Source: Desulfovibrio fairfieldensis (GTDB lineage Bacteria; Desulfobacterota; Desulfovibrionia; Desulfovibrionales; Desulfovibrionaceae). Taken from it: a stretch of 64,000 nt of DNA. The DNA lies in assembly GCF_001553605.1 (NCBI RefSeq), contig NZ_CP014229.1, positions 2,012,501-2,076,500 of the forward strand. Direction: 5' to 3'. The notes under the pieces were generated by a model that was given only the letters and a program-made list of their open reading frames with translations, was not told where the DNA came from and did no database searches. The translations under genes and the position numbers were made by a program. Numbering within the stretch: position 1 is the stretch's first letter; each line of letters opens with the position of its first letter. Below are positions 1-64,000 of this stretch, piece after piece.

Positions 1-246
1 AACCGGGCCATGGAAGAGGTGCTCACCCGCCATCAGCCGCCGGTGGTCAAACGGGTACGTGCCAAGTTCTTCTACCTTACCCAGGCCGAAACCGCGCCGC
101 CGACCTTCGTCTTTTTCGTCAGCGACGCCGAGCGCGTGCCCGAAAGCTATACCCGCTACCTGGAACGCGCTTTGCGCAAACTCTTCGGCATCAGCCACGC
201 GCCCATGCGCATCCATCTGCGCTCCAGCCACAAGAAAAAGAGTTGA
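1..246 (+). CDS. der: GTPase Der (EngA), C-terminal fragment
   Basis: The window opens inside this gene, and the frame is open from base 1 to the TGA at 244-246 (81 codons visible). The visible part matches the C-terminal KH-like domain of Der, the double-GTPase ribosome assembly factor that acts on the 50S subunit. Recognisable family features are the 'RHQPPVVKRVRAKFFYLTQ' stretch, then 'PPTFVFFV', the 'SYTRYLERALRK' helix and a basic end (SSHKKKS). Both G domains lie upstream outside the window. The ATG at 10 is internal, not a start. The gene is unrelated to the liv operon that follows about 400 bp later. Confidence 0.9.
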   Translation, partial: NRAMEEVLTRHQPPVVKRVRAKFFYLTQAETAPPTFVFFVSDAERVPESYTRYLERALRKLFGISHAPMRIHLRSSHKKKS

Positions 247-328
247 GCGTCACGCTTTCGCGGAGTGCCCCGAGGCCGGGCATTTTCCGCAAAGCGGCGA
301 AAACAGCCGCTTGCGGGCGCGAAGCGCA

Positions 329-357
329 TTGACAGAATCCGCGCAATAATGCAATAG
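329..357 (+). promoter_or_regulatory. Possible promoter for the liv operon
   Basis: A perfect -35 hexamer TTGACA lies at 329-334. No good -10 sits at ideal spacing (TGCAAT at 350-355 has only 15 bases between). If used, the livJ leader would be about 300 nt and would carry the repeats described for 381-613. This is a weak call made from the -35 alone. Confidence 0.25.
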
Positions 358-380
358 AAAGGCCTTATCTATATGCAGAC

Positions 381-417
381 TGATGACAAACTCCGCTTAC
401 GCGGTGTTTGCGCCGCC
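381..417 (+). repeat. Dispersed repeat family C, copy 1
   Basis: A 37-base segment beginning TGATGACAAACTCCGC forms a small hairpin around 'CCGCTTACGCGG'. It recurs with a few changes at 45372-45407, where the hairpin arms are longer (AACCCCGCG/CGCGGGGTT). This copy lies in the der-livJ gap; the other lies in the gap before the receiver-kinase gene. Confidence 0.6.
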
Positions 418-570
418 ATCGGCTCGTTTTCAGGAAAACTTGCCGGGCGGAAAGGCACAAAAATCAGTCGCTGCGTTGCGGCCTGTTTCCCTAAGCCGCG
501 TTGCGGCTAAGGGAGAATGCCCGGCTGCCGGGTACCCTTCGGGCAGCTGACGCACGGCAACGCCGTGACC

Positions 571-613
571 CGCTTCTGATTTTTGGTCGCGTTGACTTTG
601 TCAACGCTCTTAT
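571..613 (+). repeat. Dispersed repeat family D, copy 1, upstream of livJ
   Basis: This segment contains TTTTGGTCGCGTTGAC followed by TTTGTCAACGCT, a hairpin with the arms GCGTTGAC/GTCAACGC. A matching element sits at 41478-41520, 62 bases before the next exported-protein gene. Here it ends 45 bases before the livJ start. Together with 381-417 it accounts for most of the 411-base der-livJ gap. The rest holds further small inverted repeats (CCCTAAGCCGC near 490-515; GCGGAGCG/CGCTCCGC near 615-630). Confidence 0.55.
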
Positions 614-657
614 GCGGAGCGCGCTCCGCACGCACATTTTTTCCGGAGGAGGGGCAG

Positions 658-1788
658 ATGAAAAGAGGCATGACCTTGCTTGCGGCAATGGCTTTCTGCG
701 TGGCGATGACCGCGCCCGCGCTGGCTGCGGATCCCATTAAAATCGGCGTCCAGGGCGCCCATTCCGGCGATCTGGCCTCCTACGGCGTGCCCAGCCTGAA
801 CGCCGCCAAACTCGTCATTGACGACGCCAACGCCGCGGGCGGCGTGCTCGGCGGGAAGGTGGAAGTGGTCTCCCAGGACGACCAGTGCAAGCCTGAAATG
901 GCGACCAACGCGGCCACCAAGCTGATTTCCGACAAAGTCGCCGTGGTCATCGGCCCCATCTGTTCCGGCCCCACCAAGGCCGCCCTGCCCCTGTTCCAGG
1001 ACGCCAATCTTATCGCCGTGTCCCCCACGGCCACCACGCCCGGCCTGACCGAAGACGGCAAACATCCGCTCTTCTTCCGCACCGTGGCCAACGACAACGC
1101 CCAGGCCCGGCTGACCAGCGACTTCATGCTCAACAAGTTGAAGGCCAAAAAAGTCGCCTACCTGCATGACAACGGCGACTACGGCAAGGGTTTTGCCGAC
1201 AACAACCGCGTGTTCATGGAAAAGGGCGGCGCGGAAACCGTGCTTTTTGAAGCCGTTACCCCTGACGCCGTGGACTTCTCCGCCGTGGTGCGCAAACTGC
1301 GCCGCGCCAAGCCCGACATCGTGGTTTTCGGCGGCTACCAGCCCGTGGCTTCCAAGCTGATCCAACAGATGCGCCGCGACCGCCTGACGACCCCGTTCAT
1401 CGGCCCCGACGGCGTGAAGGACGAGACCTTCCTTAAAATGACCGGCAAGGACAGCGAAGGCGTATATGCCTCCTATCCCAAGGACACCAGCACCCTGCCC
1501 GAATACAAGAAGGCGCGTGAGGCCCACGTCAAGGCTTACGGCAGCGAGCCCGGCTTCGGTTACTATAACGCCTATGCCGCCGCCCAGTGCCTGCTGGCCG
1601 CCATTGAAAAGGCGGGCGGCACGGATACGGCCAAAATCAAGGAAGTCTTGCGCACCAACCCGGTGGACACCCCGCTGGGCAAGATCAGCTTCAACGAAAA
1701 GGGTGACGCCGCCGGCATGGCGCTCTCCGTCTATCAGGTCAAAAACGGCAAGTTCGTGGAGCTGGACCACAGCCTCACGCTTCAGTAG
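658..1788 (+). CDS. livJ: Branched-chain amino acid ABC transporter, periplasmic binding protein
   Basis: This is a periplasmic leucine/isoleucine/valine-binding protein of 376 aa, normal for the LivJ/LivK family. Residues 1-23 form a signal peptide (MKRGMTLLAAM... ending ALA-ADP). The mature chain starts 'DPIKIGVQGAHSGDLASYG' and carries typical type I binding-fold segments ('VVIGPICSGPTKAALP', 'AVSPTATTPGLT', 'VAYLHDNGDYGKG'). The ATG at 658 follows a strong GGAGGAGGGG site. Upstream in-frame TTG starts were rejected because they would bury the signal peptide. It is first in livJHMGF, and the hairpin just downstream probably lowers expression of the membrane and ATPase genes relative to this one. 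Confidence 0.93.
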   Translation: MKRGMTLLAAMAFCVAMTAPALAADPIKIGVQGAHSGDLASYGVPSLNAAKLVIDDANAAGGVLGGKVEVVSQDDQCKPEMATNAATKLISDKVAVVIGPICSGPTKAALPLFQDANLIAVSPTATTPGLTEDGKHPLFFRTVANDNAQARLTSDFMLNKLKAKKVAYLHDNGDYGKGFADNNRVFMEKGGAETVLFEAVTPDAVDFSAVVRKLRRAKPDIVVFGGYQPVASKLIQQMRRDRLTTPFIGPDGVKDETFLKMTGKDSEGVYASYPKDTSTLPEYKKAREAHVKAYGSEPGFGYYNAYAAAQCLLAAIEKAGGTDTAKIKEVLRTNPVDTPLGKISFNEKGDAAGMALSVYQVKNGKFVELDHSLTLQ

Positions 1789-1794
1789 CACTGG

Positions 1795-1825
1795 CGGGGG
1801 CGCGGGACGCCGCGCCCCCTTTTCC
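1795..1825 (+). terminator. GC-rich hairpin between livJ and livH (attenuator)
   Basis: The stem GGGGGCGCGG/CCGCGCCCCC is followed by CTTTTCC, directly after the livJ stop. Hairpins here in transporter operons usually give partial termination or 3' end protection, so that the binding protein is made in excess. The rest of the gap to 1976 shows no gene. Confidence 0.6.
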
Positions 1826-1976
1826 GCCCCGCGGCGGCGCGGCAGCCTCAGGTCTGCTCTTGCGCCCGCCGCGTGCGGCGCTTGCGCGCGGGGATGATGC
1901 CTGCGCGCGCATCAGCATTCACCAGGCAGCCGGCAGGCCGGTAATCTGGCGGGCCCATGCCCGCGCGCGGGAAAGC

Positions 1977-2885
1977 ATGGACATCCAATTTTTCATAGAG
2001 CTCTTTTTCGGCGGGCTGACCAGGGGCAGCATCTACGCGCTGATTGCTCTGGGCTATACTCTGGTATACGGCATCATCGAGCTCATCAACTTCGCCCACG
2101 GTGAAATCTATATGCTCGGCGCATTTACGGCCCTGCTGGTGGCCGGTGTTCTGGGCGTCTACGGCTTCCCGGCCGCAGGCATCCTGATCATAGCCGCGCT
2201 GGCCGCTGTGATCTGGTGCGCGGCCTACGGCTTCACCCTGGAAAAAGTGGCCTACAAGCCCCTGCGCGGCGCGCCGCGCCTTTCCCCGCTGATTTCAGCC
2301 ATCGGCATGTCCATTTTTCTGCAGAACTACGTGCTGCTGGCTCAGACCTCCGACTTTGTGCCCTTTCCCCGCCTGTTGCCGGAAATGGAATTTCTGGAAT
2401 ACGTCAACTACGTCATGGGCCCCAGCGACTTTCTGATTCTGCTGGTCAGCACCCTGGCCATGGTGGCGCTGTCGCTCTTCATCCGCTTCACGCGCATGGG
2501 CAAAGCCATGCGGGCCACGGCCCAGAACCGCAAAATGGCCCTGCTGCTGGGCATCAACGCCGACTGGATCATTTCCCTGACCTTCATCATCGGTTCGGGA
2601 CTGGCCGCGTTGGGCGGCGTGCTGATCGCCTCGCACATGGGCCAGGTCAACTTCGGCATCGGCTTCCTCGCCGGGCTCAAGGCCTTTACCGCGGCGGTGC
2701 TCGGCGGCATCGGCTCCATCCCCGGGGCCATGGTGGGCGGCCTTGTGCTGGGCTTGGCCGAGAGCTTCACCACCGGCTATTTCTCCGGCAACTACGAGGA
2801 TATTCTGGCCTTCGGCATTCTGATCCTGATTCTGATTTTCCGCCCCGACGGCATTCTGGGCAAAGCCAAGGTACAGAAGGTGTAG
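1977..2885 (+). CDS. livH: Branched-chain amino acid ABC transporter permease LivH
   Basis: This is an inner-membrane permease of 302 aa with about eight hydrophobic segments, the usual LivH size. The family N-terminus is present ('GGLTRGSIYALIALGYTLVYG', then 'INFAHGEIYMLGA'). Near the C-terminus lies the EAA-like cytoplasmic loop 'GLKAFTAAVLGGIGSIPGA'. The ATG at 1977 gives this standard start; the reading frame extends upstream to 1860 but that part is non-homologous and Arg/Ala-rich. LivH pairs with LivM to form the channel through which substrate from LivJ is moved. Two bases separate it from livM. Confidence 0.93.
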   Translation: MDIQFFIELFFGGLTRGSIYALIALGYTLVYGIIELINFAHGEIYMLGAFTALLVAGVLGVYGFPAAGILIIAALAAVIWCAAYGFTLEKVAYKPLRGAPRLSPLISAIGMSIFLQNYVLLAQTSDFVPFPRLLPEMEFLEYVNYVMGPSDFLILLVSTLAMVALSLFIRFTRMGKAMRATAQNRKMALLLGINADWIISLTFIIGSGLAALGGVLIASHMGQVNFGIGFLAGLKAFTAAVLGGIGSIPGAMVGGLVLGLAESFTTGYFSGNYEDILAFGILILILIFRPDGILGKAKVQKV

Positions 2886-2887
2886 CC

Positions 2888-4104
<1,217 letters not shown>

Positions 4105-4108
<4 letters not shown>

Positions 4109-4890
4109 CGCCGGTTCTGGAAGTTTCGGGTCTTTCCCAGGATTTCGGCGGGCTGCGCGCCTTGAGCGATCTGGACCTGCATGTGGACGCCAATGAGATC
4201 GTGGCCCTGATCGGCCCCAACGGCGCGGGCAAGACCACATTTTTCAACTGCGTCACCGGCATCTACACGCCTACCGAAGGCAAGATGTATCTCTATGACG
4301 CCGACGCCGAAAAACATCTGCTCAACGGCAAGAAACCGCACAAGATCACGGCCATGGGCATGGCCCGCACGTTCCAGAACATCCGCCTGTTCAGCGACAT
4401 GACCGTGCTGGAAAACGTCATGGTGGGCCGCCACTGCCGCACCCGCGCGGGCATCTGGGGCGCGCTGTCGCGCAACGGGCGAACCCGCCGCGAAGAGCAG
4501 GAAAGCATCGACATCAGCTATGCCCTGCTGGAAAGCCTGCATTTGCAGGATCTCTGGAATGAACGGGCCCGCAACCTGGCTTACGGCGCGCAACGCCGCC
4601 TGGAGATCGCCCGCGCCCTGGCGACCGAACCGCGCATGCTGCTCTTGGACGAACCGGCCGCAGGCATGAACCCCCAGGAAACCCACGAACTGGAAATTCT
4701 GGTGCGCGGCATCCGCGACGCCCGCAACCTTTCCATTTTGCTCATCGAGCACGACATGAGTATGGTCATGTCTCTTTCAGACCGCATCTACGTCATGGAA
4801 TACGGTTCCTGCATCGCCTCGGGCAAGCCCGGGGAAGTGCGCGCCAACCCGCGCGTGATCAAGGCCTATTTGGGAGAAAGCGATGCTTGA
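4105..4890 (+). CDS. livG: Branched-chain amino acid ABC transporter ATP-binding protein LivG
   Basis: This is a cytoplasmic ATPase of 261 aa that powers the LivHM channel. The Walker A motif is GPNGAGKTT at residues 37-45. The signature motif has the LivG-type form 'LAYGAQRRLEIARAL' instead of LSGGQ. Walker B is 'MLLLDEPAAGMN', followed by the 'LLIEHDMSMVMSLSDRIYVM' H-loop region. The length and the insert after Walker A (near residues 55-75) fit LivG rather than the shorter LivF. It starts inside the livM stop codon and overlaps livF by eight bases. Confidence 0.95.
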
Positions 4891-5587
4891 ACTCCGCAAT
4901 GTGGACACCTATTACGGCAACATTCAGGCCCTGCGCGACGTTTCCCTGCGCGTGAACGACGGCGAGATCGTCACCCTGATCGGCGCCAACGGCGCGGGCA
5001 AATCCACGACCCTGATGACCGTCTGCGGCATCAACAGGCCGCGCCAGGGTGAAATTCTCTGGAACGGCATGCCCATCCACGAGCTGCCGCCGCATGAAAT
5101 CGTCTCCATGGGCATTTCCCAAGTGCCGGAAGGCCGCCTGATCTTCCCGGACCTCAGCGTGCGCGAAAATCTGGATCTCGGCGCGTTTCTGCGCCGGGAC
5201 AGCCAGGGCGTCAAAGATGACATGGACTACGTGTTCAGCCTCTTCCCCATTCTGGCCGAACGCCGTCGCCAAGCCGGGGGCACCCTGTCCGGCGGCGAGC
5301 AGCAGATGCTGGCTATCAGCCGCGCGCTCATGGGCCGGCCCAAGCTGCTCCTGCTGGACGAGCCCTCCCTGGGTCTCGCGCCCATCATCATCCAGCAGAT
5401 TTTTGCCATCATCCGCAAAGTCAATGCGGACGGCACCACGGTCTTTCTGGTGGAACAGAACGCCAATCAGGCCCTGCGCGTCGCCCACCGCGGCTATGTG
5501 ATGGAAAACGGCCGCGTCGTCATGGAAGATACGGCCGCCAATCTTCTGCAAAGCGATGAAGTGCGTAGCGCCTATCTCGGCGTATAA
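4883..5587 (+). CDS. livF: Branched-chain amino acid ABC transporter ATP-binding protein LivF
   Basis: This is the second ATPase of the transporter, 234 aa, the standard LivF size. Walker A is GANGAGKST, the signature is 'LSGGEQQMLAISRALM', and Walker B is 'LLLLDEPSLGLAP', with 'FLVEQNANQALRVAHRGYVM' as the H-loop. The start at 4883 overlaps the end of livG and is preceded by GGGAGAAAGCG. It ends the livJHMGF operon. Only 15 bases separate it from the convergent PNPOx-fold gene, with no clear T-rich terminator between. Confidence 0.95.
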   Translation: MLELRNVDTYYGNIQALRDVSLRVNDGEIVTLIGANGAGKSTTLMTVCGINRPRQGEILWNGMPIHELPPHEIVSMGISQVPEGRLIFPDLSVRENLDLGAFLRRDSQGVKDDMDYVFSLFPILAERRRQAGGTLSGGEQQMLAISRALMGRPKLLLLDEPSLGLAPIIIQQIFAIIRKVNADGTTVFLVEQNANQALRVAHRGYVMENGRVVMEDTAANLLQSDEVRSAYLGV

Positions 5588-5602
5588 TCCGCCGGGCGAC
5601 AC

Positions 5603-6049
5603 TCAGGCCAATGCAAAATCCTCTGATCTGAACTTGCTGTAGAAGCGTCCGGACTCGGCGGTGAAACGCAATACGCAATAATCCGGATCAAGCAGGCCCA
5701 GGGGATAATAAAGCGTGTCGCCCTCGCGCCAGATCGCGGATTTGCTCTCCAGATCCTCCAGCACCCCCATCCTGCCACGGAACATCACGCCCCGGAAAAA
5801 ACGCCGGTCGCAGAAATAGACGCAAGCCTGCGGATTATGGCGGTATTGCCGCACGCGCAGTGACGAGGCATTGGTGGTGAAGTAGAAAACCCGCAGGCCT
5901 TCCCGTTGGCGAGGGGCCAGCATGGCCTTTATATTGGGAAAGCCGTCGTCATCCAGGGAGCCGATGAAGGCAGTACTTTGCCTGTCGATAAATTTGCCCA
6001 AGGTCTGCTCGGGATTTTTCACGTTCGCCTCCCAGACAGGGTTAAACAT
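5603..6049 (-). CDS. Pyridoxamine 5'-phosphate oxidase-fold (flavin-binding) family protein
   Basis: This 148-aa protein has the split-barrel fold of the general-stress-protein-26 / PNPOx-like family. Family features are an early strand pair 'TAFIGSLDDDGFPNIKAMLA', then 'LRVFYFTTNASSLRVRQYRHNP' and 'VCLRFTAESGRFYS'-like strands near the end ('YCVLRFTAESGRFYSKF'). Such proteins usually bind FMN or F420 and reduce small molecules, or serve in stress responses. The exact substrate cannot be read from sequence, and the true vitamin B6 enzyme (pdxH) is longer. No strong ribosome site precedes the ATG at 6049. It lies on the same strand as the glycosyltransferase gene upstream. Confidence 0.75.
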   Translation of the reverse strand: MFNPVWEANVKNPEQTLGKFIDRQSTAFIGSLDDDGFPNIKAMLAPRQREGLRVFYFTTNASSLRVRQYRHNPQACVYFCDRRFFRGVMFRGRMGVLEDLESKSAIWREGDTLYYPLGLLDPDYCVLRFTAESGRFYSKFRSEDFALA

Positions 6050-6100
6050 CGGACAAGGCGTTACAACTCCGCTCAGCGGTGGAAGGCCGGAAGCAGACCA

Positions 6101-6126
6101 ATTTAAGAATTGGCACTCTCAAGGTT
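6101..6126. repeat. Dispersed repeat family A hairpin, partial copy
   Basis: AATTTAAGAATTGGCACTCTCAAGG resembles the hairpins at 8488-8511 and 52072-52096 (core TTTGAGAAT...ACTCTCAAAG). This copy has lost part of its arm complementarity. It lies in the 83-base gap between two minus-strand genes. Confidence 0.45.
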
Positions 6127-6132
6127 ATTGCT

Positions 6133-7218
6133 CTATCCCTCCAGTACGGCCGGAGCGCCCTGCAGCGGCAGATTGCCGTGGCGGATGAAGTGGTCCACCA
6201 GGCCGAAAACCAGCTCGTTGCCGCAGAAGTTTCCCGCCGCGATGGCCGCTTTGAACTCCGGCAGCCGGGCTTCGAAGCGCCGCAGCAATTCCGGCTCCAG
6301 GCTGAGCATGTCCGCCCGCATGCCGTAGTTCAGGCGTTCCACATAGAGGGCGTTGAAACGCTGCTCCACCATGGCCTTGAGCGGCAGGGTCAGGATGGGT
6401 TTGCCCAGATGCAGCGCCTCGCTCATCAGGGTGTGCCCGCCGCCCTGGATCACGTAGGAGCAGCCCTCCAGCAGCCGCAAAAATCCCTCTTCGCTCTTGC
6501 GCATAAAAATTACATTGCCCTCGCGGCCTTCCGCACGGCCATAGCCGTAAACATAACAGATTTTGTCCGTGGCCGCGCGCAGAAAGTCCACCAGCTTCCG
6601 GTGAGTGGAATTGCTCTGATAGACCAGCACATGCCCTTCGTCGCGGGGATGGAGAGCCAGCACGCTGTCGCGCAGAATGGGCGGAGCCACGCGTGCCTTA
6701 TAGCGCGGGAGCACGGGCGGCGCGTAAAAGGAAATGATCAGGTTTTCCGCCGTGGGCCGGAACAGATAACGCGGAGTCAGGCCCTGCACGAAACTGTCCC
6801 ACCACATATCCGGCGGCAGATTGTGGCGGCAGCAGGTGATGATGTGCTGATGGTCCAGCGTCAGACAGGGCAGGCCCGCCTCTTCGGCGGCGCGCGGCAC
6901 GAAATACTCCAGGTCGGTCATGCAGACGTCGGGCTTGAACTCGTCCATGAGCCGGAGCACCCGGTCGATATAACGTCGCCGGTGCCAAAGCAGAGGCACG
7001 GCACGGGTGACGGTGGCCCCCAGATCCACCTTGTAGTTCTTGAACACCGTGCCCAGATTGGGCAGGCGCCGGACAGGAAATTCCGGCTCCAGGATTTTCG
7101 GGGCGTCATCGTCGGCCACAAAGAGAAATTCATGGCCGGAAAGCCGACGGGCAATGGTCAGGCCCCGCATGGCGTGCCCATGCCCGGTGCCGTGAATGCC
7201 GTAAAGTACGCGCGCCAT
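6133..7218 (-). CDS. Glycosyltransferase, GT-B fold, MJ1255-like family
   Basis: This 361-aa protein has a GT-B architecture. The N-terminal nucleotide-binding loop is 'MARVLYGIHGTGHGHAMRG', with the HGxGHxxR pattern of the MJ1255/VC2487-like family. The C-terminal donor-binding half has 'YVIQGGGHTLMSEALHLGKP' followed by 'LPLKAMVEQRFNALYVERL', comparable to UDP-sugar-binding motifs of GT1/GT28 enzymes. No membrane segment or signal is seen, so it is probably cytoplasmic or peripheral. The ATG at 7218 follows AAGGAG. It is divergent from the family-2 glycosyltransferase at 7385, which suggests a shared role in glycan or envelope polysaccharide synthesis. The sugar is unknown. Confidence 0.8.
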   Translation of the reverse strand: MARVLYGIHGTGHGHAMRGLTIARRLSGHEFLFVADDDAPKILEPEFPVRRLPNLGTVFKNYKVDLGATVTRAVPLLWHRRRYIDRVLRLMDEFKPDVCMTDLEYFVPRAAEEAGLPCLTLDHQHIITCCRHNLPPDMWWDSFVQGLTPRYLFRPTAENLIISFYAPPVLPRYKARVAPPILRDSVLALHPRDEGHVLVYQSNSTHRKLVDFLRAATDKICYVYGYGRAEGREGNVIFMRKSEEGFLRLLEGCSYVIQGGGHTLMSEALHLGKPILTLPLKAMVEQRFNALYVERLNYGMRADMLSLEPELLRRFEARLPEFKAAIAAGNFCGNELVFGLVDHFIRHGNLPLQGAPAVLEG

Positions 7219-7384
7219 GGTGCTCCTTTCTGTCGGATTTCGCGCGCAAGCCTACCAACGCGCCACAATCCAGTCAATGCGCTTCACGCGAGCATGCGCC
7301 CTTGACGCCTGCGGGCCTTCTTTCTACCATTTACGCTAACAGGCTTGAACGGCGCGCACAGCATGCGCTCGCAAAGGAGCAATA

Positions 7385-8407
7385 ATGGAGCAGGACTTCC
7401 AGAGCCATCCGTCCGACGTCGCGCCGGTCTGCAACGTGACCATTCCGGTATTCAACCGCCCCGGCGCCACGCGGGAGACACTCCTTGCCCTGCGCCGGAC
7501 CTCGCAGGAAGTGCCCTTTGACATCACAGTGGTGGACAACGGCAGCGATCCGGCCCTGGTCGACACGCTTCTGGAATTCCGGGAGCGCGGCGTCATCGAC
7601 CATCTTTTCCTCCTGCCCCGCAACATGGGCGTGGCCTGCGCCGCCAATGTGGGCTGGGAACTGGTGCCCGCGCCCATCTATATGAAGCTGGACAATGACA
7701 CGGCCATGCGCCGGACGCGCTGGCTGCCCGGCTTGCTGGCACTCTGGCGGCACGGCAGGCCGCAATCCAATCTGGGCGGAGCCTTCAATCTGGACATGCT
7801 GCGCCGCCATCCCGGCGCGACAGCCACGCCGGAAGGCATGCTGGGCGTGTGCCCCGGCAATCTGCCGGGCCAAGCCGTGCTGATCCCCAAAGCGGTTTCG
7901 GACGAACTGGGTTTCTGGAACGAGGAATACGGCCTTTACGGCGGCGAAGACGGCGATTACGGCCTGCGCATGAGCTGCGCGGGCTTTCCGCAGTATTACT
8001 ACCACGGTCCGGATTATTTCGAAAATCTGCCCGAAGAGGACGCGCAGACTACCTACGCCGCCAGGGGTATCGACAAGCGGCGGCTGCATCGGGAGTTGGT
8101 GGTCACGGACAATCTGCTGCCGGGCAAACTCTTTCTGAACAAAATCCTCTATGCCTCGGGTGTGCGCTCGTTGAGACCCATGCGCCGCTATGAAATTCTC
8201 GATATTGCCGACGGCTGCCGGGTCAGTGTGGCCGAACGCAGGGAATACCGGGAATTCCGGCGGGATCTGGCTCCGCATCTGGCCGCCGTAAACCGCAGCT
8301 TCAAGGAACATCTCATGTCCTTCCGGCCGGGTCCGGCCACGGCGCAGGCCCTCAAAGCCGGTCTGGCGCGGCACGGCCAGGATGGCCGGTCCGGCGGCGC
8401 GCCTTGA
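7385..8407 (+). CDS. Family 2 glycosyltransferase
   Basis: This is a 340-aa GT-A enzyme. Near the start, 'VTIPVFNRPGATRETLLALR' and 'ITVVDNGSDPALVDTL' form the nucleotide-sugar site. 'PIYMKLDNDTAMRRTRWLPG' carries the DxD-like metal motif (DND). The sequence 'WNEEYGLYGGEDGDYGLRM' supplies the acidic catalytic-base region (GEDGDY). No membrane helix is seen. The start has a clear AAGGAG site six bases upstream. It is divergent from the GT-B gene, with a 166-base promoter gap between. The acceptor and sugar are not predictable. Confidence 0.85.
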   Translation: MEQDFQSHPSDVAPVCNVTIPVFNRPGATRETLLALRRTSQEVPFDITVVDNGSDPALVDTLLEFRERGVIDHLFLLPRNMGVACAANVGWELVPAPIYMKLDNDTAMRRTRWLPGLLALWRHGRPQSNLGGAFNLDMLRRHPGATATPEGMLGVCPGNLPGQAVLIPKAVSDELGFWNEEYGLYGGEDGDYGLRMSCAGFPQYYYHGPDYFENLPEEDAQTTYAARGIDKRRLHRELVVTDNLLPGKLFLNKILYASGVRSLRPMRRYEILDIADGCRVSVAERREYREFRRDLAPHLAAVNRSFKEHLMSFRPGPATAQALKAGLARHGQDGRSGGAP

Positions 8408-8487
8408 ACACAGGACCGCGACTGTCCCGAGAGGCGGTTCCGCCGCTTGCCCTCGGCGGGCGAATCCGGCATACTAGAGTAGATAAG

Positions 8488-8511
8488 CTTTGAGAATGTG
8501 CATTTTCAAAG
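8488..8511. repeat. Dispersed repeat family A hairpin, copy 1
   Basis: CTTTGAGAATG/CATTTTCAAAG are 11-base arms with one mismatch and a two-base loop. Related hairpins occur at 6101-6126 and 52072-52096. It is followed at 8542-8573 by the block TGCTGTCGTCATCCGTAAGG, which recurs near 36335-36365 and 52124-52140. Confidence 0.6.
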
Positions 8512-8587
8512 TTTTTAAGACGTTCACTTCGGCGCTTAGTTATGCTGTCGTCATCCGTAAGGCGGCATAGCCGTCAACGAGCCGCCA

Positions 8588-8613
8588 GAGCAATTCCACT
8601 TTGAAATTGCTCT
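8588..8613. repeat. AGAGCAATT inverted repeat
   Basis: AGAGCAATT...AAATTGCTCT is a near-perfect inverted repeat just upstream of the TPR gene. It follows the family A block and could act as a terminator-like hairpin or be part of the same composite repeat. Confidence 0.45.
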
Positions 8614-8642
8614 AATGAAAAAGGTCATTACGAAAATCCGTC

Positions 8643-9233
8643 ATGAACGCACGTAAAATCCGTGAAAATCTGGGCCGTGCCAAGGCCAGCTGTCAGCGCC
8701 GCGACTTCCCGCGCGCCGTGTATCTGACCATCGCCGCCTTCAAGGAACTGGGCGGGCAGACCGCGCCCACGGACCTGCGCGGCGATTTCCGCAACGCCCT
8801 GACCGTGCTGACTTCGGATCCCCAGTATAAAAAAGAGTGCGGCCAGCCCCTGAACTACCAGCCGGGCAAAGAACGCGAGCTGCTCATCTTTTTCATCAAA
8901 CTGTACAAGGAGTTGCGGGGCCAGGAAAACCAGGAGGATTACGAAACCACCCTCCAGCGCAAGCTCAATCTGGACCGCTGCATCAAGGAGGGCAAGCTGC
9001 TCCTGAACCAGGGCAAGGGCTCCGAAGCCGACGCCAGCTTTGCCGAGGCCCTCAAATACTATAAAAACGAATTTTCCGTCTTTTCCATGATGGCCAAAGC
9101 CATGCTGGAAGCGGGCGAATATGTCCGCGCCTTGGGGCATGTACGCAAAGGCCTCAAGGAACGCCCCGAAGACGCGGAATTGCTCCAACTGGCCGAGGAA
9201 TGCCTGCGTCTGCGGGCCCAAGCCGGCAGATAG
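8643..9233 (+). CDS. Tetratricopeptide-like protein of unknown function
   Basis: This soluble protein of 196 aa is almost entirely helical and lacks a signal peptide. The C-terminal half (about residues 115-196) shows TPR-like helix pairs: 'CIKEGKLLLNQGKGSEADASF', then 'MLEAGEYVRALGHVRKGL' and 'LQLAEECLRLR'. The N-terminal half (KIRENLGRAKASCQRRDFPR) may be another degenerate pair. Such proteins act as scaffolds. No partner is identifiable, but it directly precedes the SbcD/YhaO-like gene, 187 bases away on the same strand, so a link is possible. The ribosome site is weak. Confidence 0.7.
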   Translation: MNARKIRENLGRAKASCQRRDFPRAVYLTIAAFKELGGQTAPTDLRGDFRNALTVLTSDPQYKKECGQPLNYQPGKERELLIFFIKLYKELRGQENQEDYETTLQRKLNLDRCIKEGKLLLNQGKGSEADASFAEALKYYKNEFSVFSMMAKAMLEAGEYVRALGHVRKGLKERPEDAELLQLAEECLRLRAQAGR

Positions 9234-9420
9234 CCCGTCCCGTCATCCCCCTTTCTTCTCCCACCGTTACAGCGAACTATTTTCCGTCATTGAAATATTC
9301 CGGAAAAATTCCGGGCAGATGGCCGTCGCGCTTGTCATAATGCTTGAAAAAGTCTAGATTTTTCACCGCTATTACTCCCTGCATACGACCTTTTCATCAT
9401 CCGCAAGCGAGGCTTTGCGC

Positions 9421-10701
9421 ATGGACGCCATCCGCTACATCCACGCGGCCGATCTGCATCTGGACACGCCCTTTCAGGGCCTTTCGCGCGAGACCGCCCA
9501 GGGCGGCCATCTGGCGCGCCTGCTGCATGAAGCCACCTTCACGGCCCTGGAGCGCCTTTTCCGCTTCTGCGAGGCTGAAAAGCCAGATTTTCTGGTGCTG
9601 GCCGGCGATATCTACAATCAGGAAAACCACAGCGTCAAAGCCCAGCTCAAGTTGCGCGACGGCTGCGACCGTCTGAACAGACTGGGCATCCGCGTATTTC
9701 TGGCCCACGGCAATCACGACCCGCTGGATTCGCGCCTCAACGCCGTGGAATGGCCGGACAACGTCACGGTTTTCGGCCCGGAACCGGAACGGCATGTTCT
9801 GGAAAAAGACGGCCGACCGCTGGCCGTTATCCACGGCATCAGCCACGCCCGGGCCAGGGAGGGCCGCAATCTGGCCCGCCTGTTCGAACGCGACGCGCGG
9901 TATGACTGCTTCCAGCTGGGCGTGCTGCACTGCACGGTGGAAGGCGAGAGCAAGGCCGACCGCTACGCCCCCTGTTCCCTGGATGATCTCAAGGCCGGGG
10001 GCCTGGACGCCTGGGCCTTGGGGCACGTGCACGAGCGCCGCGTACTCTCGGAGACGCCCTTTGTCGCCTATCCCGGCAATGCCCAGGGCCTGCACGTCAA
10101 TGAGCCGGGTCCGCGCGGCTGCCTGCTGGTCACGGTCGCGCCCAGAGGCGGTGCCTACGCCTGCGCCTCCACATTTCTGCGCCTGGGACCCGTGCAGTGG
10201 GAGAAGCTGGACCTGGACCTGGACGGCGTGGACCATCTGGACGAGGTGGAACGCCGCCTGAACCACTGCCTGGAGAAAGCGGCGGAAGCCGCCGATCCCG
10301 GCTGCGAGGCCCTTATGGCCCGTGTAACCCTGAGCGGACGCACCAGTCTGGACGCCCTGCTGCGTGACGCGGCCAATCAGGAGGATCTGGCCGAGCGCCT
10401 GCGCCATCTGAGTTCGGGCACGCCGGGAGTCTGGCTCAAGGACCTGCGGGTGGAAACCCGTTCCCTTACGGAACGCTCCGAATATCTGCAGCGCGAGGAT
10501 CTGCTGGGCGAAGCCATGCGTCTGGCCGAACGCATGCGCGAAAGCCGGGAAGCCCTGCAGGAAGTGGCCGGTCCGGCTCTGCATCCGCTGTTCGGGCACA
10601 ACCGTCTGCGCAAGGTGCTGGCCCAGCCCGACGAGACGCAAATGCAGGCCCTGCTGCAGGAGGCCGAACGCCTCTGCATGGATCTGCTGGAGGTCCGCTG
10701 A
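9421..10701 (+). CDS. SbcD/Mre11-type DNA nuclease, YhaO-like
   Basis: This is a metallophosphoesterase exonuclease of 426 aa that probably forms a DNA double-strand-break or stalled-fork processing complex with the next gene. All metal-ligand motifs are present: 'YIHAADLHLDTPF', 'FLVLAGDIYNQENH', 'LAHGNHDPLD', 'LGVLHCTVEG' and 'WALGHVHER'. The leader resembles Bacillus YhaO more than E. coli SbcD. An in-frame TTG at 9415 was rejected because the AGCGAGG site fits the ATG at 9421. The stop codon overlaps the start of the ATPase gene by one base (TGATG), which shows coupling. Confidence 0.85.
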   Translation: MDAIRYIHAADLHLDTPFQGLSRETAQGGHLARLLHEATFTALERLFRFCEAEKPDFLVLAGDIYNQENHSVKAQLKLRDGCDRLNRLGIRVFLAHGNHDPLDSRLNAVEWPDNVTVFGPEPERHVLEKDGRPLAVIHGISHARAREGRNLARLFERDARYDCFQLGVLHCTVEGESKADRYAPCSLDDLKAGGLDAWALGHVHERRVLSETPFVAYPGNAQGLHVNEPGPRGCLLVTVAPRGGAYACASTFLRLGPVQWEKLDLDLDGVDHLDEVERRLNHCLEKAAEAADPGCEALMARVTLSGRTSLDALLRDAANQEDLAERLRHLSSGTPGVWLKDLRVETRSLTERSEYLQREDLLGEAMRLAERMRESREALQEVAGPALHPLFGHNRLRKVLAQPDETQMQALLQEAERLCMDLLEVR

Positions 10702-13700
10702 TGTATATTGAATCCTTCCGCATCGACGGCTTCGGCATCTTTTCCGGCGTGCAGGTGGAGAATCTGCCGCCGGGCCTGTCCATTTTTCTGGGCCGCAATG
10801 AAGCGGGCAAATCCACCTGCCTGGAATTCCTGCGCTCCATGCTCACGGGCTACCCCGATCCCCGCAGCCGCGAGGCCAAACGCAGCTATGCGCCCCTGCG
10901 CGGCGGCCAGGCCGGAGGCAGCCTCGTGCTGCGCGCGGACGAGCGGGAACCCCTGCATCTGACGCGGCGGCCGGGTTCGGGCGGCGGCATGCTGACCCTG
11001 AGCGAAGCGGACGGCGGCATGCTGCCGCCGGAACTGTTGCGGCAGCTGCTCTTCGGCGTCAGCCGCGAGGTCTACCGCAATGTCTTCGGCTTCAGCCTGA
11101 GCGAGCTGGAGAGCTTTGAAAGCCTGAGCGCCGAGGGCGTGCGCAACGCCCTGTACGGCGCGAGCTTCGGCCCGGGCCTGCGCGCGCCCGGCGACGTGCT
11201 GAAAATCCTGGAACGGCAGGCCGAGGACATTTTCAAGAGCGGCGGCAGCAAACCGGCGCTCAACGCGGCCATCCGTCAACTGGAAGAGCTGCGCGGCAAA
11301 ATCGAGGACGTGGCCGTGGAATGCGCGGGCTTTGACGGCCTGGCCCTGGAGCTCTCGCGTAAAAAAACGGCCTTGGCCGACCTGCGCCGCCATAAAAGCG
11401 AATTGGAAGAGGAGCGTCGCCTGCTGGAGCGCCGTCTGGGCGTCTGGCGGCAATGGGACGAATGGCGCATGGCCGGTGTCCGGCTGGAACGCCTGACCCC
11501 GGTGAGCGAAAGCTTTCCCGAAGACGGTCCGGCGCGCCTGGCCCGCGCCCAGCAGGCCCGCGAAACCTGCGAACGCCAGTTGGCCGCGCACCGGGAAAAA
11601 CTGGCCCGCCTGCGCGAACGGCGCGACGCCGTACAGGTGAATCAGGCCCTGCTGGACGCCCTGCCCGAGCTGCGCCGCCTCTCCGAGCGCAAGAGCGGCT
11701 ACCGCCAGGCCCAGAGCCTGCTGTCCGGCCAGGAGGACAATTGCCGCCGGGCCGAGGCGGATCTGAACCGTGAGCTGACCCGGCTGGGGCCCGGCTGGAG
11801 CTGCGAGCGCATCCGCACCACGGACCGCTCTCTCTTTGCCCGCGAAGATCTGGAAAAACAGGCCCGCGAAATGGCGGCGGCGGGTTCGGCCCATCAGGCC
11901 GCCGTGGACGCTCTGACCAAGGCCAACCGCGATGTGGAAAGCGCCGAGCGGGATGTGGCCGCGGCCCGGAACGCTCTGACCATGCTCCCCGCGCCCGTGG
12001 CCGCCCTGGACGACGAGGCCCGCGACGATCTGCGCCAGACCCTGGCCCGGCTGGAGGAAGACCGCCGCCAGTTGCCGGGCCGTCAGCGCGCTCTGCACAA
12101 TGCGCGCACCACATTTGCACGAGCCTATGATCCTCTGCGCCTGGCGGCCCCAAGCGGGACATCCGGTAATGGCGACAATGGCGGCAACAGCGTAACTTCC
12201 GCTCACAACGGACCGCGCGAGATTCTTGACGGCCTGCTGGCTCGCCAGGAGGAAGCCCTGGCATTGGCCGGCGAGGTGCAGGAACGCCTGCGCGAGGCGG
12301 GTGAAGCCGCCCAGGCCGTGCAACAGGCCGGAGAACAGGTGGACGCGTTCAAGAACCGCATGGATGAATTGCGCGAGGCCCAGCGCCATGCCAGCGGCCC
12401 CAGCCGTGAGGCTCTGGACGCCCGCGCGGCGGCCCTGCGCTCTCTGCGGGCTCTGTCCGCCAGCATGGCTACAGAGCGCGAACGCCTTCAGGAGCTGGAC
12501 AACAGGATCAACAGCGAACAGGCCCCCTCGCCGGTCAAAAGTCTGCCGCTGATCGTGGTGGGCGCGGCGCTCATCGCAACGGGTGTGGGCATTCTGCTGG
12601 CTTACTGGCGCTGGGGTTTGATCAGCTTCCCGCTCACGGACGCGCTGGCCCTGCCCGTCAGCCTCTGGTCCGGCTATCTGGTACTGGCCTGCGGCGTGGG
12701 CTTTCTGGCCGGGGGCCTGCCGCGCAGCGGTCCCGAAGCCAAGCGCCACCAGCGGGAAATGGCGCAATTGCAGAGCCGCCGCGAGACCTGCGCCCTGCAC
12801 GTGGCCGAACTGGGCGAGCAGGCCCGCCAGCTTTGCGCCGCGGCGGGTGTGGAGAGTATGGATCTCGTCACCCTGGAAGCCACGGAAATGCTTCTGGAGC
12901 GCGAACGCGAGCAGTGTTTCAACGAAGAACGTTCCCTCCGGGACATGGAGGCGCTGCAACGCGAGATGGGCCTGGCCAAGACTCAGGTGGGCGTTCTGCA
13001 GGGCAAGGCCCACGAAATGGAAGGCGCTGTCCAGCAGACCCGCCGCCGCTGGCATGAGCTCATGCTGGCCCAGCGCGTCAGCAATGTGCCGTCGCCGGAA
13101 AGCGCGGCCGCCTTTTTCGCCAGGGCTGAATCCGCCCGTCTGGCTTTTGGCGGCGTGGCCGCCGCCGAAGCTGAACTGCGCGCCTTGGAGGACGATCTCC
13201 GCGGTCTGGAAGAGCGCATGCGCGCCGTGCCCGCCGTGGCCGAACGCCTGACGGAAGAGGCGGACTGCGCAGCTCTGGTGGAATGCGTGCGCCAGGTGCT
13301 GGAATCCTGCCGAGAGGCCGACGCCGCGCGTGAACAGCGCATCAAGGCGGCCGCCGCCCTCCAGAATCATGAAAACGAGCTGGAACGGGCGCAGAACCGC
13401 CAGAACGAGGCCTTGGAACACTTGCGCGCGGCGGAAGAACGCCTGGGAGCGGCCCGCGAAACCTGGAGCCGCTGCCTGCAGGGGCTCGGCCTGGGCGAGG
13501 ATCTGGACCCGGAGACCGTGCGCGAAGCCCTCAAGTACATGGAAAACTGCCTGGCGGCCGAGTCGGCTCTGGAGCGTGCCCGCACCGAACTGGCACAAGG
13601 CCGCGCGGAACTGGCGGCCCTGCGCGAACCACTGGCGGCCCTGCTGGCCTCCCTGTCGCGGGATCCGCTTCAGGATGCGGACGCCGCTCCGGACTGGCTG

Positions 13701-14717
13701 TCCAGCCTGGACGCTGCCCTGGCCTCGGCCGAAAGCATGGCCCAGGCCCAGGACGAACGCGCCCGCCTCTCCGGCCTGCTGGCCGAGGAGGAGGACGACG
13801 TGCGCGCGGGTGAGGCGGCCCTCGGCGAAGCCCGCAACAATGAGCGCAATCTGCTGGCTCTGGCCGGGGCGCGGGACGCCGAGGACTTTTTACGTCTGGC
13901 CGCCCTGCGCGACGAGCAGCGGGATCTGGCCCGCCGCCGTCAGGACCTGGAGGACGCCCTGCGTCTGGCCGCCGATACCCTGCCCTTGCCGGAATTTCTG
14001 GCCTCCTTCCGGGAAGAGGAACAGGAGAGCCAGGAAAAACGCAGCGCCGCCATTCAGGAAGAACTCAACGGCATCCAGGACGAGGAACAGGAGCTGGCCA
14101 CCGCCGTGGCCGGTCTGAGCGCCAAGGTTACGGCCCTGGCCCGGACCGACGATCTGGCGGAACTGCGCCAGCAGGAAGCGCTGCTGCTGGAAAGCATGGA
14201 GCGTATGGCTCTGGCCTGGAGCCGTCGGGCCCTGGCCCGCGAAATCCTGCTCAACGCCAAGCGCATTTTTGAGCGCGAGCGCCAGCCGGAGGTCATCCGC
14301 CAGGCCTCGGACATCTTCGCCCGCATCACGGGCCGCCGCTGGCGGGGCATCAGCGCCTCGCTGGAAAATTCGAGCCTGAGCATTTTGCCCGACCAGGGCG
14401 AACCGGTGCCGCCGGAATCCTTGAGCCGCGGCACGCAGGAACAGGCCTATCTGGCCCTGCGCCTGGCCTACATCAAAAACCACGCGGCCCATGCCGCGCC
14501 CCTGCCCGTGATCATGGACGAGGTGCTGGTCAACTTCGACCCGGAACGGGCCGAACGCACAGCGCGGGCCTTCGCGGAACTGGCCGACGGCAAGGAAGGC
14601 CCGGCTCATCAGCTGCTCTACTTCACCTGCCAGCCGCATATGGTGGATGTGCTGCGCGCCGCCGCGCCGGGCGCGGCCCTGTTTACCGTGGAAAACGGCG
14701 GCATCACGGCGGGATAA
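10701..14717 (+). CDS. SbcC/YhaN-like SMC-family ATPase
   Basis: This large ATPase of 1338 aa is partner of the YhaO-like nuclease. Residues 1-40 give the SMC-type N-terminus with Walker A GRNEAGKST at 31-39. Long Glu/Arg/Ala-rich coiled coils follow on both sides of a central hydrophobic pair (about residues 613-680, 'LPLIVVGAALIATGVGILL' and 'LVLACGVGFLAGGL'), as in YhaN and unlike E. coli SbcC. The C-terminal head has the signature 'LSRGTQEQAYLALRLAY' and Walker B 'PLPVIMDEVLVNFD'. No zinc-hook CxxC is obvious at the apex, and the membrane-like hairpin takes its place. This suggests membrane-associated DNA repair. Confidence 0.88.
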   Translation: MYIESFRIDGFGIFSGVQVENLPPGLSIFLGRNEAGKSTCLEFLRSMLTGYPDPRSREAKRSYAPLRGGQAGGSLVLRADEREPLHLTRRPGSGGGMLTLSEADGGMLPPELLRQLLFGVSREVYRNVFGFSLSELESFESLSAEGVRNALYGASFGPGLRAPGDVLKILERQAEDIFKSGGSKPALNAAIRQLEELRGKIEDVAVECAGFDGLALELSRKKTALADLRRHKSELEEERRLLERRLGVWRQWDEWRMAGVRLERLTPVSESFPEDGPARLARAQQARETCERQLAAHREKLARLRERRDAVQVNQALLDALPELRRLSERKSGYRQAQSLLSGQEDNCRRAEADLNRELTRLGPGWSCERIRTTDRSLFAREDLEKQAREMAAAGSAHQAAVDALTKANRDVESAERDVAAARNALTMLPAPVAALDDEARDDLRQTLARLEEDRRQLPGRQRALHNARTTFARAYDPLRLAAPSGTSGNGDNGGNSVTSAHNGPREILDGLLARQEEALALAGEVQERLREAGEAAQAVQQAGEQVDAFKNRMDELREAQRHASGPSREALDARAAALRSLRALSASMATERERLQELDNRINSEQAPSPVKSLPLIVVGAALIATGVGILLAYWRWGLISFPLTDALALPVSLWSGYLVLACGVGFLAGGLPRSGPEAKRHQREMAQLQSRRETCALHVAELGEQARQLCAAAGVESMDLVTLEATEMLLEREREQCFNEERSLRDMEALQREMGLAKTQVGVLQGKAHEMEGAVQQTRRRWHELMLAQRVSNVPSPESAAAFFARAESARLAFGGVAAAEAELRALEDDLRGLEERMRAVPAVAERLTEEADCAALVECVRQVLESCREADAAREQRIKAAAALQNHENELERAQNRQNEALEHLRAAEERLGAARETWSRCLQGLGLGEDLDPETVREALKYMENCLAAESALERARTELAQGRAELAALREPLAALLASLSRDPLQDADAAPDWLSSLDAALASAESMAQAQDERARLSGLLAEEEDDVRAGEAALGEARNNERNLLALAGARDAEDFLRLAALRDEQRDLARRRQDLEDALRLAADTLPLPEFLASFREEEQESQEKRSAAIQEELNGIQDEEQELATAVAGLSAKVTALARTDDLAELRQQEALLLESMERMALAWSRRALAREILLNAKRIFERERQPEVIRQASDIFARITGRRWRGISASLENSSLSILPDQGEPVPPESLSRGTQEQAYLALRLAYIKNHAAHAAPLPVIMDEVLVNFDPERAERTARAFAELADGKEGPAHQLLYFTCQPHMVDVLRAAAPGAALFTVENGGITAG

Positions 14718-14746
14718 GCCGCAAGCCCAAGGATACATAAAAAACA

Positions 14747-14780
14747 CGGGCCGGTTGCATACGCGACCGGCTCGCTTTTT
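14747..14780. terminator. Bidirectional terminator between yhaN-like gene and EamA gene
   Basis: The stem CGGGCCGGT/ACCGGCTCG has a 10-base loop. It is followed by CTTTTT on the plus strand and preceded by AAAAAA, which gives a T-run on the minus strand. It serves both convergent genes. Confidence 0.8.
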
Positions 14781-15741
14781 ATGCCTGCATGCGCTGACGC
14801 GCCGCCCTGTAGTGGGCCCTGCGTCGGACATTGCGGCGGTGCAGGATCTGCCGCGCCTGGGTAAGCAGGTAAACGCCGGACAAAATGCCCCCCGCGCCGA
14901 AGCATTCCTGCCAGTAAAAATCCTCATCCAGCACGATCACACCCGCCGCCACGCCCACCAGGGGCATGATGTTCAGAAAAACGGCGGCCAGGCTGGCCCC
15001 GACCATCTTGACGCCGAGGTTCCAGAAAACCATGGCGCAAACTCCGCCCATCCAGATGATATAGGCCATATAGGCTATTCCCGCCGGGGACAGCGGCGCG
15101 TAGTGCAGTTCATCCGTGATCAGGCCGTAGACCAGGGTGGTCAGCGCCCCGAACACGCCGGCCCAGGCCGTTGTGCCCAGTGCCGAAAGATGGTGCATGA
15201 CCCGGAAGCCGATCAGCATATACGCGGCCCAGCCCAACTGGGCGAAGAAAAAAAGCAGGTCGCCGTAATTGAAGGAAATCCGCAGCAGGATCGCCAGCGA
15301 GCCCTTGCTGATGAGCACCAGGACGCCCAAAAGGGAAATGACAATGCCCAGCCACTGGATGGGCAAAAGCCGCTCACGCAGAAAAAGCACGGCCAACAGG
15401 GCCGTGACCGCCGGTGTGGTGGAGGCGATCAGGGTGGCATTGCCCACAGTGGAATACTGCAGGCCGGTGAACTGGGCCACATTGTTCACGGCCACGCCGC
15501 ATACGCCCATGCAAAAGAGCGGAAAGAGCGCCGAGAGAGGGGGCAGCAAAGGCGTTCTGTGTCGCCAGCGCATGATCAGAAAAATGGTGGCGCTGATCAG
15601 CACGAAGCGCACCACGGTCAGGCTCACCGGTGTGATTTCCCGCACGGCCAGTTTGATGAAAAGCGGCTGGATGCCCCAAATAGCGGCGGTCAGGGCCAGA
15701 AGGCCGTAAAATTTCCCCACTGCTTGTCGCCGTCGGTTCAT
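14779..15741 (-). CDS. EamA/DMT-family membrane transporter
   Basis: This is a drug/metabolite-type exporter of 320 aa with about ten hydrophobic helices in two EamA repeats. The first repeat starts 'FYGLLALTAAIWGIQPLFIK' and the second starts 'YGDLLFFFAQLGWAAYMLIG'. Typical substrates are amino acids, metabolites or drugs; this one cannot be specified. The frame is open to an ATG at 15774, but the ATG at 15741 has a better-placed GAGAG site and gives the usual family N-terminus. A Fur-box-like site lies about 80-100 bases upstream, in the shared divergent region with the Cys-rich gene, so iron control is possible. Confidence 0.85.
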   Translation of the reverse strand: MNRRRQAVGKFYGLLALTAAIWGIQPLFIKLAVREITPVSLTVVRFVLISATIFLIMRWRHRTPLLPPLSALFPLFCMGVCGVAVNNVAQFTGLQYSTVGNATLIASTTPAVTALLAVLFLRERLLPIQWLGIVISLLGVLVLISKGSLAILLRISFNYGDLLFFFAQLGWAAYMLIGFRVMHHLSALGTTAWAGVFGALTTLVYGLITDELHYAPLSPAGIAYMAYIIWMGGVCAMVFWNLGVKMVGASLAAVFLNIMPLVGVAAGVIVLDEDFYWQECFGAGGILSGVYLLTQARQILHRRNVRRRAHYRAARQRMQA

Positions 15742-15820
15742 GCTCTGCTCTCGAGGTAAGAAGGATCGGCGCATTTTGCGTCAAATTCCACGCAAATGCC
15801 ATCTGTGTTTGCAAGAATTT

Positions 15821-15839
15821 TTTGAAAATGAATTTCAAT
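15821..15839. promoter_or_regulatory. Candidate Fur box in divergent promoter region
   Basis: TTTGAAAATGAATTTCAAT contains the 7-1-7 core TGAAAAT-G-AATTTCA, which is nearly palindromic and close to the Fur consensus TGATAATnATTATCA (three changes, each A/T swaps). It overlaps a possible promoter (TTGAAA...TATTGA), 69 bases before the small Cys-rich gene, and also lies upstream of the EamA gene. Confidence 0.6.
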
Positions 15840-15905
15840 TCTATTGACAGAAATCCCGGCCTGTGCAAAAGTCAGCCATCCACACATGCAACGCGGAGAA
15901 AAAAT

Positions 15906-16313
15906 ATGGATTCTGCCTGCACAGCCGTGCAATCTCTGGATGTCAGCCACAGGTTCAGCCATGACAATCTTCACATCCGCTTTAATTCACGTTTTGATCC
16001 ACCGCAAGCCAGTGTCTTGATAAATCTTCTGCAACGCTACTATCAATCATGCAAGCGTATTTTCATTGATGTCCGTGAGGTTGAACAGCCGAACCCTGTC
16101 GCAGCCGCCGCGCTCAAGGCCGCTTTTCTGCATGCCGATTACGAGCCGCAACAAATTGTTTTCAAGGGCAACAGCGGCTTTGCGCTGGCGATCAGCGGCA
16201 ACAAGGTGCTGCTTGTACCGGAAAAGAAGCCTGAAGGGCACGTCTGCCGGGGTAACTGCGCGCACTGCCGTTGCGGACACAAGAAGGCGCGTTCCGAGTC
16301 CAAGACCGCGTAA
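15906..16313 (+). CDS. Small STAS-like protein with Cys-rich tail, probably iron-regulated
   Basis: This is a 135-aa protein. Residues 10-105 look like a small alpha/beta domain with a STAS-like alternation ('LHIRFNSRFDPPQASVLINL', 'RIFIDVREVEQPNPVAAAAL', 'NSGFALAISGNKVLLV'). The tail 'HVCRGNCAHCRCGHKKAR' has four Cys and two His in a CxxxCxxCxC spacing that could bind a metal or Fe-S cluster. The start at 15906 was chosen for GGAG seven bases upstream; the frame runs open to 15822. A Fur-box-like site lies in its promoter. No function can be assigned; it is a candidate iron-homeostasis or redox protein. A 174-base gap with a promoter for the porin follows. Confidence 0.7.
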   Translation: MDSACTAVQSLDVSHRFSHDNLHIRFNSRFDPPQASVLINLLQRYYQSCKRIFIDVREVEQPNPVAAAALKAAFLHADYEPQQIVFKGNSGFALAISGNKVLLVPEKKPEGHVCRGNCAHCRCGHKKARSESKTA

Positions 16314-16368
16314 TATCCGCCCCGGAAAGAATTGGGGCTTTTCCCGGGCGGATTGTGGGAAATAATTA

Positions 16369-16398
16369 TTGTTACATTTTATAAAATCGTGTTATTAT
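16369..16398 (+). promoter_or_regulatory. Promoter candidate for the porin gene
   Basis: TTGTTA (16369-16374) and TTATTA/TATTAT (16392-16398) are separated by 17-18 bases inside an AT-rich stretch of about 45 bases that contrasts with the GC-rich surroundings. The start codon is about 90 bases downstream. Confidence 0.5.
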
Positions 16399-16487
16399 TA
16401 TAAACGCAACAACGCTGCCGGCTCCGGACAGCCAAGGGAAGCGCCGGAAGGCGGGCGGCATAAACCATAAGCCCTGAGGAGTGAGGC

Positions 16488-18107
16488 ATGAGCAAGAAAA
16501 AGGAAACACTGGGAAGGTTCAAGAAACAGTGCATGGTGGTCCTGCTGGCCGCCGGCCTGTTCCTGGGCGCAACGGGGAGCGCCAAGGCCATTGATTTCAA
16601 GGCCCAAGGCGAATGGCTGGTGGGCTTCGGCGCCGGTGACGACTCGCTGATCAGCAAAATGAATGACAAAGGCGCCAGCAAACAGAAGGCTGACAGCGAC
16701 GACAAGTTCGCCGCCGCACAGCGCGTCCGTCTGCAGATCGACGCGGTGGCTTCCGAAGCCCTGTCCGGCACAGTTTTCTTTGAGATCGGCGACCAGACCT
16801 GGGGCAAGGCTGACGAAGGCGGCGCGCTGGGCGCGGACGGCAACGGTGTTATCAAGCTGAAGAACGCCTACATCGACTGGATGGTGCCCCAGACCGACCT
16901 GAAGCTCCGTATGGGCCTCCAGGCCGTGGCCCTGCCCAACGTGGCCGGCGGCTCCGCCGTCATGGACGGCGATGTGGCCGCCGTGGTGGCCAACTACAAG
17001 TTCAACGAGAACGTGGGGCTCACCGCCCTCTGGATGCGCCCGGTCAACGATAACTACTCGGGCTGGCTGGATGCCAATGACAATCGCCGGGAAGCAAATT
17101 ACCTGGACAACATCGACCTCTTCGCCCTGAGCCTGCCGCTGACCTTCGACGGTTTTGAAATCACGCCCTGGGTCATGTACGGCATGATGGGCAAGAACGC
17201 TCTGGACGGCCTGGATGCCGACGACAATAGCAACCCCTGGTCCCGGCCCGGCAGAGCCGGGAGTAACCAGTGGGGCACAGCGGACGGCGCTCTGAGTTAT
17301 ACCCTTAACGGACTGTATCCGGGCTTCAATCACAATGGTCTGGGGAGCACCAGCAAGGCCTACGGTTCCATGTTCTGGGCCGGCCTGCCCATCGCCATCA
17401 CGGCTCTGGATCCCTGGAACTTCGAGCTGGATCTGAATTACGGCTACGTGGAAGCCATGGGCCGCTTTGACGTGGAAAAACGCTTCGGCTCCGGCGACTG
17501 GAAGCGCGGCAGCACCGAGCGTCAGGGCTTTCTGGCCAAGGCCCTCGTTGAATACAAGATGGAATGGGGTGTTCCCGGCATCTTCGGCTGGTACGCATCG
17601 GGCGACGACGGCGACGTGAAAAACGGTTCCGAACGCATGCCTTCCATTGCGGCCGCGGGCAACTTCACCTCCTTCATGGGCGACGGCAACTTGGCCTGGG
17701 CCCCCAATGGGGCATGGTATGACCGCGATCTGAGCTACGCGGGCACCTGGGGCGTGGGTCTGCAGATCCGTGATATGAGCTTTGTGGAAGATCTCAAACA
17801 CACTTTCCGCGTGGCCTACTGGGGCGGCACCAACAGTCCCTCCATGGTCAAGTACATGGACAGTTCCACGGCCTGGAGCTCCGGCTACGGCACCAACGAC
17901 GGCCCGTATCTGACCACCAACGACGGCCTACTGGAATTCAACCTGGTCAACTCCTGGCAGATCTACGAAAACCTGGAAGCCAACCTGGAACTGGGCTACA
18001 TCGTCAACATGATTGACGACGATACCTGGAAGAAAGGCTATATGCCAGATTCCTACGAGAAGCAGGACGCCTGGAAAGCTCAACTCGTCTTTGCCTATAC
18101 CTTCTAG
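16488..18107 (+). CDS. Outer membrane porin, Desulfovibrio-type homotrimeric family
   Basis: This 539-aa outer-membrane beta-barrel protein starts with a signal peptide (basic MSKKKETLGRFKKQ, hydrophobic core, cleavage near GSAKA-IDF). The mature part is rich in alternating polar/aromatic strands typical of porins, such as 'VRLQIDAVASEALSGTVFFE' and 'LKLRMGLQAVALPN'. The last residues 'KAQLVFAYTF' end in Phe, the usual signal for barrel assembly. It resembles the abundant porins of Desulfovibrionaceae that admit small solutes such as anions and organic acids. The strong AT-rich promoter region suggests high expression. Its TAG stop is the first part of the palindromic element at 18104-18255. 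Confidence 0.85.
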   Translation: MSKKKETLGRFKKQCMVVLLAAGLFLGATGSAKAIDFKAQGEWLVGFGAGDDSLISKMNDKGASKQKADSDDKFAAAQRVRLQIDAVASEALSGTVFFEIGDQTWGKADEGGALGADGNGVIKLKNAYIDWMVPQTDLKLRMGLQAVALPNVAGGSAVMDGDVAAVVANYKFNENVGLTALWMRPVNDNYSGWLDANDNRREANYLDNIDLFALSLPLTFDGFEITPWVMYGMMGKNALDGLDADDNSNPWSRPGRAGSNQWGTADGALSYTLNGLYPGFNHNGLGSTSKAYGSMFWAGLPIAITALDPWNFELDLNYGYVEAMGRFDVEKRFGSGDWKRGSTERQGFLAKALVEYKMEWGVPGIFGWYASGDDGDVKNGSERMPSIAAAGNFTSFMGDGNLAWAPNGAWYDRDLSYAGTWGVGLQIRDMSFVEDLKHTFRVAYWGGTNSPSMVKYMDSSTAWSSGYGTNDGPYLTTNDGLLEFNLVNSWQIYENLEANLELGYIVNMIDDDTWKKGYMPDSYEKQDAWKAQLVFAYTF

Positions 18108-18255
18108 GGCGCGTTAACACTACTGGGATTTTGTTCGCTGGCTAGGAAAACGACCCTTTTATGAAGGGAGCGTACTCTTACGGTACGTGACCGGAATAAA
18201 AGATGAAGTTCGACGACGCCAGCGGGCGAAAGAACGTAGTGTTAACACGCCCTAG
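18104..18255 (+). repeat. Palindromic structured element E, copy 1
   Basis: This is an imperfect palindrome of about 152 bases. The outer arms are CTAGGGCGCGTTAACACTAC and its complement near 18233-18255. Inside, GCTGGC/GCCAGC, CTTTTAT/ATAAAAG and CGTAC/GTACG stems surround the conserved segments AGGAAAAC and ACTCTT. It begins in the porin stop codon. A second copy at 50259-50389 shares the layout and unpaired segments but has different arm sequences that still pair. Confidence 0.75.
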
Positions 18256-18331
18256 AGCAGTTCATGCCTTACATGTTCCGGTAAACGGTTAACGCCCCTC
18301 TACGTGTGCGATTCCTTCCCGCGCACAAACA

Positions 18332-18360
18332 TAAGGCCGTCCCACGGGGGGACGGCCTTA
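18332..18360. terminator. Strong hairpin, probable terminator of the aminotransferase gene
   Basis: TAAGGCCGTCCC/GGGACGGCCTTA are 12-base perfect arms with a short loop, 31 bases beyond the end of the minus-strand aminotransferase gene. The T-runs on either side are weak. Between 18256 and 18331 there is nothing recognisable apart from AGAGCAG, a fragment seen in other repeats. Confidence 0.55.
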
Positions 18361-18391
18361 TGCGTTGGAAGATATCTGCCGAGGTCACTGT

Positions 18392-19537
18392 TTACAACTG
18401 CCGCAAGACAATATCCGAAATGTTTTCGACCTGTTCAGGCGTCAGCTCGGCATACAGCGGCAAACAGAGCACACGACGGGCCAGATCCTCGGCTTGCGGG
18501 CAGCGGACGCGGGACACAGGAGGCAGATAGGATAGTTCCGTCAGCGCGGGGTAAAAATAACGCCGGGGATGGATATGTTTTGCCTCCAGCGCGGTTTTGA
18601 CTCGCAACAACTGAGTTTCGTCTTCGAAAATTATCGGATAGTAAGCGTAATTGTAGGACAAGCCGGAGGCTAGACGGGGTCGCCGCAGACGGCCCCGCGC
18701 CGCTGTTGACGTCAACAGCGCATCATAGCGCGTACAGATTTCCTCCCGCAGGCGGATGTTTTCCGCCAACAAGGGCAACAGGCAGAGCCCCATGGCAGCA
18801 TGCAGTTCCGACATTTTAGCATTGATGCCCAAGGTCAGGTGTTCGTCGCCGATATGGCCGAAGGCGCGCAACAGCTCCACGCGGCGTTGGTCCTCTATGC
18901 TGTGAGTCACCAAACAACCGCCTTCCACCGTATGGAAGAGCTTGGTGGCGTGGAAGCTGCATGCCGCGTAATTCCCGAACTCAAGCAGGGTGTGCCCATT
19001 GAGCGTCGAACCGAAAGCATGGGCCGCGTCATACATGCAGGTCAGGCCGCGCTCTATGCAGAGCCGCTCCAGCCTATTCACATCACAGGCATTACCGTAG
19101 ACGTGCACCGGCAGCAGGCCCGCCACGTCGGGATGCACGTCCAAAGCCTCCTCCACCGCCTCCGGCGCCAAACAGAGCGTATCGGGATCAATATCCGCGA
19201 AAACGGGCGTGCAGCCCTCCCACAACAGAGCGGAAAGCGTCGCCACATACGTGAACGGCGTGGTGAGCACCTTTTTTCCCGCAAGCCCGGACAGACGCAG
19301 AGCCAGTTGCAGGGCGGCCGTCCCATTCACGCTCAGGCTCACATGCGGCAACTTGAGAAAACGGCTCAGGCTCTCTTCCAGGCGATGGACATAGGTCTGA
19401 TTGTTGGTCAGACGGCGGGTAGCGAAAATATCTTCCACACAACGGAGATACTCCGCCAGGGGCGGCAAAGGGGAGCGTGTGACAAAGATATCTTCGCTTT
19501 CAGGAAGAGATGGGCAAGGCATGTCATTTTTCCGCAT
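18392..19537 (-). CDS. DegT/DnrJ/EryC1/StrS-family aminotransferase
   Basis: This is a PLP-dependent sugar aminotransferase of 381 aa, normal family length. The PLP-binding Lys is K199 in 'SFHATKLFHTVEGG'. The conserved Asp-Ala-Ala-His of 'CMYDAAHAFGS' is at about 170-173, and 'SVNGTAALQLAL' binds the cofactor phosphate. Such enzymes aminate keto-sugar nucleotides for O-antigen, glycan or antibiotic sugars. The exact product is unknown and no other sugar-nucleotide genes adjoin. AAGGAG precedes the ATG at 19537. The AT-rich upstream region (19538-19688) probably holds its promoter. Confidence 0.85.
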   Translation of the reverse strand: MRKNDMPCPSLPESEDIFVTRSPLPPLAEYLRCVEDIFATRRLTNNQTYVHRLEESLSRFLKLPHVSLSVNGTAALQLALRLSGLAGKKVLTTPFTYVATLSALLWEGCTPVFADIDPDTLCLAPEAVEEALDVHPDVAGLLPVHVYGNACDVNRLERLCIERGLTCMYDAAHAFGSTLNGHTLLEFGNYAACSFHATKLFHTVEGGCLVTHSIEDQRRVELLRAFGHIGDEHLTLGINAKMSELHAAMGLCLLPLLAENIRLREEICTRYDALLTSTAARGRLRRPRLASGLSYNYAYYPIIFEDETQLLRVKTALEAKHIHPRRYFYPALTELSYLPPVSRVRCPQAEDLARRVLCLPLYAELTPEQVENISDIVLRQL

Positions 19538-19688
19538 GGCGGCTCCTTACTGCATGCCGTCTCATCGAACTACCCTCGTTGGCACAGACTCATCATAAGG
19601 GTTGCATAGATCAACAGTCATATTGCTAAAGAGGAATGTGCTTATAATACCTATAATCTCAAAGAAAAAAAATGCACTTTACTTTTCA

Positions 19689-21848
19689 TCACACATCCTC
19701 TGTGTCGCGCACCACTTCCAGGATGGACGGCAGGGCGCGGATGGCCTCGATGAGCTGATAGAGCTGTGTAGCGTCGCGCACTTCCACGGTAAAGCGCAGC
19801 TTGGCGCGGCCGTCCACCATATTGTCCATGTTCAGGCCGGTGATGTTCACATTGTTTTTGGCCAGGACCTGGGCCACTTCCGCCAGCACGCCCTGCACGT
19901 TCCTGGCAATGATGAAAATGCCGGCTTCGTAGGGTTTTTCCTCCGCGCCGTCCCAGTGCACGGAGATCAGGCGCTCCGGCTCCATATTGGCCACATTGGG
20001 GCAGTCCGCCCGGTGCACGCTGACGCCCATGCCCCGGCTGATATAGCCGATGATGGGGTCGCCCGGCACAGGGTTACAGCATTTGGCGAAGCGCATCAAC
20101 ACGCCGTCCACGCCGGAAATGCCCACGCCCTCGGTCTTGCGGACGGCCTCTTCCTTGCTCTCCTTGACGCTGGGGGCTGCGGGCGCGGCCGGGGCGGCCT
20201 CATTGGGGTGGAGCACGGCATAGAGGCGGTTCAAAATCTTGCGCGGAGTCAGGTGGGCGTAACCCACGGCGGCGATCAGGTCGTCCACGCTTTCGAAATT
20301 CATTTCCTGGGCCACCAAGGCCAGATGACCTTCCTTGAGGGCCTTGCCCACATTGAGGCTGACCTTGCGACCTTCTTTCTCCAGCATGTCGCGGCCCAGG
20401 GCCACGGCGTGAGCCCGCTCCTCGGTGCGCAAATAGCGCTGAATACGGCTGCGGGCTTTGGCGGTCTTGACCAGCTTGAGCCAGTCCCGATTGGGATTAC
20501 GCGCCGGGTCCGTGACGATTTCCACGATATCGCCGTTTTTCAGCTCCGTGCTCAGAGGCATGAGCCGCCCGTTGACCTTGGCCCCGGCGCAGTGCTGGCC
20601 CACCTTGGTGTGGATCAGAAAGGCGAAATCCAGAGGCGTAGCCCCCTCGGGCAGCTCCTTGACGTCCCCGGCCGGGGTGTAGACATAGACCTCGTCCTTG
20701 AAGAGGTCCATTTTCAACGCGTGCATGAATTCGCGCGAATCCGTCTCGTCGCCCTGGCGTTCAAAAATTTCCCGCAGCCAGGAGAACTGCTCCAGATCCT
20801 TGCTGTTGACCCGGCCCTTTTCCTTGTACAGCCAGTGCGCGGCCACGCCGTGCTCGGCCTGGCGGTGCATGTCCTCGGTGCGGATCTGAATTTCGATGCG
20901 TTCGCCCTCGGGCCCTATGACCGTGGTGTGCAGGCTCTGGTAGCCGTTGGCCTTGGGCATGGAAATATAGTCTTTGAAGCGCCCGTGCACGGGCCGCCAC
21001 TGCGAGTGCACCAGGCCGAGCACCGCGTAGCAATCCTTGATGTCCTTGACCAGCACGCGGAAGGCCATGATATCGTGCATTTCATCCAGGGTCAGGGATT
21101 GGGACTGCATTTTCTTGTAAATACTGTACTTGTGCTTGATGCGGCCGTAGACTTGGCCCTGAATATGGTTGGAAGCCAGCAGATCCAGGATCAGCCCCAC
21201 CACCTTGTCGATGATGTGCTTTTCCACCACCTGATGCTTGTCCAGCCAGTGGTCGATCTGGTTGAAGACATCCGGCCGCAGATATTTGAAGCTCAGATCC
21301 TCCAGGTTGCGCTTGAGCATATAGAGGCCCAGGCGGTTGGCCAAGGGCGCGTAGATGTCCATGGTTTCCTGGGCGATGCGCTTCTGCTTGTGGGCTTTCT
21401 GGAAATCCAGGGTGCTCATATTGTGCTGGCGGTCGGCCAGCTTGACCATCAGCACGCGCATGTCATGGCTCATGGCCAGGATCATCTTGCGGATATTCTC
21501 GGCCTGGGCTTCCTCCTTGTTTTCAAACGGGATCATGCTGATCTTGGTGACCCCGTCCACAATGTCGGCCACTTCCTCGCCGAAATTCTCGTCTATCTCC
21601 TCAATGGTGGCCTTGGTGTCCTCCACGGTGTCATGCAGCAGGCCCGCAGCCACCGTAGGCTCGTCAAAGCCCATTTCCGCCAGGGTGTCGGCCACGGCCA
21701 GGGGATGGGAGAGGTAGGGCTCGCCGGAAAGGCGTGTCTGCCCGGCGTGGGCCGTGGCGGCGAACACATAGGCCTTCTGGATCAGCTCCAGATCTGCGTT
21801 CTGGTTGTTGGCCGCCACTTTGTCGAGAATTTCCTGAATGCGGATCAT
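19689..21848 (-). CDS. Bifunctional (p)ppGpp synthetase/hydrolase Rel/SpoT
   Basis: This stringent-response enzyme of 719 aa makes and degrades (p)ppGpp. The hydrolase HD domain is intact, with H72-D73 in 'GLLHDTVEDT' and the 'HAGQTRLSGEPYLSHP' motif. The synthetase domain (about 230-340) has 'GRIKHKYSIYKKM' and RFKD at 290-293, the charged motif of bifunctional enzymes rather than the EFDD of synthetase-only RelA. TGS (about 385-445) and C-terminal ACT (about 640-719) domains follow. It appears to be monocistronic, and rpoZ, often adjacent in other bacteria, is absent. The ATG at 21848 gives the usual N-terminus. Confidence 0.93.
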   Translation of the reverse strand: MIRIQEILDKVAANNQNADLELIQKAYVFAATAHAGQTRLSGEPYLSHPLAVADTLAEMGFDEPTVAAGLLHDTVEDTKATIEEIDENFGEEVADIVDGVTKISMIPFENKEEAQAENIRKMILAMSHDMRVLMVKLADRQHNMSTLDFQKAHKQKRIAQETMDIYAPLANRLGLYMLKRNLEDLSFKYLRPDVFNQIDHWLDKHQVVEKHIIDKVVGLILDLLASNHIQGQVYGRIKHKYSIYKKMQSQSLTLDEMHDIMAFRVLVKDIKDCYAVLGLVHSQWRPVHGRFKDYISMPKANGYQSLHTTVIGPEGERIEIQIRTEDMHRQAEHGVAAHWLYKEKGRVNSKDLEQFSWLREIFERQGDETDSREFMHALKMDLFKDEVYVYTPAGDVKELPEGATPLDFAFLIHTKVGQHCAGAKVNGRLMPLSTELKNGDIVEIVTDPARNPNRDWLKLVKTAKARSRIQRYLRTEERAHAVALGRDMLEKEGRKVSLNVGKALKEGHLALVAQEMNFESVDDLIAAVGYAHLTPRKILNRLYAVLHPNEAAPAAPAAPSVKESKEEAVRKTEGVGISGVDGVLMRFAKCCNPVPGDPIIGYISRGMGVSVHRADCPNVANMEPERLISVHWDGAEEKPYEAGIFIIARNVQGVLAEVAQVLAKNNVNITGLNMDNMVDGRAKLRFTVEVRDATQLYQLIEAIRALPSILEVVRDTEDV

Positions 21849-22015
21849 GGGTCAGCCCTGCCAAGCTGTGAAAAGTGAGCGGGATGAGACACTTTTTTGA
21901 CTATGTTCCGACAAGAGCGGCCTTGTCAACGGCGTAAAAGCCCCGGCTGAGCACGGCCCGCCCGTCAGGCCTCGCGGTCGCGGACAGCCCGCCGCAAACC
22001 GCCTGCCGGACGCCC

Positions 22016-23728
22016 CTACTCCACCACCTCATAGCGCTGCAAGGCCTTGGGCACCCACCACTTGTCGAAATTGTACATGATTCCGGCCAAAGCCGGTTTG
22101 ATGCCCATGAAGCGCCGCTGCACCACGGGCAGGGCGTAAGGTACGAACAAAAAGCAGTAGGGCTGGTCATCGGCCAGGATTTCCTGGACCCGCGCGTACA
22201 GCCGCGTGCGCACGGCCTGGTCCGGCGTGGAGCGCGCCTCTTCCAGCAGGCGGTCCAGCTCCGGATTCTTGTAGTGGGTGAAATTCAGGCCGCCGTCATG
22301 GGCTTGCGAGGAATGCCAGACCTGAAAGATGTCCGGGTCCTGGGTAATGGTCCAGCCCAGAATCACGGCGTCGAAACGGCCCTTGTTCACGAATTCTCGG
22401 ATAAAGGCCGCCCACTCCACAGTGCGGATGCGCACGTCGATGCCCACGGCCCGGAGTTGGGACTGGATCACCGTGGCCGTGAGAATACGCTGCTCATTGC
22501 CCTGATTGGTCAGAATGGTGAAGGCCAGGGGCCTGCCGTCCTTGGTCAGCACGCCGTCGCCGCCCGTATCCCTGAAACCGGCCTCGGCCAGCAGGGCGCG
22601 GGCCGCCGCCACATTCTGCGCTACGGGCTTGAGCGTGGGATGATAGGCCCAGGAGCCGGGCTTGAACGGCCCGAAGGCGGGCACGCCCTGCCCCAGCAAT
22701 ACGCCCTTGACGATCTCATCGCGGTTGATGGCCATGGATATGGCCCGGCGCACCCGCACATCCTTAAAGAAAGGATGCTCCAGGTTGAAGCCCAGAAAAA
22801 CATAGACCGAGGCCAGATAGCGGTATTTGTGAAACTGCTCCTCCCAGAGCGGGCCGGAGGTCTGGCGCAGATACTGCAGGGGGCTCAGGTCCATGACGTC
22901 CAGGCGTCCCGCGCGGGTTTCCATGAACATGGTGGCGCTGTCCGGAATAATCCGGTAGACCACTTCGCTGATGTGGGGCTTGCCGTCGAAATAGGTGGGC
23001 GAGGCCGTGAGCGTGATGCGGCTGCCCGGCTCCCAGGATTTCAGGCGATAGGGCCCGGCTCCCACGGGTTTGCGGGCAAAGGGGGTTTCACGGATGTTCT
23101 GCCCTTCCAGAATGTGTTTGGGCAGAATGGGGCTCATCCAGGAGGAAACGGCCCTGGCGAAGAACTGCTCGTAACGCGCCTCAAACGTATAGCGGTCCAG
23201 CACGCGCAATTCCTTGATCCGCAGAAAATCCTCGGCATAGGGGCTGCCCGTGGCCGGATCAATGACCAGCTTATAGGTAAAGGCCACGTCCTCGGCGGTG
23301 AGTTCCTGCCCGTCCTCCCACAGAATGCCCTTGCGCAGGGTGAAGCGCATCAGCCGTCCGCCCTCCTCCATGCTCCAGGATTCGGCGGCCCAGGGCTCGG
23401 GCTGCAAATCCTTGTTGTAGCGCAACGGTGCCACATAGAGCATGTCGGCCACTTCATGCGAGGCCGAATCCGAGGTCAGGTAGGGGATCAGATTGGAGGC
23501 CTCGCCGATGCTGCCGAAGAGAATGCGGTCGCCGTAGGCCGGGGATTCGCCCTTGCCGAAAGACGAAACATGGGGCGCGTCCTCCATCGGCATGTCCTGC
23601 GAAGGGTCTTCCGCCACTGTTGCGGAACGGGCCGCCGACGGATTGAGGGCCGCCAGCCAGGGCAACATCATGACCATCGCGGTCAGGAATATTTTTTTCA
23701 TAATTTGCGCGCTTGCGGTTGCTTTCAT
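22016..23728 (-). CDS. Peptide-type ABC transporter substrate-binding protein (SBP family 5)
   Basis: This secreted solute-binding protein has 570 aa from the ATG at 23728. An AGG seven bases upstream supports this start over a GTG at 23752 and an ATG at 23701. A signal peptide lies within residues 1-35 (MKKIFLTAMVMMLPWLAAL... SAARSA). The family 5 pattern is clear: 'LQPEPWAAESWSMEEGGRLM', 'FTLRKGILWEDGQELTAEDV', 'PVGAGPYRLKSWEPGSRITL' and 'VRRAISMAINRDEIVKG'. No permease or ATPase genes of the dpp/opp type are adjacent, so it is an orphan that uses a transporter elsewhere. The ligand (peptide, nickel, other) is unknown. It is divergent from the helicase gene. Confidence 0.85.
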   Translation of the reverse strand: MKATASAQIMKKIFLTAMVMMLPWLAALNPSAARSATVAEDPSQDMPMEDAPHVSSFGKGESPAYGDRILFGSIGEASNLIPYLTSDSASHEVADMLYVAPLRYNKDLQPEPWAAESWSMEEGGRLMRFTLRKGILWEDGQELTAEDVAFTYKLVIDPATGSPYAEDFLRIKELRVLDRYTFEARYEQFFARAVSSWMSPILPKHILEGQNIRETPFARKPVGAGPYRLKSWEPGSRITLTASPTYFDGKPHISEVVYRIIPDSATMFMETRAGRLDVMDLSPLQYLRQTSGPLWEEQFHKYRYLASVYVFLGFNLEHPFFKDVRVRRAISMAINRDEIVKGVLLGQGVPAFGPFKPGSWAYHPTLKPVAQNVAAARALLAEAGFRDTGGDGVLTKDGRPLAFTILTNQGNEQRILTATVIQSQLRAVGIDVRIRTVEWAAFIREFVNKGRFDAVILGWTITQDPDIFQVWHSSQAHDGGLNFTHYKNPELDRLLEEARSTPDQAVRTRLYARVQEILADDQPYCFLFVPYALPVVQRRFMGIKPALAGIMYNFDKWWVPKALQRYEVVE

Positions 23729-23825
23729 CCTGTAACCTGTGCTAGTTGTCACAAATGTCAGAACAGCGCCCTGCGTCAGGCGGCTCCGGGGGGAACGCCC
23801 GGCGCGGGACTATCTTGAGGGATGC

Positions 23826-26800
23826 ATGAGCCGATCAGAACAAAGCGTCGTCCGTGAAATGTGTCAGGCGTTTTTGCACGACAGCGTGCCGGAATATATC
23901 CGTGACGCCGCCTACTATATCCTGTCCGAAGGCGGGGTGCAAAAAATAAATATTCAGGAAGGCGAGACCTGGGACGTGCAGGGCGTGATCCAGGGGGAAG
24001 ATCTCCAGGTCTATACGCCGAGCCTGAGTTTCACCATCACGGACCGCAGCACGCGCCACCAGTGCAACTGCTCGGACGCCTTCACCGGCATCTGCCGGCA
24101 TGTGGCGGCTCTGGCCCTGCGCCTCATTGAAGAGCTGCGCAAGGAACAGGGCGACCCCGAGGAAACCCCCTCGCCCACCACGGACTGGAAGCAGAGCTTC
24201 CGGAATTTCTTCTCCACGGACATGGAACCCGAGCCGGGCCGCCATTACCTGATCTTCCGCTTCGCGCCGGAGCAGGGGCGGCTGCTGGTCTCCTTTTTCC
24301 GGGGCAGGCAGAACAAATCCGGGCTGTCCAGCGTGCACAACGAAGTGACCCTGGAGCAGATCATCCAGAACCCGGACTGGTGCGAATTTTCGCCCCAGCT
24401 GCCGCATGTGGCCCGCCAGATCGGCCAGCACCTCGACTATTACGGCCATCGGGTGGAGATCCCCGACGGCCTGACCTCCTGGTTTTTCTGGTCCGTGCGC
24501 AAGGAATATTACCTGCTCTGGAAGGATACGGACAAACCCTGCCGCATCGAAAGCACGCCCTTCGCCCTCAAGCTCAAGCCCAATCTGGACGATGCGGGTT
24601 TCAGCTTTGAAGTGCTGCTGAAACGCGAAGGCCGCCCGCCTCTGCCCATCCGCGCGGGCAATTCCGCCGGGCAGGGCGTCTCCGGGCAAGCCAACCTGGA
24701 GGACGCGCCCATCACCTTTCACGGCCAGATGCCGCTCTGGGTCTGCTACCAGCACAATTTCTACCCCGTGCAGACCGGGCTTTACCCGTCCCTGGTGCGC
24801 AACCTGATTTACGAGCGCCCGGTGGTGCCGCATGAGGAAATCTCGGAATTCCTGGACCGCGTCTGGACCCGCCTGCCCGCCTCGGAACTCTACGAGCCGC
24901 AGGAATTCCTCAAGCTCATGGAGCCGGTCTTCCAGCCCGCCACCTACAATCCCAAGCTCTTTCTGGACGAGGAAGGCAGCCTGCTGACCCTGGAAATCGA
25001 CAACATCTACGAAACCAAGCACGGCGAATTCACGCTCAACGGGCCCAACCCGGATTTCCAGACCGGCAGCTACAGCTATGACGGCCAGACCTGTCTGGTG
25101 CGCCGCCATCAGGATGAGGAAGCCCAGCTCATGAACGAGCTTTCCGGCATGGACTTCCAGGCCCGTTCCAGCAAACTCTGGTTTCTGGAGCCGGAGGAAG
25201 CCATTGCCTTTCTGCTCGACTCCTACCCCAAGCTGGTGGAAAGCTACCGGGTCTACGGCGAACGCGCCCTCTCGCGCTACAAGATGCGCACGGCCAAGTC
25301 CACCATCACGGCCCAGGTGACCAGCAACGAAAAAGAAAAGTGGTTTTCCCTGGACATCAGCGTGGACTACGAGGGCCAGACCCTGCCCCTGGAAAAGATC
25401 TGGAAGGCCTGGTCGCGCGGCAAACGCTATGTGCAGCTCAAGGACGGCTCCTACACAAGCCTGCCCGAAGCCTGGCTGGAAAAGCTCTCGCACAAGCTCA
25501 CGGCCCTGGGCCTGGACCCCAGCAAGCCCCCGCAGCAGAAATTCAAGCAGTTCGAGGCCCCGGTGCTGGACAGCCTGCTGGAAGACCTGCCCGGCGCGGC
25601 CACAGATTCCTTCTGGAACAATCTGCGCGAGAAAATCCGCTCCTTCCGCGAGGTGCGGCCCATCGACCCGCCCAAGGGCCTCGACGCCAATCTGCGCGCC
25701 TACCAGGCGCAGGGCCTGTCTTACCTGAACTTTCTTTCGGAATACGGTTTCGGCGGCATCCTGGCCGACGAAATGGGCCTGGGCAAGACCGTGCAGACCC
25801 TGGCCTTTATCCAGTACATGGTGGAAAGCCATTACGAAGGCCCCAACCTCATCGTGGTGCCCACCTCGGTGCTGCCCAACTGGGAGCGAGAAGCGGAAAA
25901 ATTCGTGCCCGGCCTCAAGCGTCTGACCATCTACGGCACGCGGCGTGAGGGCATGTTCAAGCACATCGCGGGCTCGGACCTGATCATCACCACCTACGCG
26001 CTGTTGCGGCGCGATCTGGAGGAGATGGAAAAGTACGAGTTCAACACCGTGATTCTGGACGAAGCCCAGAACATCAAAAATCCCAACACCATCACGGCCC
26101 GCGCCGTGCGCCGGATCAACGCCCGCATGCGGTTGTGCCTCTCGGGCACGCCCATTGAGAACAATCTCTTCGAGCTCTGGTCCCTGTTCGAGTTCCTGAT
26201 GCCCGGCTTCCTGGGCTCGCAGCACGCCTTCCAGCGCGGCATCGTCAAGCCCATCAAGGACGGCGACGCCGAAACCCTGGACTATCTGCGCACCCGCGTG
26301 CGGCCCTTTATCCTGCGCCGCACCAAGGCCGAGGTGGCCAAAGACCTGCCGCCCAAGGTGGAAAGCGTCACCTGCTGCGCCCTGGAAGAAGCCCAGGCCG
26401 AACTCTACGCGGCCCTGGCCCGCAAGCTGCGCGCTCAAGTGCTGGCCGATGTAGACCAGAAGGGCTTGGCCAAAAGCCAGATGTCCATTCTGGACGCCCT
26501 GCTCAAGCTGCGCCAGATCTGCTGCCACCCGCGCCTGCTCAAGATGGACCTGCCCGGCTTTTCCAATAATCTGCCCTCGGGCAAGTTCGACGCCTTCAAG
26601 GACATGGTCCTGGAAATAGTGGAAGGCGGGCACAAGGTGCTGGTCTTCTCCCAGTTCGTGCAGATGCTGCAAATCATCAAGCAGTGGCTGGAATTCTCGC
26701 AGGTGCCCTTCTGCTATCTGGACGGAGCCAGCAAGGACCGCTTTGATCAGGTGGACCGCTTCAACAACAGTCCGGACATCCCCATTTTCCTGATTTCGCT

Positions 26801-27083
26801 CAAGGCGGGCGGCACGGGCCTGAACCTGACCTCCGCCGACTACGTGATCCACTACGACCCGTGGTGGAACCCGGCGGTGGAAAGCCAGGCCACGGACCGC
26901 ACCCACCGCATCGGCCAGACCCGCCAGGTCTTTTCCTACAAGCTGATCTGCCAGAACACGGTGGAGGAAAAGATCCTCAAGCTGCAGGAAGCCAAGCGCG
27001 GCGTGGCCGAAGCCATTATTCCGGGCCAGGACACCTGGAAGTCGCTGACCAGGGAAGATCTGGAAATGCTCTTCGAAGTTTAG
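23826..27083 (+). CDS. SWIM-domain SNF2-family helicase
   Basis: This is an ATP-dependent DNA translocase of 1085 aa. An N-terminal SWIM zinc motif is at residues 80-92 (CNC...ICRH). A family-specific central region follows. The SNF2 ATPase is in the C-terminal half: 'GGILADEMGLGKTVQTLAF' (motif I), 'VILDEAQNIKNP' (DEAQ, motif II) and 'LCLSGTPIENNLFELW' (III). Motifs V-VI are 'SLKAGGTGLNLTSADYV' and 'TDRTHRIGQTRQVF'. Its role is probably chromatin or RNA-polymerase remodelling or repair. It stands alone with no defence-system genes beside it. The ATG at 23826 follows GAGGGATGC; ATG 23822 is out of frame. Confidence 0.9.
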   Translation: MSRSEQSVVREMCQAFLHDSVPEYIRDAAYYILSEGGVQKINIQEGETWDVQGVIQGEDLQVYTPSLSFTITDRSTRHQCNCSDAFTGICRHVAALALRLIEELRKEQGDPEETPSPTTDWKQSFRNFFSTDMEPEPGRHYLIFRFAPEQGRLLVSFFRGRQNKSGLSSVHNEVTLEQIIQNPDWCEFSPQLPHVARQIGQHLDYYGHRVEIPDGLTSWFFWSVRKEYYLLWKDTDKPCRIESTPFALKLKPNLDDAGFSFEVLLKREGRPPLPIRAGNSAGQGVSGQANLEDAPITFHGQMPLWVCYQHNFYPVQTGLYPSLVRNLIYERPVVPHEEISEFLDRVWTRLPASELYEPQEFLKLMEPVFQPATYNPKLFLDEEGSLLTLEIDNIYETKHGEFTLNGPNPDFQTGSYSYDGQTCLVRRHQDEEAQLMNELSGMDFQARSSKLWFLEPEEAIAFLLDSYPKLVESYRVYGERALSRYKMRTAKSTITAQVTSNEKEKWFSLDISVDYEGQTLPLEKIWKAWSRGKRYVQLKDGSYTSLPEAWLEKLSHKLTALGLDPSKPPQQKFKQFEAPVLDSLLEDLPGAATDSFWNNLREKIRSFREVRPIDPPKGLDANLRAYQAQGLSYLNFLSEYGFGGILADEMGLGKTVQTLAFIQYMVESHYEGPNLIVVPTSVLPNWEREAEKFVPGLKRLTIYGTRREGMFKHIAGSDLIITTYALLRRDLEEMEKYEFNTVILDEAQNIKNPNTITARAVRRINARMRLCLSGTPIENNLFELWSLFEFLMPGFLGSQHAFQRGIVKPIKDGDAETLDYLRTRVRPFILRRTKAEVAKDLPPKVESVTCCALEEAQAELYAALARKLRAQVLADVDQKGLAKSQMSILDALLKLRQICCHPRLLKMDLPGFSNNLPSGKFDAFKDMVLEIVEGGHKVLVFSQFVQMLQIIKQWLEFSQVPFCYLDGASKDRFDQVDRFNNSPDIPIFLISLKAGGTGLNLTSADYVIHYDPWWNPAVESQATDRTHRIGQTRQVFSYKLICQNTVEEKILKLQEAKRGVAEAIIPGQDTWKSLTREDLEMLFEV

Positions 27084-27176
27084 GAGCCGACTCTGAAAAA
27101 CGCTGTCAGCAGGTCGACATTTGTAAGGTTCTCATGGGCCAAAACAGGCTGACGCTGCCCTCAGGCCGCAATGCAA

Positions 27177-27213
27177 AAGGCCCGTGCCGGGAATCCCGGC
27201 ACGGGCCTTGTTT
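27177..27213. terminator. Bidirectional terminator between helicase and adhesin genes
   Basis: These are perfect 16-base arms AAGGCCCGTGCCGGGA/TCCCGGCACGGGCCTT, with TTGTTT on the plus side and AAAAGG (a T-run when read on minus) on the other. The genes converge here. Between 27084 and 27176 nothing else is seen. Confidence 0.85.
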
Positions 27214-27242
27214 ATACCGGACGCTGTCCGGCTGTATGTTTT

Positions 27243-30200
27243 TTAGCTGTTTTCCATCTGCACCTGGGTCATAGCCTGCTCGGTCTGCGCCTGCATCGTA
27301 TCCACATGCACGTCCGAGCCCACGGTCACAGTCACGTCGCCGTTGGTATAGGCGTGGTAGCCGTCAGGGGCATCGTCCGCCTTGGTCCAGCCGTCGCCCA
27401 GCGACAGCGAGCTATCGTTCACAGTGATGCCGATGTTGCTCAAGGCGTCCATATTGGTCAGATTCGAAACGTCTTCGCCGCTGATGATCACTTCCACATC
27501 GGTGACGTTGGAATCAAGCTGCCCGCCCTGGAAGAGCGAATCCATATTGTCGCTGCCTACCAGGAGCACGTCCATGCCGGAACCGCCGTCAATGACGTCA
27601 TTGGGGTGATACATCATGATGTCGTTGCCGTCGCCGCCGTAAAGATGGTCCACAGCCGCGTCGCCGCCGCCGTCCAGGAAGTCGTTTCCGGCTCCGCCGT
27701 AGAGGTAGTCGCTGCCCGCTCCGCCATACAGGATGTCGTCGCCCTGACCGCCGGAGAGGATGTCGTCGCCCTCGCCGCCGTGCAGGGTTTCCGCCCCTTC
27801 GCCGCCGAACAGCACCTGAGCGGCGTCGGCATGCGCGTCGCCGAGGCTGCCGCCGGCGCTGGGTGAAGGTGTGGCAAGGTTGACGTCCACATGGCCCGAG
27901 ACGGGATCGTTAAGGTTGTCGGACACCGTGTAATCAAAGTGTTCGGTCAGATCATGGCCTTGGGCGTGAGCAGCGGCCAGATCCTTGAGGTTATCCGCCG
28001 AGGTATCCAGCGTATAGCTGTACTGGCCGGTATTCGCGTCAAAGTGCAGTGTGCCGAACGTCCCCTGCACGTCGCCCTGGGCGTTCATATCCGCAAAGTC
28101 ATAGTGCAGCGCGTCGCCCTGCTCCTGGCCGTGAACCGGCACGTCATGCGTCGGCAGGCTGTTGTCGTGCGGGTCGGCGTTAGTGTCGTCGGACGAGATG
28201 CTGAAGTCCGCGTCCGGCACCAGGCCGGTCAGGCCCAGCACCAGGGCCGCCTGGCCGATCTGCGGAACCTTGTTGGCGCCGTCAATGGTCACATTCAGAT
28301 TCTTGGACGTGGCGCTGTCATGCCCGTCGCTGACCTTGAGCTGGAAGTCCAGCTCCTTCTTGTCGCCTTCCTTCATGCCGGCCTGCACGGCGGGGTCGGC
28401 CGTGAACGTGTATGCCCAGTTGCCGTCCGTGGTTTCGGTAAAGTTGAACGTGCCCTTGCCGTCGATGGTCACGCTGTTTTCCACCACCTCGTGGGCCACA
28501 CCGTCCACCACCACGTACAGGGTGTGGCTGTCGTTGGCGTCCACGTCGTGGAAGTTCAGGGAACCGGCATTATCGGCCGCCGTGGCCGTATCAATGACCG
28601 GCGCGTCGTTGGTGCCTTCAATATGCACGGTCACGGTCTTTTCCGTGGTCGCGCCTTCCGCGTCCGTCACCGTAACGGTGAAGCTGTCGGTTCTCTTTTC
28701 ACCTTCGCCCAGGACTTCGGCCCGTTCGTCCAGCGTGTACTTGTAGGTCCATTGGCCGTTTTCACCCCGGACCAGTTCCACCTTGCCGTAGCCGCCGTCA
28801 GTAGCGGTGACGGCGGCCACCGTGCCGTCCACATCCTTGGCAGTGAATGAGCCGGACAACGAATCCGCGCTGTCCGCGCCGTTTTCCACCACCGGGCTGT
28901 CGGCGTTGGGCTCCAGCTCAATGGTCAGGTCCGGCGCGGTATTGGTGCCGGTAATGTCCACCTTGATATCCATACTGGTGTGATTGTCCTGACTGTCGGT
29001 TACCGTCAGGGTTACCGAGGTTTCCGTCAGACTGCCGGAAGTCAGGGCGCGCACGGCGTCGGAATCATTATTCAGGGTGAAGGTATACGTGCCTTCCTGA
29101 TTGACGGTGAACGTACCGAAGTCATTGGTAATGCTGCCGTCGGCATTGAGCACCGCATTGTGCAGGGGCTTGCCGTCGTCATCCGTGGGCACCGTCAGGC
29201 CGTAGTGCAGCGCGCCGCCGGACTGATCCACGCTATCCGCGTCGTAGGCTGTGGCCTTGCCGCTGTCAGAGTTTGTCGGGTCACCCTCGCGCACGGTCAG
29301 CACCTTGTCTACGGAGAGCACCGGCGGGTCGTTCTTGCCGGTGACGTCCACCGTGATTTCCACGGTGCTGGTCTTGCCGTGTTCGTCCGTGGCCGTGATA
29401 TAGAAGGTGTCCTTGCCCGGATGGTCGGCGTCCAGGCCCTGCACGGCCGGATCGGCGTTGTTCAGGGTATAGACATACTCGCCGTTCACCAGTTGCAACG
29501 TGCCGTACGTACCCTGCACCACCGTGCCGCCCTTGCCGTTCTCGGTGGTGCTGGCGGTGAAGATCAGGTTGTTCGTGCCCTCGTCGTCATGGAACAGGCC
29601 GCTCAACGCTCCGCTGTCCGTCAGGGTTCCGTCTTCGACCACGGCCAGGGTCACGTCGGTTGCCGTTACTTCCGGACCGTAGTTGGTTCCATTGATGGTG
29701 ACGGTCACATCCTGCGGCTCGCTGTAGTCCTTGCCGTCGTAAGCCACCACCTGGAAGGTCTCGCTCAGATGCGTACCGGCGGTGAGATGCACGATGCCGC
29801 CGGGATAGTTCTGTACCAGGTCCTGCGGCAGCTTGTCCGTATCCAGATGGAAAGTGTACGTGCCGTCGGGGTTGATTTTAATGCTGCCGTACTCGGTTTC
29901 CAGGGAGTCGGAATAGTTGCCGTCCTGGTCAACGAAGGAATACGTCACCGATTCCGTGCCGCCGATGGGCTTGCCGTCCGCATCCAGCGCGTGGTCAATG
30001 TCCGTGGCCGTCACCGTGCCCGTGGCCGTCATGTCGCTGGTCAGGCCGCCGTGGCCCGTCTCGCCGATGGACGCATCCGTCGCGCCGGTGATGACCGGGG
30101 CGTCGTTGGTGCCGTAGATGTCGATCGTGATCTTGGCGGCCGAGCCATCGACTTCCACCACCCGGCCATCGAGCATCAGAGTGAAGTCCTCGCTGACCTT

Positions 30201-33200
30201 TTCGCCGTCGGCCAGACTCTGCACCAGGCCGGGCTTGCCGTCCTCGCCGTTGTACAGGGTATAGGTGTACTTGCCGGTGACCGGATCAATGATCAGATAG
30301 CCGTACTGGCCGTCCACATGGATGGCGCCACCGTCCGCGGCGCTGCTTTGGACTTGCTGGCCGTTCGCCCCCTGGATGCCGAAGACGCGGTCCGGGGCAT
30401 CAGTTTCATCTTCATCATCCCACTTGGCCTTAAGCTGGCCTTCAAAGGTCGTCGTCTCCACATGATCGGGGGTGGCGCTTATATCCCTGCCGTCTTCCGA
30501 GACGGAACCGTGCAGAACGCTGCTGCCGTCAAATACCAGACTATGGCCGGGATACCCGCCGTCGCCATGATTGGGATCAGCCGGGTCAATAGTGACGGTG
30601 ATGTTATGACTGTTCTCGGACATGGCCCCGTGCGGGTCCACCACCACGACCTTGGCCCCGTCGGTCAGACTTTCGCCGGTCTGCAGGGCCTTCAAGGCCT
30701 CATCCAGCGTGGAGCTTTCATTATCCAGCGTGTACTTGTAGTGGGTGGTGATGGTGCCGTCCGCCGCGGTTTCATAGGTCAGGGTAATCGTGCCGTAGTC
30801 GGTCTTGAGCTCAGTGACGGGATTGCCGTCCTCGCCCACCAGCATATAGCGGAGACCGGTCTGGTCATCCACGTCGCTCATGGCGTCCTTCGGCAGGGTG
30901 CCGGTAAAGATGACGCCCGGAGAGTCCGTGTCGGAGGTCTGGCCGTCGTCTTCAAAGACGTCCTGCTGCACCTTGCCGATGAAGGCCGACTCGTCATTCT
31001 CGCCCACGGTCAGGACCGGCTTGTCATTGGTGCCCTTGATCTCAATGGTGATTTCCCTTTCGACGGTCTTGCCGCCTTCGATCACCGCCTGGACCTTGAA
31101 GGTTTCGTACTTGGATTCGCCGTCGTTCATGGCCTGGACGAGAGCCGAGCCGTTTTCACTCAGGGTATAGGTGTAGCTGCCGTCGGAGTTGACCGTGAGC
31201 ATGCCCAGCGGCTTGCCGTCGGCGCCGTCCGCGAAAACGGTCTGGCCTTCATTGCTCCAGGTCGCATGGCCCGAATCCTCGGTGTCCACGATATGATCGA
31301 GGCCGAGCTGGCCATGGATGGCCGGGGCCTGGGCGGCGTGGTTAATGTCCGCACCACTGTCTTCCTGAATGGCGGTCTCGCCGCTGACCGTGATGACCGG
31401 ATTGTCCGCCGAACCGGTGACGTCGATGACCAGCTTGCCCGAGGTAGAGGCATTCTGCGGGTCGGTGACGCGGATATCGAAACTTTCCTGCTTCAGGGCA
31501 TCCAGTTCCGACAACTTCTGGCCGGGGTTCAGGGATTCCAGCAATTCGGGATGGGTCAGGGTGTACTTGTACCTGCCGCCCTGGTTCAGTTCCAGCACGC
31601 CGTACTTGCCCTCCACGACCTGCACCAGCTTGCCGTCATGCTCAATGCTGAAGCTGAGATCGCCGGGGTTGTGCTCGGCATCCGGATCGTCGGCAACCAG
31701 TTGGCCGGAGATGACCGTGTTGCCGTTTTCCACCAGCCCGTCCGCCGTGATTTCGTTGCTCACCGCTCCATCGACGGTAAAATACGGCCGGTCGTTGGTG
31801 CCGTGGATGTAGAGATCCAGCTTCTGGCTGGTGACCATGTCGTCGGCATGCCGGTCGTCGCGCACGGCCAGATCGTAACCGGTCAGCTTGAGCAGCTCGC
31901 CCGCGTTGAGGGCGTTGACGGCGGCGTTGTCCGCCAGGGTAAAGGTATAGTTGCCCTCGGCGTCGATGGTCAGGGTGCCGTAGAGCTTGCCGTCCTGCAT
32001 CACCTCAACGGAGCCCGCGTGGAACGTGCCGTCAGCATCCGTGAAGCCGTAGACCAGATGGTTGACGCCGTTTTCGTCCACGGGATTGTCCACCGGCGTG
32101 ACTTCAAACTTGCCGCCCGCCGTCTGGGACACATTGTTGTCCACGTTGGTGTTGAACTCCACGCCCGCTTCCGTGGTCTGGATAACGTGGCAATCGGTGG
32201 AATCAAGACGGATGGCGTCGTCCTGGCCGTGGATGGTGACGGTGACTTCCTTGATGTCGAACGCGCCCTGCGAGTCCTTGACCACCACGTGGAAGGTTTC
32301 GGTGCGGGTTTCACCCGTGCGCAGCTCCTGCACGGCCTGGCTGTCATTGTCCAACGTGTACGTATACTTGCCGGTAGCGGGATCAATGCTCAATGTGCCG
32401 TAGTCGCCGGACATGCTGGAAGACATGGCGGGCGTCTGGCCCTGAGCCGTATTCTCCATATTGTTGCCCGTGATGCCGAAGGTGAAGCTCTCGCCCCTCG
32501 CGCCGCCCGAATCCGGGTCGGTCACGCTGACCGTGCCGGAGGCGGTCAATGTGCCGTCTTCCGCCACGCCCAGGTCCGGCTGGTTCACGGTCAGCTCGGG
32601 CTGGTCGTTGGTTCCCTGAATCTTGGCTTGTACCCAAGAAGAACTGGAGACTCCATGTTCGTCCGTGACCTTAAGATTCAGACGCAATTCCGGCGTATTG
32701 GAAGCGTTTAACTCTTCCCCGGCATTGAGCTCTTGGACCTTCTGAAAGCTGTCATTCAGGGCGAAACGGTATTCGCCGGTCCTGGTGTTCAGCGTGAAGG
32801 TGCCGTAATCAGTGACCAGAGTCTGCATGCCGTTAGCATCAATTTCGCTGGCCCCAGGGTTCGTGATGACGCAGGTCAACGAGTCCTGTGGCGAGTCCAC
32901 ATCATGGAAACCCATGACCGCCGAGGCGGACTGTATGCCGTCTGCATGCGTGTTGCCCCCATTTTCCACGCCGCTTTCCGTCACCGAGACCGCGTTGCCT
33001 GGGCCGAACGTGGGCACGTCGTTGGTTCCGGTGATCTCCACCTCGACATGCTGTTCGGAATACGCGCCGTGCTCGTCGGTCACCCGGATGGTGTAGCCGT
33101 TGCCGCCCGTGGGATCCACCTTCTGGTCTTCTTTCAGCGCCTGGGTATCCTTCGAATTGTTGTTCAGTTCGTACCAATACCTGCCCGTGTTCGGGTCGAT

Positions 33201-35672
33201 GTGCATGGTGCCGTACTGGTCGGGAACCAAGGTAATCGGATTGCCGTAGGCGTCGTTGCCGAAACTGTAATGCAGTTCCGCGCCATGGTCGGCGTCCGCG
33301 CCCGTGGCCTGACCACCGTCAGTATTGGTATAATCGTTGCTGGAATTCGCGCCCTTTTCGGTCACTTCCAGCCTGGTGTTGTCCACGCCCAAGGTGGGCT
33401 GGTCGTTGGTGCCCTCAACGGTCACGCCCAGCATGTGATGGCCCTGCGCGCCGTATTGGTCCGTCACCGTCGTGGTAAAGTGGAAGTCAAACTTTTCGCC
33501 CTGGGCCAGATGATTGGCGGCTTCGGCATTCAGGACAAAGGTGTAGTGCCCGGTCACGGTGTCCAGGGTCAGGGTGCCGTAGTTGGTTTCGATGGTCTGG
33601 ATGGCATGCCCGGTCTCCGGGTCAGTGGACATGGCGCTGCTGTTGATGAGCAGGGATTCCGTGACCGGATTGCCGTCGGCATCGACAACAGGCTGGGCCT
33701 TCTCGCCGGAGCCGGTATACATATTGACTGTAATGCCGGACTCGTTGATGCCGCCTTCCCTGCCGCTGCCGTTCACGTCGATGCCGTAGGTCAGCCGGGC
33801 GTCATTGTCCCGGTCACTGCCCTGCAGAGTGCCTTCCACCTCGACGCGATGGTGATTAGAAGAGACGTCACCGTTGTCCTGGCCGTCGGGCGTGGTGGAT
33901 TCGTTGCCGCCCGGGGCCACGCCGTCCTCGCGCACATGCACATCGCTCTCGATGATGGTCGGCGCCTCGTTGGTGCCTTCAATGCAGATGGTCAGGCTGC
34001 TGTTGCCGGTCAGTTCGCCGTCCGAGGCGCTGACATCAAAGGTCAGGTTCCACTTGTCGCCCTGGCCCATGGCGTCCACAAAGCCGCCCGCGTCGGTATT
34101 GAGCTCAAAACTGTAATGGCCGTCGGCGTCCAGCGTAAAAGTGCCCGCTTCGGTGACGATGGTGGTCGTGCCCGCGTCGTCGGTGCTGACGCTGAGAACC
34201 TTGAGCGTCGTCGTTTCATCGGCATTGTCGGGATTGGTCAGGGTCAGCTCGCCGCCCGCGACGATGCCGGAGGTGACCACGCCGTAGGTCAGATCCGACC
34301 CTTCGTGGTCAAAGCCCTGAAGCTGTCCCTCAAAGCCGAGACGATGCTCGCCGCCGGGAATATGACCTTCACCGCCGGTATAATCCTTGGTGGCGCTATT
34401 GGCTGACGCGGCGTCTTCACCGAACACGCCCATATCCTTGACGTGCTCGGTCACGGCCGTGATGACGGGCACGTCGTTGGCGCCCTTGATGGTGATGTCC
34501 AGCGGGACTTCAGCATGCGCGCCGTGTTCATCCGTAACCACCACGGTCACGCGCTGGGTCACGTCGTCGCCGTCGCCGCTGAGCTTCTGAACGGCTTCGC
34601 TGTTCTTGTCCAGGGTATAGGTGTATTCGCCGGTATCCGGATCAATGGTCAGGGTGCCGTATTCGTCCGTAATGCTGGTAATGGGATTGCCGTCGCCGTC
34701 CGTGCCGAAGCTGTAGTGCAGGTCATGGCCCGCGTCCGGGTCGTCGCCCAGGGCCGTGCCGCCGTCGGCGATGGCGCCTTCCGCCGCGTTCGCGCCGTCG
34801 TCGGTGACGGTAAGGTGGTCCTTGCCCAGTTCCAGAGTGGGCACGTCATTGCTGCCCACCACGTTCACGGTCACGGTCGTGGTGGCCGTGCCGCCTCGCC
34901 CGTCGCTGACCTGGACGGTGAAGTTTTCGTTCACCACATCGCCCTCGGCCAGGCCGTTGGCGTTTTCGTTGTTCAGCACATAGGTGTAGGAGCCGTCGGG
35001 ATTGATGGTGATAACGCCGTATTCCGTGGTGATGCTGGTAACCAGGCTGCCGTCGGGAGCCACGAAAGCAAAATGCAGCGCGTCGCCGTCGGGATCATAG
35101 GCATTGACCTGGCCGCTCGCCGTGGGAACGCCCTCCTTGGCATCGTTGCCGCCCACAAATACACCGGCTTCCACCACGCTCACCGTGCCGCTGATGGAAA
35201 TCACGGGCGCGGCGTTGGTCTCCCCGGCGTCCGGGCTGACCACGCCCAGGGCGTCCACGTCCTCGGTATAGGGCCGGTCCAGGTTCATGCCCCAGTCCAG
35301 CTCGTTCAAATGGTTGATGCCGTCGAGCAGGTCGCTGTTGCCCAAGTCGCTATAGCGGGCGGCGCGGGCGGCGGCTCCCGCCGCCGGACCGGCGGCGGGC
35401 ATCAGGTCTGGACCGAAGGCGCTGAAAAAGTCCGCCCCGGCCACCAGGGTGCCGTCCACTTCAAAGTCCGGCATGCTTTCCTGGGAATACTGGGTGTAGA
35501 AATTGGTAAGCTGAATGCTGGAGCCGTCGTCAAAACTGAAGACGAGGTTGTCTCCCGCGCGCTCCATGGTAGCCTGATCCGTGGGGAATTGCAGGACCAG
35601 GCGGGAATCGGCCACACTTTCCAGAACTGTATGCTGTCCCGCTTGCGGACGGGTAAGGATGATATCTGCCAT
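27243..35672 (-). CDS. Giant VCBS-repeat RTX adhesin, type I secreted
   Basis: This is a surface protein of 2809 aa. Residues 1-150 form an N-terminal module typical of Desulfovibrio adhesins ('FSFDDGSSIQLTNFYTQY', 'DFFSAFGPDLMPAAGP') without a Sec signal. About residues 153-2600 hold 18 divergent VCBS/cadherin-like units, each ending near 'GTNDxP' and containing 'GxYTYTL'. RTX calcium nonapeptides (GGxGxDxL, about 2622-2700) and a C-terminal secretion region follow. Two PAAG motifs at 92-99 resemble LapG cleavage sites. The start at 35672 was chosen for CGAGG nine bases upstream. No secretion genes are adjacent. It probably mediates adhesion or biofilm. Confidence 0.9.
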   Translation of the reverse strand: MADIILTRPQAGQHTVLESVADSRLVLQFPTDQATMERAGDNLVFSFDDGSSIQLTNFYTQYSQESMPDFEVDGTLVAGADFFSAFGPDLMPAAGPAAGAAARAARYSDLGNSDLLDGINHLNELDWGMNLDRPYTEDVDALGVVSPDAGETNAAPVISISGTVSVVEAGVFVGGNDAKEGVPTASGQVNAYDPDGDALHFAFVAPDGSLVTSITTEYGVITINPDGSYTYVLNNENANGLAEGDVVNENFTVQVSDGRGGTATTTVTVNVVGSNDVPTLELGKDHLTVTDDGANAAEGAIADGGTALGDDPDAGHDLHYSFGTDGDGNPITSITDEYGTLTIDPDTGEYTYTLDKNSEAVQKLSGDGDDVTQRVTVVVTDEHGAHAEVPLDITIKGANDVPVITAVTEHVKDMGVFGEDAASANSATKDYTGGEGHIPGGEHRLGFEGQLQGFDHEGSDLTYGVVTSGIVAGGELTLTNPDNADETTTLKVLSVSTDDAGTTTIVTEAGTFTLDADGHYSFELNTDAGGFVDAMGQGDKWNLTFDVSASDGELTGNSSLTICIEGTNEAPTIIESDVHVREDGVAPGGNESTTPDGQDNGDVSSNHHRVEVEGTLQGSDRDNDARLTYGIDVNGSGREGGINESGITVNMYTGSGEKAQPVVDADGNPVTESLLINSSAMSTDPETGHAIQTIETNYGTLTLDTVTGHYTFVLNAEAANHLAQGEKFDFHFTTTVTDQYGAQGHHMLGVTVEGTNDQPTLGVDNTRLEVTEKGANSSNDYTNTDGGQATGADADHGAELHYSFGNDAYGNPITLVPDQYGTMHIDPNTGRYWYELNNNSKDTQALKEDQKVDPTGGNGYTIRVTDEHGAYSEQHVEVEITGTNDVPTFGPGNAVSVTESGVENGGNTHADGIQSASAVMGFHDVDSPQDSLTCVITNPGASEIDANGMQTLVTDYGTFTLNTRTGEYRFALNDSFQKVQELNAGEELNASNTPELRLNLKVTDEHGVSSSSWVQAKIQGTNDQPELTVNQPDLGVAEDGTLTASGTVSVTDPDSGGARGESFTFGITGNNMENTAQGQTPAMSSSMSGDYGTLSIDPATGKYTYTLDNDSQAVQELRTGETRTETFHVVVKDSQGAFDIKEVTVTIHGQDDAIRLDSTDCHVIQTTEAGVEFNTNVDNNVSQTAGGKFEVTPVDNPVDENGVNHLVYGFTDADGTFHAGSVEVMQDGKLYGTLTIDAEGNYTFTLADNAAVNALNAGELLKLTGYDLAVRDDRHADDMVTSQKLDLYIHGTNDRPYFTVDGAVSNEITADGLVENGNTVISGQLVADDPDAEHNPGDLSFSIEHDGKLVQVVEGKYGVLELNQGGRYKYTLTHPELLESLNPGQKLSELDALKQESFDIRVTDPQNASTSGKLVIDVTGSADNPVITVSGETAIQEDSGADINHAAQAPAIHGQLGLDHIVDTEDSGHATWSNEGQTVFADGADGKPLGMLTVNSDGSYTYTLSENGSALVQAMNDGESKYETFKVQAVIEGGKTVEREITIEIKGTNDKPVLTVGENDESAFIGKVQQDVFEDDGQTSDTDSPGVIFTGTLPKDAMSDVDDQTGLRYMLVGEDGNPVTELKTDYGTITLTYETAADGTITTHYKYTLDNESSTLDEALKALQTGESLTDGAKVVVVDPHGAMSENSHNITVTIDPADPNHGDGGYPGHSLVFDGSSVLHGSVSEDGRDISATPDHVETTTFEGQLKAKWDDEDETDAPDRVFGIQGANGQQVQSSAADGGAIHVDGQYGYLIIDPVTGKYTYTLYNGEDGKPGLVQSLADGEKVSEDFTLMLDGRVVEVDGSAAKITIDIYGTNDAPVITGATDASIGETGHGGLTSDMTATGTVTATDIDHALDADGKPIGGTESVTYSFVDQDGNYSDSLETEYGSIKINPDGTYTFHLDTDKLPQDLVQNYPGGIVHLTAGTHLSETFQVVAYDGKDYSEPQDVTVTINGTNYGPEVTATDVTLAVVEDGTLTDSGALSGLFHDDEGTNNLIFTASTTENGKGGTVVQGTYGTLQLVNGEYVYTLNNADPAVQGLDADHPGKDTFYITATDEHGKTSTVEITVDVTGKNDPPVLSVDKVLTVREGDPTNSDSGKATAYDADSVDQSGGALHYGLTVPTDDDGKPLHNAVLNADGSITNDFGTFTVNQEGTYTFTLNNDSDAVRALTSGSLTETSVTLTVTDSQDNHTSMDIKVDITGTNTAPDLTIELEPNADSPVVENGADSADSLSGSFTAKDVDGTVAAVTATDGGYGKVELVRGENGQWTYKYTLDERAEVLGEGEKRTDSFTVTVTDAEGATTEKTVTVHIEGTNDAPVIDTATAADNAGSLNFHDVDANDSHTLYVVVDGVAHEVVENSVTIDGKGTFNFTETTDGNWAYTFTADPAVQAGMKEGDKKELDFQLKVSDGHDSATSKNLNVTIDGANKVPQIGQAALVLGLTGLVPDADFSISSDDTNADPHDNSLPTHDVPVHGQEQGDALHYDFADMNAQGDVQGTFGTLHFDANTGQYSYTLDTSADNLKDLAAAHAQGHDLTEHFDYTVSDNLNDPVSGHVDVNLATPSPSAGGSLGDAHADAAQVLFGGEGAETLHGGEGDDILSGGQGDDILYGGAGSDYLYGGAGNDFLDGGGDAAVDHLYGGDGNDIMMYHPNDVIDGGSGMDVLLVGSDNMDSLFQGGQLDSNVTDVEVIISGEDVSNLTNMDALSNIGITVNDSSLSLGDGWTKADDAPDGYHAYTNGDVTVTVGSDVHVDTMQAQTEQAMTQVQMENS
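27570..27810 (-). other. RTX calcium-binding repeat block within the adhesin
   Basis: This part encodes successive glycine- and aspartate-rich nonapeptides such as GGEGDDILS, GGQGDDILY, GGAGSDYLY and GGAGNDFLD. They fold on calcium outside the cell and are the hallmark of type I secretion substrates. Confidence 0.85.
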
Positions 35673-36428
35673 TGTATTTGCCTCGTTGGTTCGCGGGGAA
35701 AGGCCCTGGGGCCGTCCCGTCAGTGTTTGGCGATTTGTTCCAGGATGCAAAACGCGCGCCGTCGGAAAACCGGCACCGCCGCGTCCGCGCAAAAAATGCG
35801 GAGCGCAACGGCATCAGCGCCGCGCAATCGGTACAGGGAACCGGCAGAAAGAGAGGGAAAACATCCGCGCCACGGCCGAAACGCGCCTGAAAAGCGCGCC
35901 CGGCGCGGGAAGAGCGGCGGACAATTTCATTGAGGTCGCAAATACGCGATCACTACGGCAACGCAGTGCCGGCAGGAACGGTGTGTTGCGGGAATCTCTT
36001 TAAGAGGCGTAAGGAGTACGCCCGGGAAGGCTGAACGGGCGAGCCTTCGGGACAGCTCGCGCTATGGCTGGAGACACGTTTTTGGCGTATATGCTTTCAC
36101 CATGCACTTTCTTAATAGGCAGCCCGCGCGGTTCTGTCAAGAGGAAAACCGCGCGGGGCACCGGATTACAGCCGGATCAGGGCCTTCTGGCATTTTCAGC
36201 GGCGAAATGCTCCGGGGACTGTTTCCGAATCAAGGAATCTTCCCTTTCAGCCAGGAAAGCAAGCATGTTGCGAAAGGCATATGCCCCAACGGCACGCGAC
36301 AGGAGCAAAAAGCGCGATTTGTTTCAGCCGTTGGCGGCTATGCCGCCTTACGGATAAAGACAGCATCGATGACAGCGCCGCAAGGCAAAAAAACATGAAA
36401 ATACATCCCGGCGGCACACGGACTGATA
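35673..36428. other. 756-base intergenic region upstream of the adhesin
   Basis: No convincing gene is seen; open frames here are short and lack homology or ribosome sites. The region must hold the adhesin promoter (minus strand). No sigma-54-type or c-di-GMP riboswitch pattern is recognisable. At 36335-36355 there is a 21-base exact match (on the other strand) to 8553-8573, part of repeat family A. The segment 36000-36070 has a local palindrome around GCGAGCCTTCGGGACAGCTCGC. Confidence 0.6.
36322..36365 (-). repeat. Dispersed repeat family A, inverted copy
   Basis: Read on the minus strand this gives TGCTGTC...ATCCGTAAGG then CGGCATAGCCG. It shares 21 contiguous bases with 8553-8573 and a related layout with 52124-52190 (ATCCGTAG...GCAACGGCTGAAG). 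It is probably a mobile intergenic repeat. Confidence 0.6.
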
Positions 36429-38981
36429 TCAGGCCAGCAACGCCCGCGCATCGGCCACGCGGGCCTCATCCTCACGGCCCAACGCGCGCAGGGCGCGGGC
36501 CAGGGTCTGCCAGGCTTCCGGCCGGTCGTGCAGGCCCGCGCTCTTGCGCGCCAGCAGCTCGGCCATGGCCGGGTCTTCATTGCCGTCCAGATAGATTTTA
36601 GCCAACAACAACATGGCCGCCGCGTCATTGGGATTGCGCAGCAGGGCTTCGTGCAGGAGCTCCCGCGCCTCGCCGCCCCGTTTCTGGCGCGCGGCCACCC
36701 GGGCCAGATGCCGACGGGCCGGACTCGGCATGCCGGGCCGGGCATCCTCAATGGCGGCGGCCCGCTCGTAAAAGCGTCGCGCCTCGCCGCGTCGGCCGCC
36801 CTGCTCGCAGAGCTGGCCCAGGCGGATATGGGCAAAGAGATGGTCCGGCGCAATTTTGACGCATTGGCGGTAATATCGGGCGGCGGCGCGCCGTTCGCCC
36901 AGGGTCTGGCACACCGTGCCCAGATTGTAGCAGATCTGCGCGGCGCGGGTCTCGTCCGGGCTGTGTTTGAGAGCTTCCAGGAAATGGCGGCGCGCTTCAT
37001 GCTGGCGGCCCAGGGCTGCCATGCACACGCCCAGTGAGTTCCAGGCCATGGCGTTGCCCTCGTCAGCCAGCAGAGCCAGTTTGTATTCCTCCACCGCGCC
37101 GAAGACGTCGCCCAGGCTGTAACGCCTGTCCGCGCTGATGTTCAGGGCCAGGGAATTGCAAAGGCCCGCCCTGGGCTCGGGCAGGAGCAGCGCGTATTCC
37201 AGAGCCTTGAGCGCGCAATCCTGCATTTCCGCCTTGCGGAACTGCAAAAAAGGATATCCGGCCAGTCCGGCGGCCGTCGCCAGACCGTGCTTTTTCAAAC
37301 CTTCGCAGAGCTGGGCATACACAGGCAGCAGATCCTCAGCCGCGCGGCCGGGATGAAAGAAAATCAGGCTGTTGCTGCCGTAGCGCCCGCCAAAGGGCTC
37401 GGCACGCCCGGCGTCTTCCGCCGCCGTGGCCCGGACCGGCGCGAGCAGGGCCCGCCAGAGCTCCAGCGCCTTGCGCATGCCGCGTTCGGGCTCACTACCG
37501 GCGCGCGCGCCGCTGGGAGCCAGGCGCGCGATGACCAAGGCAAAACGCGCGCATTGCTCCCGCTCACGCGCGAATCTTTTCAAAAAGTCGCCGTGACCGT
37601 GTAAATCGCCCTGCGCGCCCTGCTCTTCCGGCTCCGTTGCGGCACGGGACGGGGCGTCCGCCGACGCATTCTTCTCCGGCGCGGCAGGCTGTGCCGGGGC
37701 CATGGCGGCCTGCTCCGTCCGGGGTTCGCTGCCCGGCGTTTTTTCCTCAGAGCCAAGGCCGGGAACATCCGGAATGCCTTCCAGAGCATTTTCCATATCC
37801 GAAGGACTCAGAACAGGCAGTCCGTCCAGCAGGGCCAAGCTGTCGCCCGGCTCCGGAATCACGGCCGCGTCCTCCAGATGCAGGATTTCAGCCACGGCAT
37901 CCAGTTCCCGGACATGCAGCAGTACGATTTCGCCTTTGTAGCAGGCCGCGTCCCGCGCGCCGCCGGACCAGACCGCGAAACGCAGACCCTCGCGGGCCTT
38001 GGTCTGCCGGCCCAGGCTGATCCGCAGACGGCCCAGAGGCAGATTTTCCAGCACCACGCCGCCGTCCTGAAGGATGCGGGCAAAGGGCATGATCCGGCTT
38101 TCGCCGCCCAGACCGGCCCCGCTCTGCCCCTGGGCGGCCACGTCGGCGGCCAGGCGGGCCCGGGCCATAAGCTGGCGGGCCTGCTCGAACATGGGCAAGA
38201 CCAGTTCCGGCCCCTGCATGTCCTGGGGATAGAGCGCGTGTCCGGCGCAGAGCAGGGGGCGCACCGGCTGCCGGGTCAGGGGACCGGGCAGGCTCACGGC
38301 TTCCATGCGGCCCAGAACGGCGCGGGCCAGCTTGTGGCAGGCCCCGCGTCCGCTGGCGGACAACAGCAGAGCAAACTCGTACCGGCCCACGCGCGCGGCC
38401 AGCACATCCGAAGGCAGACCGGCGCGGCAGGCCTCGGCCATATGCCGCAGAAATTTTTCACTGAAGGCAAAACCGATCTGGCGGGCCATCTCCTCGCCGT
38501 TGCGCAGACGCAGCACCACAAGTCCCATGCACAGGCGGTGCAGGGGCGCGGGCCTGCCGTCGGGCTGGGCCGGATCATCCAGGTGAGCGCGCACCCGCGC
38601 GGCCTCATCTTCCATGCGCGCATACAGGGCGTCTTCCGTCGCCAGGCCGGTAACCGCGTCCGTGCGCGCGGCCCTGGAACGGGCCAGATTTTCCAGGCAG
38701 AGCGCGACCACGGACGGCAGCGCGGGCAGAAGCGGCCGTACTTCGCGCGCGCGTACTCCGTGAAGCATGAGCACGCCCAGCAATTCCTCCCGCCAGACCA
38801 GCGGCAGCAGAAGACGACGCTCGCGCGGCAAAAACTGCGGCGCGTCCGGCGGGTTTTGGGTGGGAAAATACAGGGCGTGCCCGTTGAATGTAAAAAAGGC
38901 GGCCAAGCCGCTGCACAACAGGCCTTCCATGTCCATCAGATCGCCGCGCGCGAGATTCAGGTCCTGCGGAATTTGCTTCAT
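36429..38981 (-). CDS. Multidomain protein: GAF-like, two degenerate GGDEF-like domains, TPR
   Basis: This cytoplasmic protein has 850 aa. Residues 15-100 look GAF-like. Residues about 105-270 follow the GGDEF fold ('RTDAVTGLATEDALYARMED') but the catalytic motif reads 'VGRYEFALLLS', so it should be inactive. About 295-390 is a beta-rich segment with 'YKGEIVLLHV'. A Pro/Ala/Glu linker follows. A second GGDEF-like region (about 470-620) has 'GGRYGSNSLIFFHP'. TPR units fill 640-850 ('AMAWNSLGVCMAALGRQHEA', 'DHLFAHIRLGQLCEQGGRRG'). It is possibly a c-di-GMP or protein-interaction scaffold. No ribosome site is clear at 38981. It lies upstream of the adhesin gene on the same strand. Confidence 0.75.
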   Translation of the reverse strand: MKQIPQDLNLARGDLMDMEGLLCSGLAAFFTFNGHALYFPTQNPPDAPQFLPRERRLLLPLVWREELLGVLMLHGVRAREVRPLLPALPSVVALCLENLARSRAARTDAVTGLATEDALYARMEDEAARVRAHLDDPAQPDGRPAPLHRLCMGLVVLRLRNGEEMARQIGFAFSEKFLRHMAEACRAGLPSDVLAARVGRYEFALLLSASGRGACHKLARAVLGRMEAVSLPGPLTRQPVRPLLCAGHALYPQDMQGPELVLPMFEQARQLMARARLAADVAAQGQSGAGLGGESRIMPFARILQDGGVVLENLPLGRLRISLGRQTKAREGLRFAVWSGGARDAACYKGEIVLLHVRELDAVAEILHLEDAAVIPEPGDSLALLDGLPVLSPSDMENALEGIPDVPGLGSEEKTPGSEPRTEQAAMAPAQPAAPEKNASADAPSRAATEPEEQGAQGDLHGHGDFLKRFAREREQCARFALVIARLAPSGARAGSEPERGMRKALELWRALLAPVRATAAEDAGRAEPFGGRYGSNSLIFFHPGRAAEDLLPVYAQLCEGLKKHGLATAAGLAGYPFLQFRKAEMQDCALKALEYALLLPEPRAGLCNSLALNISADRRYSLGDVFGAVEEYKLALLADEGNAMAWNSLGVCMAALGRQHEARRHFLEALKHSPDETRAAQICYNLGTVCQTLGERRAAARYYRQCVKIAPDHLFAHIRLGQLCEQGGRRGEARRFYERAAAIEDARPGMPSPARRHLARVAARQKRGGEARELLHEALLRNPNDAAAMLLLAKIYLDGNEDPAMAELLARKSAGLHDRPEAWQTLARALRALGREDEARVADARALLA

Positions 38982-39161
38982 TTTTTCAGTGTAGTCCGGG
39001 GGGTGGCCGATTGTCTAGAGAATATCTTGAAACCCTCGCCTCCCGCCGGGCCGCGCTCCCGCATTCCCCCCGCTGTTCCTCCCGTTGTTCCGCCTCTTGC
39101 CCGCGTTGCCCCCGTGGTATAGCATTGCGGCCATACTATATTATTTTGCAGAGGACATCAC

Positions 39162-39788
39162 ATGCCTGTAGCCACCTTCCCTCTGGGGCCCTTGCAGACC
39201 AACAGTTACCTTATCCACAACGCCGGTCAGGCCGTGGCTGTGGATGTGGGCGGCGAGCCCGCGCCCATGCTTGAATATCTGACGGAACACAAACTTGCCC
39301 TGGCCGCTATCTGCCTCACCCACCGGCATTTCGACCACCTCTACGGCGTGGCCGAACTGGCCGGAGCCACCAAGGCAGTGGTTTACGCCCCCACGGGCGA
39401 CGACAGCTTGGCCGAGACCGAATCCGGCAAGGGCGGCATCTGGGGCTTCCCGCCGGTGCCGCCTTTCGACAGCCTGCCCATGCCCACGGGATCGGCCAGC
39501 TTCGGCGGCATGGAGTGCCGGGTGCTTGAGACGCCGGGCCACACGCCGGGCGGGGTATCCCTGTACTTCCCGGCGGAAAAGCTGGTCTTTACCGGCGACG
39601 CCCTCTTTTACCGCTCCATGGGCCGCACGGACTTCCCCGGCGGCGACCAGGCCACCCTGCTGCGCTCCATCAAGGATGTGCTTTTCACCCTGCCGGAAGA
39701 CACCACTGTCTATCCGGGCCATGGCCCGGCCACCAGCATCGGCGACGAACGCAAAAACAATCCCTTCTGCGGCGAGTTCCGGGCGTGA
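39162..39788 (+). CDS. MBL-fold metallohydrolase, glyoxalase II-like
   Basis: This 208-aa soluble protein has the metal-binding motif 'CLTHRHFDHLYGV' (THxHxDH). The next ligands are H in 'LETPGHTPGG', D in 'VFTGDALF' and H in 'VYPGHGPAT'. The motif order and length match the GloB-like/YcbL subfamily that hydrolyses thioesters such as S-lactoylglutathione, but the substrate is unproved. The ATG at 39162 follows AGAGGACATCAC. Its TGA overlaps the GTG start of the next gene, so it is the first gene of a three-gene coupled operon with a flavodoxin-like protein and comF. Confidence 0.85.
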   Translation: MPVATFPLGPLQTNSYLIHNAGQAVAVDVGGEPAPMLEYLTEHKLALAAICLTHRHFDHLYGVAELAGATKAVVYAPTGDDSLAETESGKGGIWGFPPVPPFDSLPMPTGSASFGGMECRVLETPGHTPGGVSLYFPAEKLVFTGDALFYRSMGRTDFPGGDQATLLRSIKDVLFTLPEDTTVYPGHGPATSIGDERKNNPFCGEFRA

Positions 39789-40414
39789 ACCAGATTCTGG
39801 CGCTCCTGTGCAGCCCCCGGCCCGGCGGCGTTTCCGACAGCTTGGCCCGCCTTTTTGCCGAAGGCGCGGCCGAGGCCGGGGTCGAAGCACGCCTTGAGCC
39901 TTTGCGCCGATACAAAATCGCGCCCTGTATCGGCTGCGGGGCCTGCGCCAGGCTGCCCCATGCCTGCGTGCTGGCCAGGGGCGACGATCAGGCCGAGGAA
40001 CTCTTTGCCCTGTTCCAGGCCGCACCCCTGGTGCTGCTGGCCGCACCCATCTATTTTTACGCTCTACCCGCTTTTTTCAAAGGCTTCATCGACCGGAGCC
40101 AACGCTTCTGGGCCGCGCGGGCCTATGATCACGGCCCCAGGGCCGGGCTGCCCCGCCCCCCGGTCAAACCGGTGCTGGCGGCTTTGTCGGCCGGCAGGCC
40201 GCGCGGCGGGCAGTTGTTCACGGGCGCGCTGCTGACCCTCAAATATTTTCTGGCTCCGCAGGACGCCCGAATTCAGGAAAAACGCCTGCTGCGCGGCCTG
40301 GACACGCCGGAAGACCTGGCGGCACGCCCGGCTGTCTGTGACGCGTTGCGCGCCTGGGGCCGTCACTGGGCGCAACGGCTCGAAGCCCGGACAGATGACG
40401 GGCAAAGTGCGTGA
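39785..40414 (+). CDS. NAD(P)H-dependent FMN reductase / flavodoxin-like protein
   Basis: This 209-aa flavodoxin-fold protein has the phosphate-binding loop 'LLCSPRPGGVSDSLARLF' and the NADPH-dependent FMN reductase-type 'PIYFYALPAFFKGFIDRSQ'. A CxxCxxC pattern 'APCIGCGACARLPHAC' after the first repeat unit resembles iron-sulfur flavoproteins, so a cluster may be bound. The start is GTG within the stop codon of the MBL gene (GTGA), and its own end overlaps the comF start the same way. It is probably a cytoplasmic redox enzyme. The substrate is unknown. Confidence 0.8.
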   Translation: MNQILALLCSPRPGGVSDSLARLFAEGAAEAGVEARLEPLRRYKIAPCIGCGACARLPHACVLARGDDQAEELFALFQAAPLVLLAAPIYFYALPAFFKGFIDRSQRFWAARAYDHGPRAGLPRPPVKPVLAALSAGRPRGGQLFTGALLTLKYFLAPQDARIQEKRLLRGLDTPEDLAARPAVCDALRAWGRHWAQRLEARTDDGQSA

Positions 40415-41214
40415 TTCCCGGTTTTCTGCGGCGCTGGTGCCGGGCCCTCGGGCTGAGCCAGACCCGTTGCGCGCATTGCCTGCGCCCCTTCTCGCCCCTT
40501 GAAACCGCTTCCGGCGCAAGCCCGGCCACCGGCCCCGGCGGGGCCGCCGCGCCGCTCTGCCCGGAATGCTGTTTGCTTTTCCTGCCGTATAACGGCCCAC
40601 GCTGCCCCCGTTGCGGTCTGCCCCCGGTGGAGATAGGGACGGACAAACAGACGGCGGATGCGTCGTCCCGGCCCGCCCCGCTCAGCCGTTGCGGCCAATG
40701 TCTCCAGGAAGAGCCGCCCTGGGACGGCCTGGCCTGTTACGGCCTTTACGAAGGCGCGTTGCGCGACGCCCTGCTGCGGTTGAAATTCGGGGGCGAACTT
40801 TCCCTGGCCCCGCTGCTCGGGGCCTGCCTGCTGGAAGCCTCCCGCTGCCTGCCCCGCCCCGACGCCTTGCTGGCCGTGCCGCAGCATCCGGCCCACCTGC
40901 GCCGCCGGGGCTTCAACCAGGCCCACGAGCTGGCCAAGGCCCTGCACCGCCTGACGGGCCTGCCCCTGCGCCCGGAGCTGTTGCACCGCGTCAAACCCGC
41001 GCCTCCCCAAGCCGGACTTGCCGCCGCCCAACGACGCCGCAACGTGCGGCGCGCTTTTCAGGCCGCGCCCGATGCCGCAAACCTGTGCCTCTGGCTCATT
41101 GACGACGTGATGACCACGGGCAGCACCCTGGCCGAGGCCTGCCGGGCCCTGCGCGCGGCCGGGGCACGGGAGACACGCGTGCTTTTCGTGGCCCGGACGC
41201 CCCGGCGGGACTAG
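40411..41214 (+). CDS. ComF-family phosphoribosyltransferase-like protein
   Basis: This 267-aa protein has an N-terminal zinc-binding part with several CxxC pairs ('RCAHC', 'LCPECC', 'RCPRCG', 'RCGQC') and a C-terminal phosphoribosyltransferase domain. The PRPP loop is 'LWLIDDVMTTGSTLAEAC', and 'RRRGFNQAHELAKAL' is the usual ComF segment. In naturally competent bacteria ComF helps DNA uptake or single-strand handling. Many non-competent species keep it as a gene of unclear role. It begins with GTG overlapping the previous stop, so the whole operon is translationally coupled. It is followed by repeat-rich DNA. Confidence 0.85.
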   Translation: MIPGFLRRWCRALGLSQTRCAHCLRPFSPLETASGASPATGPGGAAAPLCPECCLLFLPYNGPRCPRCGLPPVEIGTDKQTADASSRPAPLSRCGQCLQEEPPWDGLACYGLYEGALRDALLRLKFGGELSLAPLLGACLLEASRCLPRPDALLAVPQHPAHLRRRGFNQAHELAKALHRLTGLPLRPELLHRVKPAPPQAGLAAAQRRRNVRRAFQAAPDAANLCLWLIDDVMTTGSTLAEACRALRAAGARETRVLFVARTPRRD

Positions 41215-41225
41215 CGGCTGTATCT

Positions 41226-41330
41226 AAGAGCAGTTTGCGCTTGAAATTATCGCTTAACGGCGCAGTAAATCCGGCTTGCGATAATTTCGCGGTGCGGATT
41301 TTCAATATCAAAACGCTCTAAAATGCGGCT
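41226..41330. repeat. Dispersed repeat family B, copy 1
   Basis: This begins AGAGCAGTTTGCGCTTGAAA, continues TTATCGCTTAACGGC and TTGCGATAAT, and ends AATATCAAAACGCTCTA. The same modules in the same order occur at 46657-46890, and the closing part (AAAACGCTCTAAA) also at 45281-45293. The arms AGAG.../...CTCT make it a loose palindrome. The rest of the 41215-41581 gap holds repeat D and no gene. Confidence 0.6.
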
Positions 41331-41477
41331 TGCGACCCCACAGCGCGCATGACAACGCCCCACCCTTTTGCTAAGCTGAACCGGGCGCGGCAATAGTTGC
41401 TTTCAGTGCCTGAAAGCCGTGTTTCACACGGCAACGGGCAGTTCCGCGGAACACCTTTCTCGGGACGCCGCAGCCCA

Positions 41478-41520
41478 TTTCTGAGTTCTGGTCGCGTTGA
41501 CAAGCTCAACGCTTTCACCC
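41478..41520 (+). repeat. Dispersed repeat family D, copy 2
   Basis: TTTCTGAGTTCTGGTCGCG, then TTGACAAGCTCAACGCTTTC, matches 571-613. It carries the GCGTTGA...TCAACGC hairpin and ends 62 bases before the start of the DUF4198-type gene, much as copy 1 precedes livJ. Confidence 0.55.
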
Positions 41521-41581
41521 TTGCCGCGTGAAGATGCAAACGCGGCCCTACAATGCCCTTCTGATGCCGCCGGGAGATCCC

Positions 41582-42769
41582 ATGTCACGCGCCTTTTTCT
41601 TCACGCCCCGCGTATTTTTTCGGCCGCTTCCGGCCTGCCTGTGGCTGCTTGTGCCGCTGTGCTGTCTCACAATCGCCCATCCCGCAGCCGCCCAGGTGAC
41701 GTTGCTGGTGCCGAGCCAACCCAGCATTGAAGCTCCGGCCAAGCCGGACACCCCGGATAAATCGGATAAAACGGCCAGGGCGGACAAAACGGACAAGACC
41801 GAAAAAGAGACTTCCCAGGCCAAGGGCAAGGAAGAACAGAAAAAAAATACTGCGGAGCAGAAAATCGCCCAGACTCCGCCCAGTCCCGCAGCAGAGGCCG
41901 CTCCGGCTCCAAAGCCGCAAAACAATGAGACCACGGCGAGCCAACAGACCGACGGGCGCTCTCCGGCGGCGCCCGCTGCCGCCGCTACGACGGAAACCAA
42001 TGGGCAGGACGCCGCTGTTTCCGGCGGAGCAGCCAAGCCCGAGCCTCCCCAGGCCCCGCCCATCTCCGAGGAAGTGGACGTGCTCATCAGCATGATGCGC
42101 CCCTTCCGGCACGAGGGCCTGTCCATGGATATGCCGCAGCTCTTCGCGGTGCTGCGCTACGACGACAACACGCCCGCCAAGGACGGCGTCCTCCAGCCCG
42201 AACGGCACGACCTGCTGGGCGATGTGGAGGAAATCCGCTATCTGGACCAGAAGGCCTGGGGCGCCAATGTGGCTCTGAGCCGCCCGGGTCTCTATCAGTT
42301 CGTCATAGAGGCCCGCCCCTGGTGGGATGCCGCCCGCGACCGCTTTGTGCAGCATTATGTCAAGACCACCCTGCCCGTGTACGGCGTGGAACGCGGCTGG
42401 GAACTGCCCGTGGGCCAGCGCTTTGAAATCCAGCCCCTGACCCGTCCCTTTGGCCTGACGGCCCCGGCTCTCTTTTCCGGCCGCGTGCTGTTCAACGGCA
42501 AGCCCTTGGACAACGCGCCGGTGCGTATGTCCCGCATCAATACGGACAAGCAAAGCGCGCCTACGCCCTGGCAGGAAGAACTGGCGGCCCGTACCGACAA
42601 GAACGGGCAGTTCGCCTTTGTTCTCAATCAGCCCGGTTGGTGGTGCTGCGCGGCCGTTGCCGCCGGTGACCCGCTCAAAGGGCCGGACGGCCAGTCCAAG
42701 CCTCTGGAGCTGGGCGCGCTGCTCTGGCTTTATGTGGACGGCGCGTCCGCCGAGCCCCGCAAGCATTAG
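41582..42769 (+). CDS. Secreted DUF4198-like protein with low-complexity linker
   Basis: This 395-aa protein begins with an N-terminal signal peptide (hydrophobic 'CLWLLVPLCCLTIA', cleavage near AAA-QVT). Residues about 45-170 are a Lys/Asp/Glu/Ala/Pro-rich linker that probably spans the periplasm. The C-terminal part (about 180-395) looks like the DUF4198 beta domain family seen in periplasmic components near metal transporters ('GVERGWELPVGQRFEIQPL', 'GRVLFNGKPLDNAPVRM'). No transporter genes adjoin, so a link to metal uptake is not supported here. GGGAGA precedes the ATG at 41582. Confidence 0.65.
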   Translation: MSRAFFFTPRVFFRPLPACLWLLVPLCCLTIAHPAAAQVTLLVPSQPSIEAPAKPDTPDKSDKTARADKTDKTEKETSQAKGKEEQKKNTAEQKIAQTPPSPAAEAAPAPKPQNNETTASQQTDGRSPAAPAAAATTETNGQDAAVSGGAAKPEPPQAPPISEEVDVLISMMRPFRHEGLSMDMPQLFAVLRYDDNTPAKDGVLQPERHDLLGDVEEIRYLDQKAWGANVALSRPGLYQFVIEARPWWDAARDRFVQHYVKTTLPVYGVERGWELPVGQRFEIQPLTRPFGLTAPALFSGRVLFNGKPLDNAPVRMSRINTDKQSAPTPWQEELAARTDKNGQFAFVLNQPGWWCCAAVAAGDPLKGPDGQSKPLELGALLWLYVDGASAEPRKH

Positions 42770-42797
42770 CATATATTTATCCGGCCACGCCCGAAAA

Positions 42798-42834
42798 AAC
42801 CGAGAGCCGGACAGAAGTCCGGCTCTCCTTGTTT
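42798..42834. terminator. Bidirectional terminator
   Basis: The stem GAGAGCCGGA/TCCGGCTCTC is preceded by AAAAAAC and followed by CTTGTTT. It ends the DUF4198-type gene on plus and the nitroreductase gene on minus. Confidence 0.8.
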
Positions 42835-42862
42835 CAGCTCATTACAACAGCCGCAAGCGGCA

Positions 42863-43534
42863 TTATTGCACCCAACGCACCACGGCCTCTTCCGGCCGAC
42901 GGGTTTTGGCCCGGGGCTCCCGGACGCGGTAGCCGAAGGCCACCATGCAGGCCACACCCCAGCGGGCCGTGTCCAGCAGGTCCTCACGCGCCAGCACATC
43001 TTCCAGGTCCGTCTTGTGAAAGCCCTCAATGGGGCACGAATCCACGCCCAGCAGCGCGGCGGCGGTCATCATGTTGCCGAGGGCGATATAGCACTGGCGG
43101 GCGGCCCATTCGAAACCGGCCCGTTCATTGCCCGTCAGGGCAAAGTCCTTGTCCAGAAATTCCCGATATTTTTCCGTGCGCGGGCCGGAAATATCCTCGG
43201 AGAGATGCTGGGTATCGCGCATGATGGTGTCCTGAATATACGGGGAATCGGGGTCCAGTTCGGCGGGCTTGCGGGCCATGATGACCACAAAGTGGCTGGC
43301 CGTGGGCAGCTGGCGCTGCGCGCCCCAGCTCACGGCGCGGATTTTCTCGCGCAGGCCGTGATTCTGGACCACCAGAAACTGCCAGGGCTCAAAACCGAAA
43401 GAGCTGGGCGACAGGCGGCCGCCTTCCAGAATAGTATGAAAGTCCGCGTCGCTGATTTTCTTTTTCGGGTCGAATTCCTTGCAGGCGTGGCGGAAGTGCC
43501 AAGCCTTCATAAGCATATCTGTCATATGGGACAT
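42863..43534 (-). CDS. NAD(P)H-dependent nitroreductase family oxidoreductase
   Basis: This 223-aa flavoprotein is of the NfsB/nitroreductase type. The FMN-binding N-terminus is 'FRHACKEFDPKKKISDAD', followed by 'RLSPSSFGFEPWQFLVVQN'. Near the middle, 'AARQCYIALGNMMTAAALLG' and 'PIEGFHKTDLEDVL' are typical of this family. The cofactor is probably FMN in a dimer that reduces nitroaromatics, quinones or similar. AAGGAG is well placed before the ATG at 43534. It stands alone on the minus strand, divergent from the Tim44-domain gene. Confidence 0.88.
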   Translation of the reverse strand: MSHMTDMLMKAWHFRHACKEFDPKKKISDADFHTILEGGRLSPSSFGFEPWQFLVVQNHGLREKIRAVSWGAQRQLPTASHFVVIMARKPAELDPDSPYIQDTIMRDTQHLSEDISGPRTEKYREFLDKDFALTGNERAGFEWAARQCYIALGNMMTAAALLGVDSCPIEGFHKTDLEDVLAREDLLDTARWGVACMVAFGYRVREPRAKTRRPEEAVVRWVQ

Positions 43535-43661
43535 GGGGAATACTCCTTGCTATCGTCATTGAGCCGGGTGGATGCCGTAACGGCGTCCATACCGGTCTGA
43601 TTCCGTTGTAGCGCGGCCGGGAGGCGCTGCAAAGAGGAAAATTCTCCCCGGTGTGGCGGCC

Positions 43662-43689
43662 TTGCTTTTTCCCCACAAATCCATATAGT
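43662..43689 (+). promoter_or_regulatory. Promoter candidate for the Tim44-domain gene
   Basis: TTGCTT (43662-43667) and TATAGT (43684-43689) are 16 bases apart, about 67 bases before the start codon at 43757. Confidence 0.55.
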
Positions 43690-43756
43690 ATACATGATGC
43701 GCGTAGAGATGTGAAGCCGCGCCAGTCTTTAACCACCCCCGCCATGGGAGTTTTGC

Positions 43757-44722
43757 ATGAAAGCAAGTGCCATTCTGACCGGAATATTTCTGCTTTTTTC
43801 CGCTTTTGTTCTCACCCTGCCTGAACCAGTCGACGCCGCGCGCATGGGCGGCGGTCGATCCTTCGGCGGCAAGCCCTTCATGAGCAGTCCGGCGCCCGCG
43901 CCGACCATGCGCCAGCAGACGCCCAACGCGCAACGCCAGCCCATGAACCAGGCCCAGGCCGGTCAGACCGCCGCGCAACGTCCCGGCCTGTTCGGCGGCA
44001 TGGGCGGCCTGTTCGGCGGCCTGCTGGCAGGCACGCTGATCGGCTCCCTGCTCTCGGGCAACGGTTTCGGAGGCGGCGGCTTCATGGACATCATCATTAT
44101 CGGCCTGCTGGTCTTCCTCGGACTCAAGCTCTTTGCCCGCTTCCGCAACCGTCAGGCGCCCGCGCCCGCAGGGGCCGGCGCGCAGGGCGCTTCGGCCATG
44201 GGCGGCCTGCACGGCGATTTGCGTGAGGACAGCGCATCATCCCAGGGCATGCGCCGCGACAACGCGGCGGCCGGTTGGGACGTCCTGCGCAACGCGCCTC
44301 AGGGCGGAGCGGGCCAGGCGCAGGCCTTTGACGCCGCGCCTAGCGTGGATGTACCCCAAGGTTTTGACGCTGACGAATTCCTGCGCGGAGCCAAAATGGC
44401 CTACAGCCGTCTGCAAAACTCGTGGGACAAACGCGATTTGGACGACATCGCCCAATTCGCCACGCCTGCCGTGCTGGACGCCGTGCGCGAGCAGCTGGAG
44501 GCCGAGCCCACCCCCAGCACCACGGAAGTGCTTTTGGTCAACGCGCAGTTGCTGGGCGTGGAAAACGACGGCGACGAACAGCGCGCCCAAGTCTTCTTTG
44601 ACGTGTTGATGCGCGAAAGCCCGGATCAGCAGGCCCCGTCCTCTGTGCGCGAGGTCTGGCACTTTGTGCGCCCAATCGCGGGCGGCTCCTGGAAGCTGGA
44701 CGGCATCCAGCAGGTGGACTGA
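43757..44722 (+). CDS. Tim44-like domain membrane protein
   Basis: This 321-aa protein begins with a signal-like N-terminal segment (to about DAA at 28), then a Gln/Pro/Ala-rich part. The Gly-rich hydrophobic stretch 'GGLFGGLLAGTLIGSLL' (about 78-95) and a membrane helix 'MDIIIIGLLVFLGLKLF' (about 110-127) follow. The C-terminal region (about 200-321) looks like the Tim44/MBA1-type alpha+beta domain ('FLRGAKMAYSRLQNSWDKRD', 'WHFVRPIAGGSWKLDGIQQ'). Bacterial members are membrane anchored and poorly understood; translocation or envelope stress is suspected. GGGAG precedes the start. It is followed by a terminator. Confidence 0.8.
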   Translation: MKASAILTGIFLLFSAFVLTLPEPVDAARMGGGRSFGGKPFMSSPAPAPTMRQQTPNAQRQPMNQAQAGQTAAQRPGLFGGMGGLFGGLLAGTLIGSLLSGNGFGGGGFMDIIIIGLLVFLGLKLFARFRNRQAPAPAGAGAQGASAMGGLHGDLREDSASSQGMRRDNAAAGWDVLRNAPQGGAGQAQAFDAAPSVDVPQGFDADEFLRGAKMAYSRLQNSWDKRDLDDIAQFATPAVLDAVREQLEAEPTPSTTEVLLVNAQLLGVENDGDEQRAQVFFDVLMRESPDQQAPSSVREVWHFVRPIAGGSWKLDGIQQVD

Positions 44723-44763
44723 GCGCCCAAGCGCCATTCCGCCCACACCCCGAATGCATAAGG

Positions 44764-44800
44764 CGCGGGCCGGAAGCAAGAGCTTTCGGCCCGCTTTTTT
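44764..44800 (+). terminator. Rho-independent terminator
   Basis: The stem GCGGGCCGGAAG/CTTTCGGCCCGC is followed by TTTTTT. It ends the Tim44-domain gene. The next gene starts 22 bases beyond the T-run, so it needs its own promoter or read-through. Confidence 0.8.
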
Positions 44801-44821
44801 GGAACTCATTGGAGAAAAACT

Positions 44822-45217
44822 ATGGAAAACTATGTGGCCAAGCACGATAAACTGATGCGTCATCTGCAAATGACCATTGAAAGCGCCAGCCGGGATTACG
44901 CCAAGGTGAGCATGCCCCTGACCGAGAATCACAAGAACGGCATGGGCGTGGCTCACGGCGGGGCCATCTTTTCCCTGGCCGATGTGGCTTTCGGCGCGGC
45001 GGCCAATGCCGGTCGGGAAACCGGCGTGGTCAGCCTGAGCACCACCATTGAATTTCTGCGGCCCGGCAAAACCGGCCCGCTCACGGCGGAAGCCCGCGTG
45101 GTGCGCGACGGCCAGCATGTGCAGAGCTATGACGTGCAGGTTTTTGACGGCTCGGGCGCACTGATCGCCAGAACCATGGCCGCCGGTTTTCTGACCGACG
45201 TGCCGCTGCCCCGCTAG
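44822..45217 (+). CDS. PaaI-family hotdog thioesterase
   Basis: This 131-aa protein has a single hotdog domain. The characteristic helix segment is 'NGMGVAHGGAIFSLADVAFG', with the HGG motif and an acidic residue (Asp) in the usual position, then 'STTIEFLRPGKTGPL' and 'VQVFDGSGALIARTMAAGF'. PaaI-like enzymes hydrolyse acyl- or aryl-CoA thioesters as tetramers in the cytoplasm. The substrate is unknown. GGAG lies seven bases upstream of the start. It is apparently single, ended by the hairpin at 45329-45367. Confidence 0.88.
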   Translation: MENYVAKHDKLMRHLQMTIESASRDYAKVSMPLTENHKNGMGVAHGGAIFSLADVAFGAAANAGRETGVVSLSTTIEFLRPGKTGPLTAEARVVRDGQHVQSYDVQVFDGSGALIARTMAAGFLTDVPLPR

Positions 45218-45328
45218 GGACTGTTTCTGAATTGGGGAATTTTGCCTTTCCAGCACAGCTCCTGGAGTATTTAACACTAGAAAACGCTCTAAACGCGGTT
45301 CGGACCCGCGCGGCCTGCAACACAACAA

Positions 45329-45367
45329 GAACGGCGTTCCGGGAACAGAATTCCGGAACGCCGTTCC
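45329..45367. terminator. Long hairpin between convergent genes
   Basis: GAACGGCGTTCCGGGAA/TTCCGGAACGCCGTTC are about 16 base pairs with one bulge, placed between the thioesterase gene (+) and the receiver-kinase gene (-). T-tracts are weak. Confidence 0.6.
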
Positions 45368-45371
45368 AGCC

Positions 45372-45407
45372 TGATGACAAACCCCGCGTACGCGGGGTTT
45401 GCGCCGC
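45372..45407. repeat. Dispersed repeat family C, copy 2
   Basis: This matches 381-417 (TGATGACAAACYCCGC...). Its core AAACCCCGCG-TAC-GCGGGGTTT is a perfect hairpin. It lies nine bases beyond the stop of the minus-strand receiver-kinase gene. Confidence 0.6.
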
Positions 45408-45416
45408 GCGCAGGGC

Positions 45417-46598
45417 TCAAGCCACGGCGACAGGAATCTCGGTTTCCAGACCCAGCGGCAAGCGAAGGCTGAAGACCGCGCCGCCGTCTTTGCCGTTGGC
45501 GGCAATCAGCTCGCAGCCGTGCCCGTGCGCCAGGGATCGCGCCACGGTGAGGCCCAGACCGGCATATTGTCCGAAACGGCTCTCGCGGGTGCTGAAAAAG
45601 GGCTCGAAAATGTGCGGCAACACGTCCGCAGCAATGCCGGGCCCGCTGTCGGCCACCCGCAATTCATACCAGCCCCGTTCTTCCCCGGTCCGCGCCGCGC
45701 TCCCGCCCTGTTCCGCGCTTTTGCCCTGATCCTCACGGAGCAAGCGGGCCGAAATACGCAACAGGCCGCCCTCGGGCATGGCGTCCAGAGCGTTCTCCAC
45801 CAGATGCAGGCAGATCTGCTGCAGTTCCAGCGCCGAGCCCAAAGGGCGTTCCGTGCGCGTTTGGGGCGGAAAATCCAGTTCACAGCGCACACCCGCACCG
45901 TCCAGGCGCGAACGGGTCAGCTCCAGCACCCTGTCGAGCACGGCGGGCACATCCAGCGGCTGAATGCGCGCGTCCATGCCGTGCCCCACCATGAGCAGCT
46001 TGCGGGTGATCTCGCGCACCCGCAGGCTCTGCACGCGGATGGTCTCCACGGCCGTGCGCATGTCCTCCAGATCCGGCAGGGCGGCGGCCTCCGGTTCGCC
46101 CAGGCTGTCCTTGATCAGCCCGGCGGCCTGAACCATGATATTCAGCGGATTGTTGACCTCGTGGGCCACGCCTTCGGCCACCCGCCCGAGGCTGCGCAGG
46201 CGGGCCGCCTCGGCCAAGCGGGCCGCCTGACGGCGGGCCGTGGCACGCTCCCGCGCCTTGGCGCATTCCGCCAGAATGCCGTCCACGGACACCGGCTTGG
46301 ACAGCCAGTTCCGCGCGCCGCGCCGCATGGCCTGCACGGCCTTGCCCATATCCGCCGCGCCGGAAAGCATGACCACGTCCAAGTCGGGATGGCGCTCACG
46401 CAGGATCTTGAGCAAAGCCACGCCGTCCATGCCCGGCAGGCCCACATCCAGAAAGACAAGATCCCACTCGCCCTCCGCCACCATAACCAAGGCGGCCTCC
46501 GCATCAAGAGCCACTCCGGCCTCTATGCCGCGCAGATCCAGGCGTTCGGCCAAGGGCCGGACAAAAGCCGCTTCATCATCCACCAGCAGTACGCGCAT
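45417..46598 (-). CDS. Receiver-histidine kinase hybrid (cytoplasmic)
   Basis: This 393-aa protein has an N-terminal receiver domain (residues 1-115, 'RVLLVDDEAAFVRPLAERL', phospho-Asp in 'LVFLDVGLPGMDG', Lys in 'WLSKPVS'). It is fused to a full kinase: the H-box is 'GVAHEVNNPLNIMVQAAGL', the N-box 'LHLVENALDAMPEGG', and the G-boxes 'VADSGPGI' and 'YAGLGLTVA'. There is no sensor or membrane part. The start at 46598 has GAGG upstream; longer frames read into repeat DNA. It is last in the signalling cluster. It probably takes phosphate at its receiver from a partner and passes the signal through its kinase core. Confidence 0.88.
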   Translation of the reverse strand: MRVLLVDDEAAFVRPLAERLDLRGIEAGVALDAEAALVMVAEGEWDLVFLDVGLPGMDGVALLKILRERHPDLDVVMLSGAADMGKAVQAMRRGARNWLSKPVSVDGILAECAKARERATARRQAARLAEAARLRSLGRVAEGVAHEVNNPLNIMVQAAGLIKDSLGEPEAAALPDLEDMRTAVETIRVQSLRVREITRKLLMVGHGMDARIQPLDVPAVLDRVLELTRSRLDGAGVRCELDFPPQTRTERPLGSALELQQICLHLVENALDAMPEGGLLRISARLLREDQGKSAEQGGSAARTGEERGWYELRVADSGPGIAADVLPHIFEPFFSTRESRFGQYAGLGLTVARSLAHGHGCELIAANGKDGGAVFSLRLPLGLETEIPVAVA

Positions 46599-46656
46599 GG
46601 GCCATACCTCAGAGCAGAATACGCCTGAACCCGTAGCAGGGCGGATTCGCCCGTTC

Positions 46657-46890
46657 TTAGAGCATGTTGCGCCTGAAGTTATCGCTTGACGGCAAAACAA
46701 GCCCACATTGCGATACCAACGCTGCCGTCACTTTTCGTAAGCGCGGCAAACCGCGTCACGGCCGACGTTTCGCTGTGCGGATTTCTCGGAAAATCCGCAC
46801 AGCGCGTAGAGATATTTTTAATATCAAAACGTTCTACAGCATGTTGCGTTTGAAATGTTGCACAGTTCAAACGAGAACCGCTCTAAAAGG
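46657..46890. repeat. Dispersed repeat family B, long copy, in the gap before the receiver-kinase gene
   Basis: The modules TTAGAGCATGTTGCG, TTATCGCTTGACGGC, TGTGCGGATTT and AATATCAAAACGTTCTA are shared with 41226-41330. Inside, TGTGCGGATTT/AAATCCGCACA (46775-46801) is a perfect 11-base hairpin. A second GCATGTTGCGTTTGAAATG follows at 46840-46858. This fills almost the whole 307-base gap. Confidence 0.6.
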
Positions 46891-46905
46891 GCGAGGCGCT
46901 CCGGA

Positions 46906-47376
46906 CTACTTGTGCTCGGCCAAAAGATCCTTTTCATTGAGCACGTCGCGGGCCGCCTCAAAATCGCCGCCCTCGGCCATGGAAACCGCCACCATGGCGT
47001 TTTCCAGTTTGTCGCGGTAGGCCATGCGGATGCTGCTAAGCAACTCCTCGATATCCATGGGTTTTCTGAGAAAATTGTACGCGCCCATGCGGTAGGCGGT
47101 CTGCTCTTCGGCGTCGCCGCCGTGGCCGGTGAGGATGATCACCTGCACCTGGGGATTGCTCTTTTTGACGTTGCGCAACACCTCAAAGCCGTCCATGCCG
47201 GGCATGCGCAGGTCAAGCACGATGACGTCCGTGGGCAGTTCCACAGCCTTGAGCGCCTCCGGGCCGTCATAAGCCACGCGGGCCTCGAAGCCGCGCATGG
47301 CCAGGCGCTCGGCCAGGGTGTCCACAAACTGCTTCTCATCGTCCACCAGCAAAATTTTGATGTCTTCCTTGGTCAT
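46906..47376 (-). CDS. Single-domain response regulator with short C-terminal extension
   Basis: This 156-aa protein has a complete receiver (residues 5-120) with acidic pair DDE, phospho-Asp in 'VIVLDLRMPGMDG', Thr in 'IILTGHGG' and Lys in 'FLRKPMD'. A helical tail of about 35 residues follows, with no DNA-binding domain, so output must be by protein contact or phosphotransfer. 'LLVDDEKQFVDTLAERLAMRG' is closely similar to the receivers at 45417 and 48064. AAGGAG precedes the ATG. It lies 34 bases after the pseudokinase gene. Confidence 0.9.
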   Translation of the reverse strand: MTKEDIKILLVDDEKQFVDTLAERLAMRGFEARVAYDGPEALKAVELPTDVIVLDLRMPGMDGFEVLRNVKKSNPQVQVIILTGHGGDAEEQTAYRMGAYNFLRKPMDIEELLSSIRMAYRDKLENAMVAVSMAEGGDFEAARDVLNEKDLLAEHK

Positions 47377-47410
47377 GAACCACTCCTTGGTCCGGCCTGG
47401 CCGGTATCCG

Positions 47411-48067
47411 TTAAGTACTTTCGGAATCGCGCGCCGCGAGGGAAAGGAAAAAGCGTCCCCCGGCGTCGCGCCAAGGCATCAGCACGGCCTGCCAGCCGGG
47501 CCTGAGGCCATTGAGCAGAGGGCTGCCGGTCAGGGCCGACAAGGCCAGATCGGCGTTGGCCCCTTCCACGACTTCAATGATGACGCCCTCGGCCTTCTGC
47601 TGCCTGCCGGCGGTAAATCTGAGCGTCACCTGCCCGCCCACCGAGGCGCAGAGGTCAAAAATCTCCAGCAGAGAGCGCAAGACCTCCAGCGGCGGCACCG
47701 GAGCCCAGACCGGCTCCTCGTTATCGCCGCTGACCAGACGCATCTGGGCGGCTCTGGCCTGACGCGCGGCCATGCGGCAGAAAATCCGGCAGACCCGGGC
47801 CAAGTCGCAGGGACCCGCGTTTTCATTTTCCGCGCCCCCGGCCTGGGCCATGAATTCCATGCCCTCGGCCAGAGCCGCGCCCTGCAGAATCTGGCTCTGC
47901 ACTTCAGTCAGGGCCGCCAGGAGGCGCTCACCCCTGGGCAGGGCCGCTCCGGCCAGGGCGGCCATATCCTGCGCCAGCCCCGCGGACTCGCGGATCACGG
48001 CCAGGACGTTGCGCATATCATGGACGCCCGAGGCCAGCAGACAGGCCATGCACTGGCTGTCGTTCAT
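47411..48067 (-). CDS. Pseudokinase-like histidine phosphotransferase candidate
   Basis: This 218-aa protein begins with a kinase-like dimerisation helix containing a candidate phospho-His, 'SGVHDMRNVLAVIRESAG' (residues 14-31). A region in the place of an ATPase domain follows ('PLEVLRSLLEIFDLCASVGG', about 125-145). That region lacks the N-box Asn and the Gly-rich G1/G2 boxes, so ATP binding is unlikely. The layout recalls ChpT-type phosphotransferases. Its start overlaps the preceding receiver gene by four bases, with GGGAGG upstream. Because receivers flank it on both sides, a relay role is likely, though unproved. Confidence 0.7.
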   Translation of the reverse strand: MNDSQCMACLLASGVHDMRNVLAVIRESAGLAQDMAALAGAALPRGERLLAALTEVQSQILQGAALAEGMEFMAQAGGAENENAGPCDLARVCRIFCRMAARQARAAQMRLVSGDNEEPVWAPVPPLEVLRSLLEIFDLCASVGGQVTLRFTAGRQQKAEGVIIEVVEGANADLALSALTGSPLLNGLRPGWQAVLMPWRDAGGRFFLSLAARDSEST

Positions 48068-48468
48068 GACCGGCCTCCCTGCGACGACGGTATGCCGCCG
48101 GAACGCGCGCTCTGGGCCGCGGCCTCCAGCGTTTCCTGAAAAACGGCGAAGCTCAGGGGCTTGGTCAGGCAGGCAAAGGCCTGGGCCGCCGGGGCCACGC
48201 CCGTGTCGTCCACGGCATCGTGCCCGGTGAGCAGAATGACCGGCAGCTCCGGATGCGCGGCCTTGATCCGGCGCAGGGTTTCGTCGCCGGGCAGGCCGGG
48301 CATGAGCAGGTCCAGTACGGCCACGTCCGGCACTTCATCCTCCACCGCCGCCAGAGCCGACGGTCCGTCGTAGACCACGCGCGTCGCATGGCCCCGCAGC
48401 GTGAGGCGTTCGGCCAGGGTTTCCACAAATTCCTTTTCGTCGTCAGCCAAAAGAATACGCAACGCCAT
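48064..48468 (-). CDS. Single-domain response regulator
   Basis: This 134-aa protein is almost only a receiver. The acidic pair DDE is in 'RILLADDEKEFVETLAERL', phospho-Asp is in 'VAVLDLLMPGLPGDE', Thr is in 'ILLTGHDAV' and Lys in 'CLTKPLS'. There is no effector domain. It starts one base beyond the stop of the Cache kinase gene with GGAGG upstream, and overlaps the pseudokinase gene. Its close likeness to the receivers at 45417 and 46906 suggests internal duplication in the cluster. Confidence 0.9.
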   Translation of the reverse strand: MALRILLADDEKEFVETLAERLTLRGHATRVVYDGPSALAAVEDEVPDVAVLDLLMPGLPGDETLRRIKAAHPELPVILLTGHDAVDDTGVAPAAQAFACLTKPLSFAVFQETLEAAAQSARSGGIPSSQGGRS

Positions 48469-48469
48469 T

Positions 48470-50212
48470 TCAGACCTCCACAGCGCCTTCAGGCGGCGTC
48501 AGCGGCAGGGTTATGCGCACCAGGCTGCCCCGCCCCTCTTCGCTTTCCACAACAATGTCTCCGCCCAGACGGCGCACGATGCCGTACGTGATGAACATGC
48601 CGAGGCCCGTGCCCTTGTCCTTCTTGGTGGAATAGAAGGGCTCGAAAATATGCTTGAGCACGTCCGGCGGCATGCCCTTGCCGTTATCCTTGACGCTCAC
48701 GGCCACGCTGGCCTCATCCGGACAGGAACAACTCACTTCAATGCGGCCGCCCTGCTCCACGTCGCTGACGGCATCCAGGGCGTTGCCCAGGATGTTCAGG
48801 AAAATCTGCTGTAACTGGCCACGGTCCGATACGATTTCCGGCAGGTCGCCGGGCAGGTCCAGGCAGAGCTGCACGCCCCGGTTCTTGGCCTCACGTTCCA
48901 AAAATTCAGAACTTTCGGTGATGACTTCCGCCAAGCGCAGGGACTGGCGGTTGGCCTCCATGCGGCGCGAGAAACCCAGCAAACGGTGGGTGATGCCGCG
49001 CGCCCGCTCCACCGTGCCTTCAATGCTCTCCAGAAGTGCGAGGATCCGCTCCCGGTGCTTTTCATAGCTCGCGCAATCCTTGCTCATGCGCAGGAAATCC
49101 AGAGCCAGACCGGCTTTTTCGTAAATCACGGCCAGGGGATTGTTGACCTCGTGGGCAACCCCGGCGGCCAGCCTGCCGATGGAGGAAAGTTTCTGATTAT
49201 GCTCCATCTGGGCGAAAACAGCCACCCGCCGCTCGTCGCTGGCCTGGAGACGGCCCACCAGGTGCTTCATCAGCAGATGCGAAACCAACACAATGATCGC
49301 GATGCCGCCGCAGAGCACCAGCAAAAGCTCGGTGCGCAATGTGGTCCAGGGCCGGAAAGCCTCCAGACTGGGCTTCACGGCCAGCAGCATCAGATCCGTG
49401 CCCGTCAGCATGGTGGAGGCCACCAGCAGGGTATGCCCCTTGTCGTCGGTCATGCGCCGCACCAGGGTCTCGTGGCTGGCCGGGGGCAGTTGAAAGGGCA
49501 GTTTGTCCAGAGCCTTGCCGTACAGGCGGGAACTGGTCTGCAGAACGCCCGCGCTGTCGCAGAGAAAGACGTCCGTGTCCTGTTCCGGCCCCACGGCGGA
49601 CACCAGCTGCTCCAGGCGGGAGGTATCGATGGTCACGCGCAGTGTCCAGGAACTGCCGTTTTCCTCCAGGCGATGCACGGCGATGACCATGTGCGGAAAA
49701 CCACGCAGGCCAAGGAAAGCGTTGCTGATGTAACGGCCCTTGATCTCGGCCTCGCGTAGCCAGGGCTGCCCCGCGTAATCCGCGCCCTTGAGCTTGTAGG
49801 GCCCCACATAGTCCACCTGACGGCCTTCCACATCCACGAGGCCCATGTCCACAAAGCCCTTGAATTCGCTCTTGAGGGCCCAGAAAATGCGGTTCAGCGT
49901 CTTTTCGTCGGCCAGATCCTTGAAGCTGTAGGCATGGGCGATCAGGCTCACGGTTGAGGCCCGTTCGCCCAGAAAGAGCTCCAGAGAGGCCTGGGACTTG
50001 CGCGCCAGGGCGTAGAGCGGGCTTTCCATTTCCCGCTCCAGGGTCTTCATGTACTGGACGTGGCTGAACCCGGACATGATCAGCAGAGGAGCCACGGAAA
50101 CCGCCACCATCAACACGGTCATCAGCCGCCGGAGCGAGCGGTAGCGCGCCGGGGACACGGCCTCGGGCACTTCCAGCAACTGGCCGAAGTATTTTTTGAT
50201 CGCGGCAAACAT
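48470..50212 (-). CDS. Membrane sensor histidine kinase with Cache-like periplasmic domain
   Basis: This 580-aa protein has two membrane helices (about 30-50, 'LMTVLMVAVSVAPLLIMSG', and about 305-325, 'ELLLVLCGGIAIIVLVSHLL') bounding a periplasmic sensor of about 255 residues with dCACHE features ('FVDMGLVDVEGRQVDYVGPY', 'WLREAEIKGRYIS'). The kinase core is complete: H-box 'GVAHEVNNPLAVIYEKAGL', N-box 'LNILGNALDAVSDVEQ', G-boxes 'VKDNGKGMP' and 'GTGLGMFITYGI'. The ATG at 50212 was chosen for a strong GGAGGGG site; the frame is open to 50251. It is first in the kinase-relay operon. The ligand is unknown. Confidence 0.88.
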   Translation of the reverse strand: MFAAIKKYFGQLLEVPEAVSPARYRSLRRLMTVLMVAVSVAPLLIMSGFSHVQYMKTLEREMESPLYALARKSQASLELFLGERASTVSLIAHAYSFKDLADEKTLNRIFWALKSEFKGFVDMGLVDVEGRQVDYVGPYKLKGADYAGQPWLREAEIKGRYISNAFLGLRGFPHMVIAVHRLEENGSSWTLRVTIDTSRLEQLVSAVGPEQDTDVFLCDSAGVLQTSSRLYGKALDKLPFQLPPASHETLVRRMTDDKGHTLLVASTMLTGTDLMLLAVKPSLEAFRPWTTLRTELLLVLCGGIAIIVLVSHLLMKHLVGRLQASDERRVAVFAQMEHNQKLSSIGRLAAGVAHEVNNPLAVIYEKAGLALDFLRMSKDCASYEKHRERILALLESIEGTVERARGITHRLLGFSRRMEANRQSLRLAEVITESSEFLEREAKNRGVQLCLDLPGDLPEIVSDRGQLQQIFLNILGNALDAVSDVEQGGRIEVSCSCPDEASVAVSVKDNGKGMPPDVLKHIFEPFYSTKKDKGTGLGMFITYGIVRRLGGDIVVESEEGRGSLVRITLPLTPPEGAVEV

Positions 50213-50258
50213 AGGCCCCTCCAGCATTTTCCGGCTCATACGCTTCCGCATGAACCCA

Positions 50259-50389
50259 CATTAAAAAGACGGATTTTGTCCCCTGGCAAGGAAAACAAGT
50301 TTTTTACGACGGGAGTGGACTCTTTTCGTCCATGGCCAAGTAAAAAACGCCGTTTGACGCCGCCAGGGGACAAAAGACGCTTTTTAATG
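50259..50389 (+). repeat. Palindromic structured element E, copy 2
   Basis: The arms CATTAAAAAGAC...TTTTGTCCCCTGGC pair with GCCAGGGGACAAAAG...CTTTTTAATG. Inside are GTTTTTTAC/GTAAAAAAC and TGGAC/GTCCA stems around AGGAAAAC and ACTCTT, in the same order as 18104-18255. It overlaps the stop codon of the small membrane protein gene and separates it from the Cache kinase gene. Confidence 0.75.
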
Positions 50390-50815
50390 GCCGCCGGCGA
50401 CGAGAATCCCCGAAGCCGCCAGACTCAACACCAGCACTTCCAGCAGAGCGATGGTCGTCATCAGCCATTGCTTGCGCCGGATCAGGCTCCAGGCCAACTG
50501 CAAAAAGCAGATGATGGTCAGGGCCGCCAGAAACACGATGCCCAAGAAATTGCATATATCGCCCTTGCCCACCAAGGCAAGCCAGCCCCAACCCTGCGGG
50601 ATGTGCCCGGCGGCGCGGTAGTCGGCAGCGCTGCCGGTCCAGAGGCGGGGCAGTTCGGTCAGGGGCACCTGCGGTTCAAGCACGCCCAGCACATAGAGGG
50701 CGTAGGTGACGAGCATAAGCACAAACCCGATGAGCGCGCCGTAAAACAGGGTGTCGGCATAGCGCAGTTGCGCGGGCGAGGCCTTGATTTCTTTTTTCAG
50801 ATCCACGGTATTCAT
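50384..50815 (-). CDS. Small membrane protein, partner of TauE/SafE-like exporter (DUF1634-like)
   Basis: This 143-aa protein has three hydrophobic helices: 'FYGALIGFVLMLVTYALYVL', 'FLGIVFLAALTIICFLQLAW' and 'IALLEVLVLSLAASGILVA'. Proteins of this size and layout (DUF1634) often accompany TauE/SafE transporters, and this one follows such a gene by 27 bases on the same strand. An AGGAGA site precedes the ATG. It is possibly an accessory subunit. The DUF assignment is tentative because it rests on topology and context. Its TAA lies inside palindromic element E. Confidence 0.7.
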   Translation of the reverse strand: MNTVDLKKEIKASPAQLRYADTLFYGALIGFVLMLVTYALYVLGVLEPQVPLTELPRLWTGSAADYRAAGHIPQGWGWLALVGKGDICNFLGIVFLAALTIICFLQLAWSLIRRKQWLMTTIALLEVLVLSLAASGILVAGGH

Positions 50816-50842
50816 AAGTCGTCTCCTGTGCGTTCTGCCCGG

Positions 50843-51925
50843 CTACCAGCCGAGGCCCTTCATGAGCGCCTTGGCTCCGGAGAAGAAAAGCACGATGATC
50901 ACCATATAGCGGATGAACTTGGGCTTGGCCTTGGCCAGCAGGCGCACGCCCACCACCGAGCCGAGCATCAGGCCCACGATGGAAGGGATGGCCATGAGCG
51001 GAATGACGCAACCCTGGTTCAGATAGACCCAGGCCGCCGAGGTGTCGGTGATGGAAAGCAGGAACTTGGAGGTTCCCACGCTGACCTTGAGCGGCACGCC
51101 CATGAGCAGGTTGAGCACAGGCACGTTGGCCCAGCCGGCACCCAGGCCGAACATGCCGGCCATGATGCCGATGGCGATGAAGAAAAGCAGGCCCAGGAAG
51201 GTGCGGTGGGTCTTCCATTCCACCACCTCGCCGGTACTGGGCTCCAGAAAGACGCCGTTCATGCCCAGCGCCAGCCCCACGGCGTCCTGTTTGGTGACCA
51301 CCGGGCGCACAGAGTTTTTGGACACCAGCAGCAGCACGGCGATGCCCAGAATAACCGCGCCGAGGCAGGTCTGCACGACGTCTGTGGGCAGGGCCAGACC
51401 CAGCATGGCGCCCACAATGGCGCAGGCCGAGGCGATCAGCGCCACGGGCAGGGCCAGGCGCAGATTGGCGAAGTTACGCCGCAACAGACCCGGCCCGGCG
51501 GCCAGGGCTCCGGCCAGGGCCACCAGCAGGCCCGCGCCGCGCACAAAGTCCAGATGGAAAGGGAAAAAGCCGCTGACCAGCGGCACGAACAGCACGCCGC
51601 CGCCCACGCCGGCCATGACCGCGATGATCCCCAGAATGAAGCAGAAGCCCAGCAGGGCCAGGGGCCAGAACCACCAGGGATGGTTGTCCAGCGGCGCGGC
51701 GGCCACCGCCGGCGCCTGGGAGGCGGGCGGCGTGGCAGGGGTGGGGGCCGCGTGCAGCGTCGCGCCCGTATCCGCCGCGACGGCCTGTGTTCCCGGTGCG
51801 GAAACCGCGTCCACGGCCAGGGCCGCGCACGGCCCGATCAGAGTCAGACAGACGACCAGCGGCAAGAGCCACGGCCAGAAAAGAGTTTTGTCCTTATCCG
51901 GATTTCTGCGGAAAATACGCGCCAT
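50843..51925 (-). CDS. Sulfite exporter TauE/SafE-family membrane protein
   Basis: This 360-aa protein begins with a short basic leader, one hydrophobic helix (about 14-35), then an Ala/Pro/Thr-rich periplasmic linker (about 36-80) and seven to eight helices of the TauE/SafE fold. Repeat signatures are 'VMAGVGGGVLFVPLVSGFFP' in the first half and 'GMFGLGAGWANVPVLNLLMG' in the second. Such proteins export organosulfonates, sulfite or other anions. The ATG at 51925 has AAGGGGG seven bases upstream; the frame extends 33 bases further. It probably forms a two-gene unit with the small membrane protein, next to the sensor cluster. Confidence 0.85.
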   Translation of the reverse strand: MARIFRRNPDKDKTLFWPWLLPLVVCLTLIGPCAALAVDAVSAPGTQAVAADTGATLHAAPTPATPPASQAPAVAAAPLDNHPWWFWPLALLGFCFILGIIAVMAGVGGGVLFVPLVSGFFPFHLDFVRGAGLLVALAGALAAGPGLLRRNFANLRLALPVALIASACAIVGAMLGLALPTDVVQTCLGAVILGIAVLLLVSKNSVRPVVTKQDAVGLALGMNGVFLEPSTGEVVEWKTHRTFLGLLFFIAIGIMAGMFGLGAGWANVPVLNLLMGVPLKVSVGTSKFLLSITDTSAAWVYLNQGCVIPLMAIPSIVGLMLGSVVGVRLLAKAKPKFIRYMVIIVLFFSGAKALMKGLGW

Positions 51926-52071
51926 TGTTTCCCCCTTGCGGCATGCGCCGAGGCACACGTGGATGTTCGGAATGGCGCGACTCTACCGTGCCCGACGTAA
52001 GCGGACCATCGGGAGAATCCTGATTTCTGCGCATCCGCCTCAGGGCTTTCCCCATCCCCAGAGCGGATTAA

Positions 52072-52200
52072 TTTTGAGAATTGACACTCTCAAAGTTGAC
52101 GCTGCCCTCAACCTATCGTTGCTGTCGTCATCCGTAGCGCTGCTGTCTTGATCCGTAGAACGGCTCAAGCAAGCCGCCCAGCGGCAACGGCTGAAGCGCG
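52072..52200. repeat. Dispersed repeat family A, composite copy
   Basis: The hairpin TTTTGAGAAT...ACTCTCAAAG (52072-52096) is followed by TTGCTGTCGTCATCCGTAGC and a second CTGCTGTC...ATCCGTAG, then GCAACGGCTGAAG. The same order is seen near 8488-8580. The rest of the 51926-52308 gap has a hairpin CAAAGTAACTTT/AAAGTTACTTTG (near 52261-52286), which could end the NarL gene transcript. Confidence 0.55.
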
Positions 52201-52308
52201 GCGGGAACGCGGTCCCACCTTGGCTTCAGGCGCGGGCGGCTGCGAAAGCAGACGCCAAGGCAAAGTAACTTTGAAAAGTTACTTTGCCCGCCCCCCGGCC
52301 GCGCGGGT

Positions 52309-52989
52309 TCAAACCCGCACCAGACCGTGCCGGATGGCGATTTTGACGAGGTCGCCCACGGAACCGGCCTGCAGTTTGGTAAGCAGGTTGTACTTGTGGG
52401 TTTCCACAGTTTTGGGACTGATGCAGAGATCCTGGGCAATGCTTTTGACGCTTTTGCCGTCGGCCAGGAGACGGAAAATCTCTTTCTCGCGCGGGGAAAG
52501 CGCACTGAGATCCCCGCTGCCGCCGTGTTCCGCGGCGTCGCGGCGGCGGCGCAGCAATTCGGCCAGACAGCCGCCGGGGTCCGGACAGGTCAGAAAGATT
52601 TCGCCCCGGCGCAGGCTCTCAATGGCTTTGAGCAGCACGCCCGGCGGTTCGGACTTGCGTACATGGCCCATGATGCCGAGGTCGATAAGTTCGGGCAGGA
52701 AGCGCTGGTCCTCATGGCCGGTGTAGATCAAAATCCGCGCCTGCGGCTGTACCTGGAGCACGGCACGGCTGGCGTCCACGCCGTTCATGCCCGGCATGCC
52801 CAGGTCCATGATCACGATCTGCGGCGCAAGGGAGGCGGCCAGAGCCACGGCCTCGCCGCCGCTCAGGGCCATGCCCGCCACACGCAGATGGGCGTGCGGA
52901 GCGAGCAGGCTGCGCACGCCTTCCATGAGCAGCTTGTGATCGTCCACCAGCAGAATGCGGCAGATCTCACGTCCGGAACTCTCGCCCAT
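52309..52989 (-). CDS. LuxR/NarL-family response regulator
   Basis: This 226-aa protein has a receiver (residues 8-125, 'RILLVDDHKLLMEGVRSLL', phospho-Asp in 'IVIMDLGMPGMNG', Thr in 'LIYTGHED', Lys in 'HVRKSEP') followed by a helix-turn-helix of the LuxR type ('LSPREKEIFRLLADGKSVKS', 'LCISPKTVETHKYNLLTKL'). It is a transcription regulator, and the only one with a DNA-binding domain in the signalling block. No kinase adjoins it directly. It may answer to one of the kinases downstream, but it is separated from them by the exporter genes and 380 bases of repeats. Confidence 0.88.
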   Translation of the reverse strand: MGESSGREICRILLVDDHKLLMEGVRSLLAPHAHLRVAGMALSGGEAVALAASLAPQIVIMDLGMPGMNGVDASRAVLQVQPQARILIYTGHEDQRFLPELIDLGIMGHVRKSEPPGVLLKAIESLRRGEIFLTCPDPGGCLAELLRRRRDAAEHGGSGDLSALSPREKEIFRLLADGKSVKSIAQDLCISPKTVETHKYNLLTKLQAGSVGDLVKIAIRHGLVRV

Positions 52990-53523
52990 ATCGCTTGCTT
53001 GCCCTCCCCTGTTTCCACCCGGAACAAGATCGTCATAGCCTATTTGGGCTGTTTTGTCTGCCGCGGGGCGGGAGGTCCGCAGGGTAGGTGAATGGACAGG
53101 ATAAACATCTTTTGTGTCCAGGTGAAGAAAAAAATTTCTTCTACCTAAAAAGAGGTCATAGCCTATAATGGTTGGGCCATCGCTTGTAAGCCGTTACAGC
53201 ACGCTTCAAACTCACGAGATTCAGCCGGAACTAACAAACACTCATTACGATTTTGTTTGCTTCTCAATACGATGCATCGTTTATCGAATTTCCATAGATA
53301 ATAATTTTCCTGTCCTCACAGGTAGTAACTTTAGGTATCATCTCAAATTGTATATATATAAAATCAGTATCAAGATATATGTCATAAGTAATATAAATTA
53401 TTTTAATGTACTGTTATGTCTGCATATTCTATATCTTACTTTTTGCTAAAAATCTTAATCACATGAATAGTGAATAGTAACTATAAATGAAAAAGGATTA
53501 CTGCTGCCAATGTTTCCTGGCTC
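52990..53523. other. AT-rich intergenic region, edge of a compositional island
   Basis: GC content falls sharply from about 53100, and the part 53280-53460 is very AT-rich. AGGTGAAGAAA/TTTCTTCTACCT (53121-53146) is a terminator-like hairpin. TCATAGCCTAT occurs twice (53033-53043 and 53157-53167). An open frame at 53168-53449 (93 codons) lacks a good ribosome site and recognisable features and is not called. Otherwise I see no gene. Confidence 0.6.
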
Positions 53524-55125
53524 TCACTCATAAATACGCCGCCATACCATTGGCTTGCCGTTTTCTTCAATGCCTATGTAGGCTACATCGTTTAGATTTG
53601 TGACGCCCGGTATATGCAGAGAGGCTTTGCCGTCTGTTGTAGTCGGCGTGGAAGCCGGCGCATAACGTGCGACAACGGCAGACATGGACGTTGTTTCTTT
53701 AAGCGGCAAGAAGTAACGCAAAACTGCTTGAATAGTGCTTGATACGGTTTGTCTGTGCGCTATGGCGGCAACATGCACTGTTCCGGATGGAAGATTATCC
53801 AGATACACCATGTTGCTGATAACAAGGCCATAAATGCCGGAAGTCCCTTCCACGTTCAGCAGAGCAGCTTTGTTCCAGGGAATCATCTGATATTTTTGGG
53901 AATCAGCATATGCGTTTATTTCAATAATATCATAGGTGGGGAAAAAATATTTGTCGGTTTGAGGGTAATCAAACGATTCTGCTGTAACTGTTCCCTGCTT
54001 CATTGCCTGATTTCTCTTTGCAATAGCAGGCTGTGCCTGAATGAAGACGTGTGCTTCCATCAGCACGCTGGATAGAAGAACGAGACAGAAAGCAGCATAG
54101 AGCAGCTTTTGGCAAACATCTTTCAGATTTAAAGCCGCAATAAATGTAAAACAACAACATGCCGTGTAAAAGAATGTGGCGGACATGGCTCTATAGGGAG
54201 TGGATGGACTGAAAATAAAGGCAGCAAGACTAGCTTGTGCCATAAGAAAAAATACAAAGCCCGGCAAAAAAGTTGCAATCTTTATCCTGTCCTGACGGTA
54301 CAGCAACCAGATACAGACGAGAGCAACCAGTATGTAGGGCGACATTTCTAGCTGCTGTGAACTCCAGAAGATTAAAAATCTGTGAAAGGATTCAAATGAA
54401 AAGGCGGGGATTTTCTCCATGCCGCCAAGTTGTGCAAGGCGCACTGCGTTGGCAGGGGCTGTCATCATAAGCAGCCAGCCGGACACTGCCCCGATGATTC
54501 CGGCAGCAGCCCAAGCTGGAACTATTTTAAGAGTACGAAAGCGGTAGATAGTCGCACCCAGGGCTGCAAGGATTGCCAGCATGCCCACATTCTCGTTGCT
54601 GCAACCTGCCAATAAGCCCGCGAGGGCAAAAACTGAGCCGCCAGCACGGTGATAATTCTTTTTGTCGATCCAAAAGCGGTATGGCACCAGAAATGCCGTG
54701 GCGAAAAACAGGCTGTAACCGTAATCGGCTGTGCCGGTACGCCAGAAGTAAACTGTTCCGAATGCGGGTAAAGCGAACCAGAGCAACCCTGCCAAGGTTA
54801 TCAAATGCCATGCCCGTATTTTATCGCGCCATTGAGCGCCCAATGTCAGCAGTACCCCGGAAAGAACAAGGCCAAGAAATATAAGGGGAGTGAGAAGGGG
54901 ATGCAGCCACGATGGGCCATGCAACAGCACTCTTGCCATGAAATGGCCGATGAACTTCCCGCTCCAAGTAAGGTGTTCTTGGACTTGAGCTTTGAAAATA
55001 TCTGACAGACCTGAACCGCCTGCTCCATATCCAAAATCATCGAATACCAATGGAGTCATGGCGCAAAAGAATGATATTGTGCAAAATATAAAAATAGATG
55101 CAATGACTACACTGGATTTATTCAT
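53524..55125 (-). CDS. Multispanning membrane protein, DUF6056 / glycosyltransferase-like
   Basis: This 533-aa protein has about ten to twelve hydrophobic helices in the first 380 residues and a soluble C-terminal domain. Near the start the acidic pair in 'LVFDDFGYGAGG' lies just after helix 1, and 'YFWRTGTADYGYSLFFATAF' follows. Both are typical of GT-C-like enzymes such as DUF6056 and GtrII-type O-antigen modifiers, which use lipid-linked sugars in the membrane. The substrate is unknown. Its base composition is well below that of neighbours, suggesting transfer. It is divergent from the XRE regulator. Confidence 0.7.
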   Translation of the reverse strand: MNKSSVVIASIFIFCTISFFCAMTPLVFDDFGYGAGGSGLSDIFKAQVQEHLTWSGKFIGHFMARVLLHGPSWLHPLLTPLIFLGLVLSGVLLTLGAQWRDKIRAWHLITLAGLLWFALPAFGTVYFWRTGTADYGYSLFFATAFLVPYRFWIDKKNYHRAGGSVFALAGLLAGCSNENVGMLAILAALGATIYRFRTLKIVPAWAAAGIIGAVSGWLLMMTAPANAVRLAQLGGMEKIPAFSFESFHRFLIFWSSQQLEMSPYILVALVCIWLLYRQDRIKIATFLPGFVFFLMAQASLAAFIFSPSTPYRAMSATFFYTACCCFTFIAALNLKDVCQKLLYAAFCLVLLSSVLMEAHVFIQAQPAIAKRNQAMKQGTVTAESFDYPQTDKYFFPTYDIIEINAYADSQKYQMIPWNKAALLNVEGTSGIYGLVISNMVYLDNLPSGTVHVAAIAHRQTVSSTIQAVLRYFLPLKETTSMSAVVARYAPASTPTTTDGKASLHIPGVTNLNDVAYIGIEENGKPMVWRRIYE

Positions 55126-55215
55126 TTTAATGCCTAACTGCGATATTTAGTTCTTGAAAGAGAGAGTTACTATCCGCTTGGGTATGGTTTTATCCTCCCC
55201 AAATTCGATATTTTA

Positions 55216-55236
55216 GTACCGTTTTTGATTCGGTAC
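55216..55236. promoter_or_regulatory. Inverted repeat in divergent promoter, possible XRE operator
   Basis: GTACCG-TTTTTGATT-CGGTAC has perfect six-base arms midway between the membrane protein gene (-) and the XRE gene (+). It is a natural candidate for autoregulation by the adjacent helix-turn-helix protein. Another looser inverted repeat (TTGGG...CCCCAA) lies at about 55178-55202. Confidence 0.45.
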
Positions 55237-55279
55237 GAAAGTATCGGATTTATGTCAAGGCATTGTGTAACCTGACAGG

Positions 55280-55540
55280 ATGAAAAACTGTCCTAATCTC
55301 TTGGAAGCCTTGGCTATTACCGTTGAAGCAATACGGAAGGAACGCAAGCTGACGAAGCTGGCGGTAGCCAGCGATGCAGAGCTGCAAGACTGCTATGTGA
55401 GAGGGATAACAAAGGGGAGAAGGAACCCAACGATTACCGCTTTATATGCGATTTGCGAGGCTCTGAAGGTGTCACCGGTTGAGTTCTTCAGGAGAGTGGA
55501 AGAAGAAAGAGCGAATTTGGAGAAGTCTGGAAAGGAATAA
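55280..55540 (+). CDS. Small XRE-family helix-turn-helix regulator
   Basis: This 86-aa protein is a single helix-turn-helix of the Cro/CI type. Helices 2-3 are 'LTKLAVASDAELQDCYVRGI' followed by 'KGRRNPTITALYAICEAL', ending with a short charged tail. It probably binds as a dimer to operators such as the inverted repeat at 55216-55236 and may control itself and the divergent membrane protein gene. Its codon use and AT content match the island, not the host-like flanks. It could be a remnant of a mobile element, but no integrase or att site was found. Confidence 0.82.
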   Translation: MKNCPNLLEALAITVEAIRKERKLTKLAVASDAELQDCYVRGITKGRRNPTITALYAICEALKVSPVEFFRRVEEERANLEKSGKE

Positions 55541-55582
55541 ATTCCGTAGCGGCCATAACAGGCTTGACAAAGGATAAAAAAG

Positions 55583-55605
55583 CGGTGGACGAAGCTCATC
55601 CACCG
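55583..55605. terminator. Hairpins after the XRE gene
   Basis: CGGTGGA/TCCACCG makes a seven-base stem at 55583-55605. A second hairpin, CAACCTT/AAGGTTG, lies at 55642-55659. Either may stop transcription from the XRE gene (+) or mgtE (-). No T-run follows directly, so the assignment is weak. Confidence 0.4.
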
Positions 55606-55744
55606 ATAAGTATAACAGAGCCTAAAAAAATACTCTTGCGTCAACCTTCCTGTAAGGTTGCGGTTAGTTATAAAATCGCCTTTTCCGCGTGGATGGCGTT
55701 CTCAGCGCGTTTTTGATGTTCGCCTATGCCGACGGCGCGGAATT

Positions 55745-57139
55745 TCAGAAAATGAACAGCGTCGCCAGACCAAGAAAAATAAAGAAGCCCGCGCCGTCGG
55801 TAATGGTCGTCAGGAAGATGCTGGAAGCCTGGGCCGGGTCACGGCCCACGGCGCGGAAAATCAGCGGAATGGAACCCCCGGCCACCGCGCCCAGAATCAT
55901 GTCGCAGAGCAGCGCGCCGCCCATGACCGCGCCCACCAGGTGGTTGCCCGTGAACCACCAGGCCCCCAGAAAGGCAGTGACAGCCATGAACAAGCCGGTG
56001 ACGATGCCGATCTTGCCCTCGCGCAGCACGGCCATCCAGGCTTTTTTCTGGTCAAAACGGTCTGTCGCCAACTGGCGGATCATCACGGCCAGAGCCTGCT
56101 GGCCGGTATTGCCCGCCTGGTTGGCGACCATGGGCATGAGCACGGCCAGCACGGCCATCTGGGCGATGGTGCCCTCGAACATGTAGACCACCGAGGCCGA
56201 AAGCGCGGAATTGAACAGATTGACCATCAGCCAGGGCAGGCGCTTGCGGACGCTTTCCGTCCAAGGCGTATCCACGCTTTCCTCGGGGTCCGCGCCCACC
56301 ATGCCGAGCATGTCGGCGCTGGCCTCCTCGTGCATGATGTCCATGATGTCGTCATAGGTGACCACGCCCATGATATGTCCCTCGTAATCCACCACGGGCA
56401 TGGCCAGAAAATTGTAGTGTGAAAGCAGGCTGGCGACTTCGCGTTTGTCCGTGTCGTAGGTCACGCTGATAACGCTCTGCCCGGCCGCGGCGTCGCCCAC
56501 GATGGTGCCGGGGCGGGCCAGCATCAGGTCGCGCAGGGAAAGCACGCCCACCAGCACGTCCTTTTCGTCCACCACATAGCCGTAATAGGGGCTCTCCTTG
56601 TCGTCCTCCATCTCGCGCCGGATGTGGGCAATCGCCTCATCCACCGTAAGAGCCTTCTCCAGCAGGATCAACTCGGTGTTCATGGCACCGGCCGCGGAAT
56701 CCGGGTCGAAATTGAGCAGATTGCGCAATTCCTCGGAATCTTCCTTGGTCAGCTTTTCCAGCAGGACGTCGCGGTGCTCCTCATCCAGTTCGTCCAGCAC
56801 GTCGGCGGCGTCGTCCGGCGCCATTTCGGCGATGATCTGGGCGGCCACGTCGGCGTCCAGATTTTCCAGCACGTCCACGGCCACGTTGCCGTCCAGCTCG
56901 GCCAGGGCCTCGGCGGCATCCTCGGTGGTCATGTGGCGCAGGGCGCAGACCTGCTTTTCCAGGCTCAGATTTTCCAGATGATCAGCCATGTCCGCCGGAT
57001 GGACGAACTCGGCCTCGTCGCCCACCTCCCGGCAGATCTCGGGCATGCTGATGCCGTGCGCGTCGCCGCTCTCCGATGCGTCCGGGCTTTCATCCACGAC
57101 ACGGGAGGGGCGGATTTCGTCGTTACGATCGTCAGCCAT
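55745..57139 (-). CDS. mgtE: Magnesium transporter MgtE
   Basis: This 464-aa channel/transporter has the classic plan. A cytoplasmic N domain of repeated acidic helices ('EMAPDDAADVLDELDEEHRD') covers about 45-165. Two CBS domains cover about 170-300 ('YYGYVVDEKDVLVGVLSLRD', 'HYNFLAMPVVDYEGHIMGVV'). Five membrane helices lie from about 320 to the end, including 'PMVANQAGNTGQQALAVMIR' of the pore. Mg2+ binding to the cytoplasmic part closes the channel. The ATG at 57139 gives the standard start; the frame is open to 57325 through unrelated Arg/Ser-rich sequence. No M-box leader is recognisable upstream. Confidence 0.92.
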   Translation of the reverse strand: MADDRNDEIRPSRVVDESPDASESGDAHGISMPEICREVGDEAEFVHPADMADHLENLSLEKQVCALRHMTTEDAAEALAELDGNVAVDVLENLDADVAAQIIAEMAPDDAADVLDELDEEHRDVLLEKLTKEDSEELRNLLNFDPDSAAGAMNTELILLEKALTVDEAIAHIRREMEDDKESPYYGYVVDEKDVLVGVLSLRDLMLARPGTIVGDAAAGQSVISVTYDTDKREVASLLSHYNFLAMPVVDYEGHIMGVVTYDDIMDIMHEEASADMLGMVGADPEESVDTPWTESVRKRLPWLMVNLFNSALSASVVYMFEGTIAQMAVLAVLMPMVANQAGNTGQQALAVMIRQLATDRFDQKKAWMAVLREGKIGIVTGLFMAVTAFLGAWWFTGNHLVGAVMGGALLCDMILGAVAGGSIPLIFRAVGRDPAQASSIFLTTITDGAGFFIFLGLATLFIF

Positions 57140-57487
57140 GAGCAAGCCTTTTGCAGGATACGGAACAATGAAACATGACGGCACGCCGCCGGATGAAGGC
57201 GGCGCAAGACTACCGCGACTGTATGACGCGGCCGTGCCGGACAGGAGACGGGTCCGGGACCGCGCTACGGCTTCGCGCGTATGTGAAAAAGCTCCCAATG
57301 CGGCCCGCAACTTGACGCGCGCCACAGGGCATTCTATCTACTTCAGAGCCCCCGGACCGGCTGTGCGCCCGTTCGGCGCGCCACGGTTCCGCACGCCTTC
57401 ATGCCGCGTGCCCGGTTCCGGCGCAGGCGCGGCGGACGCGCGCGGGCGCTTTTCGTTTAGCACGCGCATGAAGTGGGGACAAGCGCA
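57140..57487. other. 348-base divergent promoter region between mgtE and nadC
   Basis: No gene is supported. On the plus strand a good promoter is present (57312-57340). On the minus strand no clear mgtE promoter or magnesium riboswitch was recognised. The rest is GC-rich, without repeats matching the families listed elsewhere. Confidence 0.5.
57312..57340 (+). promoter_or_regulatory. Promoter candidate for the nadCAB operon
   Basis: TTGACG (57312-57317) and TATCTA (57335-57340) are separated by exactly 17 bases. This would give a leader of about 140 bases before the nadC start. Confidence 0.55.
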
Positions 57488-58360
57488 ATGTTCACGCCCT
57501 GGGCCGCTTTTTTTTCTCCCGAAGGGGAACGGCTGCTGCAAGAATGTATTGATCTGGCCCTGGTTGAGGACGGGCCGGAGCTGACGGCCTTGGGGCTCTT
57601 CCCGCCGGAAGCGCGGATGCACGCCGCCATCCGCGCCAAAGAGGACACTCTGGTGGTAGGCCTGCCCGTTATCGGCGCGGTGTTCAAGGCCCTGGACGTC
57701 CCCTTTCGCTGGCAGGCTTCGGCAGGGGAAGGCTCGCACGTGCCGTCCATGACCGAGGTGGCCCGCATCGCGGCTCCGGCCGTAGCCATGCTCAAGGCGG
57801 AACGGGTCATCCTCAATTTCATCACCCATCTTTCGGGCATCGCCAACCTCACGGCCCGCTACGTGCGCGAACTGGATGGCACGGGCGTGCGCCTGCTGGA
57901 TACGCGCAAAACCACGCCCGGCCTGCGCTGGCCCGAAAAATACGCGGTACAGGCGGGCGGCGGCGTGAATCACCGCAAAAATCTCGCGGAAATGCTCATG
58001 CTCAAAGATAACCACATCGACGCGGCCGGTTCCATCACCGCAGCCGTAGCCAAATTGCGCGCCCGCTACCGGCCCTGCCCGCCCGTGGAGGTGGAATGCC
58101 GAACTCTGGAGCATGTGCGCGAGGCCGTGGCGGCCGGGGCCGAGCGGATCATGATGGACAATATGGAAGCCCCGCGGCTGAGCCAGGCCCTGGCCCTGGT
58201 GCCGCCGGACATTGAAGCCGAAGTCAGCGGCGGCGTGCGCCTGGAGACCATCCGCGCCATCGCCCTGACCGGGCCGCGCCGCCCGGATTTCATTTCCGTG
58301 GGTCGCCTCACCCACTCAGCCGTGGCCGCGGATTTCAGCATGACCCTGATTCCGGCCTGA
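57488..58360 (+). CDS. nadC: Nicotinate-nucleotide pyrophosphorylase (carboxylating), NadC
   Basis: Quinolinate phosphoribosyltransferase of 290 aa: quinolinate + PRPP gives nicotinate mononucleotide, CO2 and PPi. Family segments are 'LNFITHLSGIANLTARYV', 'LLDTRKTTPGLRWPEKYAV', 'GGGVNHRKNLAEMLMLKDNH', 'VEVECRTLEH', 'IMMDNMEAP' and 'VSGGVRLETIRAIAL'. All lie at normal spacing, so the enzyme should be active. The ATG at 57488 has GGGGAC upstream; an in-frame GTG at 57473 is less likely. It is first in the NAD operon nadC-nadA-nadB, an order that makes all de novo steps from aspartate. Confidence 0.93.
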   Translation: MFTPWAAFFSPEGERLLQECIDLALVEDGPELTALGLFPPEARMHAAIRAKEDTLVVGLPVIGAVFKALDVPFRWQASAGEGSHVPSMTEVARIAAPAVAMLKAERVILNFITHLSGIANLTARYVRELDGTGVRLLDTRKTTPGLRWPEKYAVQAGGGVNHRKNLAEMLMLKDNHIDAAGSITAAVAKLRARYRPCPPVEVECRTLEHVREAVAAGAERIMMDNMEAPRLSQALALVPPDIEAEVSGGVRLETIRAIALTGPRRPDFISVGRLTHSAVAADFSMTLIPA

Positions 58361-58436
58361 AAAGGTCCCGGACAACAAGGAATCGTTCCCAACCGGCGCG
58401 ACGCCGACACATATTCCCCTAATAACGGATCATACC

Positions 58437-59483
58437 ATGAACGACATCACCGCCGCCGTGGCGGCGCTTAAGGAACAACTGGGCGACAGGCTCTGCATCA
58501 TGGGCCATCATTATCAGAACGATGCGGTGGTGGCCCACTGCGACGTCACCGGCGACTCCCTGGAGTTGGCCCGCCGCGTGCCCGGCGTGGACGCGGAGCA
58601 CATTGTCTTCTGCGGAGTCTTTTTCATGGGCGAATCCGCGGCCCTGCTCGCCAAGCCGGGCCAGGCCGTGCATCTGCCCGAACCCGGCGCGGACTGCATG
58701 ATGTCCCTGATGACCCCGGCGGGTCTGGCCCGCCGCGTTCTGGAACAACTGACCGCCACGGGCCGCCGCATCGTGCCCCTGGCCTACGTCAACACCACCT
58801 TGGGGCTCAAGGCCGTGGTGGGAGAATACGGCGGCGCGGTCTGCACTTCGGCCAATGCGGAAACCATGCTGCGCTGGGCCCTGGACCAGGGCGACGGCGT
58901 GCTCTTTCTGCCGGACAAGCATCTGGGCCGCAACATGGCCAAAAAACTGGGGCTTGCGCCGGACCGGCAGCATATCCTGCGCCTTAACGGCCACGGCCTG
59001 ATCAATCCCGAAAGCCAGCCCCTGGAGCGTCCCCTGCTGCTCTGGCCCGGCTGTTGCGCCATCCACGCCCGGCTCAAGCCCGAACAGGCGGCTGCCGCGC
59101 GCGCGGCCCATCCGGGCTGCCGGGTGGTGGCCCACCCCGAATGCCGCCCGGAACTCATCGAGCGTTGCGACGCCGCCGGCTCCACCTCCTTTCTGATCAA
59201 GGAAGCCGCGCGCCTGGCTGAAGAAGCGCCCGGCTCCACCCTGGTCATCGGCACGGAAAACAATCTGGTGGACCGGCTGGCCGCCCGCCACAAAGGGCGT
59301 TGCCGTGTTCTTTCCCTGGGCCGGGCCATTTGTCCGGACATGGCCAAGGTGACGGAAGCGAAACTTTTGGCTACACTCACCGCCATTGCCCACGGAACGG
59401 CCGAGCCTCTCACCGTGGAGGCCGCGCTGTGCGGTCCCGCCCGCCGCTCCTTAACCCGCATGCTGGAGGTTTGCGGTCAATGA
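58437..59483 (+). CDS. nadA: Quinolinate synthase NadA
   Basis: This [4Fe-4S] enzyme of 348 aa condenses iminoaspartate with dihydroxyacetone phosphate to quinolinate. N-terminal 'IMGHHYQNDAVVAHCDVTGD' is the family start motif. 'FCGVFFMGESAALLA' follows. Likely cluster Cys lie in the first third (EPGADCMMSLM), in 'LLLWPGCCAIHARL' and in 'LGRAICPDMAKVTEAKLL'. The oxygen-sensitive cluster suits an anaerobe. The gap from nadC is 76 bases and to nadB only 10, so one transcript is expected. Confidence 0.93.
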   Translation: MNDITAAVAALKEQLGDRLCIMGHHYQNDAVVAHCDVTGDSLELARRVPGVDAEHIVFCGVFFMGESAALLAKPGQAVHLPEPGADCMMSLMTPAGLARRVLEQLTATGRRIVPLAYVNTTLGLKAVVGEYGGAVCTSANAETMLRWALDQGDGVLFLPDKHLGRNMAKKLGLAPDRQHILRLNGHGLINPESQPLERPLLLWPGCCAIHARLKPEQAAAARAAHPGCRVVAHPECRPELIERCDAAGSTSFLIKEAARLAEEAPGSTLVIGTENNLVDRLAARHKGRCRVLSLGRAICPDMAKVTEAKLLATLTAIAHGTAEPLTVEAALCGPARRSLTRMLEVCGQ

Positions 59484-59493
59484 GGACAGAGCT

Positions 59494-61098
59494 GTGACTC
59501 CCACCCGCCGCCATGTGCCCATCCTGATCATCGGCTCGGGCGTGGCCGGCTGCACCGCCGCCCTGACCCTGGCCGACGCCGGTTGTGACGTGCTGCTGCT
59601 CAACGCCGGAGATAATCTGGCCGACGGCAATTCGGAGCTGGCGCAGGGGGGAATCATCTATCGCGCGGCGCCCCGGCCCGACGATCCCGCCGACGACGAT
59701 GACGCCCGCGCCCTGGAAAAAGACATCCTGGTGGCCGGGCACAACTACAATTACCGCAAGGCCGTGCGCTGGCTCTGCCAACAAGGCCCGCTCTGCGTGG
59801 ACGAAGTGCTGATCAAACGCGCGGGCGTGCGGTTTGACCGCAATCCGGACGGCAGTTTCAACCTGACCCGCGAGGGCGGGCACTCGGCCCCGCGCATCCT
59901 GCACCGGGCCGACTACTCGGGCCGGGCGCTCATGGACGGGCTCACGGCCCAGGTGCTGGCCCATCCGCGCATCACTTGCCTGCATCGGCGCGCGGCCATC
60001 GACCTGCTGACCAGCCACCATCATGCCAAAAACGCGCAGTTCCGTTACGAAGTGGACAACCGCTGCCTGGGGGCCTATGTCCTCAATGAGGAAAGCGGCG
60101 AACCGGAAACCATTCTGGCCGACTGGACGGTGCTGGCCACCGGGGGCGTGGGCCAGGTCTTTCTGCACTCCACCAATGCGCCGGGCTGCGTGGGCACGGG
60201 CGTGTCCATGGCCTTCCGCGCGGGCGTGGATCTGGCGAATCTGGAATTCATGCAGTTCCATCCCACGGCCCTGTATGAGGAGCGCAGCAACCGCCGCCCC
60301 CTGATCACCGAAGCCATGCGCGGCGAGGGCGCGCGCCTGCTGGACGAAAAAGGCCGGGCCTTCATGCTCCGCCACGACAAACGCGGCGATCTGGCCCCGC
60401 GCGACGTGGTGGCCCAGGCCATGATGGAGGAAATGCTGCACAGCGGCGCGCCCTGCCTGTTCCTGGACGTGAGCGGCGTCAAGCAGGACCTGCCCACCCG
60501 TTTCCCCACAGTGTTCGAGCAGTGCCGGGAGGCGGGGCTGGACATTCGCAAGGAACCCATCCCGGTGGTGCCCGCCGCGCATTATTTCTGCGGCGGCGTG
60601 CTCACCGACACGCGGGGCCGCACCTCCATGCGCGGCCTGTACGCCATCGGCGAATGCGCCTGCACCGGCCTGCACGGGGCCAATCGCCTGGCCAGCACCT
60701 CATTGCTGGAAGCCTTGGTCTGGGGGGTGAGCTGCGGGAAGGATCTGGCGCGCCGCGCCGCAAGCGGCGGCATGCCCACGGGTCTGGCCGCCGCCATTCC
60801 GGACTGGCAGCACGAAGGCGACGAACGCCACGACGATCCGGCCCTGGTGGCCCAGGACTGGGCCAATATCCGCAACACCATGTGGAACTACGTGGGCATT
60901 TCGCGCACCGACGCGCGCCTGCGCCGGGCCTTTGAGGATATGCGCGACCTTGTGCGCCATATCCATGATTTCTACAAACGCACCCGCATTTCCCGACGTC
61001 TGGTGGATCTTTTCCACGGCTCGCAGACGGCCTATGTCATTACCCAGGCGGCCATGCGCAACCCTGTAAGTCTGGGCTGCCACCACCGGGTGGACTGA
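59494..61098 (+). CDS. nadB: L-aspartate oxidase NadB
   Basis: This FAD enzyme of 534 aa oxidises aspartate to iminoaspartate for NadA. The dinucleotide motif is 'ILIIGSGVAGCTAALTLAD'. 'NSELAQGGIIYR' and 'EFMQFHPTALYEERSNRRPL' are typical of NadB. The C-terminal FAD segment 'GLHGANRLASTSLLEALVWG' and a helical cap (about 440-534) are complete. The start is GTG at 59494 with GAGGA seven bases upstream. In anaerobes fumarate is the probable electron acceptor instead of oxygen. It is last of the NAD genes in the operon. Confidence 0.93.
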   Translation: MTPTRRHVPILIIGSGVAGCTAALTLADAGCDVLLLNAGDNLADGNSELAQGGIIYRAAPRPDDPADDDDARALEKDILVAGHNYNYRKAVRWLCQQGPLCVDEVLIKRAGVRFDRNPDGSFNLTREGGHSAPRILHRADYSGRALMDGLTAQVLAHPRITCLHRRAAIDLLTSHHHAKNAQFRYEVDNRCLGAYVLNEESGEPETILADWTVLATGGVGQVFLHSTNAPGCVGTGVSMAFRAGVDLANLEFMQFHPTALYEERSNRRPLITEAMRGEGARLLDEKGRAFMLRHDKRGDLAPRDVVAQAMMEEMLHSGAPCLFLDVSGVKQDLPTRFPTVFEQCREAGLDIRKEPIPVVPAAHYFCGGVLTDTRGRTSMRGLYAIGECACTGLHGANRLASTSLLEALVWGVSCGKDLARRAASGGMPTGLAAAIPDWQHEGDERHDDPALVAQDWANIRNTMWNYVGISRTDARLRRAFEDMRDLVRHIHDFYKRTRISRRLVDLFHGSQTAYVITQAAMRNPVSLGCHHRVD

Positions 61099-61117
61099 GC
61101 CGAAGGAAAAAACAAGC

Positions 61118-62713
61118 ATGAAAAGTCTCATCCGCGTGATTCTCATCCTGGCGGTGCTGGTTCTGGCCGGGTTCGCAGCCCTGCAATTCTGGCTGGGCCC
61201 GAAGCTGGAGGAACAGGCCCGCCTGGAACTGGCCGCTCTGCCGGAAGCCCTGGCGTTTTCGGAGCTTCTGCGCTTTGAGCCGTTGAAAGTAAAAAGCGTC
61301 GAATTCTCGGCCTTTTCCCGGCGCCTGATCCTGCGCGGTCTGGAACTGCGCGGCACAATGGACCTGCCCGCTTTTGAGGCGGGCGTCGAACAGCAGCCCC
61401 GGAGCGCGGCCCTGAACTATACGCTGGAGGAAGCCTCCTATCGTTTGCCCTGGCGGGCGCTTCTGCTGTTCACACCCCTGCGCGACATGATTCTGCCCGA
61501 AACGGGCATGATGGCCGTGGGCGAGGAGATGCGCATTTCCAACTTCGTCTATTCCCTCAATCAGGGCACCGTCAGCGCGCGAAGCGTCGTGCGGGATCAG
61601 GAAGCCGTTGACATCCGCATGGAAAGCGGCCTGATCCGGGAACTGCTGGAACAGCGGAAGCCCTCGAATATGCTGAACGCCCTCTATCGCATAGGTATCG
61701 GCGAAATGCGGGCTTCGGCCATGACTTCCGAGATGACGATCCCCGAACAGGGCATCAAGATGGATTTCAGTTGCGACGCCATGCGCATCCGCAACTGGGA
61801 AGGCCGCACCATAGAAGAAGCCGTTGCGGACGGCATTGTTCTCAAGGAAAAAGACCGGGAGCTTATGCGCCTGGGCAACATCACGGAAAAGCGGTTCACC
61901 CTGCCGGAAGAAGCGGCCATGCAGGAATTGCTGACCCTGCTTTCCCAGACGAAACCCGACGAAAATGCCTTGCAGGCTCTGCTGCTGCGCATCGTTACCA
62001 CCGGCGAGCCTTTGCTGCGGGAAATCAGCTTCTCTGACCTTCATTTTCCTCTGGATGGTCAGGCCCTGACCTTTAAAAAAATAGCCCTGAACTGGCAGTC
62101 CAACACGCCTTTGCAGTACGGCCTCAGCGTGGATGCTCTTTCCCTGCCCACGCCTTTGCTGGAGCGCGAAAGCGATCTGGCCTTTCCCGGTCTGCCCGCT
62201 CTGGTTCTGGATGCGAAGCTGGGCTTTACGTCCGGGGGCGACGGCGGACGCCACAAGGGCCTGCTCAGCGCCCAGCATCTGGGCTCGCTGGACTATGATT
62301 TCATCATGTCCGCGGGCTCGCCATTGGCCGGTCCGCAGGCGCTGTTCCTCAGCTCGTACAAGGACGTCAACCTGAAATATACGGACCAGGGGCTCACGGC
62401 CTATCTGGTCAGAAACGTTATTCCCTCGGCCCAGGGGGCCACCCCGGCGCTCAAGGCGGCCATCGCCGAGCTCTGCCCCGGCGATACGCCGGAAAATGCG
62501 GCCGTCCGCGATGCCCTGGAAACCTTCGTCTCCCGGCCCGGCGTGCTGGAAGTGCAAAGCAGGCCCGGCAAGACCTTCCGTGTTTTCGAGCTGCTCGCCA
62601 AACTGGGCGGCAAGGATCCCGGCGCTCTGCTCAGCGTCACGGCTCAACCGGGCAAGGAAAGCCTGGAACAGCAGATCAGCGGCCTGGACGCGACCGCGGC
62701 CAAGGCAAAATAG
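61118..62713 (+). CDS. Membrane-anchored protein of unknown function, paralog 1
   Basis: This 531-aa protein begins with one N-terminal hydrophobic helix ('LIRVILILAVLVLAGFAALQ'). The rest is a long, probably periplasmic, beta-rich domain. Segments shared with the next gene include 'LRGLELR', 'LPWRALLLFTPLR', 'LPETGMMAVGEEM', 'RNWEGRTIEEAVADG' and 'EPLLREISFSDLHFPL'. The layout recalls AsmA- or YdgA/DUF945-like envelope proteins, but I could not assign it to either. It follows nadB by 19 bases on the same strand and may share its transcript. AAGGA precedes the ATG. Confidence 0.7.
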   Translation: MKSLIRVILILAVLVLAGFAALQFWLGPKLEEQARLELAALPEALAFSELLRFEPLKVKSVEFSAFSRRLILRGLELRGTMDLPAFEAGVEQQPRSAALNYTLEEASYRLPWRALLLFTPLRDMILPETGMMAVGEEMRISNFVYSLNQGTVSARSVVRDQEAVDIRMESGLIRELLEQRKPSNMLNALYRIGIGEMRASAMTSEMTIPEQGIKMDFSCDAMRIRNWEGRTIEEAVADGIVLKEKDRELMRLGNITEKRFTLPEEAAMQELLTLLSQTKPDENALQALLLRIVTTGEPLLREISFSDLHFPLDGQALTFKKIALNWQSNTPLQYGLSVDALSLPTPLLERESDLAFPGLPALVLDAKLGFTSGGDGGRHKGLLSAQHLGSLDYDFIMSAGSPLAGPQALFLSSYKDVNLKYTDQGLTAYLVRNVIPSAQGATPALKAAIAELCPGDTPENAAVRDALETFVSRPGVLEVQSRPGKTFRVFELLAKLGGKDPGALLSVTAQPGKESLEQQISGLDATAAKAK

Positions 62714-62719
62714 CGCGAC

Positions 62720-64000
62720 ATGAAGAAAACCGTCCTTATCCTCGCTCCGCTGCTGCTCGCGGTGCTGCTTCTTGTGCTGGCCGCGCAGTTATGGCTGCGG
62801 CCGCGGGTGGAGAATCAAATACGGCAAGCACTGGCGGGGCTGACCTCCTTTGACGGCAGCCCGGTTCAGTCCGGCGTCGAAGTCCTCGACTTTTCGCCCT
62901 TGACCCGCAAGCTGCTGCTGCGTGGTCTGGAACTGCGCATGGTTCAACCGCAGGGCCCGGTCACCTATCAGGCCGCGGAAATTTCCCTGCGCCTGCCCCT
63001 GCGGGCCATGCTGGCCTGCACGCCTTTACGCGGCGCGGTTCTGCCTGAACAGGGCATGACGACCGTGGCCGAAGGCCTGCTCCTGCTCAATGTCAGCGCG
63101 CGCACGTCTCTGGGCAAGGTCGTCATGCAACGGGAAGAAGTCGACGCCCTCTATGCGGACAGCGCCCTGCTGCGGGATCTGGCCGAAGGCGCGAAGCTGC
63201 CCGACTCTCCGGGGCTCACCTACCGCATGGGCGCGGACAACATCCGTGCTTCCTTCATCAGCGTGGATATCCCCACCGTGAACCGGCCGCTGTATATAAG
63301 CATCAAGGAAGCCGGCCTGCGCAACTGGCGCGGCCGCCATATGGAGGAAGCGGTCCTCACGGACCTGCGGCTGCGCATCGACGGGCAGGACGGCCTGGTC
63401 CTGGACAGCCTGAGCCAGAGCGGCATCGTGCTGCCCGAGGAAGCCCTGCTGCGGCGTCTCTCGCGATTGTTCGGCGCGCCTCCGGATCAGCGGAGCATGC
63501 AGGCCCTGTTTCAGGAAATGCTCGCCGCGGACGAACCACTGTTCCGCGAATTGCGCCTTAACGGCCTGACCATGCCTTTGCCGGAGGACAGGGCCGAACT
63601 CAAGACAGGCAGTTTCGAATGGCTCTCCAACCGGCCTGCCCGCTACCGGATCAATCTTTCCGGCCTGTCCCTGCCCGCGGTTCTGCAAGGCTACGGCCTT
63701 GCCCTGCCCGGTCTGGACACCATACGACTGGACGCCGACATTTCAGTCGAGGAGCAGGGTCAGGACAGCATTCTGGAAAAGGGCATGGTCAAGGCCGCGA
63801 ATCTGGGCGATCTGCGCTACAGCCTGCTGATCTCCGGCAATACTGAGGGCATGGACCAGCAGCAGGCCCTGTTCAGCCAGACTTACGGCGATCTTAAACT
63901 GCGTTTTGAAGATCACGGGCTCATGGGCCGGCTGGCCCTCATGCTGCCCCCGGACGGGCGGGCCGCCGCCGTGTTCACCGCCGCCGTCAACAATTTTTGC
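62720..64000 (+). CDS. Membrane-anchored protein, paralog 2, 3' truncated by window end
   Basis: An open frame runs from the ATG at 62720 through 427 codons to the window edge with no stop. An N-terminal helix ('TVLILAPLLLAVLLLVLAAQ') and a beta-rich domain follow the same plan as the preceding gene. Matches include 'LLLRGLELR', 'LRLPLRAMLACTPLRG', 'LPEQGMTTVAEG', 'RNWRGRHMEEAVLTDL' and 'EPLFRELRLNGLTMPL'. The genes are six bases apart, a tandem duplication that has diverged. Function is unknown; envelope assembly or lipid transport is a guess by analogy with AsmA-like proteins. Confidence 0.72.
   Translation, partial: MKKTVLILAPLLLAVLLLVLAAQLWLRPRVENQIRQALAGLTSFDGSPVQSGVEVLDFSPLTRKLLLRGLELRMVQPQGPVTYQAAEISLRLPLRAMLACTPLRGAVLPEQGMTTVAEGLLLLNVSARTSLGKVVMQREEVDALYADSALLRDLAEGAKLPDSPGLTYRMGADNIRASFISVDIPTVNRPLYISIKEAGLRNWRGRHMEEAVLTDLRLRIDGQDGLVLDSLSQSGIVLPEEALLRRLSRLFGAPPDQRSMQALFQEMLAADEPLFRELRLNGLTMPLPEDRAELKTGSFEWLSNRPARYRINLSGLSLPAVLQGYGLALPGLDTIRLDADISVEEQGQDSILEKGMVKAANLGDLRYSLLISGNTEGMDQQQALFSQTYGDLKLRFEDHGLMGRLALMLPPDGRAAAVFTAAVNNFC

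Follow-up and report, generated by a model that had tools for sequence, protein, structure and literature searches.

A dispersed, probably MITE-like palindromic repeat of Desulfovibrio fairfieldensis that keeps its fold, varies its arms and often lies at stop codons

The palindromic element that follows a porin gene in Desulfovibrio fairfieldensis is probably one copy of a non-autonomous, MITE-like family of mobile DNA, with a folded core of about 113 bp between self-complementary arms. At least 137 sites in the 3.70 Mb genome match a covariance model of this family at E ≤ 1, a count drawn from the 150 candidates scored out of 1648, and copies gather at the stop codon of a gene antisense to the element. 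It is new for a MITE-like family to unite covarying stems in the core with arms that interchange and with a preferred place at stop codons. The window analysed is a stretch of 64,000 nucleotides, positions 2,012,501-2,076,500 of a genome consisting of one contig of 3,699,310 bases (G000:C1 in coordinates).

Table 1. Elements of the family in the window (window positions), and related end pairs elsewhere on the contig
Feature	Position	Strand	Remarks
Copy 1, left-end TA	18105..18106	.	Overlaps the TAG stop codon of the porin (ORF 16488-18107)
Copy 1, left arm	18107..18122	+	Terminal inverted repeat of the GGGCGCGTTAACACTA kind
Copy 1, folded core	18123..18236	+	Covariance-model match, 105.8 bits (G000:C1:2030623-2030736)
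Copy 1, right arm	18237..18252	+	Pairs with the left arm of copy 1
Copy 1, right-end TA	18253..18254	.	
Copy 2, left arm CATTAAAAA	50259..50267	+	7 nt from the start of a sensor-kinase gene (minus strand; own gene call)
Copy 2, folded core	50268..50380	+	Covariance-model match, 111.4 bits (G000:C1:2062768-2062880)
Copy 2, right arm TTTTTAATG	50381..50389	+	
Probable degraded third copy	36232..36345	+	Weak model match, 32.6 bits, E 3.5e-4
AGCTGTTTCTAAATT-like inverted pairs	G000:C1:241338-241460, 365207-365542, 679113-679342, 758673-758979		

An earlier note on the window had described two palindromic elements. Both were found where it placed them, and both are long imperfect hairpins whose arms are complementary within a copy and different between copies; the segments the two share and the five compensating stem pairs are all present. 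The predicted fold of copy 1 (-71.6 kcal/mol, z -8.0) and that of copy 2 (-64.7 kcal/mol, z -10.6) were each equalled by none of 200 dinucleotide shuffles, and the complementary strands fold almost equally (-60.7, z -7.1, and -60.6, z -10.1, respectively). The bounds of copy 1 could be refined to a TA dinucleotide at each end, the first lying inside the TAG of the porin. The right arm of copy 2 takes in the stop codon (50384-50386) and the last sense codon of the minus-strand gene at 50384-50815. In BLAST searches of the genome (E ≤ 1), copy 1 gave 50 matches and copy 2 gave 34, many of them partial; three relatives of copy 1 are near-identical to it (98-99%). The 3' part of the probable third copy runs into another repeat (CTTTATCCGTA ... 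ACGGCTAAAGC), which interrupts or replaces parts of this copy and its 3' flank, as it does parts of copies at the loci L011, L014, L015, L008, L030 and L023.

The model search that the earlier note had proposed was carried out with 34 hand-bounded copies, and the family proved to be dispersed in the genome and among its relatives. Matches at E ≤ 0.001 occur in 20 of 61 relatives, with up to 61 matches recorded per genome. In a wider draw from the class, with up to 12 per genome, 87 of 297 genomes have matches at E ≤ 1e-5, representing 19 of 53 genera; even within the same genus, many genomes give no match. The core measures 102-116 nt in most model matches, and 26 of the cores in the genome are identical. 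Rfam gave no match above gathering threshold in the window or at four further loci (L031, L009, L082 and L044), and the best match of copy 1 (E 0.82) was below gathering, so the belief that the fold belonged to no catalogued family held for Rfam. No published description of the family was found in the open-licence literature, which is weak evidence of absence, nor did open-licence papers yield anything on MITEs or IS5 insertion sequences of Desulfovibrio, a genus that PMC10969869, PMC3733652 and PMC12306157 do not mention. One locus of another genome (L094 in G026, 1501-2220) carries five element matches in tandem, four of them at 152-bp spacing, in an array that ends at a stop codon. In G017, a divergent second type (GCGCAGTTGTTTCGTTTGGCAAGGCGCG...) lies near ordinary copies at L110, L256 and L265.

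The stems covary well beyond chance. In the 34 copies, aligned by sequence alone, standard pairs occupy 92.7% of 1184 pair cells (74.2% in shuffles), two-sided change is seen in 28 of 35 pairs, and 207 cells have two-sided change against 56 in shuffles. The covariation score of 0.548 compares with 0.193 for shuffles and with 0.100-0.145 for slid versions of the structure, over which the structure is favoured by having been derived from the same alignment. Scores of 0.601 (0.202 shuffled) for 102 distinct rows of this genome and 0.587 (0.181 shuffled) for 80 distinct rows of relatives come from sets aligned to the model, which lean toward the structure. Covariation that had been noticed between two copies thus extends to many copies and species. 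Mean conservation is nearly equal in unpaired columns (1.16 bits) and paired columns (1.11 bits), and certain single loop positions are conserved at 0.9-1.0, so that conservation of the loops is local; the internal loops of the core have motifs that recur.

Several unrelated kinds of arm, most of them self-complementary, occur with this one folded core. Random arm mismatches in further copies, named in the earlier note as evidence that would count against selection on the fold, were not what was found: a copy's own arms pair with a score of at least 6 in 79 of 102 distinct copies, as against 5 of 816 combinations in which arms were swapped between loci. By a strict criterion, 16 copies have private arms unlike all others, and 12 of these 16 score at least 6; the number of private copies is a strict minimum, as the arms were clustered by single linkage, which lumps 71 copies. 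Among the private-arm copies, 14 of 16 lie no more than 25 nt from an antisense gene's stop codon, and 15 of 16 have an antisense gene on each side. In the other 86 copies, antisense stops outnumber sense stops by 47 to 4, and positions between antisense genes outnumber those between sense genes by 51 to 12. Since arms reach into stop codons, the arms were considered as inverted copies of the target, and this was set aside because both the near and the far arms differ at orthologous sites. An origin of the arms in pre-existing terminator hairpins was likewise rejected, there being no T-run beyond the arms in the loci read by eye.

One subfamily, that with identical cores, bears marks of mobility. 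Its ends are GGGTCTGTTAACACTA and GGGCCTGTTAACGCTA, and the arm pattern TAGGGNCTGTTNACNCTA occurs at 53 and 54 sites on the two strands (at most two mismatches), compared with 1 and 2 for the reversed control. One pair of subfamily ends, 827 bp from end to end, flanks two ORFs that lie in different frames and match DUF4096 ('putative transposase of IS4/5 family') and DDE_Tnp_1; we take this element to belong to the IS427 subgroup. Its transposase, split over two frames, may be inactive or may use a frameshift. TA flanks both ends of 24 of the 26 identical-core copies, and the site of the copy at 2755120 is empty in the four relatives examined (G029, G025, G062 and G007), with a single TA at the junction; this TA is part of the neighbouring gene's stop codon or next to it, and G029 and G025 are also without some of the spacer. 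The subfamily therefore has what is expected of an IS5-type MITE: inverted repeats in common with an insertion sequence of the same genome, a short target duplication and an empty site. The 16 private-arm copies do not: their inverted repeats are shared with no known insertion sequence, and the loci inspected show no target duplication. Directly observed are the number of copies, the identity of recent cores, the inverted repeats in common with the insertion sequence, the TA at either end and the one locus empty in four relatives; we infer that an IS4/5-family transposase moves the element. In recent subfamilies, the arms would be terminal inverted repeats used by such a transposase, whose TA target would often belong to a stop codon.

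Other arm kinds are GAGCTGTTTCTAAAT, for which no partner element was found, GGTGTCGTCATGAG and GGAAGCGCTGATTAAT. A cognate insertion sequence for the arm AGCTGTTTCTAAATT was sought, and none of the 49 sites listed pair at 0.7-1.5 kb. At four places outside the list of model matches (Table 1), AGCTGTTTCTAAATT-like ends stand 122-335 bp apart in inverted orientation; these are possibly other short elements with the same ends. An IS630-type transposase was rejected as the mover, a search of the genome with PF13358 having given no match. A RAYT-like transposase had been suggested as a thing to look for, and the genome does have 13 Y1_Tnp genes at 13 places; ten are of equal score, and the set probably represents a multi-copy IS200-type element rather than one RAYT. 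The aminotransferase gene beside copy 1 has 80 related loci, at best 54-59% identical (in Desulfovibrio and Desulfovibrionaceae MAGs), none close enough to give an empty site of copy 1. Many identical-core copies adjoin half of a small palindromic repeat (GAGCATTTCAACTTTG / CAAAGTTGAAATGCTC), for example at G000:C1:3173946 and 3213501, as if inserted at the end of the repeat.

A folded RNA under selection would tolerate G.U but not A.C, so the two mismatches were compared. Over all pairs, read on the sense strand, one-sided departures are G.U 258 times and A.C 113 times in the rows of this genome, and 110 and 68 times in relatives. Nearly all of this G.U excess stems from three pairs, which favour the sense strand; with these wobble-preferred pairs set aside, the counts become 103 against 107 in this genome and 59 against 59 in relatives. 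The rule was to omit pairs with at least 25% G.U and is only approximately the same for the relatives, where the three pairs stand at 20-25%. Copies beside an antisense stop codon have 50 G.U against 63 A.C, and other copies 45 against 38. SRP RNA from the same class (25 distinct sequences), used as a control, gave 43 G.U against 15 A.C under the same rule and 140 against 17 over all pairs. Because G.U and A.C are about equal outside the three pairs, in contrast to SRP RNA, resident copies show no RNA-strand signature there; the three wobble pairs themselves do not fit complete symmetry between the strands. At G136:C59:14574-15167, one genome has three equally scoring SRP RNA matches at 249-bp spacing.

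Close copies differ by one-sided changes, and two-sided changes build up with distance: one-sided changes stay at about 3-5 per compared pair over the identity range 0.40-0.90, while two-sided changes rise with divergence. This pattern is read as neutral decay of landed copies, together with pairing kept in the spreading lineage. Landed copies would gather one-sided changes without preference for G.U over A.C, as the mismatch counts suggest, and in the spreading lineage pairing is probably kept either because a DNA hairpin or cruciform is needed or by restoration through arm-to-arm template copying. The earlier proposal of selection on a folded RNA or single-stranded DNA, and not mere duplication, is thus changed in two respects. 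Its RNA part is not supported by the mismatch counts, and a folded single-stranded DNA stage may still be involved; the dismissal of mere duplication has to allow for recent multiplication, as 26 cores are identical and copy 1 has three relatives of 98-99% identity.

Placement was analysed with gene calls from our own codon-usage script, trained on eight genes of the window. The strands of the flanking genes relative to the element are (-,-) in 83 of the 137 matches, (+,-) in 27, (+,+) in 17 and (-,+) in 7, with a side missing in 3. The 3' arm has a stop codon no more than 12 nt away in 58 of 137 matches, copy 2 among them, and the 5' arm has one as near in 5, including copy 1, which thus has the minority orientation with a sense stop codon at its left arm. 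Where the gene on the 3' side is antisense (83 distinct copies), 58 copies abut its stop codon, compared with 14.9 (sd 2.9) expected if copies were spread evenly over the spacer; the corresponding figures for the 5' side are 4 observed and 3.5 expected. The distance from arm to stop is -1 to -4 in 36 of the 58 abutting copies. Thirty-six loci of relatives, inspected by eye, have an antisense stop (of a frame of at least 300 nt) within 12 nt of the 3' arm in 21 cases and the mirror arrangement in 3; nine of the 36 come from other genera (L373-L378 and L380-L382), and six of these nine have such an antisense stop. This bias toward one orientation counts against the MITE-like reading, as symmetric ends inserting at TA leave it unexplained. 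Copies would end up, or survive, at the stop codon of a gene antisense to the element, whose transcript would gain a long hairpin past the stop; a putative effect of this hairpin on the mRNA is possible.

Orthologous sites were compared in two ways. For the spacer between rpmI and rplT, 41 genomes were searched, 40 matched, and 30 loci were taken, of which 29 were readable. An element follows rpmI directly in five of these 29 (G000, G029, G002, G011 and G013), with differing stems, and G025 has an apparent remnant. The spacers of G017 and G023 have no model match and start at the stop codon with what by eye appears to be a complementary arm. In G029, 12 of the 17 loci listed among its 55 matches correspond by flanking DNA to an element locus of D. 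fairfieldensis, the twelfth (L248) doubtfully, its immediate flanks having failed to align. Among the eleven compared in detail, six have the same element, with a core identity of 0.886-0.974 against 0.78-0.86 at fourfold sites, and five have a different element with different arms (core 0.526-0.719, fourfold sites 0.68-0.88). The replaced cores are far under fourfold identity at three of the five (525612, 542988 and 3534173) and close to it at two (1024877 and 3564989), where gradual change is possible for this reason, although stem type and arms differ. Well-matching flanks place one of three G013 loci and four of 20 G017 loci at a site occupied in D. fairfieldensis, and in each case the element is a different one. 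In same-element orthologs, changes affect 20 of 420 paired positions and 23 of 262 unpaired ones; A.C is involved oftener than G.U, in small numbers. That the six surpass their neighbouring fourfold sites hints at constraint on resident copies.

Such constraint would suit a functional hairpin in intercistronic mRNA, which, as reported for REP sequences, might protect the upstream mRNA, slow ribosomes at the stop or separate the expression of neighbouring genes. It also gains from the excess of antisense stops, from the 83 of 137 copies that lie between two antisense genes, among them pairs whose protein names we recognised (rpmI-rplT, frr-uppS and yebC-ruvC), from the five rpmI spacers, and from the loci shared with G029. 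Yet the copies adjacent to stops favour no wobble pairs on the transcript strand, and the rpmI-rplT spacer is without an element in many relatives; we consider this explanation possible, if clearly less probable than mobile DNA.

Less likely again is a purely mutational origin, in which replication copies one arm onto the other and gives rise, with no selection, both to two-sided changes and to arms that reach the stop codon. The process is described in PMC8794818, the two-sided changes are symmetric between strands, and arms do often enter the stop codon. Against this, copying would erase mismatched loops, some of which are highly conserved here, close copies differ mainly by one-sided changes, and both arms and the core cannot be swapped at once by template switching.

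A wholesale exchange of this kind is what is claimed by a further reading, one we regard as improbable to a similar degree: a mobile core of folded DNA would home to stop codons, with a single orientation relative to transcription, would make or acquire new self-complementary arms at each landing and could be exchanged as a whole at occupied sites, the core being recognised as folded DNA and the ends of different insertion sequences being only later vehicles. Repeated insertion at shared permissive sites would also give the same pattern of turnover. A conserved structured RNA, either a non-coding RNA or a riboregulator, that had multiplied is very improbable and was rejected as the leading sole explanation: covariation, a stable fold and a preference for G.U at three pairs speak for it, but G.U equals A.C elsewhere, stop-adjacent copies included, unlike in SRP RNA, no curated Rfam family matches, there are hundreds of copies and both strands fold.

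Returning to the MITE-like reading, several known repeats invite comparison. ERIC (RU-1), RUP and related repeats are imperfect palindromes of 100-170 bp, intergenic and with TA-type targets; compared by description alone, ERIC and RUP resemble the family in size, palindromy and intergenic place, and to our knowledge neither family-wide covariation nor variable arms have been described for them. IS5-family MITEs (PMC10969869) are likewise short, non-coding and intergenic, with ends in common with a transposase element, TA at both ends, near-identical recent copies and stem-loop transcripts. The present family differs from them in having one covarying folded core with several unrelated ends, many ends found at one locus only, and strong stop-codon placement in one orientation. 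REP sequences or BIMEs with their RAYTs (PMC3733652 and PMC12306157) are multi-copy, palindromic and often adjoin stop codons; those within 15 nt of a stop codon act on translation (PMC12306157, citing Liang et al. 2015), and an unpaired GTAG or CGTC tag at one end belongs to their definition (PMC3733652). In these accounts they are hairpins of 20-40 bp, much shorter than the core described here with its ends, and the several Y1 transposases of this genome are only candidates for a relation to the element. The template switching invoked for RNA hairpins in PMC8794818 is a proposed mutational source of long stems and compensatory change; it does not concern a mobile family, and stop-codon placement is not explained by it.

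The family would be an intergenic repeat, widespread in one bacterial class, that puts long hairpins into ordinary operon transcripts directly past stop codons. If the homing and exchange reading were true, site and fold would persist while sequence changes, and mobile DNA would have a route to one harmless place in an operon. RNA function and the propagation of DNA can each conserve a fold, and the analysis also separates these two causes of covariation; the comparison of G.U with A.C tells them apart here, and is usable on other repeats described as covarying.
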